Below, piece after piece: positions 1-64,000 of a stretch of DNA of 64,000 nt (the stretch's first letter is position 1; each line of letters opens with the position of its first letter). Source of the stretch: Daucus carota subsp. sativus (lineage: Eukaryota; Streptophyta; Magnoliopsida; Apiales; Apiaceae); assembly GCF_001625215.2 (NCBI RefSeq), contig NC_030387.2, forward strand, positions 2,508,501 to 2,572,500, read 5' to 3'. The notes beneath the pieces are model-generated. The model did not search any database and had not been told where the DNA came from. It worked only from the letters and a program-made list of their open reading frames with translations. The translations under genes and the position numbers were made by a program.

Positions 1-808
1 ATATTCTGTTGATGCTTGTGGAAACAGAAACAGACTGAATCCGAATAACCACTGCAGAGATTAAAAAAAATCATCACTACAATTGATTATAGCACTTGAA
101 GGATTCATTTTTGGTATTTTTTACCAATGTAGACTATTCACTTGCCTGCAATATGAATAAGCATAGAGCAGCCATGCCAATCCATGAATGCAAGCTAGTC
201 ATGTCCTCTAAGTTAAGCTTATCATGATACTTGAATGCAGCATGAATACCAACGATCCCCAGTACTAGTGAGGCCAGGTTAAAGAACATGTGGACGAATT
301 TCTTCACTGTGTGCGCCGCTGCTACAGTCTTGTACGCCATCATTGCTGATTAAAAAAAAATTAAGACAAGATTTTAAGTTCAATACACATGAAAGATCAG
401 GTGTATTTTGGACTGAATTTCACCAGTTAGAGCATGAAGTCCAGTTGCTGGGAACATTAAAATAGTCTACTGGGAACAAATAGGCATTTTGAGAATTAGT
501 ACCTTCTGCAGCAAAAAAGATGAACCCGAAGTACATGAGAAATGGATGAACCTGCATGCCCAAACACCAACAAAAAAAAAATTGAATGAGACGGGGAACA
601 AAATAATTTCAAAATGGATATGAAAATTGAGAAAGTTTACATTGAATACACGAGCCGGATTTTCTGAATCCAAGTCAAGACCTTCGCGGTAATGCAACAG
701 CCAAATAAGCATGAGGACGAGGGCTGTCAACCCCAACAAGTGTGCCAGAACAGTTATTCCTGAAGCTGACCTCTGATAAGTCCTCCGGTCCCCAGTTATT
801 ATATCCAT
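1..808 (-). CDS. Cytochrome b561 family protein (partial, runs off left edge)
   Basis: Ascorbate-reducible di-heme transmembrane cytochrome that moves electrons across a membrane, by family. Exons read on the minus strand are 808-641, 551-503, 345-146 and 51 to beyond position 1. All joins keep frame. The first ATG at 808 is followed by a helix starting VLAHLLGL. Exon 2 carries the heme-ligand VHPFLM motif, exon 3 carries MMAYKTV, a helix and SLHSWIG, and exon 4 starts WLFGFSLFLFP, the usual start of the fifth segment. The third intron begins GCAAGT directly after CAG, so it is a GC-AG intron; ignoring this gives a false stop three codons later. The C-terminal part is outside the window. It lies head-to-head with two plus-strand paralogues and is clearly more divergent from them than they are from each other. 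Family assignment is firm; substrate and membrane are not known. Confidence 0.88.
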
Positions 809-842
809 GGTTGATGAGAGGAAGGAAGTCTGTTTTTTTGAT

Positions 843-1889
843 TAAGACAGTGTAGATCCATGTTCTATTAAATGGGGTTTTATACTCTCTCTTTCCCTCT
901 TAAGTTGATAAAGAATAAGTCCTCTAAGGAAGAAATTAGTAAGGAATAAATTTCTGGAGTTACTAGGATTGCTTGATCAGTTGGTTTTGTGATGTAAAGC
1001 AAGGGAAGTCTTTGAGCTCTAGCAAGGCATCACTGTAGGGACCCTAGCCAGCAACATATGATATAAAGTATACTCATTTATGAATTTGCATTCCTAATTT
1101 TATCTCCTAGGAGAGTTGCTAAATAACCACATCATCATATCTCCAACAATTCTCAAATATATAGATAACAAGGGAAAAAAACCCGAATTCCACTCACAGA
1201 AGACGGCTTATGAATCCTGTTTTCCACTTTCCAAGCTGAAGAGGTTGCGCGAATGTTGTATGGACACGTTAGGATGCTATGCATACTGAACATTCTTCGA
1301 GTATGAATATGAAGTAATCCAAGTAAATCTACAGTTTTGTTGTTAAGTTAAGTCTGCTGAAGAAATAGACCATATTCCTTCAAGTTAGTCAAAGCTGATA
1401 AGACAGTTTGTAAAGAAAGAATTTTCTGTTTAAAAGGGATCATTTTTAACAGGTAGATTTTACTTGAAGGCTGCTAGATCCTCCAGGAACTTGTGCTATT
1501 GTAAAAAGCATAAGAGGATGGTTTACAAAATTGTGTTTACTCTCTTTTCCTCTACATTATTGCCTTTTCTATTTTATTATCACAGATATCCTACTCTTGT
1601 TCTATTAAAATTTATTCACACAAAAAAGCGGAATAAATAGATCATTTTTTTAGGATTAAAAGGAGCACAGACAGATACATTGAATCATGACAGCATTATA
1701 ACTAAAGGAAGATGCTTTCTGCAGTATCAAGTTATATGAAAGTATACCAGTTTTGCACTTGATAATAATTTAAGTACACAGTTAGTCAAATTGTCACCAT
1801 TTGGATAGTAAGTGTCAGCAAAATTGTAGCAGTGCAAAAGAATTAGACTATTAAGATTGTCATCAGAGTTTGATTACTGCAGAAATGGC
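843..1889. other. Intergenic spacer between divergent cytochrome b561 genes
   Basis: About 1 kb of AT-rich DNA upstream of both the minus-strand and the plus-strand cytochrome b561 genes. I see no reading frame, RNA gene or clear transposon in it. It presumably holds the promoter of the minus-strand gene near 840-900. Confidence 0.5.
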
Positions 1890-2369
1890 AGTGAAAGAAC
1901 CTCGGAGTTCTGATACAATGTGCCCGAAGGCCTTGCATTTGAATCCAAATTAAGAACCAGAATTCAACCATGCGTACTCTTTTAAATTTTCAATTGAAAT
2001 CTTTTAGTTGATTGTATTTGCTGTTTGCAGACGCAGGAGTGCATCCACCCCTAGTATATGTAGTTTACTTGTTCATGTCAAAACATTTGAATTTAATCAC
2101 GAAACTAGAAATATCATTGAAGTCTAATCACTATCGGTATTTCTCTTAATGCAAGCTCAAAGCAGTTTCACCAGAGTGCTTCCAATAGGGTATTAGTTCT
2201 CCCATTGAAAATTGCTTCTTTTGTTTGGAAATATAGAAAACCAAATCGTTGCAGGCCAGATTTAGACACCATTTCTGGTTCTTTCATTTCCCTTTATTAG
2301 CTAACAAATTGTCTTATGGTAAATCTAAATGTAATGCTATCAAGTATCAACCACTTTCATTTGGATTGA

Positions 2370-2375
2370 TATAAA
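2370..2375 (+). promoter_or_regulatory. TATA box of second cytochrome b561 gene
   Basis: TATAAA lies 135 bases before the chosen ATG at 2505. The matching position of the tandem partner, near 4480, reads TACAAG, so the two duplicates may differ in core promoter strength. Confidence 0.5.
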
Positions 2376-2504
2376 GGATATTATTTCTGCGTCGCCCCTT
2401 ATCTACATAGCGATGCTTCCAACATGATTAAGTTAATAATCTTCGTTTCTTCTAATTTCTGTTTCTCCTCTCCATCTTTGCGCATGAGCCCTTCTGGTAC
2501 TGCA

Positions 2505-3744
2505 ATGGTAGATAAAAATGGTTCAAGATTCCGTCTGTCTGCAAAGCCAGTAATTATTTTTGCTCATTTGCTGGTCATTGTAGTAACTACCCTTATACTT
2601 GTTTGGCTCCTGAACTTTCGGGAAGGCATTGCATTCAGATCCAGGACTAAAGAGAAAATCTTTAATGTATTCTTCAGACATCACTGCAAAATATTAGTGA
2701 TATTTTATAATTTTGTTCAAGTTTTAATTTTCCTGGAATTTATTTCTTTCCATTTCTTCTGCTCAGCTGCATCCCCTTCTGATGACTATCGGGTTTGTTT
2801 TGGTAGCTGGAGAAGGTAAGATATCATTAGTTGAGTTTATGGCTGCCATGGTTCAACTTCAACTAATCTCTAAATTTTCAATTGAGAATGTTTTTGTTTA
2901 GACATATAAGCAAATCTAACCTTGTATATTTGCTTCTGAATTAGCAATCATGACTTCTAAGACAGTCCCCTCAGAAAGAGCAAGGAAAACATTTCACTTG
3001 ATCTTGCACTGTGTTGCGCTAGTAGCTGGTACTACTGGTATTTATGCAGCTTTCAAATTCCATAATGAGCTTTCGTTGCCAAATACTTTACATTCCTGGA
3101 TTGGCATGTCCACAATTTGCTTATTCGGCTTGCAGGTACTCTATGCTCGAGAACATCTAGTTCAGGTCACAATTGCAATCTCTGCATGAGTGACAGACTG
3201 ACAGCCTAGCTTGATCATCTATATCAATAAATGACACCTGACATCCGTGGTCTTAATATTATTTCATCATTTCTTGTGTCAGTTTCTGTTAGGCGTATAC
3301 TCGTTCATGTTTCCGGGTGCTAATTCAGGAGCCAGTTCCAGAACGACGAAGTGGCACAGGTTTGTTAGCATCTTCATTTTCCTGATGGCAATAATATCAG
3401 CAGAAACTGGCCTGGTGGAGAAATTTAACATCTTAGGTCTACCGCATGACCAAGAAGATTCGCTCATGAATATTACTGTACTATTAATCCTACTCTCTGG
3501 AGTTGCAGTTTTCCTTAGAACAAGATTAAGCAAGGTGCAGGTGATCAGTGTCATAGTCATTTTCTTGTTGGCAACAACATCTGTAGAATTTAAAAGATTC
3601 ACCCCGCAAGATCTGCTGCGTCGCCAAGAAGCTGTGATAATGAACTTCACTGGAAAAATGATTCAACTCTTTGGCGTTGCAGTTTGTCTTGCAGTCATTC
3701 TTCCCAGACCTCACCAGCAGTCTATTATAACTAAACAACTGTAA
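2505..3744 (+). CDS. Cytochrome b561 family protein with duplicated C-terminal helix pair
   Basis: Exons 2505-2666, 2767-2815, 2945-3135 and 3283-3744 join in frame to a 287-residue protein. Likely heme ligands are His56 (LHPLLM), His92 (LILHC), His120 (TLHSW) and His159 (TKWHRF), the usual four. The start at 2505 has the strong context GCAATGG and gives an N-terminus as long as the minus-strand paralogue's. An upstream in-frame ATG at 2424 is ATA in the tandem partner, and one at 2484 has a poor context. The protein is longer than the usual 220-250 residues because exon 4 repeats the last two helices: a first unit with FLMAIISAETGLVEKF and LLILLSGVAVFL, then a second with FLLATTSVEFKRF and MIQLFGVAVCLAVILP. 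About eight helices are predicted instead of six. The second unit lacks the heme histidine. Confidence 0.9.
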
Positions 3745-3854
3745 TAATAGTTGACTGGAATTAGCAAAGATCTTTAAAGACTCAGTCATATATAGATTTT
3801 AGTGAAAAATCAAAAAAATATTATACTTCTGTTAAGAAAAAGAGACTTGTTCCA

Positions 3855-4225
3855 AAATGTCAACATAAGAACAAGGAAACAATGATAAATAAAAATAATA
3901 CCAAAATTTTGGTAAGTCGCAGACTTGCGATCAGCATCACTTAAAAAAGAAACATAAATCAGTTACACCCCCTGTTGCTTTGCGTTCTCCATTCTCTCCA
4001 ATAAGCTTGCAATATCAGTGTTATAATACAATATGATCCTGATAAATCTTTCTACCAATACCTTGAGGTTTTGAGAGAATTGGTCACTTAAAGATCAGCT
4101 TGCATCCTCAATTTCATCAGTTTCATCTTGTACTAATCAGCGTATGAATTCGTGAAATTTTGAGGTACTCCGTTCTTTTCTCCGCCTTCTCTCAGTTTCT
4201 TGCAAACACAGTTTAGCTAGCTGCG
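3855..4225 (-). pseudogene. Truncated OBERON 3'-end copy
   Basis: This stretch matches the last part of the OBERON gene at about 6640-6920, including TTGCTTTG.GTTCTCCATTCTCTCC, the region of the stop codon, and CAGTTTCTTG.AAACACAGTTTAGCTA. It encodes only the end of the C-terminal coiled coil. About 75 unmatched bases near 4018-4092 interrupt it. No 5' exons are present, so it cannot make an OBERON protein. It lies just downstream of the first tandem cytochrome b561 gene, as the real OBERON end lies downstream of the second, so it is a passenger of the duplication. Confidence 0.85.
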
Positions 4226-4605
4226 AGATCTATAATAGACAAACTAATGATCTTTGTTACATATAACGGTACGTGTCAGTAAAGAGCCTCGGAGTTCTGA
4301 TATACTGTACATGAAGGCCTTGCATTAGAATCCAACATCAAGAACCAAATCAAATCACTGCAGGCCAGGTTCATACACCATTTCTGGTTTTCTCATTTAG
4401 CTTTATTAGCTAACTAATTGTCGTATTGACACCATCTTCATTCATGCAATCAAGTATCAACCACTTTCACTTGGACTGATACAAGGTGCACTACTTCTGC
4501 AAATCCCCTCGTCTACATAGCGATGCTTCCAACATAATAAAGTTTATCACCTTTGTTTCAGTTTCTTTCTCTTTCGGCTTTCTCATGCGCCCTTCTGGTA
4601 CCGCA

Positions 4606-5829
4606 ATGGCAGCTAAAACTGGTTCAAGAATCCGTATGTCCGCGACACCATTGATTATTTTTGCTCATTTGCTGGTCATTGCAGTGACCATCCTTATACT
4701 TGTTTGGCTCCTCAGCTTCCGGGAAGGCATTGCATTTGAATCCAGAAGTAAAGAGAAGATCTTTAATGTACATTTCCATAAACATCTATACAATATACTA
4801 ATGATATCTTAAACCTGGTTTCTAGTTATAAACTTCCAAAATATTTCTTTTTATTTCTTCTGCTCAGCTGCATCCGCTTTTAATGGCTATCGGGTTTGTT
4901 TTGGTAGCAGGAGAAGGTAAGATGTCAGTAGCCATGGTTCTAAATTTCATCATATCGTATTAGGCTCTACTTCTAACACGTTAAGATTTTGATTGTCTAG
5001 TATGGCACGAGAACCTTGACAAGAGCAAAACTAACCGTGTATGATTTGATTTTGAATCAGCACTCATGACTTATAAGACAGTCCCAGAAGGAAGAGGGCG
5101 CGAAAGATTTTACTTGATCTTGCATTGTGTTGCACTAGTAGCTGGAACTATCGGAATTTATGCAGCTTTCAAATTTCACAATGAGCTTTCGATGCCAAAT
5201 ATGAATACTTTTCATTCCTGGATTGGCATGTCTACCTTTTGCCTCTTCGGCTCGCAGGTACTACTCCTATGCTCAAGAACATCTAGTTCAGGTCTCAACT
5301 CACAACTGCAATCTCTGCTAACTAATCAACTTTAACAGGCTGACAGCCTAGTTTGATCCATAGTCTTAATATCGTTACATATTTCTTGTGTCAGTTTCTG
5401 TTGGGCGTATACTCGTTCATGTTTCCCAGTGCAGACGCAAGGGCCAGGTCCAGAACAACGAAGAGACATATGTTCTTTAGCGTAGTCGTTTTCCTGATGG
5501 CAATAATATCAGCAGAAACTGGCCTGGTGGAGAGATTTACCTTCTTAGGACTACCTCACAGACAAAAAGATTTAATAATGAGTTTTACCGGACATTTAAT
5601 TCTACTCTCTGGAGCTGCGGTTATTGTTAGAACAAGATCAAGAATGGTGCAGGCTTTAGTTTGCACAGTCATCTTCTTGTCGGCGATACTATCTGCAGAA
5701 TTTGAGACAGTCACCCACTTAACCTTGCGGCGTCGCCAGGAAGCTGCAATAATAAATAATACTGGAATATTGATTCTACTCTATGGGGTTGCAGTTTGTC
5801 TCGCACTAATTCTTCCGGGACATCAGTAG
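4606..5829 (+). CDS. Cytochrome b561 family protein, tandem duplicate with same extra helix pair
   Basis: Exons 4606-4767, 4868-4916, 5061-5257 and 5395-5829 join in frame to 280 residues. ATG 4606 lies in a strong plant context (CCGCAATGGC). Family signatures are AHLL in helix 1, LHPLLM, LILHCVALVAG, TFHSWIG and FLLGVYSFMFP. Exon 4 again carries two units: FLMAIISAETGLVERF with HLILLSGAAV, then IFLSAILSAEFETV with ILILLYGVAVCLALILP. The internal repeat therefore predates the gene duplication. The fourth heme histidine sits in TKRHMFF, where the partner has TKWHRF. The expected role is transmembrane electron transfer using ascorbate; the effect of two extra helices is unknown. Its 3' end faces OBERON, about 0.9 kb away. 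Confidence 0.9.
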
Positions 5830-6740
5830 CAGTCTATTATAACAAAACAAAACAAAATGTAACCGTTCTCCCCTTTGTCTATGTATTCTCCTACTAATGT
5901 CTCTCCTTCGTTTTTGTTCTATTCTCCTATCAATCAATTAGAATTAGCAACGTTCTTAAAAGACCTGGTAACTATTGTCTACACTAGTACGGGGTTATAG
6001 GTTCAACCTGTCCAGCATATTAAAAGGTTCAAGCACCAAATACTGCAACATGTTAACTGTAACTACCGAAATGCATTTAGCAAATACTACAAGTAAACTG
6101 TAGCCACCGAGATGCATTTAGCTCATAGAATGAACAACAGAACAAATATATCTTAATCTAGTCCATAATGCATAATGTGACAAGGTGTGCCATTTAAGTG
6201 TATGGCATCTGTGTAAAGTTACTATCAGATAACTATTCTGGCAAAATTTTGCTAAAATACCAGAAATATATACAGACAACAAGAATTCTGAATTTTCTAC
6301 AGAGCTGCTGAAAATCTTAAACTCCATCATGCAAAGATATTCAAGGAAGACAATTTGTTACCCCAAACTAAAGAAGGAGAAGGGAAGGATTCCCTGGCAG
6401 TCAGACAATGACAGAGTGTTTGATGAAAAAATTGAACATGATCATGCGAAGAGATTTAATGTAAACAGTTAAAACCAACTACAAACAGAAAACTGTGCCA
6501 GGGCCAGGGCCTTAGGGTGATGAAAAAACCAACGCAATTTGAAACCAAAATCCAACCACCCGTTTGTGTATGAAATCCAGAAACAAACCAAAATCCAACC
6601 ACCCATTTTTGTATGAAATCCAGAAACAAACCAAATCCAAAACGTCAACATAAATAACAAGGAAAGACAGATAAATAAAAGCGATACCAAATTTCTAGGA
6701 AGTTATGATCGGCACCACTTTAAAAGGAAAAAAAAGACAG

Positions 6741-9700
6741 TTACACCCACTGTTGCTTTGTGTTCTCCATTCTCTCCAATAAGCCTGCAATATCAGCTTG
6801 CATCCTTAATTTCATCTTGTAGTAATCAAGGTGCGAATTCTCCAAAACCTTGAGGTCCTCCATCTTTTTCCTCCGCTTTTCCTCAGTTTCTTGTAAACAC
6901 AGTTTAGCTAACTTCTCCGAGTACTCTTCTTCCAACTTCTCATTCTTCATTCTAACCATCCTTCTATACCCTTCTGCTTCCTTCCTTGCCTCGTCGGCCT
7001 TACTCTGGAACATTCTGGCTTCTGCGTCCTTAACTCGCACCACACTTTCTAAGCTTTCAAATCCATCTTTCTTAGGTAACTTTACAGACCATTCATCTTC
7101 AATTATTTTCTCACTCATGAAAGAATTTTTCAGATCATTTTGAAGGAGATTGTGTGGCATCATATCTTGCCTTCCACTTGAAGAGCCTGTGTTGTAGAAA
7201 GATGACTTTGGAGGGAGAGAATTTGATAATGAAAGAGGGGTCGCATCCTTTCTGAGGATGCCTTGAAGTGAAATTAAATCCTTTGAGGCGTCTGTAGAAG
7301 CATGACGACTGGCCATGCTTTCTGCATCTATTAATAAAGCAAAAACCAGGTTACACTTTTTTGTGTTTGTAAAAGGAAAGATAAAGAAAATAAACGAAAT
7401 TGAAATACAAAACACAGCTAGAAACACATTAAGGGTTAAGGGGTACTGCACACATAACCAAAACAATATGGAATGACAAACATATAAGCACCCTCCACCC
7501 TGCATTTGATATCAGGATATTTTATATATTTTGACTAAAACTAGAAGGTAATATACTGCACACATAACCAAAACAATATGGAATGACAAACATATAAACA
7601 CCCTCTACCCTGCATTTGACATCAGGATATTTTATATATTTTGGCTAAAACTAGAAGGTAATATATATAGCCTTGTGCGACATATAATCACTTGACCATT
7701 TATGTTTAAACATAGAAAAATGACTAGGCAATTATATTTACTATGATAATCTTCTGGATAGGAATCAGTTATTTCATATTCTTTTCAAATTCCCATCCAT
7801 TATTTTACAACATAGTCTTCCACTGACATCAATTGATTAGGTTAGTAGTAACCTCCTGTTTTGTATCAATAGGTCTTAATCAAAAAACCAAAGCAAACAC
7901 ATGTACTTCATCAGCCAGCTTCCAACCATAATAAGCATTAAAATTCCAGTTAACTTGCTAAAAATAAGCTAGTCATCCGCTTGCAGAACAAAGCACATTA
8001 TCACATTAATTATAGAATTTCCGAAAAGTTTTAGACACACAAAAGGATAACGTCAGTATGTATTAGTTCTTTTTCTTATTTATTATTAAAACTGATAAAA
8101 GGAATAATAAAACTTCGCTTGAATACTTACTATTGAAAAACTGAAAGATGAAATTGCAGACATCTGAAGGAGACATTATCTTATTCTCAAGCTTCGATAG
8201 CATCTCGTCAGCCCTCCTGTGCAACTCCTTGCCCTTCAAATCTTCACTTCCCCTAAACACTTTACTAACACAATCAAGTTCTTTCACCAAAGTCTCCGGA
8301 GCCCAGGCCTTGGCACATGACATGAAGACATCCTTAACAAATCCAAACATCTCAGAAGCATGACCACAGCCAAGACAGTGAAACTGCATCTCACTAGTTC
8401 CTGATGGACCTTTCAAGCTAGGACCAGGTTTTATGAGATTCCTCTGTAGGGCACAGGCTGCATGGCACCAATGGGAACAAACATCACAACCAACCCAACT
8501 GCAAGTGTTACTGGCACAGTCAAAGTTGAAACAGACGGGACACATGCACTCGCTGCAAAATCCTTTTTTATTCGAGCAAATCTTGCACTCACAATCTTCA
8601 ACTGGCAATATCCTCTTACAGTTTACATTGCGACACCTTTCTAGTAGAAAAATTTCCACCAGTTCAGGCATCGTAAGACGATTTTTGGTAGATAAGAATT
8701 CGCCAAGACCCATTTTTAATGCAGTCATAAGTTCAAGTTGGTTCCTATTTGCCCTTGAAAGAGTCTGACTGCTTAAATCAGATCTTCCCGCAAGCCTATT
8801 CTGAAGGGACAACAGTTCCTGTCTCTTCTGTGGAGTAGCTATGACACTCTTAAGGTATTCCTTTGTGGATTCAATTACTTCATCTGAGAGCTCCTGAACA
8901 ATGTGAGCCATGACCGGAACGGATTCTGATACTATCTCTCGGATAATCCTTTCAGGTCTCGAAAGCTTCCGCTCTCTCCCTCCATCTAAATTCTCTGATC
9001 CCCTCATCTGATCAGATCCGCGGCCCCTTGAATCACCTGACTGAGTGTCCAACTGTGGCCTTGCTGGCAACTCAGAAGGAAAAAATGAATAGTTGTCAGA
9101 GCTTGTTGCCCTATAAAGACTATTAGACAAGTCCTTATTGGCAGGGCGGTTGCCTTGAAGTGCCGGGAAAGCTCCACCACCATGATTGGACAGCACAACA
9201 CCATCTCCAACTGGCCTAAATCGACTATGAACCGATCCATTGGTACCCTCTCCAGCATTCCAGATATAATCACAGTCCCTCCTATGACTCCCCACAGAAT
9301 TCTCATAATTTTCAGTTGAATTCCGGGTCAGGGAGCAACTAGCATTATGCGAAAAGGGGTGTGAATATGAATAAGACATCGAAGCATTAGTAAAATCATT
9401 GGAGTACGTAGTTTGTGTATTATTATTCGAAGGTGCTAAAGATTGCACACTTCTACTAGGCTTTGGAACTCGAGACTCCCCATTCGCCCCCGGATCCGAA
9501 GCAGCCAAAGACAGTGACACATCAGGCAAAGCCAAAGACAAATCAAGAGTCTCCAACTTTGCCTTCTTCTCCCTACTCCCCCCATCACTTCCTTCATATT
9601 CAACCTCCCTTTTCGAAGAATTCTCCCTACTCTCATTCAACTGCAAGAAATCCCTCTCAACCCATCTCCGATCATCTCGAATCGGATCATCAGAAACCAC

Positions 9701-10039
9701 CACTTCCTTCCCTTTATAACTTACCTTATCACTCAAATTCAACAGATTCCTACCAGGAACATCTTTATCAGAAAACCCAAGTTTAGAATTATTATTTTCA
9801 CAAAGATAACTAAGAGTAAGCTCCTGAGACCCAGAATTCCCAATTTTTGAGGGTTTTGTCCGAGACCCTTCAAAATCCATATCAGATTGACCAAGAAAAT
9901 CAATACCCTTTTCACAAGATCCAATTTTATCATCTGGGCTGTCTTTGTTCTCACCAGAAATGTGATTCACAAGCTTCTCTTGAGAGCTATCCCCTCCTCC
10001 ATACACAAGATCACTTGAATTTTCTTTTTCTTTCGACAT
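6741..10039 (-). CDS. OBE3: OBERON-like PHD finger protein (OBERON3/TITANIA type)
   Basis: Nuclear PHD-finger protein of the OBERON family, which acts in meristem establishment and maintenance in Arabidopsis. Two coding exons, 10039-8131 and 7327-6741, join in frame (donor A|GTAAGT, acceptor TAG|AT) to about 831 residues. The N-terminal part is low complexity and Ser-rich, with an EAR-like motif LDLSLALPDVSLSL near residues 165-180. A conserved block with PVMAHIVQELSDEVIESTK precedes the Cys/His-rich PHD module, about residues 467-565, containing CECKICSNKKGFCSECMCP and HWCHAACALQ. Exon 2 encodes a charged C-terminal coiled coil ending TKQQWV. Intron 1 is 803 bases and holds a two-copy 110-bp repeat. 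Symbol is by family resemblance; OBE3 versus OBE4 is not decided. A short upstream in-frame ATG at 10063 is less likely. Confidence 0.9.
7444..7663. repeat. Two-copy 110-bp tandem repeat inside OBERON intron
   Basis: The block starting TACTGCACACATAACC at 7444 recurs at 7554 and continues to AAGGTAATATA near 7663. The copies differ at only a few positions, so the duplication looks recent. Confidence 0.9.
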
Positions 10040-10164
10040 AATTAAACTAACAAAAACACACACAAAATGAGATATATAAAGATATAACTTACAGAGATCA
10101 AGATTAGCTTAAAGATCGAATCTTTTAGTCTTCAGCTCAGTTCCTCATCCCTGAATCATTCTAT

Positions 10165-10212
10165 CTCTGCAACAGGAGAGAGAGAGAGAAGGGGAGAGAG
10201 GAGAGAGAGATT
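10165..10212 (-). promoter_or_regulatory. CT-rich leader tract of OBERON gene
   Basis: On the gene strand this is a run of CTCTCT and CCCTCTCC blocks about 130-170 bases before the ATG. Pyrimidine-rich tracts like this are common at plant transcription starts and leaders. The exact start of transcription is not visible. Confidence 0.45.
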
Positions 10213-11098
10213 ATGCTCCTCCGCGTTGCTTTTTTTAATTTTACAAAAAGGTCCCAACGTCTCTGAATAAATTACTCTTTTAGAGTGGTCCAAACACCAA
10301 TGTTGTTGTCCTGATGCCCCCTGTATAAATAAATGTTTAAATATTCTTGCTTCATAGGTGGTGCTCCTCGTAACTATAGTTCAGAAACCGCGCGTTGCGG
10401 CGGCCTATAAAAATTATATTAAACATTTAATATTAATAATTCTAGAATAAAATAATATTGTGGCTGCTTATAAAAAATATATTAATGTTTCAAAGTTAAT
10501 ATTTTTAGGATAAAATAAATTTATATTATAAAAATCTTGATGTAATACCAATACTAATATATAAATTTGCAAAATTGGACTATAATTCATGGTGAAAAAA
10601 TGAAAATAAATTTATACACGTAATTAACAATTTAAAGCATGACGAATCTTAATTTTATTTCTTTTTTTTATGAAAAGTAATCATGTTCTTACATTGACAC
10701 ATTCCTCCAATTTTTTTGGATTGATGGTGCACAAAAATATCTAACTTAAATCTATGAGATAGCGGTCTGTAACTACCCTCTTAAAAGTTGCTTAAACGGA
10801 GCAAACGGATAATGCATGAATAATTTTTTCCTCTATACAAAGTAAATCATATAAAAATTAACAACAAACATGTCCGATGAACAAAATAAATATTATAAAA
10901 GAATAACCAACAAACATACATCACTAATAGTTAATTTATTGATATCAACCATCAATATCATATTGGATTTGTCGACTCCAATATAACGGTCTATAACTAC
11001 CTTTCCTTGCAACAATTTTTATTTTTTTAATACTGTATAAACAGCCTTCACTTATTGTTGCAGAAAAACGACACATCCGAGTTAGAAATCGAGCATGA

Positions 11099-11800
11099 GA
11101 AAGGTAGTTCTAATTTTTGATATTTTTCATCCAAAAATTTCAGAAAATTTAAAAAATAGAACGGAGCGATGTGAGAGGCTCCACCTACACGCCCCTCGCT
11201 TCCCCTTTAAAAATCGAGTAAGAAAACTATCACCAGAAAGATGTAGATTTGTGGTATTGAGAGAGGAGATTGTGTTTAGATGATTCAAAATCCTACGATC
11301 TATACGGGGGTATTTATAGGTGCAGAGAGACTTGTTTGCTACTCTTTTCCATAATTAAATAATCAGAACAAAATTAGATTAAAATTTTCAAGCTACTATA
11401 TTCCACAAATAATCTGTATTTTCCATAATTAAATAATCTGAAACAAAATCAGATTAAAACTTTCAAACTACTATATTCCATAAATAATGCTACTCTTTCC
11501 ATAATTAAATAATCAGAACAAAATCGGATTAAAATTTTCAAGCTACTATATTCCATAAATAATCTGTCTTTTCCATAATTAAATAATCTGGAACAAAATT
11601 AGATTAAAACTTTCAAACTACTATATTCCATAAATAATTTGAAACAAAATCAGATTCTAAAACTTACTTCTAATATACCCGAAACTAAAAAAGGTAGTTC
11701 TAATTTTTGATATTTTTCATCCAAGAATTCCAGAAAATTAGAAAAATAGAACGGAGCGATGTGAGAGGCGCCACCTACACGCCCCTCGCTTCTCCTTTAT
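11099..11800. repeat. Direct repeat pair flanking a minisatellite
   Basis: About 110 bases starting AAAGGTAGTTCTAATTTTTG occur at 11099-11213 and again at 11690-11800, both running through ACGGAGCGATGTGAGAGG and ACACGCCCCTCGCTTC. The minisatellite at 11349-11660 lies between them. The pair could be the ends of one unclassified element or a local duplication. Confidence 0.75.
11349..11660. repeat. Minisatellite, about 75-bp unit with two-unit higher order
   Basis: CCATAATTAAATAATC begins units at 11349, 11423, 11499 and 11573, with a partial fifth unit near 11637. Odd units read ATCAGAACAAAAT and even units read ATCTG(A/G)AACAAAAT, so the repeat grew by doubling a two-unit block of about 150 bases. 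Confidence 0.85.
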
Positions 11801-11842
11801 ATAAGTATATTGATTTATTTGACTTTGTGTTCCAAATACATA

Positions 11843-12147
11843 TTCCCTCCGTCCCTTTTTATCTGTCCATTTTGGAAAAAAAAAACACATATCAAGGAAT
11901 AATTGATTGTATGAACTTTTTCATTAAATACCTCTAATTAATATCTTGAAAATGGTGGAATACCCCTACTTTATGTCTTGAAAACATGAATTCAACCAAG
12001 TTTTAAATAAGTCAAGCCTTGAAAATTGAAATTATGGAGATATATTTGAAAAACTATCATTAAATTAGTTTTGAAAGTATAAATAGACAGATAAATAGGG
12101 AAAAATTTTTACTTCCAAAGTGGACAGATAAATAGGGACGGAGGGAG
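11843..12147. mobile_element. Stowaway MITE
   Basis: Terminal inverted repeats of about 35 bases (TTCCCTCCGTCCC at left, GGGACGGAGGGAG at right, each continuing into the TCTGTCCA block) are flanked by TA. Length is 305 bases with no coding capacity. This is typical of Tc1/mariner-derived Stowaway elements. Confidence 0.85.
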
Positions 12148-12212
12148 TATTTTCCAAAATATATGTCATACTCTTTAACCCATGTAAAATCTATACTGGT
12201 TCCAATATAATA

Positions 12213-12463
12213 CTTCCTCTGATCCATAATATAGATCGTTTGACTTTTTACACGTAACTTTAGGTGCTTCGATCATATGGCAAATATTAATATTTTTGTA
12301 ATTTTCTTTTTATGAATAAAAATATAAATATTATATTTTTATTCAGAAAAAGAAAATTATAAAATGTTAATATTTGTTACGTGGTCAAAGCACATAAAAT
12401 TACGTGCAAAAAGTCAAACGACCTATATTATGTTAAACGACATATATTATGGACCAGAGTGAG
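12213..12463. mobile_element. Stowaway-like foldback MITE
   Basis: Ends read TACTTCCTCTGATCCATAAT and the inverted ATTATGGACCAGAGTGAGTA. The interior is a long palindrome centred on AT-rich DNA near 12330, with GTTTGACTTTTTACACGTAA on one arm and its complement on the other. Confidence 0.75.
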
Positions 12464-12627
12464 TATTGAATACAACCAACAACCCCAACATTAATGCATT
12501 AATGTAGAGAAACCAAAGAGTTAGTAAACTCATTTTACACTAATGTTATACTATACTACTGTACCCTAACTACACATCTACACGTACTTAGAGAGTAATT
12601 AATTAGGAGTAGTGCTATGCATAATTA

Positions 12628-13005
12628 GAGGAAAGTTCTATGGAGACCGCTATATCATCGGAGACCTCGGAGACCACGTATGTTCAGCAATCAAAACCCT
12701 ATAAAATACATTATTTTATAAAATATGTTCTACAAATATCATGTATTCATTAAAATTGTTGAAGATCATCTATGTTTAATAAGTAGATAATGTATGTTCT
12801 ACAAGTTAAGTTAGACTAAAACATTTTGTAATGTTCCACATGTAAAACTTACATGATATTCAAGATTTTAAATGAAATAATGATTTCGTAGAACATGATT
12901 TGCAAAACTATACGTTTTGCAATATTTTTATGAAATATTTTACTTGCAGAACATAGGTGGTCTCCAGATCTCCAAAAAAATGTGATCTCCATTGAACTTA
13001 ACTCT
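12628..13005. mobile_element. Mutator-like MITE with 9-bp target duplication
   Basis: The element is 378 bases, with about 23-base inverted ends (GAGGAAAGTTCTATGGAGACC at left; the right end reads GATCTCCATTGAACTTAACTC). It is flanked on both sides by the perfect 9-bp repeat GCATAATTA (12619-12627 and 13006-13014). A 9-bp duplication is characteristic of Mutator-like elements. It has no coding capacity. Confidence 0.85.
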
Positions 13006-14727
13006 GCATAATTAATATGTATAAAAATAAAGCTGAGTAGTTGTCGGAATATAATGATAAAAACATTTCATTTACTTCTTAATATGTGTGAAATTTGCAA
13101 AGTGGACATTGAAAATGGGATGGAGGGAGTATTGTTTTAGTTTGCATACAAATTTAAAAATTCATTTAATGCAAATTTGAGCGATTTTTTCGAATCCAGT
13201 GATTTCTCGATATAAGATTTCGTTATTAATGAGTATGCAATGATAGTTAGTGTGTGGATTTTGTCAAATTTGTAATTACTTCCTACGTTTTAAAATATAA
13301 TTCGTTTGATTTTTTGACACACATTTTTAAGTTATTTGACTGCTTAGTTTAAAATGTTATTTAAAATATTTCTTCTTCTAAATTATAATATTATTCATAT
13401 ATTTTTATCTAAAAAATATTTTAAAAATAATAATTTTAACTATACATCCAAAGAATTTGAAAGTGTGTGCCAAAAAATCAAACAGCTATAAGGTATTAAA
13501 TAGTGGGGTCTTTGCTGTTTGTGTTCATGACATACACACTCACTTTAGTGAAGATGTTGATTGACGTAGATTTTTATGCACGCAGCAGATAACAAATCAT
13601 CACCTAATTATTTTGATTGGTGGAGATTTTTATGTAGACATTAGATGAGAAATCCACTGTCTAATCTTCACGTGTGTACATGACACAAATTAATAAAATG
13701 TGTTAATAATAAATTATGTTCTCCGTCCATTTTAGTTGTTCGTTTTTTTATCTTAAATAAATAAATTAACTTTTTGAGAAATTTTAAGGATTTTTTAATT
13801 ATTTAAAACTGAATTTTTTTTTAAAAGTATATTGCATGTATTATATAATGATATATTTTTTAATTTTTTTAATTTTTTTAAGTATATATTGTATATTTTT
13901 CATTCTAGTTCTGCCATCTATATGGGTTTATAACATGTACAAGTTGAAATACACATTCAATTACAATGTTAACGTTTGCCCCTTTACTAAGTTAAAGGTT
14001 TTTGGCCAAAAGTTACCAATTGTAACCACATCTCGAGTATAAAATGCATTCTGTTTTGTTGGTGATTTAGATATGCTACTCTGTTTTTGGAGCAAAGATA
14101 TGGGTTTTAAAGTAAAAATTACTCCCTGTAGAACTTACTATTAGATTTCTAATTTCATTGTCATTGCCCCTTATTTAACTTTGTAATTTTTTTTGAACAA
14201 CCTGGAAAAAAATTGTTGACTTTCTATTATGTATTTGTCTAAAAAATTATGTCAAAGAGGAGATTAAGTAGGAGCCTCTTTACGATTATGTGGTGGTAAA
14301 AATCGATGAGTTGCCTACGGATATAATAGAGGAGACGGGAACCTATTGGTTTGATAATGGAAGAATTTTGGGTGGCAAATATTTAAAATTCTAGATCCGG
14401 GAGACCCTTAGACATGATGTGCAAGATGGAAATATAATGATAGATGATTATTTTGGGATCTATTAGTAGATTGTATCGGCTTTTGATGTTGGAGATATTT
14501 GGTGATGATAATTTGTTCAAGCCCGATCTTGAACTTTTCGAGGTCTTAGGCTAAAAAATAAATTGAGGCCTTTTTAAAATTTTTTTAAAATATTTAAAAT
14601 CATCTTAAAATCATCAAATAGTTACTAACATATATTATGAAAATGTACAAAAAATTTATAAAGTCATGATTTAAAACATAATCTGACAATTCATAGAAAA
14701 TGAGTTTTACAAGTGTTTTAAGATACA

Positions 14728-14868
14728 AATTCGTTAATGAAAACATCGGAGTTAATATTTTTCAGAAGTCTTTTTTCGATTGATAAATTTGTAAGACCAT
14801 TCAACTGTTCCCGTGACAGAGAATCTCAAATTGATTTTTATCAACTTTAATTTTGAAAAAACTTCTTT
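14728..14868 (-). pseudogene. hAT-family transposase C-terminal remnant
   Basis: On the minus strand, ASAKRSFFKIKVDKN is followed, after a stop and frame change, by LNGLTNLSIEKRLLKNIN and INEFVS. This matches the dimerisation region of plant hAT or TTF-type zinc-finger proteins (typically A.RSFSKLK...RLNGLA.LSIE). Flanking sequence to about 15400 has no long open frame. It is a decayed fragment. Confidence 0.65.
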
Positions 14869-16479
14869 TCGCTGATGCATCGGTAACCGAAATTTTGGTC
14901 CCCTTCTAACTTTTTATTAATCAATCTTACTATTTTCTATCTTGACAAAAAAATTATATTATAATTACATAACTAAATAAATTTGGGCCCGGGTCATTGC
15001 CGCTTTAAATTACCCTGAGAACCTAGCGTGTTTATGTCATTTCCAATATCATAAAGCTTAGCTTCTGTCCTACACATACCCCGAAAACAATCTCAAACAC
15101 CTCGTTTTAAATTTGCATTTTCTTATTGGAGATCGCTAAACTTTCCAGGTATAGTTATTGCATCATTAAACAAATCTCTAACATTCTTTACCCAATTACA
15201 GACCGATCTTCCTACCGTGATTCAGCTTGTCTTAGCGAGAATTGAAAAAAACCCATTTCGTCTCTAATTCTATCTTACATTATCTTTCAATCCTAATATG
15301 ATATTAACTTCTTCGACAATAAACTCATTAAGCATTGTAATTGCAGAAGATACAATTACATCAACCATTTTTCTTTGTGAACAAAAAAGAAAAAAAAATT
15401 ATTGAAGAGAGTCACGCATATATATAAATTATTGTTTATACTTTCCATATTCTAAATCAAAAATAAATATGTTTTGTAATTCGAATACATATTTTATTTT
15501 ATTTTTTATATGTAAAACCATGTTTTCCAATATAAATCTCTGCTTCTTCTTACATTCTCTTGTACAGTTGAACAAGAATATAATAAATAATAGCTAATTA
15601 GCATGAAGTTTGGTAAACGCAGGAAACTTCGCTTGAATGGCGTGCCAAGTTCTTATCTTACAAGGAACTTAGGAAACTTCTGAAGCTTTTTTAGATGAAA
15701 CCATCAGACCTAAGAAATGTAGGAGATTCTTCGATGACTTTGTAATTCGAATACGATTTTTATTATTTTTTATGTAAAAATTAAATAAAAATAGGTTTTG
15801 TATATAGAACTTGATTTTTATTATAAAATTCATGGTTATTTCTAGTATGAAATTTATAATGATTTTTATAATGTGATTCTTATTATATTATTCAAAATTA
15901 TTTTTAGAATGTGGTTCTTATTTATAAATTTTATAACTATTTTTGCTACTTTTTATTTTTTTATTGTAATTGTATAATCGACAAGTCATCAGTAATTATT
16001 TTATTTATACTAAAAAGAAAACTTAACTTTAATTAGGCCTAAATCAACATATTCAAAAAATAAATTAATAATATAATATAATATATTATAGATATTAGTA
16101 TAAACATGATATATAATATATATTAGGAATTTATCAGTACTTGGCTTACCTCATTTTTTGAAAATAATTTATTTGTTTACGGATAAAAGATCATAAGTTA
16201 GTGTCATATTCTGAATATAAGATTTTTATATTAACAATTAAGAAATATCAAACACTTATTAGAATTTAAAAATGTTATATAAATATGATTTTTTTCTGAA
16301 ATAAGTACTAGACTTAAATGAGTTTATCAAAAGAGGGACAATATTATATTATGTATTGAACTTTTCTTAAATTAAAAAGTTAACTTGTGATCTATTTTTT
16401 TTTTTTTTTGTAAAAACTTGTGCTCTACTTGGTTCATCTCTATAAAGAGATCCAAACTTTTTACATATATTATTGAGCT

Positions 16480-17375
16480 TATTGCCAAAAAACCCATTAG
16501 CCTTTTTACTATTTTTCTAGTCAACCAACAACGTTTTACTAACAAGTTTAACCAACAATTTTTTCAAAATCATGCAAAAAGCGGTTAATGGACTAATTAT
16601 GGTTAACGACAACTGATGTGACAAACCAAGATAGTCCACGTGACACTGAAGATTAATTAGACTAGTTAGTTTGCCAAAATAATCAACAAACAACTTGTTA
16701 TTATCAAAAAAAAAACACTAGGTATTTGTAATTAAGCACAGCGCCAGACTTCTTACCTTCATCTTCGAAGTCGATCACCAAATCTAGCATATTACATTTA
16801 TTTGGGTCTACCTGAGTAATGACCGTATATTGCCTCCAATTGAACCTTAAACACTTGCAATCCTCCTCCATACTTGATATCTACAACCATATGATACAAA
16901 CCCAAATTAACCCAAATCATAAGAACAATAATTGAATTCAGAAACCCTAATTACAAGATGAAAGGAAGAATCGAAGATAAACTTACCGTATCAATTGAAG
17001 AGCAACGATTAAAATGAGTGCAGTAAGGTAGTCGTTGGGTAGGGTTTCAACAGTAGAATAAGAGAGTAGCGGGAGAATGAGACGACAACAGAGGTTTTAG
17101 ATGTTCTTTTGATATTTTGATTTTGAATCTAATAAGTTATTGATTTTATTGTTATTTTTTGTTTTTATAATTTACACGTGGCTAGTTGGTGGAGTAGTGA
17201 TGTGGCAAATATCAGCCATGTGAGATTTTAAAGTAACCGTGGTTAAAATTTACTTAATTTCGAAAAGATTGTTGGTTGAACTTGTTAGTAAAAAACGTTG
17301 TTGTTTAATCAGCAAAATAGTGAAAAATAATTATGAGTGTATTTATTTGGGTATTTTTCATTTATGAAATATGAG
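16480..17375. mobile_element. Terminal-inverted-repeat element carrying a gene 5' end
   Basis: Inverted ends of about 75 bases match: the left has CAACAACG.TTTTACTAACAAG then TTAACCAACAA, and the right has the complement. The outer borders and target duplication are not certain. Long inverted ends and a gene-like interior suggest a non-autonomous Mutator-type element, possibly a Pack-MULE. The interior includes a minus-strand leader, an intron and a short coding exon. Confidence 0.65.
16757..16871 (-). CDS. Captured or residual first coding exon inside a TIR element
   Basis: On the minus strand, ATG at 16871 opens 38 codons starting MEEDCKCLRFNWRQYTVI and containing CNMLDLVIDFEDE, ending at a good donor (GAAG|GTAAG). 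Upstream is a plausible non-coding intron (GTAAGTTT near 16985 to TTGTAG near 16880) and a pyrimidine-rich leader. No downstream exon is present before the element's inverted end. It could be the start of a MuDR-type transposase or a captured host gene; I cannot name the family. Confidence 0.4.
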
Positions 17376-17401
17376 GGTATTCAACTCGAATTTAAAAACA
17401 A

Positions 17402-18800
17402 TGTTATTCAGATAATGCAAACAATAAGTTAGATTGTAGAAGGGGGGGTTTGAATACAATCTACAAAAATTTCAACCAATTTTTGCCAAACAGATTATAT
17501 TCACAGCTACAGGAGAATATTATAGCTAAAACAGAAATTTAAAGAAGAAGGATCTTAAAAAATTTCAGGTGGATTGTTTGATCCACCTGAGAGATTTTTA
17601 TATTAAGAACCTTCCAAGTAAGAAATACTTGGCTGCTTACAAAAGAATGAAGAGCAGAAGCTTACAATTTCTTGCGTGCTATCTCTTCTGCTTTGCTCTT
17701 CAGTTCTCAGTGTTTTGATGCTTTGAAATGAAAATTACAAAGTGAATATATACTACTACAAACAAAACTAGTCTGCAAAAGTATTTTCCTACTCAGTTTC
17801 CAGCTATTACAAATGTAGAATTTCTTAGACTGGATAGAACATTTGGCAGCTTGAAATTCTTGTTGTTTTGCCAGAAATGGTAGGTTTCGAGGTTCTCAAT
17901 ATTTGACTAAACTACTTTTGGTTTAACTTCCAAAACTGGTGCAGCATCTGTCACATCAACCCATGTGCTTCTTATCCTTTACTTGACTTGTAGCTTTCAA
18001 CTGCTAACTATCGATAAGCTTATCGAGTGATAGCATTCTTGAACTATCGATTGATAGCATTCTTGAACTATCGATTGATAGCCTTCCTTGATTAGCCATT
18101 GATGAGTTGATGTAGCGATTGATAAACTTGCTTTTTAGCCATTGATACTTCATGACTAGCGATCAATCTTCACTTCATTTGGATAGATTATATGATTTTA
18201 AATATTTACAATTATGTCACCCTATTCCAATTCCAATTGAAACGAAATCTTTAGAATAAATCAATGCAATTTAGGAGGAATCAATGAAAGGACATCAATT
18301 CAAATTCTGGATTTTCGAATTAAGAGAGATATTGAGAGAGATCAAGAATTCTCACTATTTCTTAGATTCATGGACCCAATTCAATTCAGTGGGATCTTTT
18401 ATTCACATTTTTTTCCACCAAGAACATTTTATAAAACTTTTTGACCCCCGAATTTGGAGTATCCTACTTTCACGCAATTCGCAGGGTTCAACAAGCAATC
18501 GATATTTCACGATCAAGGGTGTAGTAATACTCTTTGTAGTAACGGATGATGTGGTACTGTAATATGTCACCCTATTTACTCATCCATTGATAGATCAACT
18601 GCTAATCTAAAAGTATGCATTATTAACATATCAATTGCTAAGATGCTCCAGCCTTATTACAGTACCACATCATCCGTTGATGGGTGAATCTCATCAATTG
18701 CTACTGCCTTAGCATGCTAGCCATTGATCAGCTACATTTAATTTTGTTCTAAGTACGAACAAAATAACTTTGTATCATCAAGCATCACATATTCCTAACA
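17402..18800 (-). mobile_element. Solo LTR (copia-like) with nested plastid insertion
   Basis: The block starts TGTTATTCAG and ends TTCCTAACA, giving TGTTA/TAACA ends, and is flanked by the perfect 5-bp repeat AACAA (17397-17401 and 18801-18805). Read on the minus strand it starts TGTTAGGAATATGTG, a common copia LTR start. No gag-pol sequence or second LTR adjoins it, so recombination between LTRs is the simplest origin. Its native length is about 1.05 kb once the plastid insertion is removed. The interior has several short CTATCGATTGATAG-type repeats near 18000-18140. Confidence 0.75.
18227..18545 (+). pseudogene. ycf2: Nuclear copy of plastid ycf2 5' end (NUPT)
   Basis: From ATG 18284 the frame reads [20 protein letters not shown] and continues through [34 protein letters not shown] and [11 protein letters not shown], which is the start of the plastid ycf2 protein. 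The GGAGGAATCA leader before the ATG also looks plastid. Homology stops near 18545. Only about 85 of some 2,200 codons are present, so it is not functional. Identical TATGTCACCCTATT blocks lie at 18213-18226 and 18563-18576. Few differences from plastid ycf2 as I know it suggest a fairly recent transfer. Confidence 0.92.
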
Positions 18801-18805
18801 AACAA

Positions 18806-20640
18806 TTTAACAGAATCTTGAGATATCTGATTGAAATTTTAAATTATACTACAAAATCTGATTGTATTCTTTCCAAATCGTTCTTTAAAATTTGACGGTA
18901 TTCAATTAAAATTATTTAAAATCCATTAAAATTTGATAGTATTCAAATATTGATTAATTTGTTTTGCATTTCATTATAAAAATGATGGATTTAATGGTAT
19001 TGTTCAGGGTCTTAAATTTTTTTAATTCCCACCAAAATCGGTGTGATTTTGAATCATTGTGCATAAATTCTAAGAAAATCTATATCAACTCTGCTATATT
19101 TTATCAAGAATCCGCATAAAAATCAAAATCAGACATAATCCATTAAAATCAATAAACTAAGAACAATTCATTAAAATAACTGAATACACCCCCATTAAAT
19201 AACTTATAAATCACATATTCAATATTTTAATAATCTGTAAATACCAACCTATTTATCAATTTTGTTCCAATTTTTATTTTGGTGATAAGTAATTTTTTAA
19301 TTAAGCCTAAGTAATATATCTTCAAACACAGGAAGTTATATGAACCATCGCTGCTTTTTTTTAAAAGGACAAAAGAACCTCGCTATTTTTTGAGAAGAAA
19401 TAAATTTAAATAAGGCCCATTACTCATTACACCAATATGATTTACTGGGCCTGCTAGTATATTGTTTTGGACTGGGCATTCCCTTGCCAGTTGAACATTA
19501 CAATTGAACATGTACCTAAAAACTAATTTTTGATGGTCTGGAATAAATTTCCGACCTCGCTTGAGTCGTGGTATTTTGATCTGTGCAAAAATAAAAATAT
19601 AATTCACACAAAATATTTGCGGATTATATACATAATCGGAATAAAATTCTAAGAGATTTATGTGGTTTATTATCCCTATAGTTACCCCATCTACCGATTG
19701 TATATTTGTATGAAGAATATCTCCGGCGGTAGTCCTATTTCGATTTTCCGAAATATATAGTTATAATGATTATCTAAAAATTAGGTTAAATGAATAGAGT
19801 AATTTTTCAAAACACCCCCTGCAATCTCATAAATGTTAAACAAAACAACTCATTAAACTAGTATTTAATTCAAACTTTTTATTCTTTCCAAAATTTCAAT
19901 GATGATAATTTTAGAATTTCTTTCTTTACTATTTAATTCAAATTTTTTTATTCTTTCCAAAATTTCGAGAAAGTTAGAATTTTTGTTTAGATTGTTTGAC
20001 ACAAACATTTTGATATATTTCCTTTGCTAATTAGTCTTGTATCTTTGTTAAAATTTGATCATCTTAATTTGGATGTGTTTTGCAGGTCAATGGCAGACCC
20101 GAAATAATTTTCTAGTGGGCATCATATAGAATATAAACAAATAAATAAATAAAAATTTATATTCAATAGCTATATCATCTAACATACATTGTATTTTTAG
20201 GATATCATCTCAAGAAATAAATTAAGACACTAATTTTTTTTTCTCATAATATTGTTAAGTTCTTTTAAATACTAACATAACACACATTTTCATTTTACGG
20301 AAACTATATTAACTTTATTAAGTACACATGGTTGAAGAAATAGAAGAGCAAATTGAATAGGGACATCTACTCCGGTGTGTAGACCGTAGGTCCGCTCTTA
20401 TTACATTTCCCTTAATTAAATAATAAAATTATTTATTTATTACACGCCACTTCTCCGCTCTTCATCCTTCATCCCCTTAATCATCTTCGCTCTTCCATCT
20501 TCTATTATATTTATCACTTTTATCAAATAAAATCAAGATCTAATCCTTTTGGGTGAGTTCTTGTTGTGTACCTTGTCATCAAGGTTGTGCCTATCTTTTT
20601 GGGATGTTTGTGTTTGTTTTGATGTTTCTGTGTGTCTTGT
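18806..20640. other. Intergenic stretch, probable decayed MITE
   Basis: Between 18890 and 19190 are several GTATTCAA/TTGAATAC-type motifs and repeated ATCCATTAAAAT blocks ending in AACTGAATACACCCCC, which looks like a foldback DNA element. From 19200 to 20640 I see no gene or clear element. Confidence 0.4.
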
Positions 20641-21092
20641 TATGGATTTCGGTAACGTTTTAAAGAAGGTGTTACATGATATTTTGGATGATCCGTATAG
20701 CTTGCATCAAATATGATACGGTGGTAAATATCGTTAGAGCTCACCTTTCACTACAAAATATTGTTCATGTTTTGGGGTCATTTTTTGATCCAATATCAGT
20801 GAATGTAACTGATAATTCTGAAAATTGGGCTACAAATGCTGCTACTTATGTGAAGGTCGATTGTGATGCTATTATGTTCACAACTGATGTAGGTTGGATT
20901 GTTCGAGATTTGATCATAATACTTTTTTGTTCAAAAAATTTAAATATTCTACTTGTTAAGCGATCTGAATACAAAGCGGCTATATGTTTAGCTTGTTTTT
21001 TTGTTTCTTAATCAGGTTGCAATTGACAGTTCGAGGTTTTGTCTCTGCTGGGTTTCGGTTATTTATTAAATTCTTCGCTTTTCGTCAAAAAA
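20640..21092 (+). mobile_element. L1-type LINE 3' fragment
   Basis: A short frame contains YVKVDCDAIMFTTDVGWIVRD, resembling the start of the RNase H-like domain at the end of plant L1 LINE proteins (VK.NVDGA...GWV.RD). It ends at 21092 in TTTTCGTCAAAAAAAA, a tail like that of the L1 fragment ending near 62495. It is short and degenerate. Confidence 0.5.
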
Positions 21093-21139
21093 AATAATAA
21101 AATTATTTTAAAGAAACAAATTGTTATTATGAAGTTGAA

Positions 21140-22345
21140 TTTATGAAGTTGAGGTAGGGTTTCATCAAGGGTCGGTATTAAGTCCTTTGCTTTTTATAAT
21201 GGTCTTGGATGTGATTACTCGTAATATTCAGGCTCCTATACCTCGGTGTATGCTTTTTGCCGATGATATTGTATTAATCGCTGAGTCTCGGAACGATTTT
21301 AATATAAACCTAGAACGGTGGCGTACATCGCTGGAGGGTTATGAATTGCGTCTGTGCCATTCTAAAACTGAGTACCTATGTGCCAATTTCAGTGAGGAGG
21401 CTCATGAGGAGGAGGTAGCTGTATGTATCGGGGAGGCCCGTGTACCACAAACTAATACATTTAAATACTTGGGTTCTATCATTCAGAATAATGGTGATAT
21501 TTCAGCGGATGTGACTCATCGTATTTTGACGGGATGGCTTCGTTGGAGGGCTGCTACTGGTGTGTTGTGTGATGGAAGTGTACCTTTGAAGTTGAAGGGT
21601 AAATTTTATCGAGTGGCAATCAGACCGTCATTACTATATGGTTCTGAGTGTTGGCCATTGAGAAAGGCTCAGGAACGTCGACTAGAGGCAGCAGAATTGC
21701 GTATGTTGCGTTGGAATTGTGGTAACACTATGACAGATCATATATCGAATGTTATTTTTCGACGCCTTTTAGGGGTTGAGTCTATCTCTAAAAAAATAAA
21801 GTAGGGGCGTTTACGTTGGTATGGACATGTTCGACGTAAATGTAACTCAGCCCCGGTTCAAAGGGTTGAACGCATATCGGTTCGAGGAAAGAGAAAGAGA
21901 GATCAGCCCCGTCGGACGTGGTCTGATCAATTGAGTTTGGACTTGGGAGCCCTAAACCTAAATCTAACGGAAGATATGACATTAGATAAGAATGATTGGC
22001 GACGGCGTATTAGGGTAGTTGAGACTCGGTTTAGTGGCTTACAGGGGTTTTGAGTGTTCTGGTGTTATGCTTTTAGGACAAGGCTCAGGTGCAACAGCTC
22101 AGATCATTCATGGACAGATGCATTGCTGATAGAGGTGAGTCCCATGTGTTAGAAATCATGGCCAAGGTACACCTTACTCATATTTCACATAAAACTTTGT
22201 CTTGCACTAAGCCGGGGGTCTCACGGAAACAGCCTTCTTACTCTAAATGAGTAGGGACATCGTCTGCGTATATTTTACCCTCCACAGACCTGCTCTAAGC
22301 GGGATATACCGGATTTGTTTGATTTTGTTTGGTTTTATTTATCTA
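21140..22345 (+). mobile_element. RTE-clade LINE, 5'-truncated
   Basis: The plus-strand frame runs from GFHQGSVLSPLLF through CMLFADDIVLIAESR (the catalytic DD of reverse transcriptase), FKYLGSIIQNNGDI, RVAIRPSLLYGSECWPL and ELRMLRWNCGNT, then after one in-frame TAG at 21802 continues GRLRWYGHVRRK to a stop at 22051. These are hallmarks of plant RTE elements. The 3' tail has the family-like AACAGCCTTCTTACTC block and ends in TTTG-rich repeats. It lacks the endonuclease and most of the fingers domain, so it is dead. Confidence 0.85.
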
Positions 22346-23400
22346 CGATAAAATAATTTAAAACATTTTCACCATTCGCATGTTTCCCGGGAATAAAAAT
22401 ACCGGTCCCCATTTGACAAAATATGGACAAGAAAAAGGGTAATAGAGAAAATCCATTTCCAATAACTTGTACGCAGGGCCAGCAAAGTCGTGACCATTGA
22501 CCCATTTGCTTCTGCACAAAGTGGTAGCAAATCAAAACCATAGTGATGATTCTCAGACACTCACTTTAGTCACCGTTGTTTAAAGCAAGATTTGATTTGA
22601 CTAATGAAAAATAAAGTGCTTCTCGGATACGTCGATTAGATAGAAATGATCGAATTACATCAGAAACGTAGAATTTGGATAATTATAAATTAATCCATAT
22701 TCATCAATTAATTCATATTCATTAATTAATTCGATCAAATAAGATTCTAGTGAATTCAGAATAAATTAAATGGGACAAACAATAAGTCTCGCGTGAATGA
22801 TAATAAGAGATGGTTGATGTTATGTAGGTAATTTTTTTTAAATTTTGTTTTAACTTTTATTTTGATAATTTGTATTTTAATATAAAATCGAGAGAATCAA
22901 AACGGGTAGGGGAAGCTGCCAAGAAATTACCCAAAAAATCTTCATAAATTTCCGTGGAATAACATATACTACATAAAAGTAGTACTCTATTCAATTTTGT
23001 AATTTGATCGGTCTCTCATAATATTTTATGGTCTCCACCTTTAGTTTTTGGAATTTTTTAACAACGTAGAAGTTTTTCAACTTTACACAGGGCTTCTGAA
23101 AATATTAGTAATAAAATGAATTTTACAAAGAAAATCGAATATTTACGGCAGCCAAGCGGATTCGCAATCGCAATAAGGCAAAAATTTGAAGGCATGCTAC
23201 TTTTTATTTTCGTATTCTGTCTAGAAAAATTGAATCAATGAATGCTTACGCGACGAGGCATGAACTCTGCTGCCTGTAATACGGATTCAGCCTATTAATT
23301 ACGCGTTGTACGAATCTTTGACCACAAAACTAAATTAAGATATACTACTACTACTGTTACTTTGCAAACCGAGGGCGTCTGCCTTACTTTAAAATAAATA
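22346..23400. other. Intergenic stretch
   Basis: AT-rich DNA with no gene, RNA or repeat that I can support. Confidence 0.5.
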
Positions 23401-23662
23401 TTCCTTCCTCCGTCTCTTTTTATATGTTTATTTTAATTTTTGACTAGTTAAGTTGATTATATTTTAACTGTAATTTATATATATTATAATTAAAAATAAT
23501 AATAAAAATTATATCATTTGAAAGTATATTTTGTCTATTTTAATATGCAATTTTCAGAATTTAAAAATAATGAATAGATAATTTGTAAGATTTAGTCAAA
23601 AATTAATCGATTTGACTACTCGAAAAATAAAATAAACATGTAAAAGGGGATGGAAGGAGCAG
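23401..23662. mobile_element. Stowaway-like MITE, degenerate
   Basis: TTCCTTCCTCCGTCTC at the left and GGGGATGGAAGGAGCAG at the right are imperfect inverted ends flanked by TA, around an AT-rich foldback interior of about 260 bases. Confidence 0.7.
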
Positions 23663-23864
23663 TACAATAAGTAAGTTTAGTGCAATGTCTATATTGCGAA
23701 TCTTGAATATTGACTTGTGGAGATTTACTAGCAAAATATTCAAAGTCCCCGGCTAGGATGCCTCGACATATGCGAGTATAGTTAGATTCGGAGATCGAAT
23801 AAAATTCCTTAACCTTTGCTTCTTCGTTTTTTGAATAGACTTGCTTCTATATGATACATGGGAG

Positions 23865-24765
23865 TAGACATGTGAGTGGTGCGGTTTGCATCTAAAACCG
23901 TAACCGGAACTAGGATTGTATATGGGTTGATGAAACCGACCAACCCAACCCAAACCGATCATATTTCACCCGATCCAACTCGATTTTTTTTTAATCCGAT
24001 ATGTAATTGGGTTAAAAATATATTAACCCGATTTAATTGGGTTGGACACGGGTTTCGGTTTTTATAAACCGATCCAATCCAACCCGATTGAAAAGTACGA
24101 AAATATATAATATTTATCCAACCCATCACATATTAGTCCAGTTTATTTGGTTTATTATATTTGTGTGCTCCTTAAATTTAATATAATAATATTTGTTTGC
24201 TACTTAAATGTACATGAGATTAAATGTATGAATGAGAAATGAGATTAAATTTACTATGCTTGTTTAAGAGCACACAAACATGAATACTATGTTCGTTTGT
24301 TACTTAAATGTATTTAGGTCTTAAATTTATCTATTTAAATATCAAACAAATATCAATGTTTGTGTTACAAATTTATAAGATCCAACCAAACCAAACCAAT
24401 CAGATCCAAACCGAAGTACTACAAATTGGTTTGGGTGGCAAATTTATATGGTCCGGGTTGGGTTGAAATTTTGAAAACCCGAATTAATTGGGTTGGGTTG
24501 ACAAATTCCGCTAAACCGCCCAACCCGAACCGTGTACACCCGTAACCGGAACCACGGGGATGCGGTTTCGAAAATTGAAAACCGAAACCAAAACAAGCAT
24601 AATTGGTGCGGTTCGGTTTATGATATGAGCGGTTTATATCATAAACCGAACCGCACCAATTATGCTTGGTTTGGTTTCGGTTTTCAATTTTTGAAACCGT
24701 AGTCCCGTGGTTCCGGTTGCGGTTTTAGGTGCAAACCGCACCAAACCGCACCATGCACATGCCTA
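23865..24765. mobile_element. hAT-like foldback element split by a second hAT MITE
   Basis: The left end reads TAGACATGTGAGTGGTGCGG and the right end is the complement of TAGGCATGTGCATGGTGCGG. Without the inner insertion (23911-24544), the rest is a near-perfect hairpin: about 85 bases before the centre near 24630 pair with the bases after it, rich in AACCGAACCGCACC. The expected 8-bp target duplication is not clear at the outer ends. Confidence 0.75.
23911..24544. mobile_element. Nested hAT MITE with 8-bp target duplication
   Basis: The element runs from TAGGATTGTATATGG to CCGTGTACACCCGTA, imperfect inverted ends, and is flanked by the perfect 8-bp duplication ACCGGAAC (23903-23910 and 24545-24552). 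The interior is rich in CCAACCC and GGGTTGG. It inserted into one arm of the larger hAT-like hairpin. Confidence 0.85.
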
Positions 24766-26937
24766 CCCTATGTCACTCTAATTTCTTTATAGTTTTTTTA
24801 CACTGCTCGACATGGTATTTAAAGCGCAAATGAAACATAGTTTTGTAATTTATTTTCAAATTTTTTTTATATAAAAATTTAAACACTTAGCTTTAATACA
24901 AAAAAAAATCAAAATAATTTATCAAATTATATTCTATGAAAGTATTAGAATGCACGCCGAATACCTGTCCCTCAATATAAACTATTGAGAAGGACGGAGG
25001 GAGTAACTAATATTTTGGAGATGATCTTGTGGACAACTCATATGATCCCATTTTACTCATTTAGATAGCAATTTCAACTTAGTTTAACTCAATTCTTTAT
25101 GAACTTCATCAGAAAAATATTTAGAACTATACATGAAAGTTTAAAACCTCGTGAGAAGGAATGACGCACATAAACTAAAAGTTCTGTAAATTATATTAAG
25201 AAAATATATTCAATATATTAAAAAAATTTCATTTTCTAACACATAGTGCAACATTGGAATGTATAATAAGCACCCATTTACAGTGATATGAAATGTCATT
25301 AAAAATTCTAAAATCAACAAAGATCTACTAATCCTATTATGCTATTAAAATTTAACCAAACATTACTCCAAAAAAAAAAAGTAATATTTTATTAACCAAA
25401 CATCGAGAAAGAGAGAACATATAACATGGAAACAGTGAGGGGTAGGTATTGTGGTGGAACAGTAAGAGAAAAAAGTGAGAAAATGTTAACATAATTTGCA
25501 AAATAAAAGAAATGGTCCCCATGCAATCTTCACCTCGTTCCATCCAAAGATATTCGGATACAGAGAAACCCAACACTTGCCACTGTTCTTCTTACATATC
25601 AATTCAATGCCATGAGATTCACCATATCTCAACCAACTAACAAACCCTCCACTACACTACTCTCATTCTCATCAAACATAGGACTGCTACAGTGCTACTG
25701 TACCGCTTAACTTCTAATCAACCGTTACATCTTCTTGTTAAATTGTTTTTTCATTTTTCATATTGGATGAGACGGAAGGAGTAAAATTTATTGCTAAGGG
25801 ACCGTGTTTAAGACAGCGTCTACGTGAATAATTTGCTTCTCCGTTTTAATTTAGTGATCAATTCATCGCATCTTAAATTATCAGAAAAAATGTAGATATA
25901 TATTTCTTTTTCTTTCTCAACTATTTCTTTACATTTTTTTTTGAGTGTCCCGTCAATTTCCTTACATTTCAAAACTTACAAAAACTAGTCAATCGTTCCA
26001 CCACCCTCCACTTTTCCTTTTCAAACTACTTTTCTATATTATCTTATCTTGTTTTTATACATTAAAAATTAATGGATACCCACTTAACCCATTTTTATTT
26101 CTCTGTTTCACTATTGTATACATATTTTGTTAACCTCTGTGCCCAATCTATTGGATAAGAAATGTGAGGGAATGAGGAAGTATTTTTATATCGGTCTTTC
26201 TAATGTGTGCCCAAGGGCACACAATAATCACTAAATTCTATAAAAATGACCTATTCTGATTGGTGGAGTTGATGTGAATGCAGGGACCATTATCATTTAT
26301 TATTCATCCACCAATCAAAAGTAACTATTTTTATTGGAGTTAGAGACTATTGTGTGCCTTTAGAAAATCTCTTTTTATATATCGCCTGCATTAAAATTTT
26401 CATCTATATTTCTAGAAATTTTAAGAGCGGCAACAACATGATTCAAAGCATATTAATGTTCTATGTATAAGTCTTATCAGGAAAAAAGTTCTATTTATGT
26501 CCCCCATCAAATGAAATTTAATTCAACCATCCTATGAACATCAACAAGGATCTCAAAATCTTATCGACATAACCGCTAATCACGATGATAAGACAAATTA
26601 TGTGGTACAAATTATATGTAAAGATTTTACTAAACAGTTTATGACAGGGAGCTATATAATTGGGCAGAGATGAATTACATAATTAATTATTACATAATTA
26701 ATTATTACAAGTTGCAGTAATTATTACGAGAATGAGATCTACGCCTTGTCTGCCAGTCATTATCTCAAAGATATTTGATAGTGATGTGTTACTATTATTT
26801 TAACCAATTAAAATAGTAAATTGCAGTGTATATAAATTACAAAAGTAATCAGAAACAAAAACAAAAGAAAAAACAATTTTCACTTTTTTTAGTCTCAATT
26901 TATCCCCTTTCTCTGTTACTCTTTCTCTAAATTCCAT
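24766..26937. other. Intergenic stretch upstream of cytokinin receptor, with MITE remnants
   Basis: A Stowaway-type right end (GAAGGACGGAGGGAGTA) closes near 25014. A degenerate Stowaway of the same family as the one at 39833 lies at about 25925-26181. A third small foldback element with GTGTGCCCAAGGGCACACAA and ATTGTGTGCCTTTAGAA ends spans about 26205-26365. No gene is seen in the rest. Confidence 0.55.
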
Positions 26938-26939
26938 TT

Positions 26940-27208
26940 ATGTAGTGGTTTTAGAGAGAGAAAGCAGCTTCTTTCTTGCTGCTCTTTTTTTATGATTCAT
27001 AATTTCATGTGTTTTGCATATATACACACACCCATTTGTGTAAAAAAGTGAAAGATTGAAGCTTTTTTTGAGTTTTGAGCTAGCTGAAGCTCCATTAATG
27101 GTGAACAAGAAGGTGAAATAAGCAAGACCCTTGTGAGAATATTTGATGTTTTCAAAAGGGTACAGCAGCATTTCTTCAAAACCCCTCAAATTTGCTTTAA
27201 AAGTTGAG
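26940..27208 (+). other. Probable non-coding first exon of cytokinin receptor
   Basis: GA- and CT-rich leader-like sequence ends at a donor, TTGAG|GTAAAG (27208/27209). The next acceptor in register with the gene is TCTTTCTTTCAG at 28158, 37 bases before the receptor ATG. This would give a 950-base leader intron. It is inferred from splice signals only. Confidence 0.4.
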
Positions 27209-28195
27209 GTAAAGATAGCATCTTTCTAATGTTTTTTTGCCTTTGTATTTATCAAGAAGATTTAATGATATTTACTTTATTGGTCAATGTGTTTATTTCT
27301 TGATTTTAATTTCATGTAAAGTTTGCATCTTTTAGATGTTTATAAGCTAGATTGAAAAATGAGAGAAATGCAAGTGATTAAGTGAGATCAAAGACTAAAC
27401 AACCAATATATGGAGAAATGCATAAGCATTTTTTAACAGAGAGCACAGTGAACGTGCTATATGTTGTCTGGACTTTGTTCAACTTATCTTCACGCTTGTT
27501 GAAAGGGTGAATAATTAGGGAGGTTCCAAATTGTTTTTTATTCAATTGTGATCCTTTAATTAAAAGTTAAAACCCTGATAGAAGAGAGAGAGACAGTCTT
27601 TTTTTGGAGTTTGGGTTGTGTCCATCTTTTGAGAGCAGTTGCAAGCCATGCTTGTTCCTCAAAGAAATCGAGAAATCTTTGTTTATAGTATAGTGAATTG
27701 CGTAGGGTGTGTATATTTTATATAGGTGTTCGGTTAAATACAAATTAATTTAGATTATAAACTGCAAATTGTGATATTTATTTATGAAAAACGATGATTT
27801 GTAGTACCGTGAGGGTATATTTGTTGCATACTAAATTAAATTGTTCGAGTGTGACCGATGATATGTTAGCTGGTTTGTGGAGTTTGTAGGCTAATACGGG
27901 TTGGAGCAGAACATGACCCTGCATATATATAGGGGGAGAGAGTACTGAGAACAAGAGAACACTTTAGTTTCTAATACTAATAATTTCATGTCTTTGGGCA
28001 CATAATCATTAGAGGTTTGTGATGATTATAGTCTCACGCAAGACAATGCTGCATCGATAGATAAATGTGCCTTTTTTCTCTGTAGTTACATGAAATTTGA
28101 ATGTTAAATTTCTTTGTTATTGAAAAAAATCCTAATCAGAAATATATCTTTCTTTCAGTTTATATGATCCTAAGAAAGGAGGAAAAACAAGAGGA

Positions 28196-31100
28196 ATGAC
28201 TATGAAGATGCAAGGTTACCATACGGTGGCTGTAAGGTTGAATGATCCATTTGGAACAAAGAGAAAGTACACATTTATAAACAAAGTATGGCTGCCCAAA
28301 ATTTTAGCGCTCTGGATCATGATTATGGTTTTTGCTAGTAGAGTGCTATATAATAGGATGGATGCTGAAAACAAAGAAAGAAGGAAAGAAGTTCTTGTAA
28401 GCATGTGTGATCAAAGGGCTAGAATGTTGCAAGATCAATTTAATGTCAGTGTTAATCATGTGCATGCGCTTGCTGTTTTGGTCTCCACTTTTCACTATTA
28501 TAAGAATCCCTCAGCAATTGATCAGGTGTGGGTTTATATTTGGTCATCTATTGTTGATTCTGTTGGCCCATTTTTCGCCACTTACCTAAATCTTTCTGGT
28601 AGTGCAGGAAACTTTTGCAGAATACACCGCTAGGACAGCTTTTGAAAGGCCATTGTTAAATGGTGTTGCATATGCACAAAGGGTTGTAAATTCAGAAAGG
28701 GATGAATTTGAGAAGCAACATGGGTGGACAATAAAGACAATGGAAAGGGAGCCTTCACCTATGCGAGATGAGTATGCCCCTGTAATATTCTCTCAAGAAA
28801 CTGTCTCGTACATTGAGTCACTTGATATGATGTCAGGAGAGGTAATTCATATGCTATATTTTATTAAATCTGTTCAATTTTGGCATTTTGGGTAAATTCT
28901 CACATTACATGCGAGCAATGTTATCCGAAATTAATCACAAAATGGACGCTTACTCTCAAACTCCAAATTCTTCAATTTTTACAGGAAGATCGTGAAAACA
29001 TATTAAGGGCTAGGTCTACTGGGAATGCAGTTCTTACAAGGCCATTTCGTTTGTTGGGTTCTCATCATCTTGGGGTTGTGTTAACGTTTCCTGTATACAA
29101 ATTCAAGCTTGAGCCAAATCCTTCTGTGGAAGAACGTATTGAAGCAACAGCAGGGTATTCTATTTACTTCTTTCTATGCACTTAACATTTATTGTTATAT
29201 TGTGTTACAGAATTTAATGCACTGTTTCTCTTCTTTTTTATATATATATTTTTTAATTTGTCTCTATGTAATGTTTACAGATTTATGTGATTCCTGATGG
29301 AAGAATTAATATTAAAGCTCTTATAAAATAGTATAAGTAATTTGCATCATGTATCTGCTATGTTACAGGTTTGTCTTGGGCAATTCCAGAAACTGTTGTC
29401 ATATCTAATCTTTGAAACCCTCCTGGTGATAAAACCAAATATACAGCTCCTGTAAAATACAATGAGCATATTAAAAAAGTATTAGGATTTATGATTCTTA
29501 AAAATGGATTGCTAAGGAGTGTAGATGTTTTTGTCTTGCTGATTGCAGTATCCTACATTACTATACTTTTTTTTATATATACCCACATTTTCTACTGCCA
29601 ATCCTACTTTTGTACATTGCAGTTAACATATCTGGATCTATAGAATACCGTTGTATCACTCACTTGAGTCAGTCAAATACTCGTCGGCAAGTCGCAATCT
29701 CAAAGAACCCCCATGTTTTATGTATACAAATAGTTTTATCATCCATTTCCTTAAAACATTTAATAGTTCCCATGTCCTAGGAAATGGGAACTTTTAATAG
29801 ATATATTAAAAACAATTTGAAGGTTACACATATAATAAGTCACTATAAGACATGCGAGGCTACATTACTGTTCATCATTGATCATGTTAAACTTTAAATG
29901 TCTTGCAATATTTTCTATTAGTTGAAAGGTCTTCAATTAAAATCGAGATATAAATGTAATGATTTTGTCTTCTGTCTTGGCGATTTCTGTCAGAAGAATA
30001 TTTTCCTGTAGCTAATTGTTACTTGCTCTAACAGATACCTTGGTGGAGCATTTGATGTGGAGTCGCTAGTTGAAAATCTACTAGGACAACTTTCTCGGAA
30101 CCAAGCAATTGTAGTCAACGTATATGACATAACTAATACTTCAGATCCCCTAGTAATGTATGGACGTGAACATCAAGATTGTGATATTTCCCTTGAGCGT
30201 CTAAGCATGCTTGACTTTGGGGATCCATTTAGAAGACACCAAATGATATGTCGGTAAGCAAATTTAACCAGTTTTGCTTCATGTTAATATTTTTGATTTT
30301 TTTCCTTTATAACAAAGAAACTGGATATAAAGTTTTACTTATGAATTACTGTATCCTGCACAAAGGTATCTTCAGAAGGCACCGACAGCATGGACAGCAA
30401 TCACGACTGCGTCCTTAATATTTGTAATTGGGTTACTAGTCGGCTATATGATATATGGTGCAGCGCTTCACATTGTTAAGGTTGAGGATGATTTTGACCA
30501 AATGGAGAAACTAAAAGGGCAAGCAGAAGCTGCCGATGTTGCAAAATCCCAGGTTGGACATACTACAACTTAATTATGTGAACTTGATCAAGTACATTTT
30601 TTCAGACTAGACTTCTGAGTGCTGACTTTATAATCCATGGCTTTCTTATTTTAGTTTCTTGCTACTGTATCACATGAAATCAGAACTCCAATGAACGGCA
30701 TCCTTGGTATGGCTTATATCCTTAGTTTTGTCCCATGAAATAAGTACAAGGAACTTTGTTACTTACATTGGGGACTCCCTTTGTGTTATTGTTGCAGGGA
30801 TGCTTGCATTGCTTCTTGATACAGATTTGAGCTCGACACAAAGGGACTATGGTCAAACAGCTCAGGCATGTGGAAAGGCACTGATAGCTTTGATTAATGA
30901 AGTCCTTGATAGGGCAAAAATCGAAGCTGGAAAGTTAAATCTGGAAGTAGTCCCATTTGATATTCGAGCTATACTTGATGATGTGCTCTCTTTGTTCTCT
31001 GAAAAGTCTAGGCACCAAGGTGTTGAGGTATGATCTAATCAGTGATAAATTTGATTCTCTGCGGTTTATTACACTGTTTGCCTTAATTTTTAGCACCCTG

Positions 31101-34100
31101 CACCCCCCCCCCCCCCCCCCCCCCCCCAACAATTTTTTTCCTTGTTTGTCTTATATCAATGATTTGTTGGCCTTACTGAGACTAATGTTGTACTTTCCAA
31201 TGAGGAATGAAGCTGGCCGTGTTCGTATCTGATAAGGTTCCAGATATTGTTGTCGGAGATCCTGGGAGATTCCGGCAAGTGATCACAAATCTTGTGGGAA
31301 ACTCTGTCAAGGTCAGTGTGCTGTTCTAAGCTCTATTAATTTTGTCATTACCTTGTACTATATCATCAAGTTTGCTCCTTCATATTCCAATTCGTAACAA
31401 GACTTGTGCTTGCCCAATTATATGTCTTAATATCATCTGACTGCTAGTAGTACTACCTTGTGGCAGTTCACAGAAAAAGGACACATATTCGTGCAAGTTC
31501 ACCTTGCTGACCATGCACAAGTTGTCCTAGGGGCAAGTTCTGACACAACTTTGAATAGAGGATTTAAAGGTGCAGTTAGCAGTCACTTTAGTACTTTGAG
31601 TGGTCGTGAAGCTGCTGATGATAGGAATAATTGGGATACATTTAAGAAATTAATTGCCAATGAAGAGTTCATGTGCAATGCTTCTAATAACGTGATAGGT
31701 CCTGATGAATTATTTCAAAATGTCACATTGATGGTATCTGTTGAGGATACAGGGATAGGGATCCCTGTACCCGCACAAGAGCGGGTATACATGCCATTCA
31801 TGCAGGCGGATAGTTCAACTTCGAGAAACTATGGTGGTACCGGTATCGGATTAAGTATAAGCAAGTGTCTAGTTGAGTTGATGGGTGGTCAGATAAACTT
31901 CATCAGTCGTCCGCAAATTGGAAGTACATTTTCGTTTACGGCTGTCTTTAGAAGGTGCCAAAATATTACAACTGGTGATATGAAAAAATCCTTAGCTGGT
32001 GATCTCCCTACGACCTTTAAAGGACTGAAAGCAATTTTAGTTGATGAGAGACCAGTTAGAGCTGCGATAACAAAGTATCATTTAAAAAGACTTGGCATCC
32101 TGGTAGAAATTGCCGCTAGCATCAAGATAGCAGCCACAATGTCAGGCATAAATGGTATTGTGAGATCGAGGTAAATCTTTAACTTCACACTACTTATTTT
32201 TAAACTTTATCACCGCCTGTTTCATTACTTTTGGTTTATTGCAGAAACCGTTTGCAGCAAGATATGATTCTGATTGAGAAGGATTCATGGTTATCCAGTG
32301 AAGATGATTTCTTAAATCTACGACTGATTAATTGCAAGCAAAACGGAGATGATAACTTATTATCTAAGATGATCCTTCTGGCCACCAATATCACCAGCGC
32401 TGAGTTTGATAAAGCAAAAGCAGCAGGTTTTGCAGATACTGTGATTATGAAGCCGTTGAGGGCTAGCATGGTAGCAGCCTGTCTTCAGCAGGTGTTTGGA
32501 ACAGGAAAGAAACCGCAAGGAAAAGAAATGCTCAATGGATCTTTCCTTCGAAGTCTGCTTTGCGGCAAGAAAATATTGGTGGTTGATGACAACAGGGTGA
32601 ATCGCAGAGTTGCAGCCGGTGCCCTGAAGAAGTTTGGTGCCGATGTGGAGTGTGCTGAGAGCGGTAAAGATGCTCTTGCACTACTACAGTTTCCACACAA
32701 TTTTGACGCATGCTTCATGGATATTCAGATGCCAGAAATGGATGGGTTTGTTCTCAACTCTGTTTCTTATTTTCTTATATTCTCTTAATGATCTAAAATT
32801 CTAAGAAATTTAAATATATCTGATGATGCTTTTTAAAATATCACATAACCTTATTTGGTGATCATAGTATGATTAGGCTGCCCATGCCCATATGGCGTTA
32901 AAATAATTAATTTACTTGTATAATTGTATGTCCAATATCCAGATGGTCTAAATAAATATGATTGTTCATGTATACTTTCCAGCACTAGTGGATTGCAAAA
33001 GTTATATTATAGTGCTTTTGCTATCATTAGTCATACTCCCTCTGTCCCTCTCATTTGTTTACAGTTACTATTTTGGGATGTCCCTCTCATTTCTTTACGT
33101 TACTATAAATAGTAAGTTTTTCCCATCATTACACCCACTAGGCCACTATCTTCCTCTACTATCTCATATTTAACAATAAAAACTACTATTACACCCACTA
33201 CTTTCCTCCACTATCTCAAATCTATTATTAAATATTGGTAGGTCCCACCACTTTACCCATTTTTCATTAAACTTTACTCATTTTTCACACATTGTCTTGG
33301 TCTCCGTGTCCCCCTCCAATGTAAACAATTGAGGGGGACGGAGGGAGTATTATTTATTTTTTTGCTAAATCTTCATCATGTTGTTATATACTTATATATA
33401 CTGGTCCTGCAAAATGGAATATCAAAACATTTACAGAATCCAAACTAGTCTATAGTTTATCTGAATTAAGGTTTTAGTGACCTCAAGTAGTTTTATTTGA
33501 TTTAGGATATTATCTTTCAAGCTGTAATAAGACGCTAGATTATTTTCAACCCAATTATCTTCATAGGACCAAGGTTTCATCAAGATGGTAGTTTGTGTAT
33601 TGTGTACTTCCCACTTTGCAATAGTATACGTATACAAACTTGCCACAGTGCCTTTATCACCACACAGGCTATTATTATGTTCATCTTGAATTCTAATATA
33701 CATCTATTCATAATGGACTATATCAGCTACAGATATATTAAATAAACCTTATCAAGACTAATTCAAAGTCCATAACTGCGCTGTCTATCTTAGATGTACT
33801 ACACCTTTGTCATTAGAGTTGTCTGGAAGCACAACTGTTCTTACAGAATTTGTGCTATCTATTCATAATATAAGATTCGAATTAGCAGCCCAGGTATCAA
33901 CTGTCTCAATATATTCACATTCCATCTGTTTGCAGTTTTGAGGCAACTCGTCGCATTAGGATGCTGGAGAGCAAGGCAAATGAGCAGATGAATGGTGAAT
34001 ATCCCCCTGCCAATAGAACTTCAAGAACTACAGAATGGCATTTACCCATTTTAGCCATGACGGCCGATGTTATCCATGCCACACATGACGAGTGCCTGAA

Positions 34101-34200
34101 AAACGGAATGGATGGTTACGTATCAAAGCCATTTGAAGAAGAGAATCTCTATCAGGCTGTTGCCATCTTCTTCGAGCCTAAACCAGTATCGGACTCATAG
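28196..34200 (+). CDS. HK4: Cytokinin receptor histidine kinase (CRE1/AHK4/WOL type)
   Basis: Hybrid kinase that binds cytokinin and passes phosphate to phosphotransfer proteins, mainly from the ER membrane. Eleven exons join in frame: 28196-28525, 28608-28841, 28985-29154, 30035-30253, 30366-30552, 30655-30706, 30798-31027, 31213-31311, 31467-32170, 32245-32745 and 33936-34200, giving 996 residues. Helix 1 is about residues 34-52, then a CHASE domain with VSMCDQRARMLQDQF and LTFPVYK (Thr222 is the site hit in the Arabidopsis wol allele), then helix 2 about 329-351. The kinase has SHEIRTPMNG (His387), LVGNSVKF, SVEDTGIGIP and YGGTGIGLSISK. A degenerate receiver (AILVDERPVRAA) precedes the active receiver with CFMDIQMPEMDG (Asp901) and GYVSKPFEEENL. 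All key residues are present. ATG 28196 matches the HK4 N-terminus (MQ..HTVAV). Confidence 0.95.
31103..31127. repeat. Poly-C run of 25 bases in receptor intron
   Basis: A pure C homopolymer lies in the intron between exons 7 and 8 of the cytokinin receptor. Length is likely to vary between individuals and may be misjudged in assembly. Confidence 0.9.
33036..33347. mobile_element. Stowaway MITE in last intron of cytokinin receptor
   Basis: CTCCCTCTGTCCCTCTCATT at the left and the inverted GAGGGGGACGGAGGGAG at the right are flanked by TA. Length is about 312 bases. It lies wholly inside the 1.19-kb last intron and does not touch splice sites. Confidence 0.85.
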
Positions 34201-35119
34201 CAGAACTTCCCATTCCTGATTCCTTGCAACGAAACATTACCCGAGCATCTTTTGCATGTTCTTTGCTGAAGCCTAATCTCCAGTGTGGGAAAACTTTGAG
34301 TGTCAGTCTGCAGGTTGGATATAGTATTTGGCTATTTGCTAACCAGTTTACTTAAAAACCTCTACTGTTATTACAGAAACCATTAGTCTTCACTGTATGT
34401 AAAGATCATATGATGAAGTTTGGTTTCTGGGGTTTGGTTTAGGAACAATATCTTAAATTGCATGGCTCAGTTTGCACTGTGCTGTGTTATGTACTGGAAA
34501 GCAATGCCCATACTGTATATATAAATTCTCTTTAAATACTGCGTGGCCAAGGCACATAAAAGTGAAAACTAAAAACTAAAAACTGAGAATCATCACACAA
34601 ACACAATATATTCTCTTTTATCTAATTTAAACACATCATTTTCAAATAGTTAATTTGCATTATTTGTATATCACCATCAGTAATAATTTGGAACTCCCAT
34701 GAAATATAACATATTAAGTTATTAACAACAACTTTTACCTTGGAAGCAAGTAGAATGTTTAAATAATGTTTATCGTAGACATGACTCTCTCTGTCCTTCT
34801 CAATTCTTTACTATCGGGACAGATGTTTGGTCCTGGGGGTATCCTGGTTTCGTTTTCATTTTTCAATACTCTGAAGTCTATATCAGCACATATCAGAGTA
34901 ACAAATGAATTATACTAATTAAAGCACTCCAACATTTTATGCACGCACACGCATACTGATCTCATGAAATCTCATGATTATGACAACTTCTGAGCTTTGT
35001 GCAAATAAAAATAATTTTTAAATAAAGGATCCTTGATATACCATATATATCAAATATTTATGAGTTGAAGTTTGAGTGGTAAAGAGCATTTCTCTTGGTT
35101 CCTGCAGTAAAATAAATTG
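34201..35119. other. 3' region of cytokinin receptor and spacer to EPFL gene
   Basis: This presumably holds the receptor 3' untranslated region and the EPFL promoter. I see no other feature. Confidence 0.4.
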
Positions 35120-35880
35120 ATGATGAGGAGAAGAATTTGTACACATTTCATAGCCTGTTTGTGTATAACAAGTTGGTTTTTTACAGCAGCTCAGCCCTTT
35201 TCACCCTTGGATCAAACTGAGGCTCCTCAGCAAGAAGGTAACTAAACAAGTTAAGTGGATCACTTTAAGGCACTTTGTTCTTGAACTCACACTTGTTACA
35301 TTTATGTATGCAGATCAAGTGTCGCGATTAGGCACGAGGAAAAGCCTGCACTCTCTTGAAGAACTTGGGCATCACAAGGAACAAGTATGACTCTTGATCG
35401 CCTCTTTGATACATTTGCATGGGAGTTTCGAGCTCTGTGTATTTAATCTAACGTTATCCCCCGACTCTTTATTTTACTTCGAGTACCCGTGTCGGAAACT
35501 CGACACTCGGACATGGATATGAACGCTCCAACATTTATCTTAGACCAAAAACATGTAAAATTCACAAAATATTGTCGGACTAGACGCTCGGACACATATC
35601 TAGTTTAGACATTTCAGCCCGGGTAACATAAATTTCATATGCATTTTCTTTACTTGATAGTTTTGTCGGATAACGATAAATTTTGATGTAGTTTGAGCAG
35701 ACAGACAGATCAGAGATGAGTAGACTCGGGTCAAGACCACCAAATTGTGATCACGGATGTGGGGAGTGCAAGCCATGCGTTGCCGTTCAAGTCCCAACCA
35801 ACGATATGCAGCTCCAGTCTCCTAATTATGGACCTGAAGAATGGAGCTGCAGGTGTGGCTCTAGCTTCTTCACACCATGA
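35120..35880 (+). CDS. EPIDERMAL PATTERNING FACTOR-like secreted peptide
   Basis: Secreted cysteine-rich signalling peptide of the EPF/EPFL family, ligands of ERECTA-type receptor kinases. Three short exons, 35120-35237, 35314-35384 and 35701-35880, join in frame to 122 residues. Residues 1-26 form a signal peptide (MMRRRICTHFIACLCITSWF). The conserved C-terminal domain is all in exon 3: RLGSRPPNC, HGCGECKPC, then a loop AVQVPTNDMQLQSPNYGPEE and WSCRCGSSFFTP at the very end. Six cysteines are at 79, 83, 86, 89, 113 and 115, the family minimum. GSRPP and the YGPEEW-C-C ending place it with EPFL1/2/3/7/8 rather than the stomatal EPF1/EPF2 group. The exact member is not decided. Each exon is short, so single-frame scanning would miss it. 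Confidence 0.88.
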
Positions 35881-36374
35881 TGGCATGATGGTATATGTTT
35901 TACAGGAGGTCGTCCTTGACAAGTAATTGTTAGCAACAATTATTCCGTACCTTTACAAAATCGCGGGATAATTATTATCGTCGATTGTCAAAAATCCGAA
36001 CATTTTTTATACGAGACTTCAATATTGTTTATGTACAATTTGATGTCTCTTGTTATTTGGATATTGATATAAAATATTTCAAGAATTTAAAATCATTGTA
36101 TAGTGATGTTTTTATGATACTCGTTAGCATCTGTTCTATATTAAATTCGATATATGTGAGAATCGAACCCAAGAACTCGGGGACGACAAACGGATATCTT
36201 TGCAAATGATTGATTTAGTTTCCATTCTGTATTGAAATTTGCAAATGAGAAGCATATCTTTTAGATATTTAACTTGGTTACCAAGGTATAGTTGAGTTTT
36301 ATTAGGATTAAGCAACTCCTTGTATAAATCAAACTCTTCTAATCCTTATCCCATTTTTCATTTTTTCTTCTTCG

Positions 36375-38128
36375 ATGGCTCTAACAAGAATACTTCGCCT
36401 CTCAAGTTCTCCTTCTCTACACCATTGTGGCCGCGCCTTCTCGACTGCTCTTAATCACATCCCTGTAGTTTTTCCTGACACGATTAATCGCGGCTCGAAA
36501 ACATGCAGCAAACGGTTAATTGGACCCTTTCTCCGAAATTTTTCTAGCTCCCCTGAGGTTTCGGATGAGTACTTGCAGAGTTCGGTTACTGAGGATTTAA
36601 TTTGCAGTGTCAAATCTCTTCGTAGGGACGTCGAGTCGTTGCGAACAGAAGTCATTTTACTGAGTGCAGCGGTTAGTTCAATTCAAAAATGTAATGCACG
36701 GAGTGTTGCAGGAGATAAAGATGATGGCAATGATTTTGTTGGCGACTCGAATGAGAAAGAGACCGCGAAGAAGAGTGATTTTTCTGAAGCAATGGCTACT
36801 CATTTTAATGCAAGATTTGTGATTAATCCAGAGAAAAAAGTGGTTGAAAATATGAGTGATTTTTCGTGCAACAGGGACGAGAAGGAGAAGAAGACCGAAA
36901 AAATAAGCGATTTCTCTGAGGCCATGGCTACTCACTTTAATACGAAAATTGTGATTAGTCAGGATGACAAGGCTGCAGAAAAGATGAGTGATGCCTCAGA
37001 GGCGATACGGATTCGTGACACCGGGGACAACAATGAGAAGCTCGCAGAAAAGACGAGTGGTTTTTCAGGGGAAATGCCGAAGAGTGATATTGAGGGAAAC
37101 AATGAGAATACCACAGAAAATTTACAGAAGAGTGATGCTGAGGAGTACAATAATGATACCGTTTCTAATTGCAAAGAAAAAGATCCGCTCCTTAAAAAAA
37201 TCGAATCAGAGATATCGCATGCTGAGGAATTCAGTCGTGTGTCTAGCCAGGTTTGTTATCGGTATCATGTTTTAATTAATTTAGTATCATTCATATTTGT
37301 TTTGTCGAATCCTGGAGTACTATGCTATAGTGTTTTGTCGATTCATGGAGTACTATGCTATAGTGTTTTGTCGATTCATGTTTGTTTGTTTGAGGTCCCT
37401 TAGATAAAAAAAGTTTTGCAATGTTCTCCTAGTAGTTTATATATTGTCTTTAAAATTTTCAATAAAAAAACGGTCTTCTTAGAACTTAACCCGTATAAAA
37501 TATCTTGAAACAATGTATAGTATCTATGTTTAACTCTACTGTTTAATCTCGCATCTGTAGGGTGTAAACTTTCCGGATGATTTCCCCTTCAACGTGGAGA
37601 ATGATATCCCAGGGTCCGATTCAATAACTTTGAAACGGCGGTACAAATCGAAAGATATTATTGTCCAAGCCGGCAAACCTTCTGTCTTCACTCCAATTAC
37701 CGCTGAGTACTATCAGTTTCATAAGAACATCAGTTTTAGGATGCCAATACATGTTGAAATCCGTTGTGCTAACTCCGAGGAGAACGACATTGCATTCGAC
37801 TGTGCTGCATACGGCACTGGATATTCAATCGAAAGTGTTTATAGCGGTGAATGTGTTTACACCAATAAGCTTGATTTTAGGTGAGTCTCATATTTTTTTG
37901 TGAGGTTTCAATATTGTGAAATGAATAGTGACCATTTTTGTGTGATCCAATCGCAGTGAACTGAACGACAGCCTGAAAACGGAATTCAGGAAGTATTTAG
38001 AGAACAGAGGAATCACGCCCAGCGCGGCCAATATCATATTCGGCTACATGCTGGACAAAGCCAACAGAGAAAAATTAAGGTCTTTATATAACTTGAAGAA
38101 GCTGTTGGAGGCAGGCAAAACATCTTAG
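36375..38128 (+). CDS. MAM33/p32-family mitochondrial acidic protein with repeated insert
   Basis: Mitochondrial glycoprotein (MAM33, human p32-like) family, acidic matrix proteins. Exons 36375-37250, 37561-37880 and 37957-38128 join in frame to 455 residues, against about 230-260 for most plant members. The N-terminus is Arg/Ser rich (MALTRILRLSSSPSLHHCGR), as in mitochondrial presequences. The family domain starts near residue 280 (EISHAEEF), with DFPFNVEN, TLKRRYKSKDI, IAFDCAAYGTGYSIE and, at the end, FRKYLENRGITPSAANIIF and LYNLKKLLEAGKTS. In between, about residues 130-270, is a low-complexity stretch with two copies of SDFSEAMATHFN and several looser E-K-x-S-D units. The reading frame is intact across these repeats. 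Intron 1 has a 33-bp tandem repeat near 37320-37385. Confidence 0.85.
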
Positions 38129-39832
38129 TTGCATGATCGTTTCATTGTTTTCGTATGTTCGTATAACTCTACCAATTTAGTTCCTTCTTTGCTGTCAGAT
38201 GAACTAAGTATGTATTATGTTCCGGTACTTATGCTCTTTTGGAGTTGCTCCCTGCTCTAGCACACCACTGCACTTCATGATGTCGTTATTATGTTGTTGA
38301 TCTTTTAAAATATCAACGTTTCAAAAGTTTAATGTATTATGATTTTATAGTTGGAAAACTATTTGATAAATGTAAAACGGTTTTTTCCAAGAGTATAGCG
38401 GTTCTTGACCATCATATTTCTTTAAAAAATTTATATTTCAATTTTTATGAGAATTTGTTACAGATTTTAATATCAAATGTCATCAAATATAATTTTTTTC
38501 AAATATTATAATTCAAAATATGTAAATATCAATAAATTACCAAACATAATATGACTTTTTCAATAGCATTCCTTTTCCTAGCACAACAATTTTCACTAAA
38601 CCTATATTTTAGAATATATAAAGTTGAATATATCTGGTTTTAAAGAATGAAAAAATCGACGTGCAGGCTGCATATATCACCGCAAAGGAAAATAATTGCA
38701 AATTTGACAATTGTTTATGGTCAGCACTCAGCACAACTGTACCAGGGATAGAAGGAAATCTTGCTCTTGTATTAAGAAAAATAGAAGAAACTAAAATGGA
38801 GACCGACCGTTCAAATTGTACGCACCGAGTCAGAAATGGGCTGCTAGTTTCTTCATTTTATGTGTTCCAACTGTTTCATCTTTTTTTAGTTGTCACAATT
38901 CTATTTTTATTAGTCAAATTAACTAATTTTTGACTGAGAATTATTGGTCACTTTTTCATTATTTTAAAAAATTAAAAATTATATTTTAAAGTAGATTAAA
39001 AGTTATCTCCGATGACATATTTTTTATATTTTATCAATTAATAAAATATTAATAAATTTCAGTCAAATTTTTGTCAATTTTACCGGCACAAACCCAAATA
39101 TGACAATTAAAAAAGGACCGAGGGAGTATTAATTACGCAAATGTCATTCGTTTTCTTAACAGTTAACAGTGGTCCATTCATAATTTAGACTTAAGAGTTT
39201 ATAATAATCTATTTTCTTTGCTGGACTAGCTGGCGCTCAATTCAATAGGAATGACTTTGTAAAATCGATATTTCTAGGAAGTAGTTGATGCAGCCAAATA
39301 TTTTTTAATTCAAATAGATTCATTAAATTTTGGTGTGATATGTTGTGACCTTAAACAATATTTTCATCCATTTATAGACAGTGGTTGATTTTTCAAAAGG
39401 GTATCCACAGTTGAAATTTTTAAACGTGTTGTAAAAGGTAGCCATTATTAGGAATAATTTCAATTAATTATTTTGATATCAATAAGTTTTGGTTGGGCCA
39501 AAAAAAATGTTTCATCTAAGAAAATTAGATCAATAATCAATCAAATTTAAAAAATAAGGTGGATGGATTAGAGCGTGTTGATCATAAAAAATATCTAAAT
39601 AAAAATAAAATCGATGACTTAAATATCAAATTATTTTGTTATCTGATTTTTCCTATCAGTCCTGAAATCTATCATAAAAGTTTATTATTTTGCTCAATAT
39701 TTTATATTATTTTATATCATAATGTAGAAGAAGACACGAGTTAATAAATGGTATCACACGTCTAACATGTCATGGTACACCACTACATTACAAGTTTACA
39801 ACCAGACAACTCCCATAAACCAGTAGAAAATA

Positions 39833-40113
39833 CTCCCTCCGTCCCTTCCATTTCTTTACACTTTCTTCTTTGGAGTGTCCCATCCAATTCTTTACATTTC
39901 AAAACTTACCAAAAATAGTAAATGGGTCCCACCACTTCTCCACTTTTCTTTCCTTTTCACACTACTTTTACTCCACTATCTTCTTTTTATACATTAGAAA
40001 TCAATGGGTCCCACCATTTCACCCACTTTTCTTTCTCTTTTTCACTACTTTATACATATTTCTTAACCTCCGTGCCCAACTCATTTGATAAGAAATGGGA
40101 GGGACGGAGGGAG
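39833..40113. mobile_element. Stowaway MITE
   Basis: CTCCCTCCGTCCCTTCCATT at the left and AAATGGGAGGGACGGAGGGAG at the right form near-perfect inverted ends flanked by TA. Length is about 281 bases. A decayed relative lies at about 25925-26181. Confidence 0.9.
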
Positions 40114-40353
40114 TATCAAACATAATCCTCTGATATCGAATAAAATACTGTAGTAACCTGCTAAATATTCAAACTAGGCGTGTTAGGTTTGGTCCGCGTC
40201 TACAGGACACAAAAAGAAAGAAGAATGAGTAGATCAAGATATGAACCGTTGTGTGTCTTTGACTCTCGCCACGCCACACCGACCATTTCTTTATTTGTCG
40301 AAAGATTTTTGGTCAAACTTTGATCTCCATGCTTATTGAGTTTTTTATACAAT

Positions 40354-40579
40354 ACTTTCTCTCTCCTCTCATTTATTTACACTTTTTATAGTATCCGATC
40401 AGCATTTTAGAATGAATATTACATATAATTTTACAATTTTCTTTTAAAAATTTAAATTATATATTTTTATTCACAAAAAAAAAATTAAAATAATTTATCA
40501 AAATATATTTTATAACATAACTAAAATGCATGCTGAGCTTCCGTCCCCAATGTAAACAGTTGAGGGGGACGTAGGAAGT
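40354..40579. mobile_element. Stowaway MITE, shorter subtype
   Basis: The left end reads CTTTCTCTCTCCTCTCATTT and the right end is AACAGTTGAGGGGGACGTAGG. Flanking TA is present at both sides. The same subtype leaves a right end at about 25014. Confidence 0.7.
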
Positions 40580-40912
40580 ATCATTCATCCTCATGTATCG
40601 TTTTCATTTATTCAACACATATTTAAATATTTTATTCATTTATTTCTAAATAAAATTTAAATGTTTAAATTCTACATAGAGAAAAAGTAATTTTAAGAAA
40701 ATTTATTATATTTTACAAGAATATTATAATTCGCGTAAACTTCCCTCCTCTAACTCACGACGAGAGGGAGAGAATTAAATGGTCCATTTCTAAGTTTTCA
40801 ATGGTCAACGTTCAATCCCATACAACGTTTTCATTATTTTTATTTGTTGTAGTAATCTCCTTGCTCAAGTTTCCTTGCTTGAACCGCGTAAGGCAACTAG
40901 CACAACTCACGT

Positions 40913-40920
40913 ATATATAT
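40913..40920 (+). promoter_or_regulatory. TATA-like element of U-box gene
   Basis: TATATATA about 95-100 bases before the U-box ATG at 41015, in a spacing usual for plant core promoters with a leader of about 70 bases. Confidence 0.45.
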
Positions 40921-41014
40921 TAACACAACCTCTTTATTGTACCATATTCTCATTTCATTCTAACACAACTTTATCTTATACCCAAAACAAAACAAAACAA
41001 AGGTTCGTAATAAT

Positions 41015-42349
41015 ATGATTTCCTCATGGAGAAAGAAGAGAGCTTCTCGGCAAGCGAACAAGAGAGACGGTTTGGATGACTTGTCGAATTTCGAGATTTC
41101 GATTCCGAGTCATTTCCGGTGCCCAATCTCGTTGGACTTGATGAAAGACCCCGTGACTTTGTCTAGCGGAATAACTTACGATCGGTGCAGCATTGAGACG
41201 TGGATTGAAGCTGGAAACAACACGTGTCCTACTACGAAACAAGCCTTGAACACGCTTGAGCCGACTCCTAATCACGCCTTGCGGAAAATGATACAAGATT
41301 GGTGCGTTGTGAATAAGTCGTATGGAATCGAGAGAATTCCGACGCCTAGGATCCCCTTGAGCTCGCATCAAGTCACGGAGATGCTTTCGAGGCTCGTGGC
41401 GGCGTGTAGAAGAGAGGAGGCCAGCGCGTGTGGGGAGGTGGTGGGGAGGATTAAGCGGTTGGCTAAGGAAAGTGAGAAGAATAAGCGATGTTTTGTCGCG
41501 AATGGGACAGTCGGCGTTTTAGCTTCGGTGTTTGAAACATTTTCGAAAACAAATTTTGATAAAAATGCTCTAGTTTTGGAGGAGGTTTTGTTAGTTATTT
41601 CGATGATGACGCCTTTAGATGGAGAGGCTAAGTCTTTTCTCGGATCAAATTCTTCGTTGAATTGCATGGTGCGGTTTTTAAGCGGTGGAGATTTATCGGT
41701 TCGAACAAATTCTGTATTAGTACTAAAACATGTTTTATCAACCGATCAGAAGAAAATGGAGGAGTTCGCGAAAATTGAAGGGTCTTTGGAAGGACTAGTG
41801 AAGCTAATCGAAGAGCCTGTCTCTACTACAACTACGAAAGCTTCTCTGATAATAATTTACTACATGGTTTCGACTTCATCGTCTAGTAGATCCGTCGAGA
41901 AGATTGTAACAAGATTTACTGACATGGGGTTAGTCGAAAGACTACTAGAAATGCTCATGGATTGCGAAAAAAGCATATGTGAGAAAGCACTGGGTGTTTT
42001 GGACGGCTTGTGTTTGTACAAGCAAGGAAGAGAAAAGGCCTATGCTAATGCACTAACAATGCCTGTTCTGGTCAAGAAGATCCTCCGGGTTTCGGACCTG
42101 GCTACAGAGTTCTCAGTGTCGATCGTCTGGAAGCTGAGCAAGAATGAGAAAAGGGAGGATGGAGGAGTTATTGTTGAAGCTCTTCAAGTAGGGGCTTTTC
42201 AGAAGCTACTTCTATTGTTGCAGTTCGGTTGCAGTGACAGGATCAAAGGCAAGGCCACGGACTTATTGAAAATGTTGAATCTTCACAGGGAGAAGCTGGA
42301 GGAGTGTATTGATTCGATGGATTTTAAAAATCTCAAGCGCCCTTCTTAA
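41015..42349 (+). CDS. PUB21: U-box/ARM E3 ubiquitin ligase (PUB20/PUB21-like)
   Basis: Plant U-box ubiquitin ligase that recruits E2 enzymes and binds targets through armadillo repeats; this subgroup is usually cytosolic and stress-linked. It is a single 444-residue exon, intronless like its Arabidopsis relatives. The U-box is about residues 29-105: SIPSHFRCPISLDLMKDPVT, SGITYDRCSIETWIEAG and TCPTTKQ, then PNHALRKMIQDWC. A linker IERIPTPRIPLSSHQV is a strong PUB20-23-type signature. Residues 125-435 are helical, Leu-rich armadillo-like repeats including CEKALGVLDGLC and LVKKILRVSD. The start is the first ATG after the TATA-like element, close to the U-box as in relatives. The symbol is by subgroup; PUB20 versus PUB21 is not resolved. 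Confidence 0.92.
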   Translation: MISSWRKKRASRQANKRDGLDDLSNFEISIPSHFRCPISLDLMKDPVTLSSGITYDRCSIETWIEAGNNTCPTTKQALNTLEPTPNHALRKMIQDWCVVNKSYGIERIPTPRIPLSSHQVTEMLSRLVAACRREEASACGEVVGRIKRLAKESEKNKRCFVANGTVGVLASVFETFSKTNFDKNALVLEEVLLVISMMTPLDGEAKSFLGSNSSLNCMVRFLSGGDLSVRTNSVLVLKHVLSTDQKKMEEFAKIEGSLEGLVKLIEEPVSTTTTKASLIIIYYMVSTSSSSRSVEKIVTRFTDMGLVERLLEMLMDCEKSICEKALGVLDGLCLYKQGREKAYANALTMPVLVKKILRVSDLATEFSVSIVWKLSKNEKREDGGVIVEALQVGAFQKLLLLLQFGCSDRIKGKATDLLKMLNLHREKLEECIDSMDFKNLKRPS

Positions 42350-44907
42350 TTCAAAAGAAGGCTCATTATGCGCGTATCATTGAACTCATGTAATTTTTTC
42401 GTAGGTTCATATTGATAGAACTGATTTTTTACTTGTACAAAGTACAAACTATACACAATTTATAAGTACATTACTTATACAACATCATTTTTTTCAGTTC
42501 TGCTCAAGGTAATTGATCTAGAACCACAACACAGATTCTTGATAATTTTAACGTTAAAAGGAATCATAACGATTAGTTTGTTTTCGGGGAAAGAGGGATT
42601 TAAGGCAGTGGATTATGAATCCTACTAGTGACTAGACTTCACAGGGCTTCGTGTTCATGTATATCTAGATATGTGGATCCTCGTCAAGATGATATGGATC
42701 AACCCTGAAGTGTAGATCTTTCAATTCAGAATAGGTTGCTGGGATGGCTGGCTGATGCATCACTTTCTTCCTTCTTGTGTTGATGAAATAATTATTTTCG
42801 TCAACCATTTTTGCTCAAAATCATTAATGGCCCATTTGGAACTTGGATTTCATTTGAAATTCTGGATTTGATAAAATAGTTTGTTTGGGAATTTGGATTT
42901 CATTTGAAATCCAGACATTCAAATGTTAGTATATAAACCTAAGAATTTGAAACGACAACTCAAATCCCGTCATTTGAAATGAAATGCATGTTTTCAGACG
43001 CGCTCTAAAAGTATTTTGGAAAGTAAATACAGTATGTCACTGTAATTTATAATTTGGAAACATTAAAATGATGATTATACGGACTAAATAGATTATTTTC
43101 TTGAATCTTGATGATAAACATTTCGGACAACTTTGTGGCTTTTCTTAGTAATTCATGTCTTAGACATTATTAAAGTTTATACAGAACATTCAAATACTGG
43201 TTGTTCTATCTTGACCTGCTTTATCTGTTCCAACATTTCAAGGTCTCGGACACGTTTATGATCTTCGGCTATTCTATTGTGCTCCAGGACAGTGATTAGT
43301 TTTGTTTGTTCCACCTCAATATTCCTTCTTCTGATATAGCAGTGCTTTTGCCGCCCACAATGAAACAGTACCATGTACATGCGAATATGCGATTATGCGA
43401 ACAACTATTGCTCGGTTATGGTAATCTTACCAATGGCCTTGTGTCAAGAACAAAACCTGTTCAGGGAAGATGAGACTAGGCATCAATTATGCCATCTCCA
43501 GCTTGTAAATCAGTAAAGGACCAAGACCAGGGATATGAATCCAAATAATAATAAAAAAATCAGATCAGGACCCCATGAGATCAGTTATTTTAAAGAGACC
43601 TGCAGAACCGAAGGCATCCCATGAATTAATAATATATCTTAGTCTTCGTAACATATTAAAAGAGACGTATAAAAGAGGACGAAGGAGTATTCCGTGACAA
43701 ATCTACTTAGGTGAAAATTAAATGTTTGTGTTTTAACATGGTTATGGTTTTTATTAAAAAAAAAAAACATGGTTATGGTTTTTATTAAAAAAAAAAAACA
43801 TGGTTATGGTTTGGAACATATATAGAAAGGGTGTTATGGTTATGATTATGGTGGTGTTTTTCTTTAATTTTTTTCCAGAAATCAATCGTACTAAATTATT
43901 TGTCTTGTTCTATATCCGTTAGGTTAACTTATATGTGCTCTCTTCTATCTGCATTCTGCGCCGAATGTTGGAATGGAATTGGGGCTCTCCTTATGCGTAT
44001 TTCTGTCGCTATGTTACGAATTATGTTTTTATTTATTTTTTCCTCCTGGGATCCCATCAACCCATCCGCCCATCTCTTCAGATGGGCCTTATTACCAATA
44101 GTTAACGTTGAGGCCCAACACTTTAGTGAGCATTAAAAACCATATAAGAAGATCTTCTAATCAATTAAACTCATTGCACCAAGACAAACTCCTGTCCTTT
44201 AAATTCTCACTGTTCTCCGTCAATTAATTTTTTCTCCTTTTGTAGCTAGGCTTTTCTTGACTTGTCCAATGCTTGTTCTTGTTCTAAATTTTAGTTTCAG
44301 TTATAACGTGTGCAACAATAGTTGTTACATATTCAGTGAGGTTACGTTCATCAACTAAAGATGTGTTTAACTTTTGTTGAGACTTTCTTAACTTTAATTG
44401 CATGTTTGTTGAGAATTTCTTAATTTTAGTTGAATATCTGTCATCTTTAAAGTACCTCACATTACAGTAGATGGAGGATCTCGAAAAAGTAAGATTATGT
44501 TCATAAACTAAAAACGTGTTAGATCGTGTTTTGCTTTTGTTGAGAGTTTCTCAAACTTTAATTAAATATCTATTATGTTTATAGTACAATCGAGCTATAG
44601 GTTAGTCGAGTTAATTAAAGATGGAGGATCTCGAGAACATGTTCACGTAAATTAAAGACATGATAGATCATATTTGTTTTTATGAAGAATTTCTCAAATT
44701 TTAATCGAATGTTTGTCATGTTTAAAGTATTTCGCTATACAGTTGAGATAAAGACGGAGGATATCAAATGATTTCCACAATTTCCTGAAAGGCGACTCCT
44801 CTTATATTGGGAAATCTACCTGTAGAGCTAGTCTTGAGATTCTTATCGAATGAAAGAACATATACAGCGGGTCTTATCATCTTTTATTTGGCAACGCCGT
44901 GCGCTAA
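42350..44907. other. Intergenic stretch
   Basis: A foldback hAT-like remnant with repeated GATTTCATTTGAAAT blocks lies near 42825-43010. Three tandem copies of a 31-base unit (ACATGGTTATGGTTTTTATT plus poly-A) run from 43736 to about 43815. A 67-codon minus-strand frame at 43177-43380 (NIEVEQTKLITVLEHNRIAE) looks compositionally coding but has no recognised family or partner exon. Nothing else is supported. Confidence 0.45.
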
Positions 44908-45302
44908 GAGCATCTCCAACGGCGTTGGCTATAATCGTTGGCTAAATTGGACCTGTAAGACATTATGTAAAATTTGCTGAACCTGTAGGACATTTTGCTT
45001 CAATGGTACTGGCTATATTGGCTGGCTATAATTTAAAAATAGTATGTTATTAATATTTTAAATTATTAAAATAGAATATATTAGTTCAATATGGTAATAA
45101 ATGATGTACAATCTTCCTACAGATTTTCTTACAGACCTGTAGAGGTTCGACAAATTTAGCCATCCATAGGAGGTTGGCTAAATTTATAGATAACAGCTGA
45201 TCATGGTTGGAGTTCAGTTTTTGAAGCTGTTGGCTATATCTTTTTATTTTAAGTATGCCAACTCATTTTTTAGCCAAGGGGTTTAGATGGTTGGAGATAC
45301 TC
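44908..45302. mobile_element. PIF/Harbinger MITE, copy 1
   Basis: Ends GAGCATCTCCAAC and the inverted GTTGGAGATACTC are flanked by TAA on both sides (44905-44907 and 45303-45305). It is 395 bases, exactly the length of the copy at 52802-53196, and highly similar to it throughout. The TTA/TAA target duplication is typical of PIF/Harbinger elements. Confidence 0.88.
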
Positions 45303-45344
45303 TAAATACCTGGTCATAGTTCATGTATGACATTAACGATCTTG

Positions 45345-45707
45345 GAGCAACTCCAATAGCTTAGCTATTTGGAGTCTTAAACCAAAATATAAGGTATATA
45401 AGAAAATAATCTACTCCAATAGTATCCTAGTGATTCCCTAAATCACTAAGATCTATTAGCCATGCCTTATCTTTAGTTAACCTCGATCCTCTCCCAAATC
45501 TTATTTTATAATAAATTTTGAAAACAAACATGTTCTCTCTCTTCACCTATTGTAATAATGGTAACTTTTAATAATAAAATAGTATATAAGAAATGAATAT
45601 AAGGAATATTGTTGGAGTTGAGAATAGCTATTATTATCTTAAATCATTATGATCCAATATTTTATATTATATTTAAGGAATGTGCTAAGATGCTGGTGGA
45701 GTTGCTC
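45345..45707. mobile_element. Harbinger-like MITE, second family
   Basis: GAGCAACTCCAATAGC at the left and GGTGGAGTTGCTC at the right form inverted ends. TTA follows the right end and TTG precedes the left, an imperfect 3-bp duplication. The interior is different from the copy-1 family. Confidence 0.65.
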
Positions 45708-47334
45708 TTAGCCCCTTAGTTTGGAAATCATAGAAAATATTTATGAGGATTTTTAATTGAAGATCGAACATATGAGAAAATCAATTATGACCCTGTTTAA
45801 TTTATCTTATTTTTCAAAATTGAGTTGTAACTTATTTTTGTGATTGAGGAAGGTCAAACGGCTGTTAAGATTTCATACTTGATGTAAATATATGAATTCT
45901 TTTTCTTAAAATAAGTTCTTATTATCATCAGACAAACATACCCGGTATCTTGCACATCTGCTCATAATTCTAAGATTGATTTTCCTCAGGCTTGCAACTT
46001 AAAAGCCGAAAAATCACCCTCAAATCTTCATTCCGAATCCCTAGCGATGGCTTTGTTGCACATAACTTTTTTATTTGATCTGGCTCTAGACGAGTCAATC
46101 GTATGCAACAACGAATTTTACTATGAGAGTTTACAATACTGTACACAACAAAAATGCAACACAATTATTCACATTTAATCATCTAAATTGTTTTGTCATT
46201 CTAAATAATACTCCCTCTGTCCCATAATTTTTGGTTTGTTTGACTTTTGATGGTTAAATTGACCAAACTTTGACCACAAATTACATATATAATATGATTA
46301 AGAACAATCATAAAAATTATAACATTAAAAAATATATTTTACGTAATAAAATTATGCATATTTTATAGAATCACATGTAATTTGTAATCAAAGTTTTGTC
46401 AGTTTGAACATAAAAAATCAAACAAGCCAAGAATTATGGGAAGGATGGAGTAAATATCTGACAAAGCCTGGGGCCTTGCAAGAATGCAAGTTATATCCAG
46501 TGCATATTTGCAACTAAAGTTTGCAAAGGTGGAATAATTATTTATCGCCGATTGTTAAGTGGTTCTTCTTTATTTTTGTTCCATGATATAATGATATGGT
46601 AAATAACTTGTCATGAGATATGATGAGGATGGCGATCCAAATAGTTTGCTCTTTTCAAGCAAACAAGGCAGGATTCTACAATGTATGATGGAGAAAATTA
46701 ATCAAATTTTTAGTTAAAAATGAGAAGCAATTTAATTTATTTTAGACCGTAACCAACATTCGAAGATTGGAGATATTTAATTTAAGTCCCAATTATTCCA
46801 AAATCTTGGTTCTGCGTTTATAGGAAAAGGTTCAGATGAGGATATAAGCAGCAGGGAGGATTAATAGAAAATGCTACGGAAAAGTATAATTGAAATGTTT
46901 ACTTTGAAATTTAGGGTTCTGCAACAAAACTTTAGTGATTGCATGATTCTATTTTAACCATTGATTCTCTCTTAAGCGTGACTCTATTTTAATCATTGAT
47001 TCTCTCTTAAGCGTGACCCTAGTAATATGTTGTCAATGAAAGTTGAATAGCCAGTAGTGCTTACATCAGAAAAATTTAACCTGGCAAAAAAATGCACTTG
47101 AAGTTTGAAAGAGTGATACTGAGACTTAAAAGGAGTTCCTCAGCAAAAGACAGCCAGCTATAGAAGTCTCAATATTCACGTATTTTTGCCGGAATTAATC
47201 CATATCAAATAACTAAAATAGAAACATTTTGTATTGTTATAACGTTCGTCGCAGTGAGATGGAATTCAGGTCACTAGAAAATAATAAAAAACATAGCCGC
47301 GAAACAACCCAATGAATCGGATGAGTCAAATAAG
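45708..47334. other. Intergenic stretch
   Basis: Apart from the Stowaway listed separately, there is a two-copy repeat of about 40 bases near 46945-47025 (ATTGATTCTCTCTTAAGCGTGA). No gene is seen. Confidence 0.45.
46211..46450. mobile_element. Stowaway MITE
   Basis: CTCCCTCTGTCCCATAATTT at the left and AATTATGGGAAGGATGGAG at the right are inverted ends flanked by TA, with TTTGACTTTTGATGG and related foldback blocks inside. Confidence 0.85.
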
Positions 47335-48034
47335 TTACAACGATGATTCAATATTAAATATTTATTTAAGTGAGCCGTCAAGGCTCGCATATTCTATTTT
47401 GTTTTGAGTAGCAACCACATACGACTGTCAAATTCTTCAGAGTGAGATCTAACTGGCATATCTGAGAATAGAAATGTGGGCAGTCAATATGGAACCTTCA
47501 TACTGGTAATAGAAAAATGTATTTTCAAGTGCACTTTGAAGAAATATAATCTGACTATCATTTATATCAGAAAACAACTGAACTGAAAACTAAAACTATG
47601 GTGGGTTGGGTGTGAGCAAGGAGCCGCCGTCCGCCCATGCGAAAAGTTTGAAACATGTGTGCATGCTTCATACTATAGTTTTGCATGCATCTTAACAAAT
47701 ACTACCTCTTCCAGCTTATTATATACGTGGTCATATCGTTTGTAACTCCATGTGAGTATGATATTATTGGTGTGGACTGTGTCCAAGTCTGTACATTGTT
47801 TTCGCCCTTCCTCTAATCGGCCTCACTAATGAAGTTTTTTGGATGTTTATATTCAATAAATCATTTTTTATCTTTACGATGTGTTATTGTCGGAAAGACA
47901 TTCGACACGAGTAGTCCAAGAGCCTATGTCGTCACACAACTGCAGCCTGCAACCCCAAAATCAACTTCTTAACCACCGACTGTGATACCATTCATTGGAC
48001 CGCCAACATTCGTTAACTCCACATTAGTATGATA

Positions 48035-48283
48035 CTCCCTCCGTTTCAAATTAGATGCCCACTTTTAAAAAATCACACAGTTTAAGAAAAGTGAATGTTT
48101 ATAAATTAATTACATTAAATGATCATATAATATATCGAATGAGATTCTAGGAAATATAAATTAAAGATATGTGGAGTAGAATCGACTTTGGAAATATGAT
48201 TTTGCATTGAAAGTTGAAGTGGACAAATCATTTGAAACTAATTTTTTTCTTGAAAGTGGACATGTAAATTGAAGCGGAAGGAG
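48035..48283. mobile_element. Stowaway-like MITE in copy A upstream region
   Basis: CTCCCTCCGTTTCAAATTAG at the left and AATTGAAGCGGAAGGAG at the right are flanked by TA. The interior folds back over GTGGACAAATCATTTGAAAC. I found no matching element in the upstream region of CYP71 copy B. Confidence 0.75.
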
Positions 48284-48704
48284 TATTGTCAGTTCTGGGG
48301 TCCAAGCCTGCACGGATTTCTTTTCGGACTCCCCCAAAAAATTTCATACTAATGGAGTTATTTGGCTACTTATATTTAAGAGAAATTTTCTTCTCAAAAG
48401 TTTATATAACTGTTACGTTCACTCTCCTTTACCTTTTACATGTTCATTTTAAAAAAAAATATTTCTGTTTAAATGTTCATTTACGTTTTTAAATTAAATT
48501 TAATGATAAATTTTTAAATTTATCTCCATAATTTTTATTTTCAAAACTTGACTCATCTAAAACTTAGTTGAATTAGCATTTTCAAGACATTAGTTAAAGA
48601 TATTCAAAGAGAAAATTTAATTCAATGATGTTCTGTTATGCTTATAGTCTAAAGATCTACTGAATAAAATAATTTTATACTTTGTTCTAGTTTATACGAA
48701 CAGA

Positions 48705-48832
48705 TCGCCGCGCTTAGTGCGGTTTACCTTGGTTCACGTAGTTTGCAGGCTATTGCGTGAGCTCGTGGGTTTACCCAGTGCGCACCCGAAGGGTAGCTGC
48801 TGCGGGTTCCTACGTTAAAAAAAAAAAAGAAA
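48705..48832 (+). mobile_element. SINE-like 3' fragment with poly-A tail
   Basis: GC-rich sequence CCGCGCTTAGTGCGG, GTGGGTTTACCCAGTGCGC and GGTAGCTGCTGCGGGTTCC ends in a run of 12 A. This composition and ending resemble tRNA-derived plant SINE bodies. No target duplication was found, so it may be truncated. Confidence 0.5.
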
Positions 48833-49635
48833 TTATAATTGTCTAACACACTAAAAATGATTATAGTAAGGTCCTTCATGAAAATTATATTGAAAGTTAA
48901 TTTATAGTTAAAAGTGTGAGGCAATTAAAAAATAAGTTAGATTTTAAATAAGATAAAACATAGATCATTGCAAATATGTTTTTAATTTAGTATTAAAAAT
49001 CATATTTTATTTTAAATTATAACGATAATTACATTTATTTGAACATAATTATTGGACTTACTCTGACTAACTAAATAAAATAAAATAACATATTTATTGT
49101 CCGTGAGTAGTGTTGTAGAAAACAAGAATCAGACTTAATCGGTGAAGTCACGGAAAAAAGATTAATTAGAGATTAATTGAATTGATCGGGGATTAATCGG
49201 ATTGATCGGCAATTAATCGGAGATTTAATTAGTATTGCGACTTACGGAACAGAGCTCAAATATGTGATTAATCACCGACTTTTAGAAAAGAGCCCGTGAC
49301 CGGAAAAAATAGAAAACAAATACTATTTCAACTGACTATTCGAATTAAATCAAGTTCAAATAAAAAGAAGCACCGAATTACCGAATTTTAAAAACAACAT
49401 ATGACTTTATCATCAAAATTTTGAATTGGAATTTTAGCACAGTTGGTCTTCCTCAGTCCACCCTTTCTATAATAAAACACAGAAAGAAAGACAGACCAGG
49501 ACTTTCAACCGTGGCATCCTCAACATAAAAAACTAAATCATCCTTTTCATGTTTTAAATTTAAACAACGATTTCTGCATCAGGGTAACTCTTCTTCCTTG
49601 CGTTTTCAGGAGCCACCGGCACGTTCGCTGATGCC

Positions 49636-49642
49636 TATAAAT
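49636..49642 (+). promoter_or_regulatory. TATA box of CYP71 copy A
   Basis: TATAAAT lies 101 bases before the ATG. The same box at the same distance precedes copy B (56557). Confidence 0.75.
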
Positions 49643-49736
49643 TGAACATGTACTGCGTCAAAATAATATCATCAACCACATTTCAAATCACAACATCAAA
49701 ACAAGAAAAAAAAGGATCATATTATCTAGGTACCAA

Positions 49737-51360
49737 ATGGCTATCCAGATTGTCCCCATTGCTATGTTCATGGTCATTTCCTTCATGCTTCTCAATCTAC
49801 TCAAAAAATTGTTTCGAAAATCGAAGAAACTTCCTCCAGGGCCATTCAGGCTTCCCATACTAGGCAACTTGTTACAAGTCACTGGCGCACTCCCTCACCG
49901 CAGTCTCTACAATTTATCGAAAACTCACGGCCCCCTCATGCACCTCCAGCTCGGTGAGGTCTCTGCTGTGGTTGTATCGAACCCGAGAGTAGCTAAAGAA
50001 GTTCTCAAGACTCATGATCTCTGCTTTGCTGACCGTCCAACGCTTCTGCTAGGCAACATTATTTTGTCGAATTGCAGAGACATTGTCTTGGCGCGGTATG
50101 GTGAGCACTGGAGGCAGTTTCGAAAAATCTGTACCTTGGAGCTCTTGAGTGCTAATAAAGTGAAATCTTTTAGAAATATAAGGGAAGAGGAGGCGCGGGA
50201 CCTTATCCAATCCATTCAATCAGCGTCAGGGTCTGCGGTTAATGTGAGCGAGAAGGTCTCTAATTTGGCAAACTCGATAACTTGCAGGTCTACAATTGGA
50301 AAGAGATGCAAGTACCAACATGAACTCATTGAGGCTACGGAGAATATAGCTTACTGGGGCGCGGGTTTTTTTATGGCTGATTTGTTTCCTTCTGCGCTGG
50401 TTTTTCCAGTTCTGAGTGGAATGAAGCCTGCACTTAAGAAGGTTCGTCGAGAGCTTGATCATATATTTGATTACATAATAAATGAACATAAGGAGAAGTT
50501 GGCTAGTAGGAAGAATCAAGGAACCAAGCTTGAGGCAGAGGATGAAGACCTTGTTGATATTTTGTTGAGGATTAACGACAGTCTGCAACTCGAATTTCCT
50601 GTCACTTCCAACGACATCCAAGGCATCGTTTTGGTTAGTAATGCCATTTCCTATTTTGAATTGTTATAGTTCTTTAAATTTTGTTCATTTATTCTGTATA
50701 AATCTTTTAGCTTACGGTTCTTATTAATGTTAACAGGATATGTTCACCGCGGGGACTGACACGTCTTCAGCAGTGCTAGAATGGGCAATGTCAGAGCTGA
50801 TGAAAAAGCCAAGCGCGATGAAAAAGGCACAAGATGAGCTGAGAACCGCCTTAAAAGGAAAGGAAAGTATCCGCGAAACTGATATCCAAGGCTTGAGTTA
50901 TCTAAAGCTAGTGATCAAGGAAACGCTACGCTTACATCCCCCGGTTCCCCTGCTACTCCCTAGAGAATGCAGAAAAGAATGCGAAATTGATGGATATACT
51001 ATTCCAGTTGGGACCAAAGTCATGGTAAATGCGTGGGCTATTGGAAGAGACCCCGGGCAATGGGTTGATGCTGACAGTTTCATTCCTGAAAGATTTGATG
51101 GAAGCTCAGTTGATTACATTGGAGCCAACTTCGAGTTTATTCCTTTTGGTGCTGGACGAAGGATGTGCGCAGGAATCTCGTTCGGGATTGCTAGCATTGA
51201 GCTTCCTCTGGCGCAGCTGCTCTATCACTTCGACTGGACTCTTCCTGATGGAATGAAGCCGGAGGATTTGGACATGGATGAAACTTTTGGAGCTACTACG
51301 AAACGAAAGAACAGCTTGTTTTTGAATGCCAGTCCTCACATTTCTAGCATCGAAGAGTGA
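49737..51360 (+). CDS. Cytochrome P450, CYP71 family (copy A)
   Basis: ER-anchored monooxygenase of the CYP71 clan, a group that oxidises terpenoids, phenolics and other specialised metabolites. Exons 49737-50633 and 50737-51360 join in frame (IQGIVL|DMFTAG, the usual CYP71 intron site) to 506 residues. Residues 1-25 are the membrane anchor, followed by KLPPGP at 32-37. The I-helix has AGTDTSS (304-310), the ExxR is KETLRLHPP (Glu361, Arg364), then FIPERF and the heme loop [13 protein letters not shown] with Cys443. All catalytic motifs are intact. It looks closest to CYP71D/CYP726-type enzymes; the subfamily and substrate cannot be read from this sequence. It is about 99% identical to copy B. 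Confidence 0.93.
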
Positions 51361-51573
51361 CCAAAGAAGTCGATATCACCCTTTCATGATTGGATTGTTT
51401 TTACTGGAGAGCCGAGAGGGTTTGTTTATGTTGTCTAAGGACATGCAGTCTTTTAGAACTCTTTAATTGATTAAACGTGTGCGCGCCCGCCAAAGATTTG
51501 TAATTGTTTCTGATTCTGTTAAAGAAATAGATGAGTATAGATATTTTTGGTATGTTAAAGTTCAACGTGCCAA

Positions 51574-51942
51574 GATCATCTCTTAACGGTGTTAACTATA
51601 CTCGTGGGCTAAACTGGACATGTAGGATATTAGGTAAAATTTACTGAACCATGAAAGACATTTAAATTTAATGGTATTAGCTATATTGAGTATTTATAAT
51701 TTAAAAAAAATATATTATTAATATTTAAATTCTTATAAATAGAATATATCAGTTTAATATGATAATAAATAAAATGTAATCTTTCTACAGATTTTTTATA
51801 AATCTATATAGGTTTGAAAAATATAATCTATTCATAGGAGGTTGGCTATAATTATAGCTAAAGGGTGGGTGTGGTTGAAGTGTGTTTTTTTTTTATGCCA
51901 AATCGGTTTTTAGCTAAAGGCTCTTCATGGTTGAAGATGCTC
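51574..51942. mobile_element. PIF/Harbinger MITE, copy 2 (degenerate), private to copy A
   Basis: It is related to the copy at 44908 but decayed. It is followed by TAA and preceded by CAA, a one-base-changed duplication. CYP71 copy B has the uninterrupted site GCTAACACATG near 58709. Confidence 0.75.
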
Positions 51943-51991
51943 TAACACATGTATTACCTAAAATTTTAAATTACTTAGAATCTGCTGTTAC

Positions 51992-52591
51992 AGAAAGCCT
52001 CTCCCTTACGAACCTTATATTCTCTCTGCCCTTGAAGTAGCTTTCATCGATTTTCCCTGGTGGAAAGTCCCAAACTCTTTTATCTGTATTTTTCGATTTG
52101 TTTCCTTCAATAATCTTTCTCTTTGAAGAAGAATTTCTATCTTTTTGATCAGGTTTGGCTTGTTTTTCTGGATCTATATCATAAGAGTTTTCGATTTACT
52201 TTTTATTCTATGCGAGCGGAGCTTATCGGATTGGAGAGTTTATCGTCTATCTTGTGACTTCGACTATTAGATCTAATTTTTTCTTTTTTTTTGATTTCTT
52301 TTCAGTTTGCTAATTTTATTTCGTTTTTCGACTTGTACTTTCAGGTATCTTCTCTTCCTAGTGAGAGTTCTGTTTTCGCTTCTTAATTGTAAGCGGGAGT
52401 CTTATATTGATGATGAAATTTTGTATGAAATCGCAATTCTGATCGATAACTCAAACGAGAGCTCTATATCGTTTATCTGTGTGTTTATAAAAACAGGCGA
52501 TTGCAATTTACTAGTTATTTGTTCGACTTGATCATTCGTCTAGATGTCCTATATTTTTTTGTTATTAGATTAACACTTTTGTGTCAAAAAA
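51992..52591 (+). mobile_element. Non-LTR retrotransposed insertion, private to copy A
   Basis: The 600-base insert ends in TTGTGTCAAAAAAA and is flanked by the 15-base direct repeat AGAATCTGCTGTTAC (51977-51991 and 52592-52606). Copy B has a single AGAATCTGTTGTTAC at the equivalent site. The A-rich tail and long duplication are the marks of LINE-driven insertion; the tail resembles plant L1 ends. Short frames inside match nothing I recognise, so it may be a 5'-truncated L1 or a retrocopy. Confidence 0.8.
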
Positions 52592-52801
52592 AGAATCTGC
52601 TGTTACTATTCAAGATTGAAATACTTCAACTGATCTTTAGCAAGATTTGCAATAATTTTATCTTTGAGTCGGACTTGATCCTTAATTTTAAAAATCTCAG
52701 GCGATTAACAAACATGCATAAACACTATTACAACCCTTAACATTAATCGATTATTTACCAACCCTTAGAAAGTAGGGAATTGCAAATTAAAATTGTCATT
52801 A

Positions 52802-53196
52802 GAGCATCTCCAACCGCGTTGGCTATAATCGCTGGCTAAATTGGACCTGTAAGACATTATGTAAAATTTGCTGAACCTGTAAGACATTTTGCTTCAATGG
52901 TACTGGCTATATTGGTTCGCTATAATTTAAAAATAGTATGTTATTAATATTTTAAATTGTTAAAATAGAATATATCAGTTCAATATGGTAATAGATGATG
53001 TACAATCTTCCTACAGATTTTCTTACAGACCTGTAGAGGTTCGACAAATTTAGCCATCCATAGGAGGTTGGCTAAATATATAGACAACAGATGAGCATGG
53101 TTGGAGTTGAGTTTTTGGAGCTGTTGGCTAAAATTTTTTATTTTAGGTATGCCAACTCACCTTTTATCCAAGGGTTTTAGATGGTTGGAGATGCTC
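52802..53196. mobile_element. PIF/Harbinger MITE, copy 3, private to copy A
   Basis: GAGCATCTCCAACC to GGTTGGAGATGCTC is 395 bases, flanked by TTA on both sides (52799-52801 and 53197-53199). Copy B reads GTCGTTAGCAAACATAAA at the same site, a precise empty site with a single TTA. Confidence 0.93.
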
Positions 53197-53199
53197 TTA

Positions 53200-55747
53200 G
53201 CAAACATAAAAGAACCAAATTTTCAGTTATTAAACAAATCTGAATCGAGTTTTTAATGTAATTTATGGTAATATATTAATTGTTGAATTTTTAATTTATG
53301 TTAATAGTGCACCCAATCTTCATATAATCTATTTGAAAATGGTAAAATTAATGTACAATATGTATCATCGATGTATATATAATTTGTATTTTGAGATCTC
53401 AATACGTATCATTAATGTGGAAGGATTTCAAAGATCTCAAAATACATAGAAACAATTTGAATAATATATTATATGGACTTGTAAGATGGTAATAATGATT
53501 TAATCTTTTTATTTAAGGAAGTACAATTAAAAAAATCGTGTGATTGATGTGTATATATACGTATTTTTAAAATATAATATACTACCACTCGAGTTTAACA
53601 AAGAGAATATTAGCATGTATGTATAAAATATAGACAACAAGATCAAAAGAGAATCAATAATAGAGATCAGGGTATGACAAACCGGGTCAAATTCCAAGTT
53701 TTTCCGAAAATCGGGTCAAGTCCCGAATTCCGAATCTGAAAATAAGCCGAAAATAAACTGAATTAACTGCAACAACTTGGGTAAATCACAAGCCCACCAC
53801 AGGCCCCCCAAAAGATCATGATTTGTTGGTGCAATTGGTAGTAGCCCATACGCCCATATCGCACCTATCTAGCTATTGTGGTACCGGCTGGCTTCGTGTC
53901 CCGTCTCTGGATCTCTATTCATTGCGGGATAATATCACCAGCCTTCGTGTCCCCACCTTTGGCAACTTGACTAATCAAGTTTTCGAGAGCTGGCTTTGAA
54001 TACCATATGTGACAACCTGGATCAAATCCCGAGTTTTTTCCAAAAATCGGGTCAAGTCCCGAATTTCGAATTCGAAAATAAACCGAAAATAAACTGCCCC
54101 AACTGTAGCGACTTGGGTAAATCACAAGTCCACCACAGGTCCCTAAAAGATCATGATTTGTTGGTGTAATTGGTAGTAGTAGTACTTATGCTTATAAACT
54201 GAACTAAAGTCTCCACACTTCTCAATGTGGGACTAGGGTGTTACAATCGTGTCTCAGTTCTCTTGTTAGTTTCCTGTCTCTTTGAACATCTCCCTATTTT
54301 TATGTATTCATTATGGTATATATTTTATATATAATTTATAATTTATTATTCATAGTTTTTTTATATTATACATCGTGATATATATTATTTAATATTTAAA
54401 ATTTTTTATTTTTCTTTAGCATTATACAATGTTCAAGTTATCATAGTCAGTAAATATGAAATTTGAAATGATCTATTTAATGTTGTATATTAAATTGTTG
54501 ATGTCTCAATTAATCGATTGTTAATTTGGTATGCAATAACTTTTAATATATTTGAAAAATTTATTAAATACGATTAATTTAAAAAAATTTGATCCACTAT
54601 TTCCATCTCATAGTTCAAGCATAAGTATATTTTATATAGGGTTATTATAACCGATAAATTAAACCATTGTCAATAATGATAATTAATATGGTTTAAGTGT
54701 ATATTTTTGTATATTAAACAATCCAATAATCCTAATTTTGAAAAAAACACACTTAATTATCATAATTTAGACATGTTTATAATCTTATTATTTTTAATTT
54801 GTTTTAAGATATCCGATTGAAATCCCAATCTGATTCGAGACCCGGAAAAACCTGACGATTTGGATTTGGATTTACCGTTTAATATCTCAATCCGAATCCA
54901 ATCCGACCCCAAATATAATGAATTAGATATGAATTTCATGAAATCCAAACAAATCCGACATGATTAGTATCCCTACACATATGTTATAACGATGATTCAA
55001 TATTTATACAAGTGAGCCGTCAAGAGTCAAGGCTCGCATATTCTATTCTGTTTTGAGGAGCAACCACTTACGACTGTCAAATTCTTCCATATATCTGAGA
55101 ACAGAAATTTGGGCAGTCAATATAGAACCTTCACAATAGTAATAAAACAAATGTTTTCAAGTGCACTTTGAAGAAATATAATCTGACTATCATATATGAG
55201 AAAACAACTGAACTGAAAACTAAAACTATGGTGGGTTGGTTGTGACCAAGGAGCCGCCGTCCGCCCATGCGAAAAGTTTGGAAAATGTGTGCATGCTTCA
55301 TACTGAAGTTTTGCGTACATCTTCGCCGAATACTACCTCTTCCAGCTATGTATATACGTAGTCATTACGTTGGTACAACTGTTCTGTATTTTTTTTTGAA
55401 GGAACTGTTCTGTATTTAATTACACCCAAAACAAGTGCAATGCTATTTAAAGAAAATAGCAGGGTTCTTAATGCAAAGTAATCCTGAAAAATTTAATTAA
55501 TAATTAAAAAAGTGTGATACCTGAAAAATGGATTAATTTTGGAATAAGATATAGTACCAAATATGGGAGAAATATTGTTAATTTAGTATCAAAAATTATT
55601 TTTTGATTTCAAATTATAATAATAATCTATTTTAACATAATTATTAGACTTGTTCTAACTAATTAAATAAAATAATATATATTATTATCCGGTGACTGAA
55701 CCATCAATTGAAAAGAAATACGATATCATAATTTTTTTCACTAAGTA
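53200..55747. other. Spacer between the CYP71 copies
   Basis: A direct repeat of about 175 bases (AAATCGGGTCAAGTCCCGAATT through AAAAGATCATGATTTGTTGG) occurs at about 53668-53845 and 54006-54180, perhaps parts of one element ending near 54245. A hAT-like end (GATTAGTATCCCTACA) closes near 54977. From 54985 the duplicated upstream region of copy B begins. No gene is seen. Confidence 0.5.
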
Positions 55748-55755
55748 TTCAAATT

Positions 55756-56255
55756 TAGGGGTGTAATCATCGAGCCGTGCCGAGTCGAACAGTACTGCCA
55801 CGCTCGGCTCGAGCTCGACTAAGAAGTTCGGGTTCAACTCGAGCACGAGTTTGACCGAGTCTTTAATTTTAAGTTCGAAGCTCGGCTCGTCAAAGTTCGA
55901 TAGGCTCGAGTTCGACTCGAAAGCTCGAATGATGTCATCAAATATTAACAAAAACTTGAAACATGATCGGGTTCGACTCAAGTTCGATCCGATTAAATAT
56001 ATAAAAAGATATAAAAATTAAATATTTTATGTAGTAATTTGGAAATAATATAAAAATAACTATAATAATACATGCTCAATTAGGCTCGCGAAACTCACGA
56101 ACTGAGTAATATGAAGCTCGAACTCGGCTCGGTAAATTATTTGAATAGCTCGAGTTCGAGTTCGAGTTTGACTCAATTATTTTCGAGCTGAATTCAAAAA
56201 TTTTACGAGCCGAGCTCGAGCATCTCACGAACTATTCGACCCATTTACACCCGTG
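55756..56255. mobile_element. hAT MITE in copy B upstream region
   Basis: TAGGGGTGTAATC at the left and TTTACACCCGTG at the right are inverted ends, flanked by the perfect 8-bp duplication TTCAAATT (55748-55755 and 56256-56263). The interior is full of GAGCTCGA/TCGAGCTC-type repeats. It lies about 400 bases upstream of the copy B ATG. CYP71 copy A has no such element at the matching place near 49345. Confidence 0.9.
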
Positions 56256-56556
56256 TTCAAATTCAACCAGGTTCAACTAATCACCGAATTTTGAAAACAA
56301 CATATGACTTTATCATACGATTTTTCATTTTTGAACTGGAACATGATTTTAATATAGGCTAGTCTTCTTGATTCCACCCTTTTTATAATAAAACACAGAA
56401 AGAAAGACCAGGACTTTCAACGCTTCCTCAAAATAAATTAAAAAACTAAATCATCCTTTTCATGTTTAAAATTTATACAACGATTTCTGCACCAGTTTAA
56501 CTCTCCTTCCTTGCGTATTCAGGAGCCACCAGCACGTACGCGGAACGGCTGAAGCC

Positions 56557-56563
56557 TATAAAT
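56557..56563 (+). promoter_or_regulatory. TATA box of CYP71 copy B
   Basis: TATAAAT lies 101 bases before the copy B ATG, in sequence nearly identical to the copy A promoter. Confidence 0.75.
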
Positions 56564-56657
56564 TGAACATGCACTGCGCCAAAAATAATATCATCAACCA
56601 CATTTCAAATCGCAACATCAAAACAAGAAAAAAAAAATCATATTATCTAGGTACCAA

Positions 56658-58476
56658 ATGGCTATCCAGATTGTCCCCATTCTTACGTTCATGGTCATTT
56701 CTTTCATGCTTCTCAATCTCCTGAAAAAATTGTTCCGAAAATCGAAGAAACTCCCTCCAGGGCCATTCAGGCTTCCCATACTAGGCAACTTGTTACAAGT
56801 CACTGGCGCACTCCCTCACCGCAGTCTCTACAATTTATCGAAAACTCACGGCCCCCTCATGCACCTCCAGCTCGGTGAGGTCTCTGCTGTCGTTGTATCG
56901 AACCCGAGAGTCGCTAAAGAAGTTCTCAAGACTCATGACCTCTGTTTTGCTGACCGGCCAACGCTTCTGCTTGGCAACATTATTTTGTCGAATTGCAGAG
57001 ACATTGTCTTGGCGCGGTATGGTGAACACTGGAGACAGTTTCGAAAAATCTGTACCTTGGAGCTTCTGAGTGCTAATAAAGTGAAATCTTTTAGAAATAT
57101 AAGGGAAGAGGAGGCGCGGGACCTTATTCAATCCATTCAATCAGCGTCAGGGTCTGCGGTTAATGTGAGCGAGAAGGTCTCTAATTTGGCAAACTCGATA
57201 ACTTGCAGGTCTACAATTGGAAAGAGATGCAAGTACCAACATGAACTCATTGAGGCTACAGAGAATATAGCTTACTGGGGTGCTGGTTTTTTTATGGCTG
57301 ATTTGTTTCCTTCTGCGCTAGTTTTTCCGGTTCTGAGTGGAATGAAGCCTGCACTTAAGAAGGTTCGTCGAGAGCTTGATCATATATTTGATTACATAAT
57401 CAATGAACATAAGGAGAAGTTGGCTAGTAGAAAGAATCAAGGAACCAAGCTTGATGCAGAGGATGAGGACCTTGTTGATATTTTGTTGAGGATTAACGAC
57501 AGTCTGCAACTCGAATTTCCAGTCACTTCCAACGACATCCAAGGCATCGTTCTGGTTAGTAATGCCATTTCCTATTTTTGAAACGGTTTTTCTTGTGTGT
57601 GGCCATGACACATGCTAAGCATTAAATTTAAAAGTTTAACTCATTTTGATTGGCTCATATTCCTTAATAATGGTGGACCCCTATACAATAACCACACCGA
57701 TCAAAATGACCCAAACATATAAAATTTATTGTTTAGCATGTGACATGACACAGACTAGACAAACCCTTTTTGAAATTGATCTAGTGCTTTAAATTTTGTT
57801 TATTTTTTCTATTATAAATCTTTTAGCTTACGGTTCTTTTTAATGTGTACAGGACATGTTCACCGCGGGGACTGACACGTCTTCAGCAGTGCTAGAATGG
57901 GCAATGTCAGAGCTGATGAAAAAGCCAAGCGTGATGAAAAAGGCACAAGATGAGCTGAGAAACGCCTTAAAGGGAAAGGAAAGTATCCGCGAAACTGACA
58001 TCCAAGGCTTGAGTTATCTAAAGCTAGTGATCAAGGAAACGCTACGCTTACATCCCCCGGTTCCCCTACTACTCCCTAGAGAATGCAGAAAAGAATGCGA
58101 AATTGATGGATATACTATTCCGGTTGGGACCAAAGTGATGGTAAATGCGTGGGCTATTGGAAGAGACCCCGGGCAATGGGTTGATGCTGACAGCTTCATT
58201 CCGGAAAGATTTGATGGAAGCTCAGTTGATTACATTGGAGCCAACTTCGAGTTTATTCCTTTCGGTGCTGGACGAAGGATGTGCGCAGGAATCTCATTCG
58301 GGATTGCTAGCATTGAGCTTCCTCTGGCGCAACTACTCTATCACTTCGACTGGACTCTTCCTGATGGAATGAAACCGGAGGATTTGGACATGGATGAAAC
58401 TTTCGGAGCAACTACTAAACGAAAGAACAGCTTGTTTTTGAATGCCAGTCCTCACATTTCTAAAATCGAAGAATGA
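56658..58476 (+). CDS. Cytochrome P450, CYP71 family (copy B)
   Basis: A near-identical duplicate of copy A: exons 56658-57554 and 57853-58476, 506 residues, with the same splice site phase. All P450 motifs are intact ([41 protein letters not shown]). By eye only six residues differ: A9L and M10T in the membrane anchor, one Glu-to-Asp in the loop before EDEDL, A326V, T336N and S503K near the C-terminus. None touches a catalytic motif, so substrate range may be shared. The intron is 298 bases against 103 in copy A because of a Mutator-like MITE. The promoters differ upstream by a hAT element, so expression could differ more than activity. Confidence 0.93.
57584..57766. mobile_element. Mutator-like MITE in CYP71 copy B intron
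   Basis: It is 183 bases with inverted ends of about 34 bases (GTGGCCATGACACATGCTAA at left; TTAGCATGTGACATGACACA at right). The perfect 9-bp duplication TTTTTGAAA flanks it (57575-57583 and 57767-57775). The copy A intron has the single site CTATTTTGAATTG. It does not alter the splice sites. Confidence 0.92.
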
Positions 58477-59328
58477 ACCAAAGAAGTCGATATCACCGTT
58501 TCATGATTCGATTGTTTTACTCGAGAGCCGAGAGGGCTTGTTTATGTTGTCCAACGACACGCAGTCTTTTAAAACTCTTTAATTAATAGAATGTGTGCTG
58601 TAATGAATGTGTGTGTGTGTACGAAAGATTTGTAATTGTCTCCAATTATGTTAAAGAAATAAATGAGTTTAGATTTTTTGGTAAGTTTTGATATGTTAAA
58701 GTTCAACATGCTAACACATGTATGTATTATCTAAAAATTACAATTATTTGAACAGGTATCAAGAATCTGTTGTTACTGATCAAGATTGAAAGATTCAACT
58801 GATCTTCAGAAAGATTTGCAATAATTGTATCTTTGAGTTGGACATGATTCTCAATTTTATGAGCATCAAATCTCAGGCGATTACCAAACAAGCATAAAAC
58901 ACTATACTAACATGAATCGATTATTTATCAACCCTAGAAAGCAGGGTTGCAAATTAACATGGTCGTTAGCAAACATAAATAGAAATCTTCAATTCCATTT
59001 GTATACTAGAAGAATCTGAATCTGAGTTTTCTGTCAGCAGTCTCAAACTCGGTTCATTTAGTTCGGAAACTATTTTTTGAGCCTCAGTGATGAATTTTGT
59101 ATTATACAAACTGTTGTACTTGTGTCAGCATACATCAACCTATTTTTGAATTGATATTCAAGATTTGAAGCTTTTTAAGATCAGATACCCTGAGATCATA
59201 TGCAATTAAATAATTCAGATACATAAATCATAACAAGCCTCGAGCTGTAAGAAAGATTTCACTTTATCACATTCAACAATATCAATCTTACATCTATTTC
59301 TTCTTTGCATCATCTGAAATGTTTAGAA
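58477..59328. other. 3' flank of CYP71 copy B
   Basis: This is the transposon-free version of the copy A 3' flank up to about 59000, then unique AT-rich DNA before the pseudogene. A GT microsatellite lies at about 58607-58620. Confidence 0.6.
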
Positions 59329-60757
59329 ATGGAACTTTTACCCCCTTTCCCATTATATATATCTTCTCTCATACTCGGCATATTTTTCGTTTTTTTATTC
59401 AAAAATTCGAAATGAAAATAGAAATCTAATCTCCCTCCCGGACCACGGAAGCTACCAATCATAGGATATATTCACCAAGTTGCTGGAAAAATCCGGCATC
59501 TAGCTCTCAGAGAATTAGCACAAAAGTGCGGACCTGTCATGCACCTGCAGCTCGGTGAAATATCGGCAATTGTTAGTTTAGATTCAAGAGTTGCGAAAGA
59601 AGTGCTGAAAACGAATCATCTGGCATCCGCTAACAGGCCAGAATTGTATTCGGCACTATTCTTCTGGCAAATTTCCGTGACATAGTCTTGGCTCTCTACG
59701 GTGATTACTGGAGACAAATGCGAAAAATTTGTACAGCGGAACTTTTGAGTGCACACAAAGTGAAGTCCTTCCGTTTCATCAGGCAGGATGAGACATGGCA
59801 GCTGTATCAATAAATCAAATCATTGTCGCGATCAGGATCATCAGTTAATATTAGTCACCTGGTCTCGACATTGTCCAATGCAATTGTTTGCAGGTCTACA
59901 ATTGGAGAGAAATGCAAGTACTAAGATGAGCTTGTGGAATGTGTTGAGGAGATTGCTCAACTTGGTTTCGGATTTTTTATGGCTGATATGTTTGGGTCAA
60001 TAAAATTTCTTCCTCTGCTTACTGGGATGAAACGTGCCGTGGATAAGATCAGACCGAAGGTTGATGGTTTCTTTGATTATATTATCAAGGAGACAAGGAG
60101 CATGAACAGAAATTGAGTAACAGGAAAGAAGGATCTGAAGTTACCGCTGAAGATGAAGATTAGTCGATGTTCTTTTGAGAATTAACCAGGCGTTTTTTTG
60201 GTAAGTTTACGTAACTTCAAATCCATTTTACACTAACATATTTTCTAGTGTGCGCCTATTTAGTTAGGTGGTGAATTTCTGTTAGTTTAAGTTTCACTAA
60301 TGGCCTCCTGAGTGCACAACGAATTTCCATCTATCAAAATATTCCACTTAGATAAAAAATAGTTGTTAGTGTGTGCGAGAAAGACGCTTACACTAATTCA
60401 GTTTATAATATCACTGTGATGTCTATGCTCATGTATTAACATTGCATTTTAACTTAATTGCAGGACATGTTCACGGCTGGAACCGACACATCTTCTGCAG
60501 TGCTCGAATGGACTAAGACTGAGTTAATTAAAAACCCGAAAGAAATGAAGAAGTTGTAAGCCGAAGTGAGGGAAGTAGGGAAAGGAAAAGAACAAATAGA
60601 TGAAACGGATATACCAAGAATGAATTACTTAAAACTTGTGGTGAAAGAATTCTTGCGTCTACATGCACCAGTTCCATTGTTGCTCCCACGACAATGTCGA
60701 AAAGAATGTGGAATTGATGGATACACTACACTATCCCTGTGGGAACTGTAAACGAAC
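59329..60757 (+). pseudogene. Broken CYP71-family P450
   Basis: ATG 59329 opens a membrane anchor (MELLPPFPLYISSLILGIFF) that runs into stops after LFKNSK. In shifting frames follow [62 protein letters not shown] and FGFFMADMFGS. After an intron comes [16 protein letters not shown] at about 60464, a TAA replacing Gln at 60557, and NYLKLVVKEFLRLHAP, where the ExxR motif is still readable. A small insertion shifts frame at GIDGYT, and homology ends before PERF and the heme loop. It is CYP71-like but clearly more divergent than copies A and B are from each other. It cannot give an active enzyme. Confidence 0.92.
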
Positions 60758-60759
60758 CG

Positions 60760-61095
60760 AGCTGAGTCGAGTTTTATCGAGTTCAAGTTGGAGTAGAGTT
60801 TTTTTTTTACCAAGTCGAGCCAAACTCGATAAGCTTATCGATCTTTTTTTCGGTTCGAACTCGAGTTCGTTAAACACCGAGTCGAGTTCGAGTTTTTAAC
60901 GTACCGATCCGAGTAGAGCCGAACCGAGTTGATATCGAGCCGGTCAATAAAATTTCTGTTTTCTTCAAATTTTAAAAATTAGCTTTATCTATTTAGTACA
61001 CAATTTAGAAATTAAGAACTCGAGCTCGTTAACGAGCTGAGTCGAGTCGAACAACTAAAAAACTTGGTTTGACTCGTTAAGCTTATAAAAAATTA
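60760..61095. mobile_element. hAT-like MITE remnant at broken P450 end
   Basis: Rich in GAGTCGAGTTCGAG and TTAACGAGCTGAGTCGAGTCG motifs in both orientations, like the hAT MITE at 55756. Inverted parts occur near 60765 and 61035-61110. No clean target duplication was found. Confidence 0.55.
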
Positions 61096-62495
61096 TTGGC
61101 AGTTCGAACTCGAGCCCTAGCTTCATCTAGCGTAGTATTCTGGAGGAAAAAAAAGGTTATCTCAGCAGGTTCAAGTTGGAGGATTGGCACGGGGCATGAA
61201 ATAAAAATTCTTGACCAACCATGGCCGAATTGTCTGGAGAATCCCTTTATCTCTACTATCTCTCCCTCACTCATTAACCAAAATGTGGCATCTCTGTTCA
61301 AAAGTGGCACCAAGGAATGGGACTTGGAGGTGATTGACGATATCTTTGAAGATAGAGATCAACAATGTATTTTAAACACAAGGGTGGATTAGGATCTGAA
61401 CAGAGATATATTATTCTGGAAATTGGAACACATATGTGTTTATTCGGTTAAAAATGCATATAAACTCTTACAAGATCAGAAAGGGCTGTGGAATGCTGCT
61501 GATAATAATAGTTTCTGGAAGCAAATCTGGAACATCAAAGCCCCTCCAAAAGCGTTGAACTTGGTCTGGAGAGCTGCTACAGGATGTTTACCAACCAAGA
61601 TTATGTTGCAGACGAAGCATGTATTCAGGTTGATGCAATCTGCCAGGTGTGTCATGCGGAGGTAGAATCAATCTTTCATGGCTTAGTAAAATGCAATGTA
61701 GCAGCGTTTTGTTGGCAGATTCATGATCCAAACATCAACACGGAAGAGGTCAGAGCTTTCGCGGTTTGGTTGGAGAGAGTTTTATGAGGAAAATCAAATC
61801 AAATCAAGGAAAAAATCATCACTCTATGTTGGTCCATCTGGAGATCCAGGAACGATTTGGTGTGGAGTAATAAGAGATGGAGTCCTTTGAAAATTGTTGT
61901 TAAAGCTTGGGAGTATCTTTCACAGAGAACAGTAGCCCAGAGTAGACACATTGGGGCACCAATTCAGCCTCCTGTAACAGGAGACGGTGCCATTTACTGG
62001 GCAAAACCTCATCACAATGCAGTGAAGATCACAGTGGACGCAGCGACTTTTGAAAACGAAGGAGCCTTAGGTATAGGCTTTATTGCTCGTAACCATGATG
62101 GTCATCTGATCCTAGCTAAAACCAGAAGATTTTTGGAGGAGATGAACCCGACTCTAGTGGAAGCAATGGCGGTTAAGGAAACCTTAAACTGGGCGAAAGA
62201 AATGTAGTGGCAGGCTGTGGTTATAGAGTCTGATTGTCTAGTGATAATGCAGTTGATCAGAAGTGTGTGTCCTTTGCGAGCTAGACTTGAGAAGATCATT
62301 GAGGAGTGCCGAGCATTAGTCAGTGAGTTTAACAACTTGAGTTTGTATTTCATTAAGCGGTCTGCAAATATGTCTGCTCATGAGCTTGCTTGTGTTTCCC
62401 TGATCGCGTCTTTGATTTGATATCTGTCCACGCCAACGTTAAACATTGTATCTCTATTTGAGAGAGTAATGAAATTGCATTTTGTCAAAAAAATA
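61096..62495 (+). mobile_element. L1-type LINE 3' part (zinc-binding and RNase H regions)
   Basis: The plus strand encodes, with stops, a region with SWRIGTGHEIKILDQPWP, then NSFWKQIWNIKAPPKALNLV and RAATGCLPTKIML (the zf-RVT region), and then an RNase H-like domain KITVDAATFENEGALGIGFI, ARNHDGHLILA and NPTLVEAMAVKETLNWA, ending DCLVIMQLIRS and SANMSAHELACVSL. The tail TTTTGTCAAAAAAA closes near 62495. Endonuclease and reverse transcriptase are missing, so it is 5'-truncated and dead. It sits directly after the broken P450. Confidence 0.85.
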
Positions 62496-62784
62496 TACTA
62501 CATTACTAATTGTTACAATTGAAACACAGGTACATACATTATTTTAATAAATTTAATTGTGTTGGAAATTTGTTTTAATTAAAATTTACTTCATTATTTC
62601 AATTTAAATTCATCCAAAGAGTACTCTACTTTGAAATCATTTGAGAAATTTGATTTTAAAAGATTATTAACAAGTCAAATTAATTTCTATTTGTCAAACG
62701 CGTGTAATTATTTGAACTTTAGTACATCAATAAATCTATGTGTTTTAAGAAATTTCTCTTAGACATAGCAATTTTTAAAAACTA

Positions 62785-62998
62785 TCACCGTTTGGGTTAA
62801 TTTAAAAAAAAAAGACTTCTTGCTTAAACTAAAGAAGTATAGTAAAAGTGAGAAATAAATAAGTTAATAAAGTGTTTGAAAAAGAAGTAGAAGCTGTGAG
62901 GGAGAAGCTAGCATTCTCAGTTTCTTAAAAGTGCTTTTAATTATTTACACAAACGGGTCAAGCGAAGCAGCTTCTGCTTCTACAAAACAAACAGGCCC
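62785..62998. mobile_element. hAT-like MITE
   Basis: CCGTTTGGGTTAAT at the left and AAACAAACAGGCCCTA at the right, with AGTAGAAGCTGTGAGGGAGAAG and its complement GAAGCAGCTTCTGCTTCTAC inside. GGGCCTGTTTG-type ends are common in plant hAT MITEs. Boundaries are approximate. Confidence 0.5.
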
Positions 62999-64000
62999 TA
63001 TATGTCATATTTTTAAGTATAAGTAAATACTATTAAAAGAAATTGATTTTATTTTGTGTGAACTATAATAATATATAGCATATAAATGAATAATTTTTAT
63101 AATGTAGAATAATATGCAGGTTTTAGTTTCAAATTTATAAATTTAGTTAATTTAGTGTAAAAAAGATCACGTGTGTATAAAAATTTAAATTTAATATATT
63201 TAGCTCTCTAAGAAAAGAAAATGCCACGTGACTAAAAAAAACATGATCCAGTTATTAGGGAGATTCGTTGGAAAAATATACTAGTGAAAAGATCCAACGC
63301 GCTAATTATAATTGGGAAATAACATTATTTTGATTAATATCGAAAATCGAGCTGTACTAGAGTATGTTACAACCTTTTTCATTAATTGTAGCCTAAAACA
63401 CACAACAGCCATTCAAGTTTACACCAATATGCATGTTAACCCTCAAAGTTCAAAACTGTCCGGTTCAGCCACCGAAGTTACAAGAATGTAACTAGTAGCC
63501 ACATGAGACAGAGAGTGCATGGCACACTCCCTACCTGAGAGTACCCACACTATGCATGACTCATCTGATGCTCTTAGTTGTTTTCTCCTCCATCTCAGTC
63601 CTTTTTACTCCTCCATCAGTCCATCTCAGTTATTATTTCAGTTTTATTAGTTAAAATTATGTTAGTGTTCATCCAGTCCCAATTTCTAAGCTGCTTTGAT
63701 TAGCAGTGCCTGTGTAGGACGTTGCCCTGGGAAGATGGTCGGGGAAGCTGTGTTTCTCGATCGGTTCTTCTTATTAATACAATACAGTATATAATATATT
63801 ATTATGATTGAAGTTGCATACATTTGAAATTTGTGTGTAGATTTTTTGTTTTTATTTTGCAAAATCCTGCAGCATATATTATCTGTACAATAGAATAAAA
63901 GCATCAAGCTTGGTCCTAAGAGAATATCGTAACATTCAATTTATAAGTTAATCATTATTATAATTTATAATAAATAAAAAAATTAATTTAACACATTCGA
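62999..64000. other. Right-edge intergenic stretch
   Basis: No gene is supported. The stretch 63360-63730 has lower AT content and no long frame; it could be untranslated or non-coding transcript sequence of a neighbour, but nothing proves this. Confidence 0.35.

Follow-up and report, generated by a model that had tools for sequence, protein, structure and literature searches.

Two tandem genes for cytochrome b561, designated A and B, encode the helix 5-6 pair of the protein twice within their last exon. Plant cytochromes b561 are a family of ascorbate-dependent transmembrane electron carriers. Both genes lie in the window, the 64,000-nucleotide stretch of contig C7 that was analyzed (Table 1). 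In the account that we favor, and hold with somewhat more confidence than doubt, about 185 nt of the last exon (helices 5 and 6) were duplicated in frame, A and B would be made as eight-helix proteins whose extra pair is heme-free and lies at the dimer edge, and A would have an altered electron entry site and B a lost or altered cytoplasmic heme. Judged by sequence, the doubled helix 5-6 pair is a genuine, predicted eight-helix variant within the known b561 family, and the arrangement appears to be a true variation on an established enzyme family, not a new kind of system.

Table 1. Positions of the b561 genes and associated features (window coordinates, except for gene D)
Feature	Position	Strand	Remarks
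Gene A (294 aa), cytochrome b561 whose helix 5-6 pair is doubled	2484..3744	+	GT-AG introns, open frame
Gene A exons (n = 4)	2484-2666, 2767-2815, 2945-3135, 3283-3744	+	Splice sites and frame intact
Gene A exon 4: end of helix 4, unit 1, unit 2	3283..3744	+	
Gene A unit 1 (TTKWH...GVAVFL), residues 162-219	3343..3516	+	Helix 5 with His166 (H4), then helix 6
Gene A unit 2 (RTRLSK...end)	3517..3741	+	Second helix 5-6 pair; Gln227 replaces His
Copied 3' end of neighboring minus-strand gene, between A and B	3851..4222	-	
Gene B (287 aa), tandem sister of A, with its helix 5-6 pair likewise doubled	4585..5829	+	H2 position is Tyr95
Gene B exons (n = 4)	4585-4767, 4868-4916, 5061-5257, 5395-5829	+	
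Gene B unit 1, with His168 (H4)	5455..5628	+	
Gene B unit 2 (RTRSRM...end)	5629..5826	+	Gln229 replaces His
Gene C, ordinary single-unit b561	1..808	-	Exons 641-808, 503-551, 146-345; exon 4 runs from 51 leftwards, leaving the window
Gene D, 222 aa, four exons, one unit then stop	L007 6212-7207, contig C8		

The preliminary description of this DNA held that the last exon of gene A contains an internal duplication of the last two helices. The exon boundaries that it gave are correct, with an AG directly before the exon and a TAA at its end, and both unit sequences that it quoted are present. Gene A matches the Pfam family PF03188 over residues 62-188 (120.1 bits, E 1.1e-34; cut-off 23) and gene B over residues 62-193 (123.7 bits; cut-off 23), and unit 2 therefore lies outside the match in both proteins. 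On gene A, this match and that to the solved Arabidopsis protein discussed below both end short of residue 219, the last of unit 1. Searched by itself, unit 2 of neither gene matched a Pfam model; full-length A gave a sub-threshold match to DUF5466 (residues 219-249, 15 bits; cut-off 25) that was not obtained with B.

Alignment of the two units, which had been proposed as a check, bore out the duplication. The local score of unit 1 against unit 2 was 64 in gene A, far above that of shuffled sequences (23.7 ± 4.3), and 83 in gene B. The crosswise comparisons scored 78 (unit 1 of A with unit 2 of B) and 86 (unit 1 of B with unit 2 of A), and in 2000 shuffles no score as high as any of these arose. 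In a control, unit 2 was aligned with the part of its own protein that precedes it; the score was 23, lower than the mean of 25 obtained with shuffled sequences. When the unit 2 sequences of A and B together were compared by hhalign with helices 5-6 of six single-unit genes from this genome, the match had a probability of 97.7% and an E value of 1.8e-12. At the DNA level, one self-match within exon 4 of A spans 62 nt (73% identity) and another spans 32 nt (81% identity); the repeat was missed by Tandem Repeats Finder. The arrangement is common to two diverged copies, with A-B dS values of 0.38-0.57 depending on the region, and the units within each gene differ by a dS of 0.68 in A and 0.84 in B. 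Both facts argue against an artefact of assembly or duplication, in favor of which nothing was found and which we regard as scarcely conceivable.

An intron hidden within exon 4 would remove one unit and leave a six-helix protein. Gene A does offer an in-frame donor at 3360 with an acceptor at 3518 or 3707, whose summed score of 7.3 is higher than those of all but one of the six real introns in the two genes, as judged by weight matrices of low discriminating power. In gene B, no in-frame candidate among introns of at least 65 nt scored above 0 at both of its sites, the 3360-3518 intron would cut helix 5 right after its histidine, and the GC content of exon 4 is 42-43% as against 26-39% for the real introns. 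Splicing of this kind is thus most improbable, and exon 4 is read here as encoding both units.

Gene B lies about 2 kb downstream of A, has the same four-exon layout and doubled pair, with splice sites and frame likewise intact, and is 72% identical to A over 285 aligned residues. Past the ILP of unit 2 the tails of the two proteins differ by one codon, and the end of A is eight residues longer. Between the two genes, the segment at 3851-4222 matches 6636-6796 at 80% and 6789-6913 at 76% identity, within the neighboring minus-strand gene, which we take to be PHD/OBERON-like. On this sequence evidence the segment is read as a trace of tandem gene duplication in which the 3' end of the next gene was taken along. 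Intron 3 (3136-3282 in A, 5258-5394 in B) is identical between the genes at 103 of 117 positions and intron 2 at 75 of 129; this patchy similarity could reflect local gene conversion. Elsewhere in the window, two tandem genes at 49641-51360 and 56589-58476, presumably P450-like, are very similar to each other, and an open frame at 21139-21804 resembles what we take to be a LINE-type reverse transcriptase fragment.

The preliminary description stated that standard plant members stop after one unit, and other b561 genes of the same genome (441 Mb in 11 contigs) agree with this. The last exon was read in eight b561 genes, a count that leaves out a match on contig C6 and a weak match at C5:42695460. 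Two of the eight, A and B, are doubled, and the other six (C, C', D and genes on C2, C3 and C5) are single. These genome searches score the best candidates only, so that match counts are lower bounds: PF03188 found at least 18 exon matches, and unit 2 of B (E up to 10) at least six, namely unit 2 of B and of A, gene D, unit 1 of B and of A, and the C3 gene. The C6 match belongs to a single-frame gene of 427 residues whose N-terminal part is long and which is presumably of the DOMON-b561 type. Intron 3 of gene C (window 140-146) appears to begin with GC (TTGCAG/GCAAGT) and not GT, and C' has the same residues there. Searches of viral contigs and of bacterial and archaeal genomes with the exon-4 alignment confirmed no relative, as expected for a plant gene.

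Among the single-unit genes, D lies on contig C8 in a cluster with the C-like gene C' and, between the two, an exon-4-like stretch with stops; this stretch (L007 4684-4854) resembles b561 exon 4, has stop codons nearby and is perhaps a relic. D shares with A and B the four-exon layout, 72-73% identity over helices 1-4 and a collinear block: a U-box gene lies 38 kb from A, and its best paralogue (81% identical) lies 36 kb from D in the same orientation. Unlike A and B, D has a single unit and canonical heme and ascorbate residues. As a collinear paralogue, D is taken from its sequence and position to show the undoubled state. In alignments with D, unit 1 of A and B runs parallel to D as far as approximately GVAV, after which the sequence begins again close to the ARSRM of D; B retains RSRM at this point. 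Unit 2 of A and unit 2 of B have in common a three-codon deletion and the replacement of the heme histidine by glutamine.

A tree of the units joined unit 2 of A with unit 2 of B, apart from both unit 1 sequences (support 98.7/99 for DNA and 92.1/92 for protein), which places the internal copy before the A/B split. The favored position of D was outside all four units (78.2/73 for DNA, 81.3/76 for protein), and the alternatives were not rejected (AU p 0.21 for DNA, 0.14-0.145 for protein); by these trees the internal copy probably came after the split from D. Synonymous distances over helices 1-4 were 0.375 for A-B, 0.60 for A-D and 0.61 for B-D, and these, like the dS values between units given above, carry too much noise to show whether the internal copy preceded or followed the split from D.

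Whether the second unit is maintained was approached through codon substitution, indels and hydropathy. On the A-B-D tree, helices 1-4 gave an omega of 0.30 (p 5e-10), a clear indication of purifying selection from the codon comparisons. The corresponding value was 0.54 for unit 1 (p 0.039; 0.60 on the A and B tips, p 0.2), and for unit 2 omega was not significantly below 1, at 0.65 on the A-B-D tree (p 0.11) and 0.80 when only the A and B tips were considered (p 0.53). A counting method gave 0.50 for unit 2, with a bootstrap range of 0.24-1.0. The use of dN/dS as proof of unit 2 function was dropped, as the values are non-significant. Across 168 nt of unit 2 the two genes align without an indel, as against 4.9 expected (P 0.007) at the rate taken from introns (10 events in 343 aligned intron bases); for frameshifts alone P was 0.053. 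In neutral simulations unit 2 stayed open in both lineages in 13-22% of runs, and an open frame is by itself weak evidence. The hydropathy of both unit 2 helices was retained at the level of A in 9.7%, 4.6% and 1.4% of neutral runs at 0.25, 0.37 and 0.5 changes per site, and at approximately the level of B in 3.1%, 1.4% and 0.3%, the latter percentages being somewhat too small because the threshold used for helix 8 of B (2.46) is above its measured value (2.34). Reading frame and hydropathy thus beat the neutral expectation in these sequence comparisons, which leans toward a maintained hydrophobic pair and is not proof of one.

The same data bear on a reading in which the duplication is real and translated and the extra pair is idle, persisting because a C-terminal helix pair is tolerated. 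The non-significant dN/dS of unit 2 agrees with such a harmless passenger, as do the absence of the heme histidine from unit 2 and the changes between A and B in helix 7, which per site are at least as frequent at nonsynonymous as at synonymous positions (12.5/40 versus 3.5/14). The absence of indels and the preserved hydropathy speak against it, as does the retention in unit 2 of both genes of two helix-6 residues, Glu and Asn, which do not vary among the six single-unit genes. We give this reading only limited credence. In another arrangement, compatible with the favored account, the canonical pair would combine helix 5 from unit 1 with helix 6 from unit 2, and the two helices between them would be an inserted hairpin. 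Identity between A and B is higher for unit 1 in helix 5 (12/18 versus 9/18) and for unit 2 in helix 6 (15/22 versus 12/22), and in B the helix-6 Glu and Asn are retained by unit 2 only, unit 1 having Lys and Ser at these positions. However, these contrasts are non-significant (Fisher p 0.11 and 0.61) and A has Glu and Asn in both units. We give the inserted hairpin equally limited credence.

Four heme histidines, H1-H4, define cytochrome b561 in the available text of PMC10691727. Gene A keeps all four (H63, H95, H127 and H166, the last in unit 1), and gene B has H63, Y95, H129 and H168. In the five other genes compared, namely A, C, C', D and the one on C3, H2 is histidine. Exon 3 of B (5061-5257) carries Tyr at heme histidine 2 and Glu at H2-3, and the gene is otherwise intact. 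The cytoplasmic heme site of B looks changed or lost, and B is, to judge by its residues, a member of the b561 family and not an established two-heme b561. The claim that the second unit has lost the heme-ligand histidine holds for both genes, the aligned position being Gln in A and in B; the second pair, which lacks the H4 histidine, cannot form this heme site again.

The cytoplasmic ascorbate positions, named here H2-7, H2-3 and H4-7 after section 18 of PMC10691727 as far as its text was available, are occupied by Arg, Lys and Arg in D and by His, Lys and Arg in C. In A they are Glu, Lys and Ser, and in B Gly, Glu and Arg, so that neither has the full set of basic residues and A keeps one of the three; H2-4 is Arg in both. 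Insect b561 members likewise vary at these positions, according to the same partial source. The departures lower the case for an ordinary ascorbate-dependent b561 and not that for a b561-like fold. By these residues A and B are both predicted to have moved from the standard cytoplasmic entry site, and both, B with its H2 also lost, may be drifting. Positions H4+21 and H4+25 are Glu and Phe in D, Glu and Ile in A, and Glu and Phe in B, although Glu at H4+21 is not universal even in this genome, as the ordinary gene C has Gln there. The three-codon deletion of unit 2 lies directly before the position equivalent to H4+21, where the aligned residue is Lys in A and Glu in B.

Ordinary members of the family have six helices, and the eight predicted for gene A in the preliminary description were recovered as eight hydropathy segments in A and likewise in B. 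An AlphaFold model of exon 4 of A, built from an alignment in which B was the sole additional sequence, had a mean pLDDT of 50.3 and a pTM of 0.30. The long helices in the model span exon residues 19-51, 55-79, 84-105 and 112-139, with no usable arrangement; this low-confidence model agrees with four membrane helices in exon 4 and no more. A search of a limited open-access full-text collection, mostly at listing level, recognized no description of an eight-helix b561. The sole match to "eight transmembrane" together with "cytochrome b561" was PMC12193260, in the available text of which the eight-helix protein is ATP7, and the internal duplication in the corresponding text of PMC4602095 concerns a different protein.

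Taken together, we infer that A and B would have both termini in the cytoplasm and a heme core formed by helices 2-5, with the fourth histidine supplied by helix 5 of unit 1. The extra pair would be packed at the edge where helices 5-6 of ordinary members meet the dimer partner, and would change or replace the partner contact. A probably retains two hemes and would take up electrons via an altered cytoplasmic site, and B probably has lost or altered its cytoplasmic heme.

The proposed packing is drawn from comparison with solved b561 proteins. The fold of single-domain members is compact, with six helices and two hemes, and serves to move electrons one at a time across membranes (PMC10691727, available sections). 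In human Dcytb (5zle), which matches residues 33-218 of A with an E value of 1.4e-16, the hemes lie between helices 2-5, and the homodimer is held through helices 5 and 6 and, apically, also through helix 4 (PMC6123691, available sections). According to the same source, laboratory yeast devoid of its own surface ferric reductases has served as a system for Dcytb. The pair copied in A and B is thus the dimer-contact pair of Dcytb, and by this analogy the second copy might replace helices 5-6 of the partner, giving a self-capped monomer or a forced A:B pairing with a changed cytoplasmic entry site. We consider this extension unlikely as it stands; if true, self-capping would be a new quaternary design of a transmembrane electron carrier, obtained from a single in-exon duplication. 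With copied dimer-contact helices in A and B and the undoubled form in the same genome, the genes offer a natural experiment on helix gain, and a side-by-side comparison of A, B and D bears on what the b561 dimer contact does. The closest solved relative is Arabidopsis transmembrane ascorbate ferrireductase 2, or AtCytb561 (4o6y; E 7.1e-35 over residues 20-218 of A), whose four heme histidines align with those of A; A and B differ from it at the cytoplasmic ascorbate residues. According to the available sections of PMC6123691 and PMC10691727, AtCytb561 was solved with six helices, to which A and B add a second helix pair, whereas the extra 56-residue C-terminal region of Dcytb is described in the former as cytoplasmic and disordered, in contrast to the helix pair predicted at the corresponding end of A and B.
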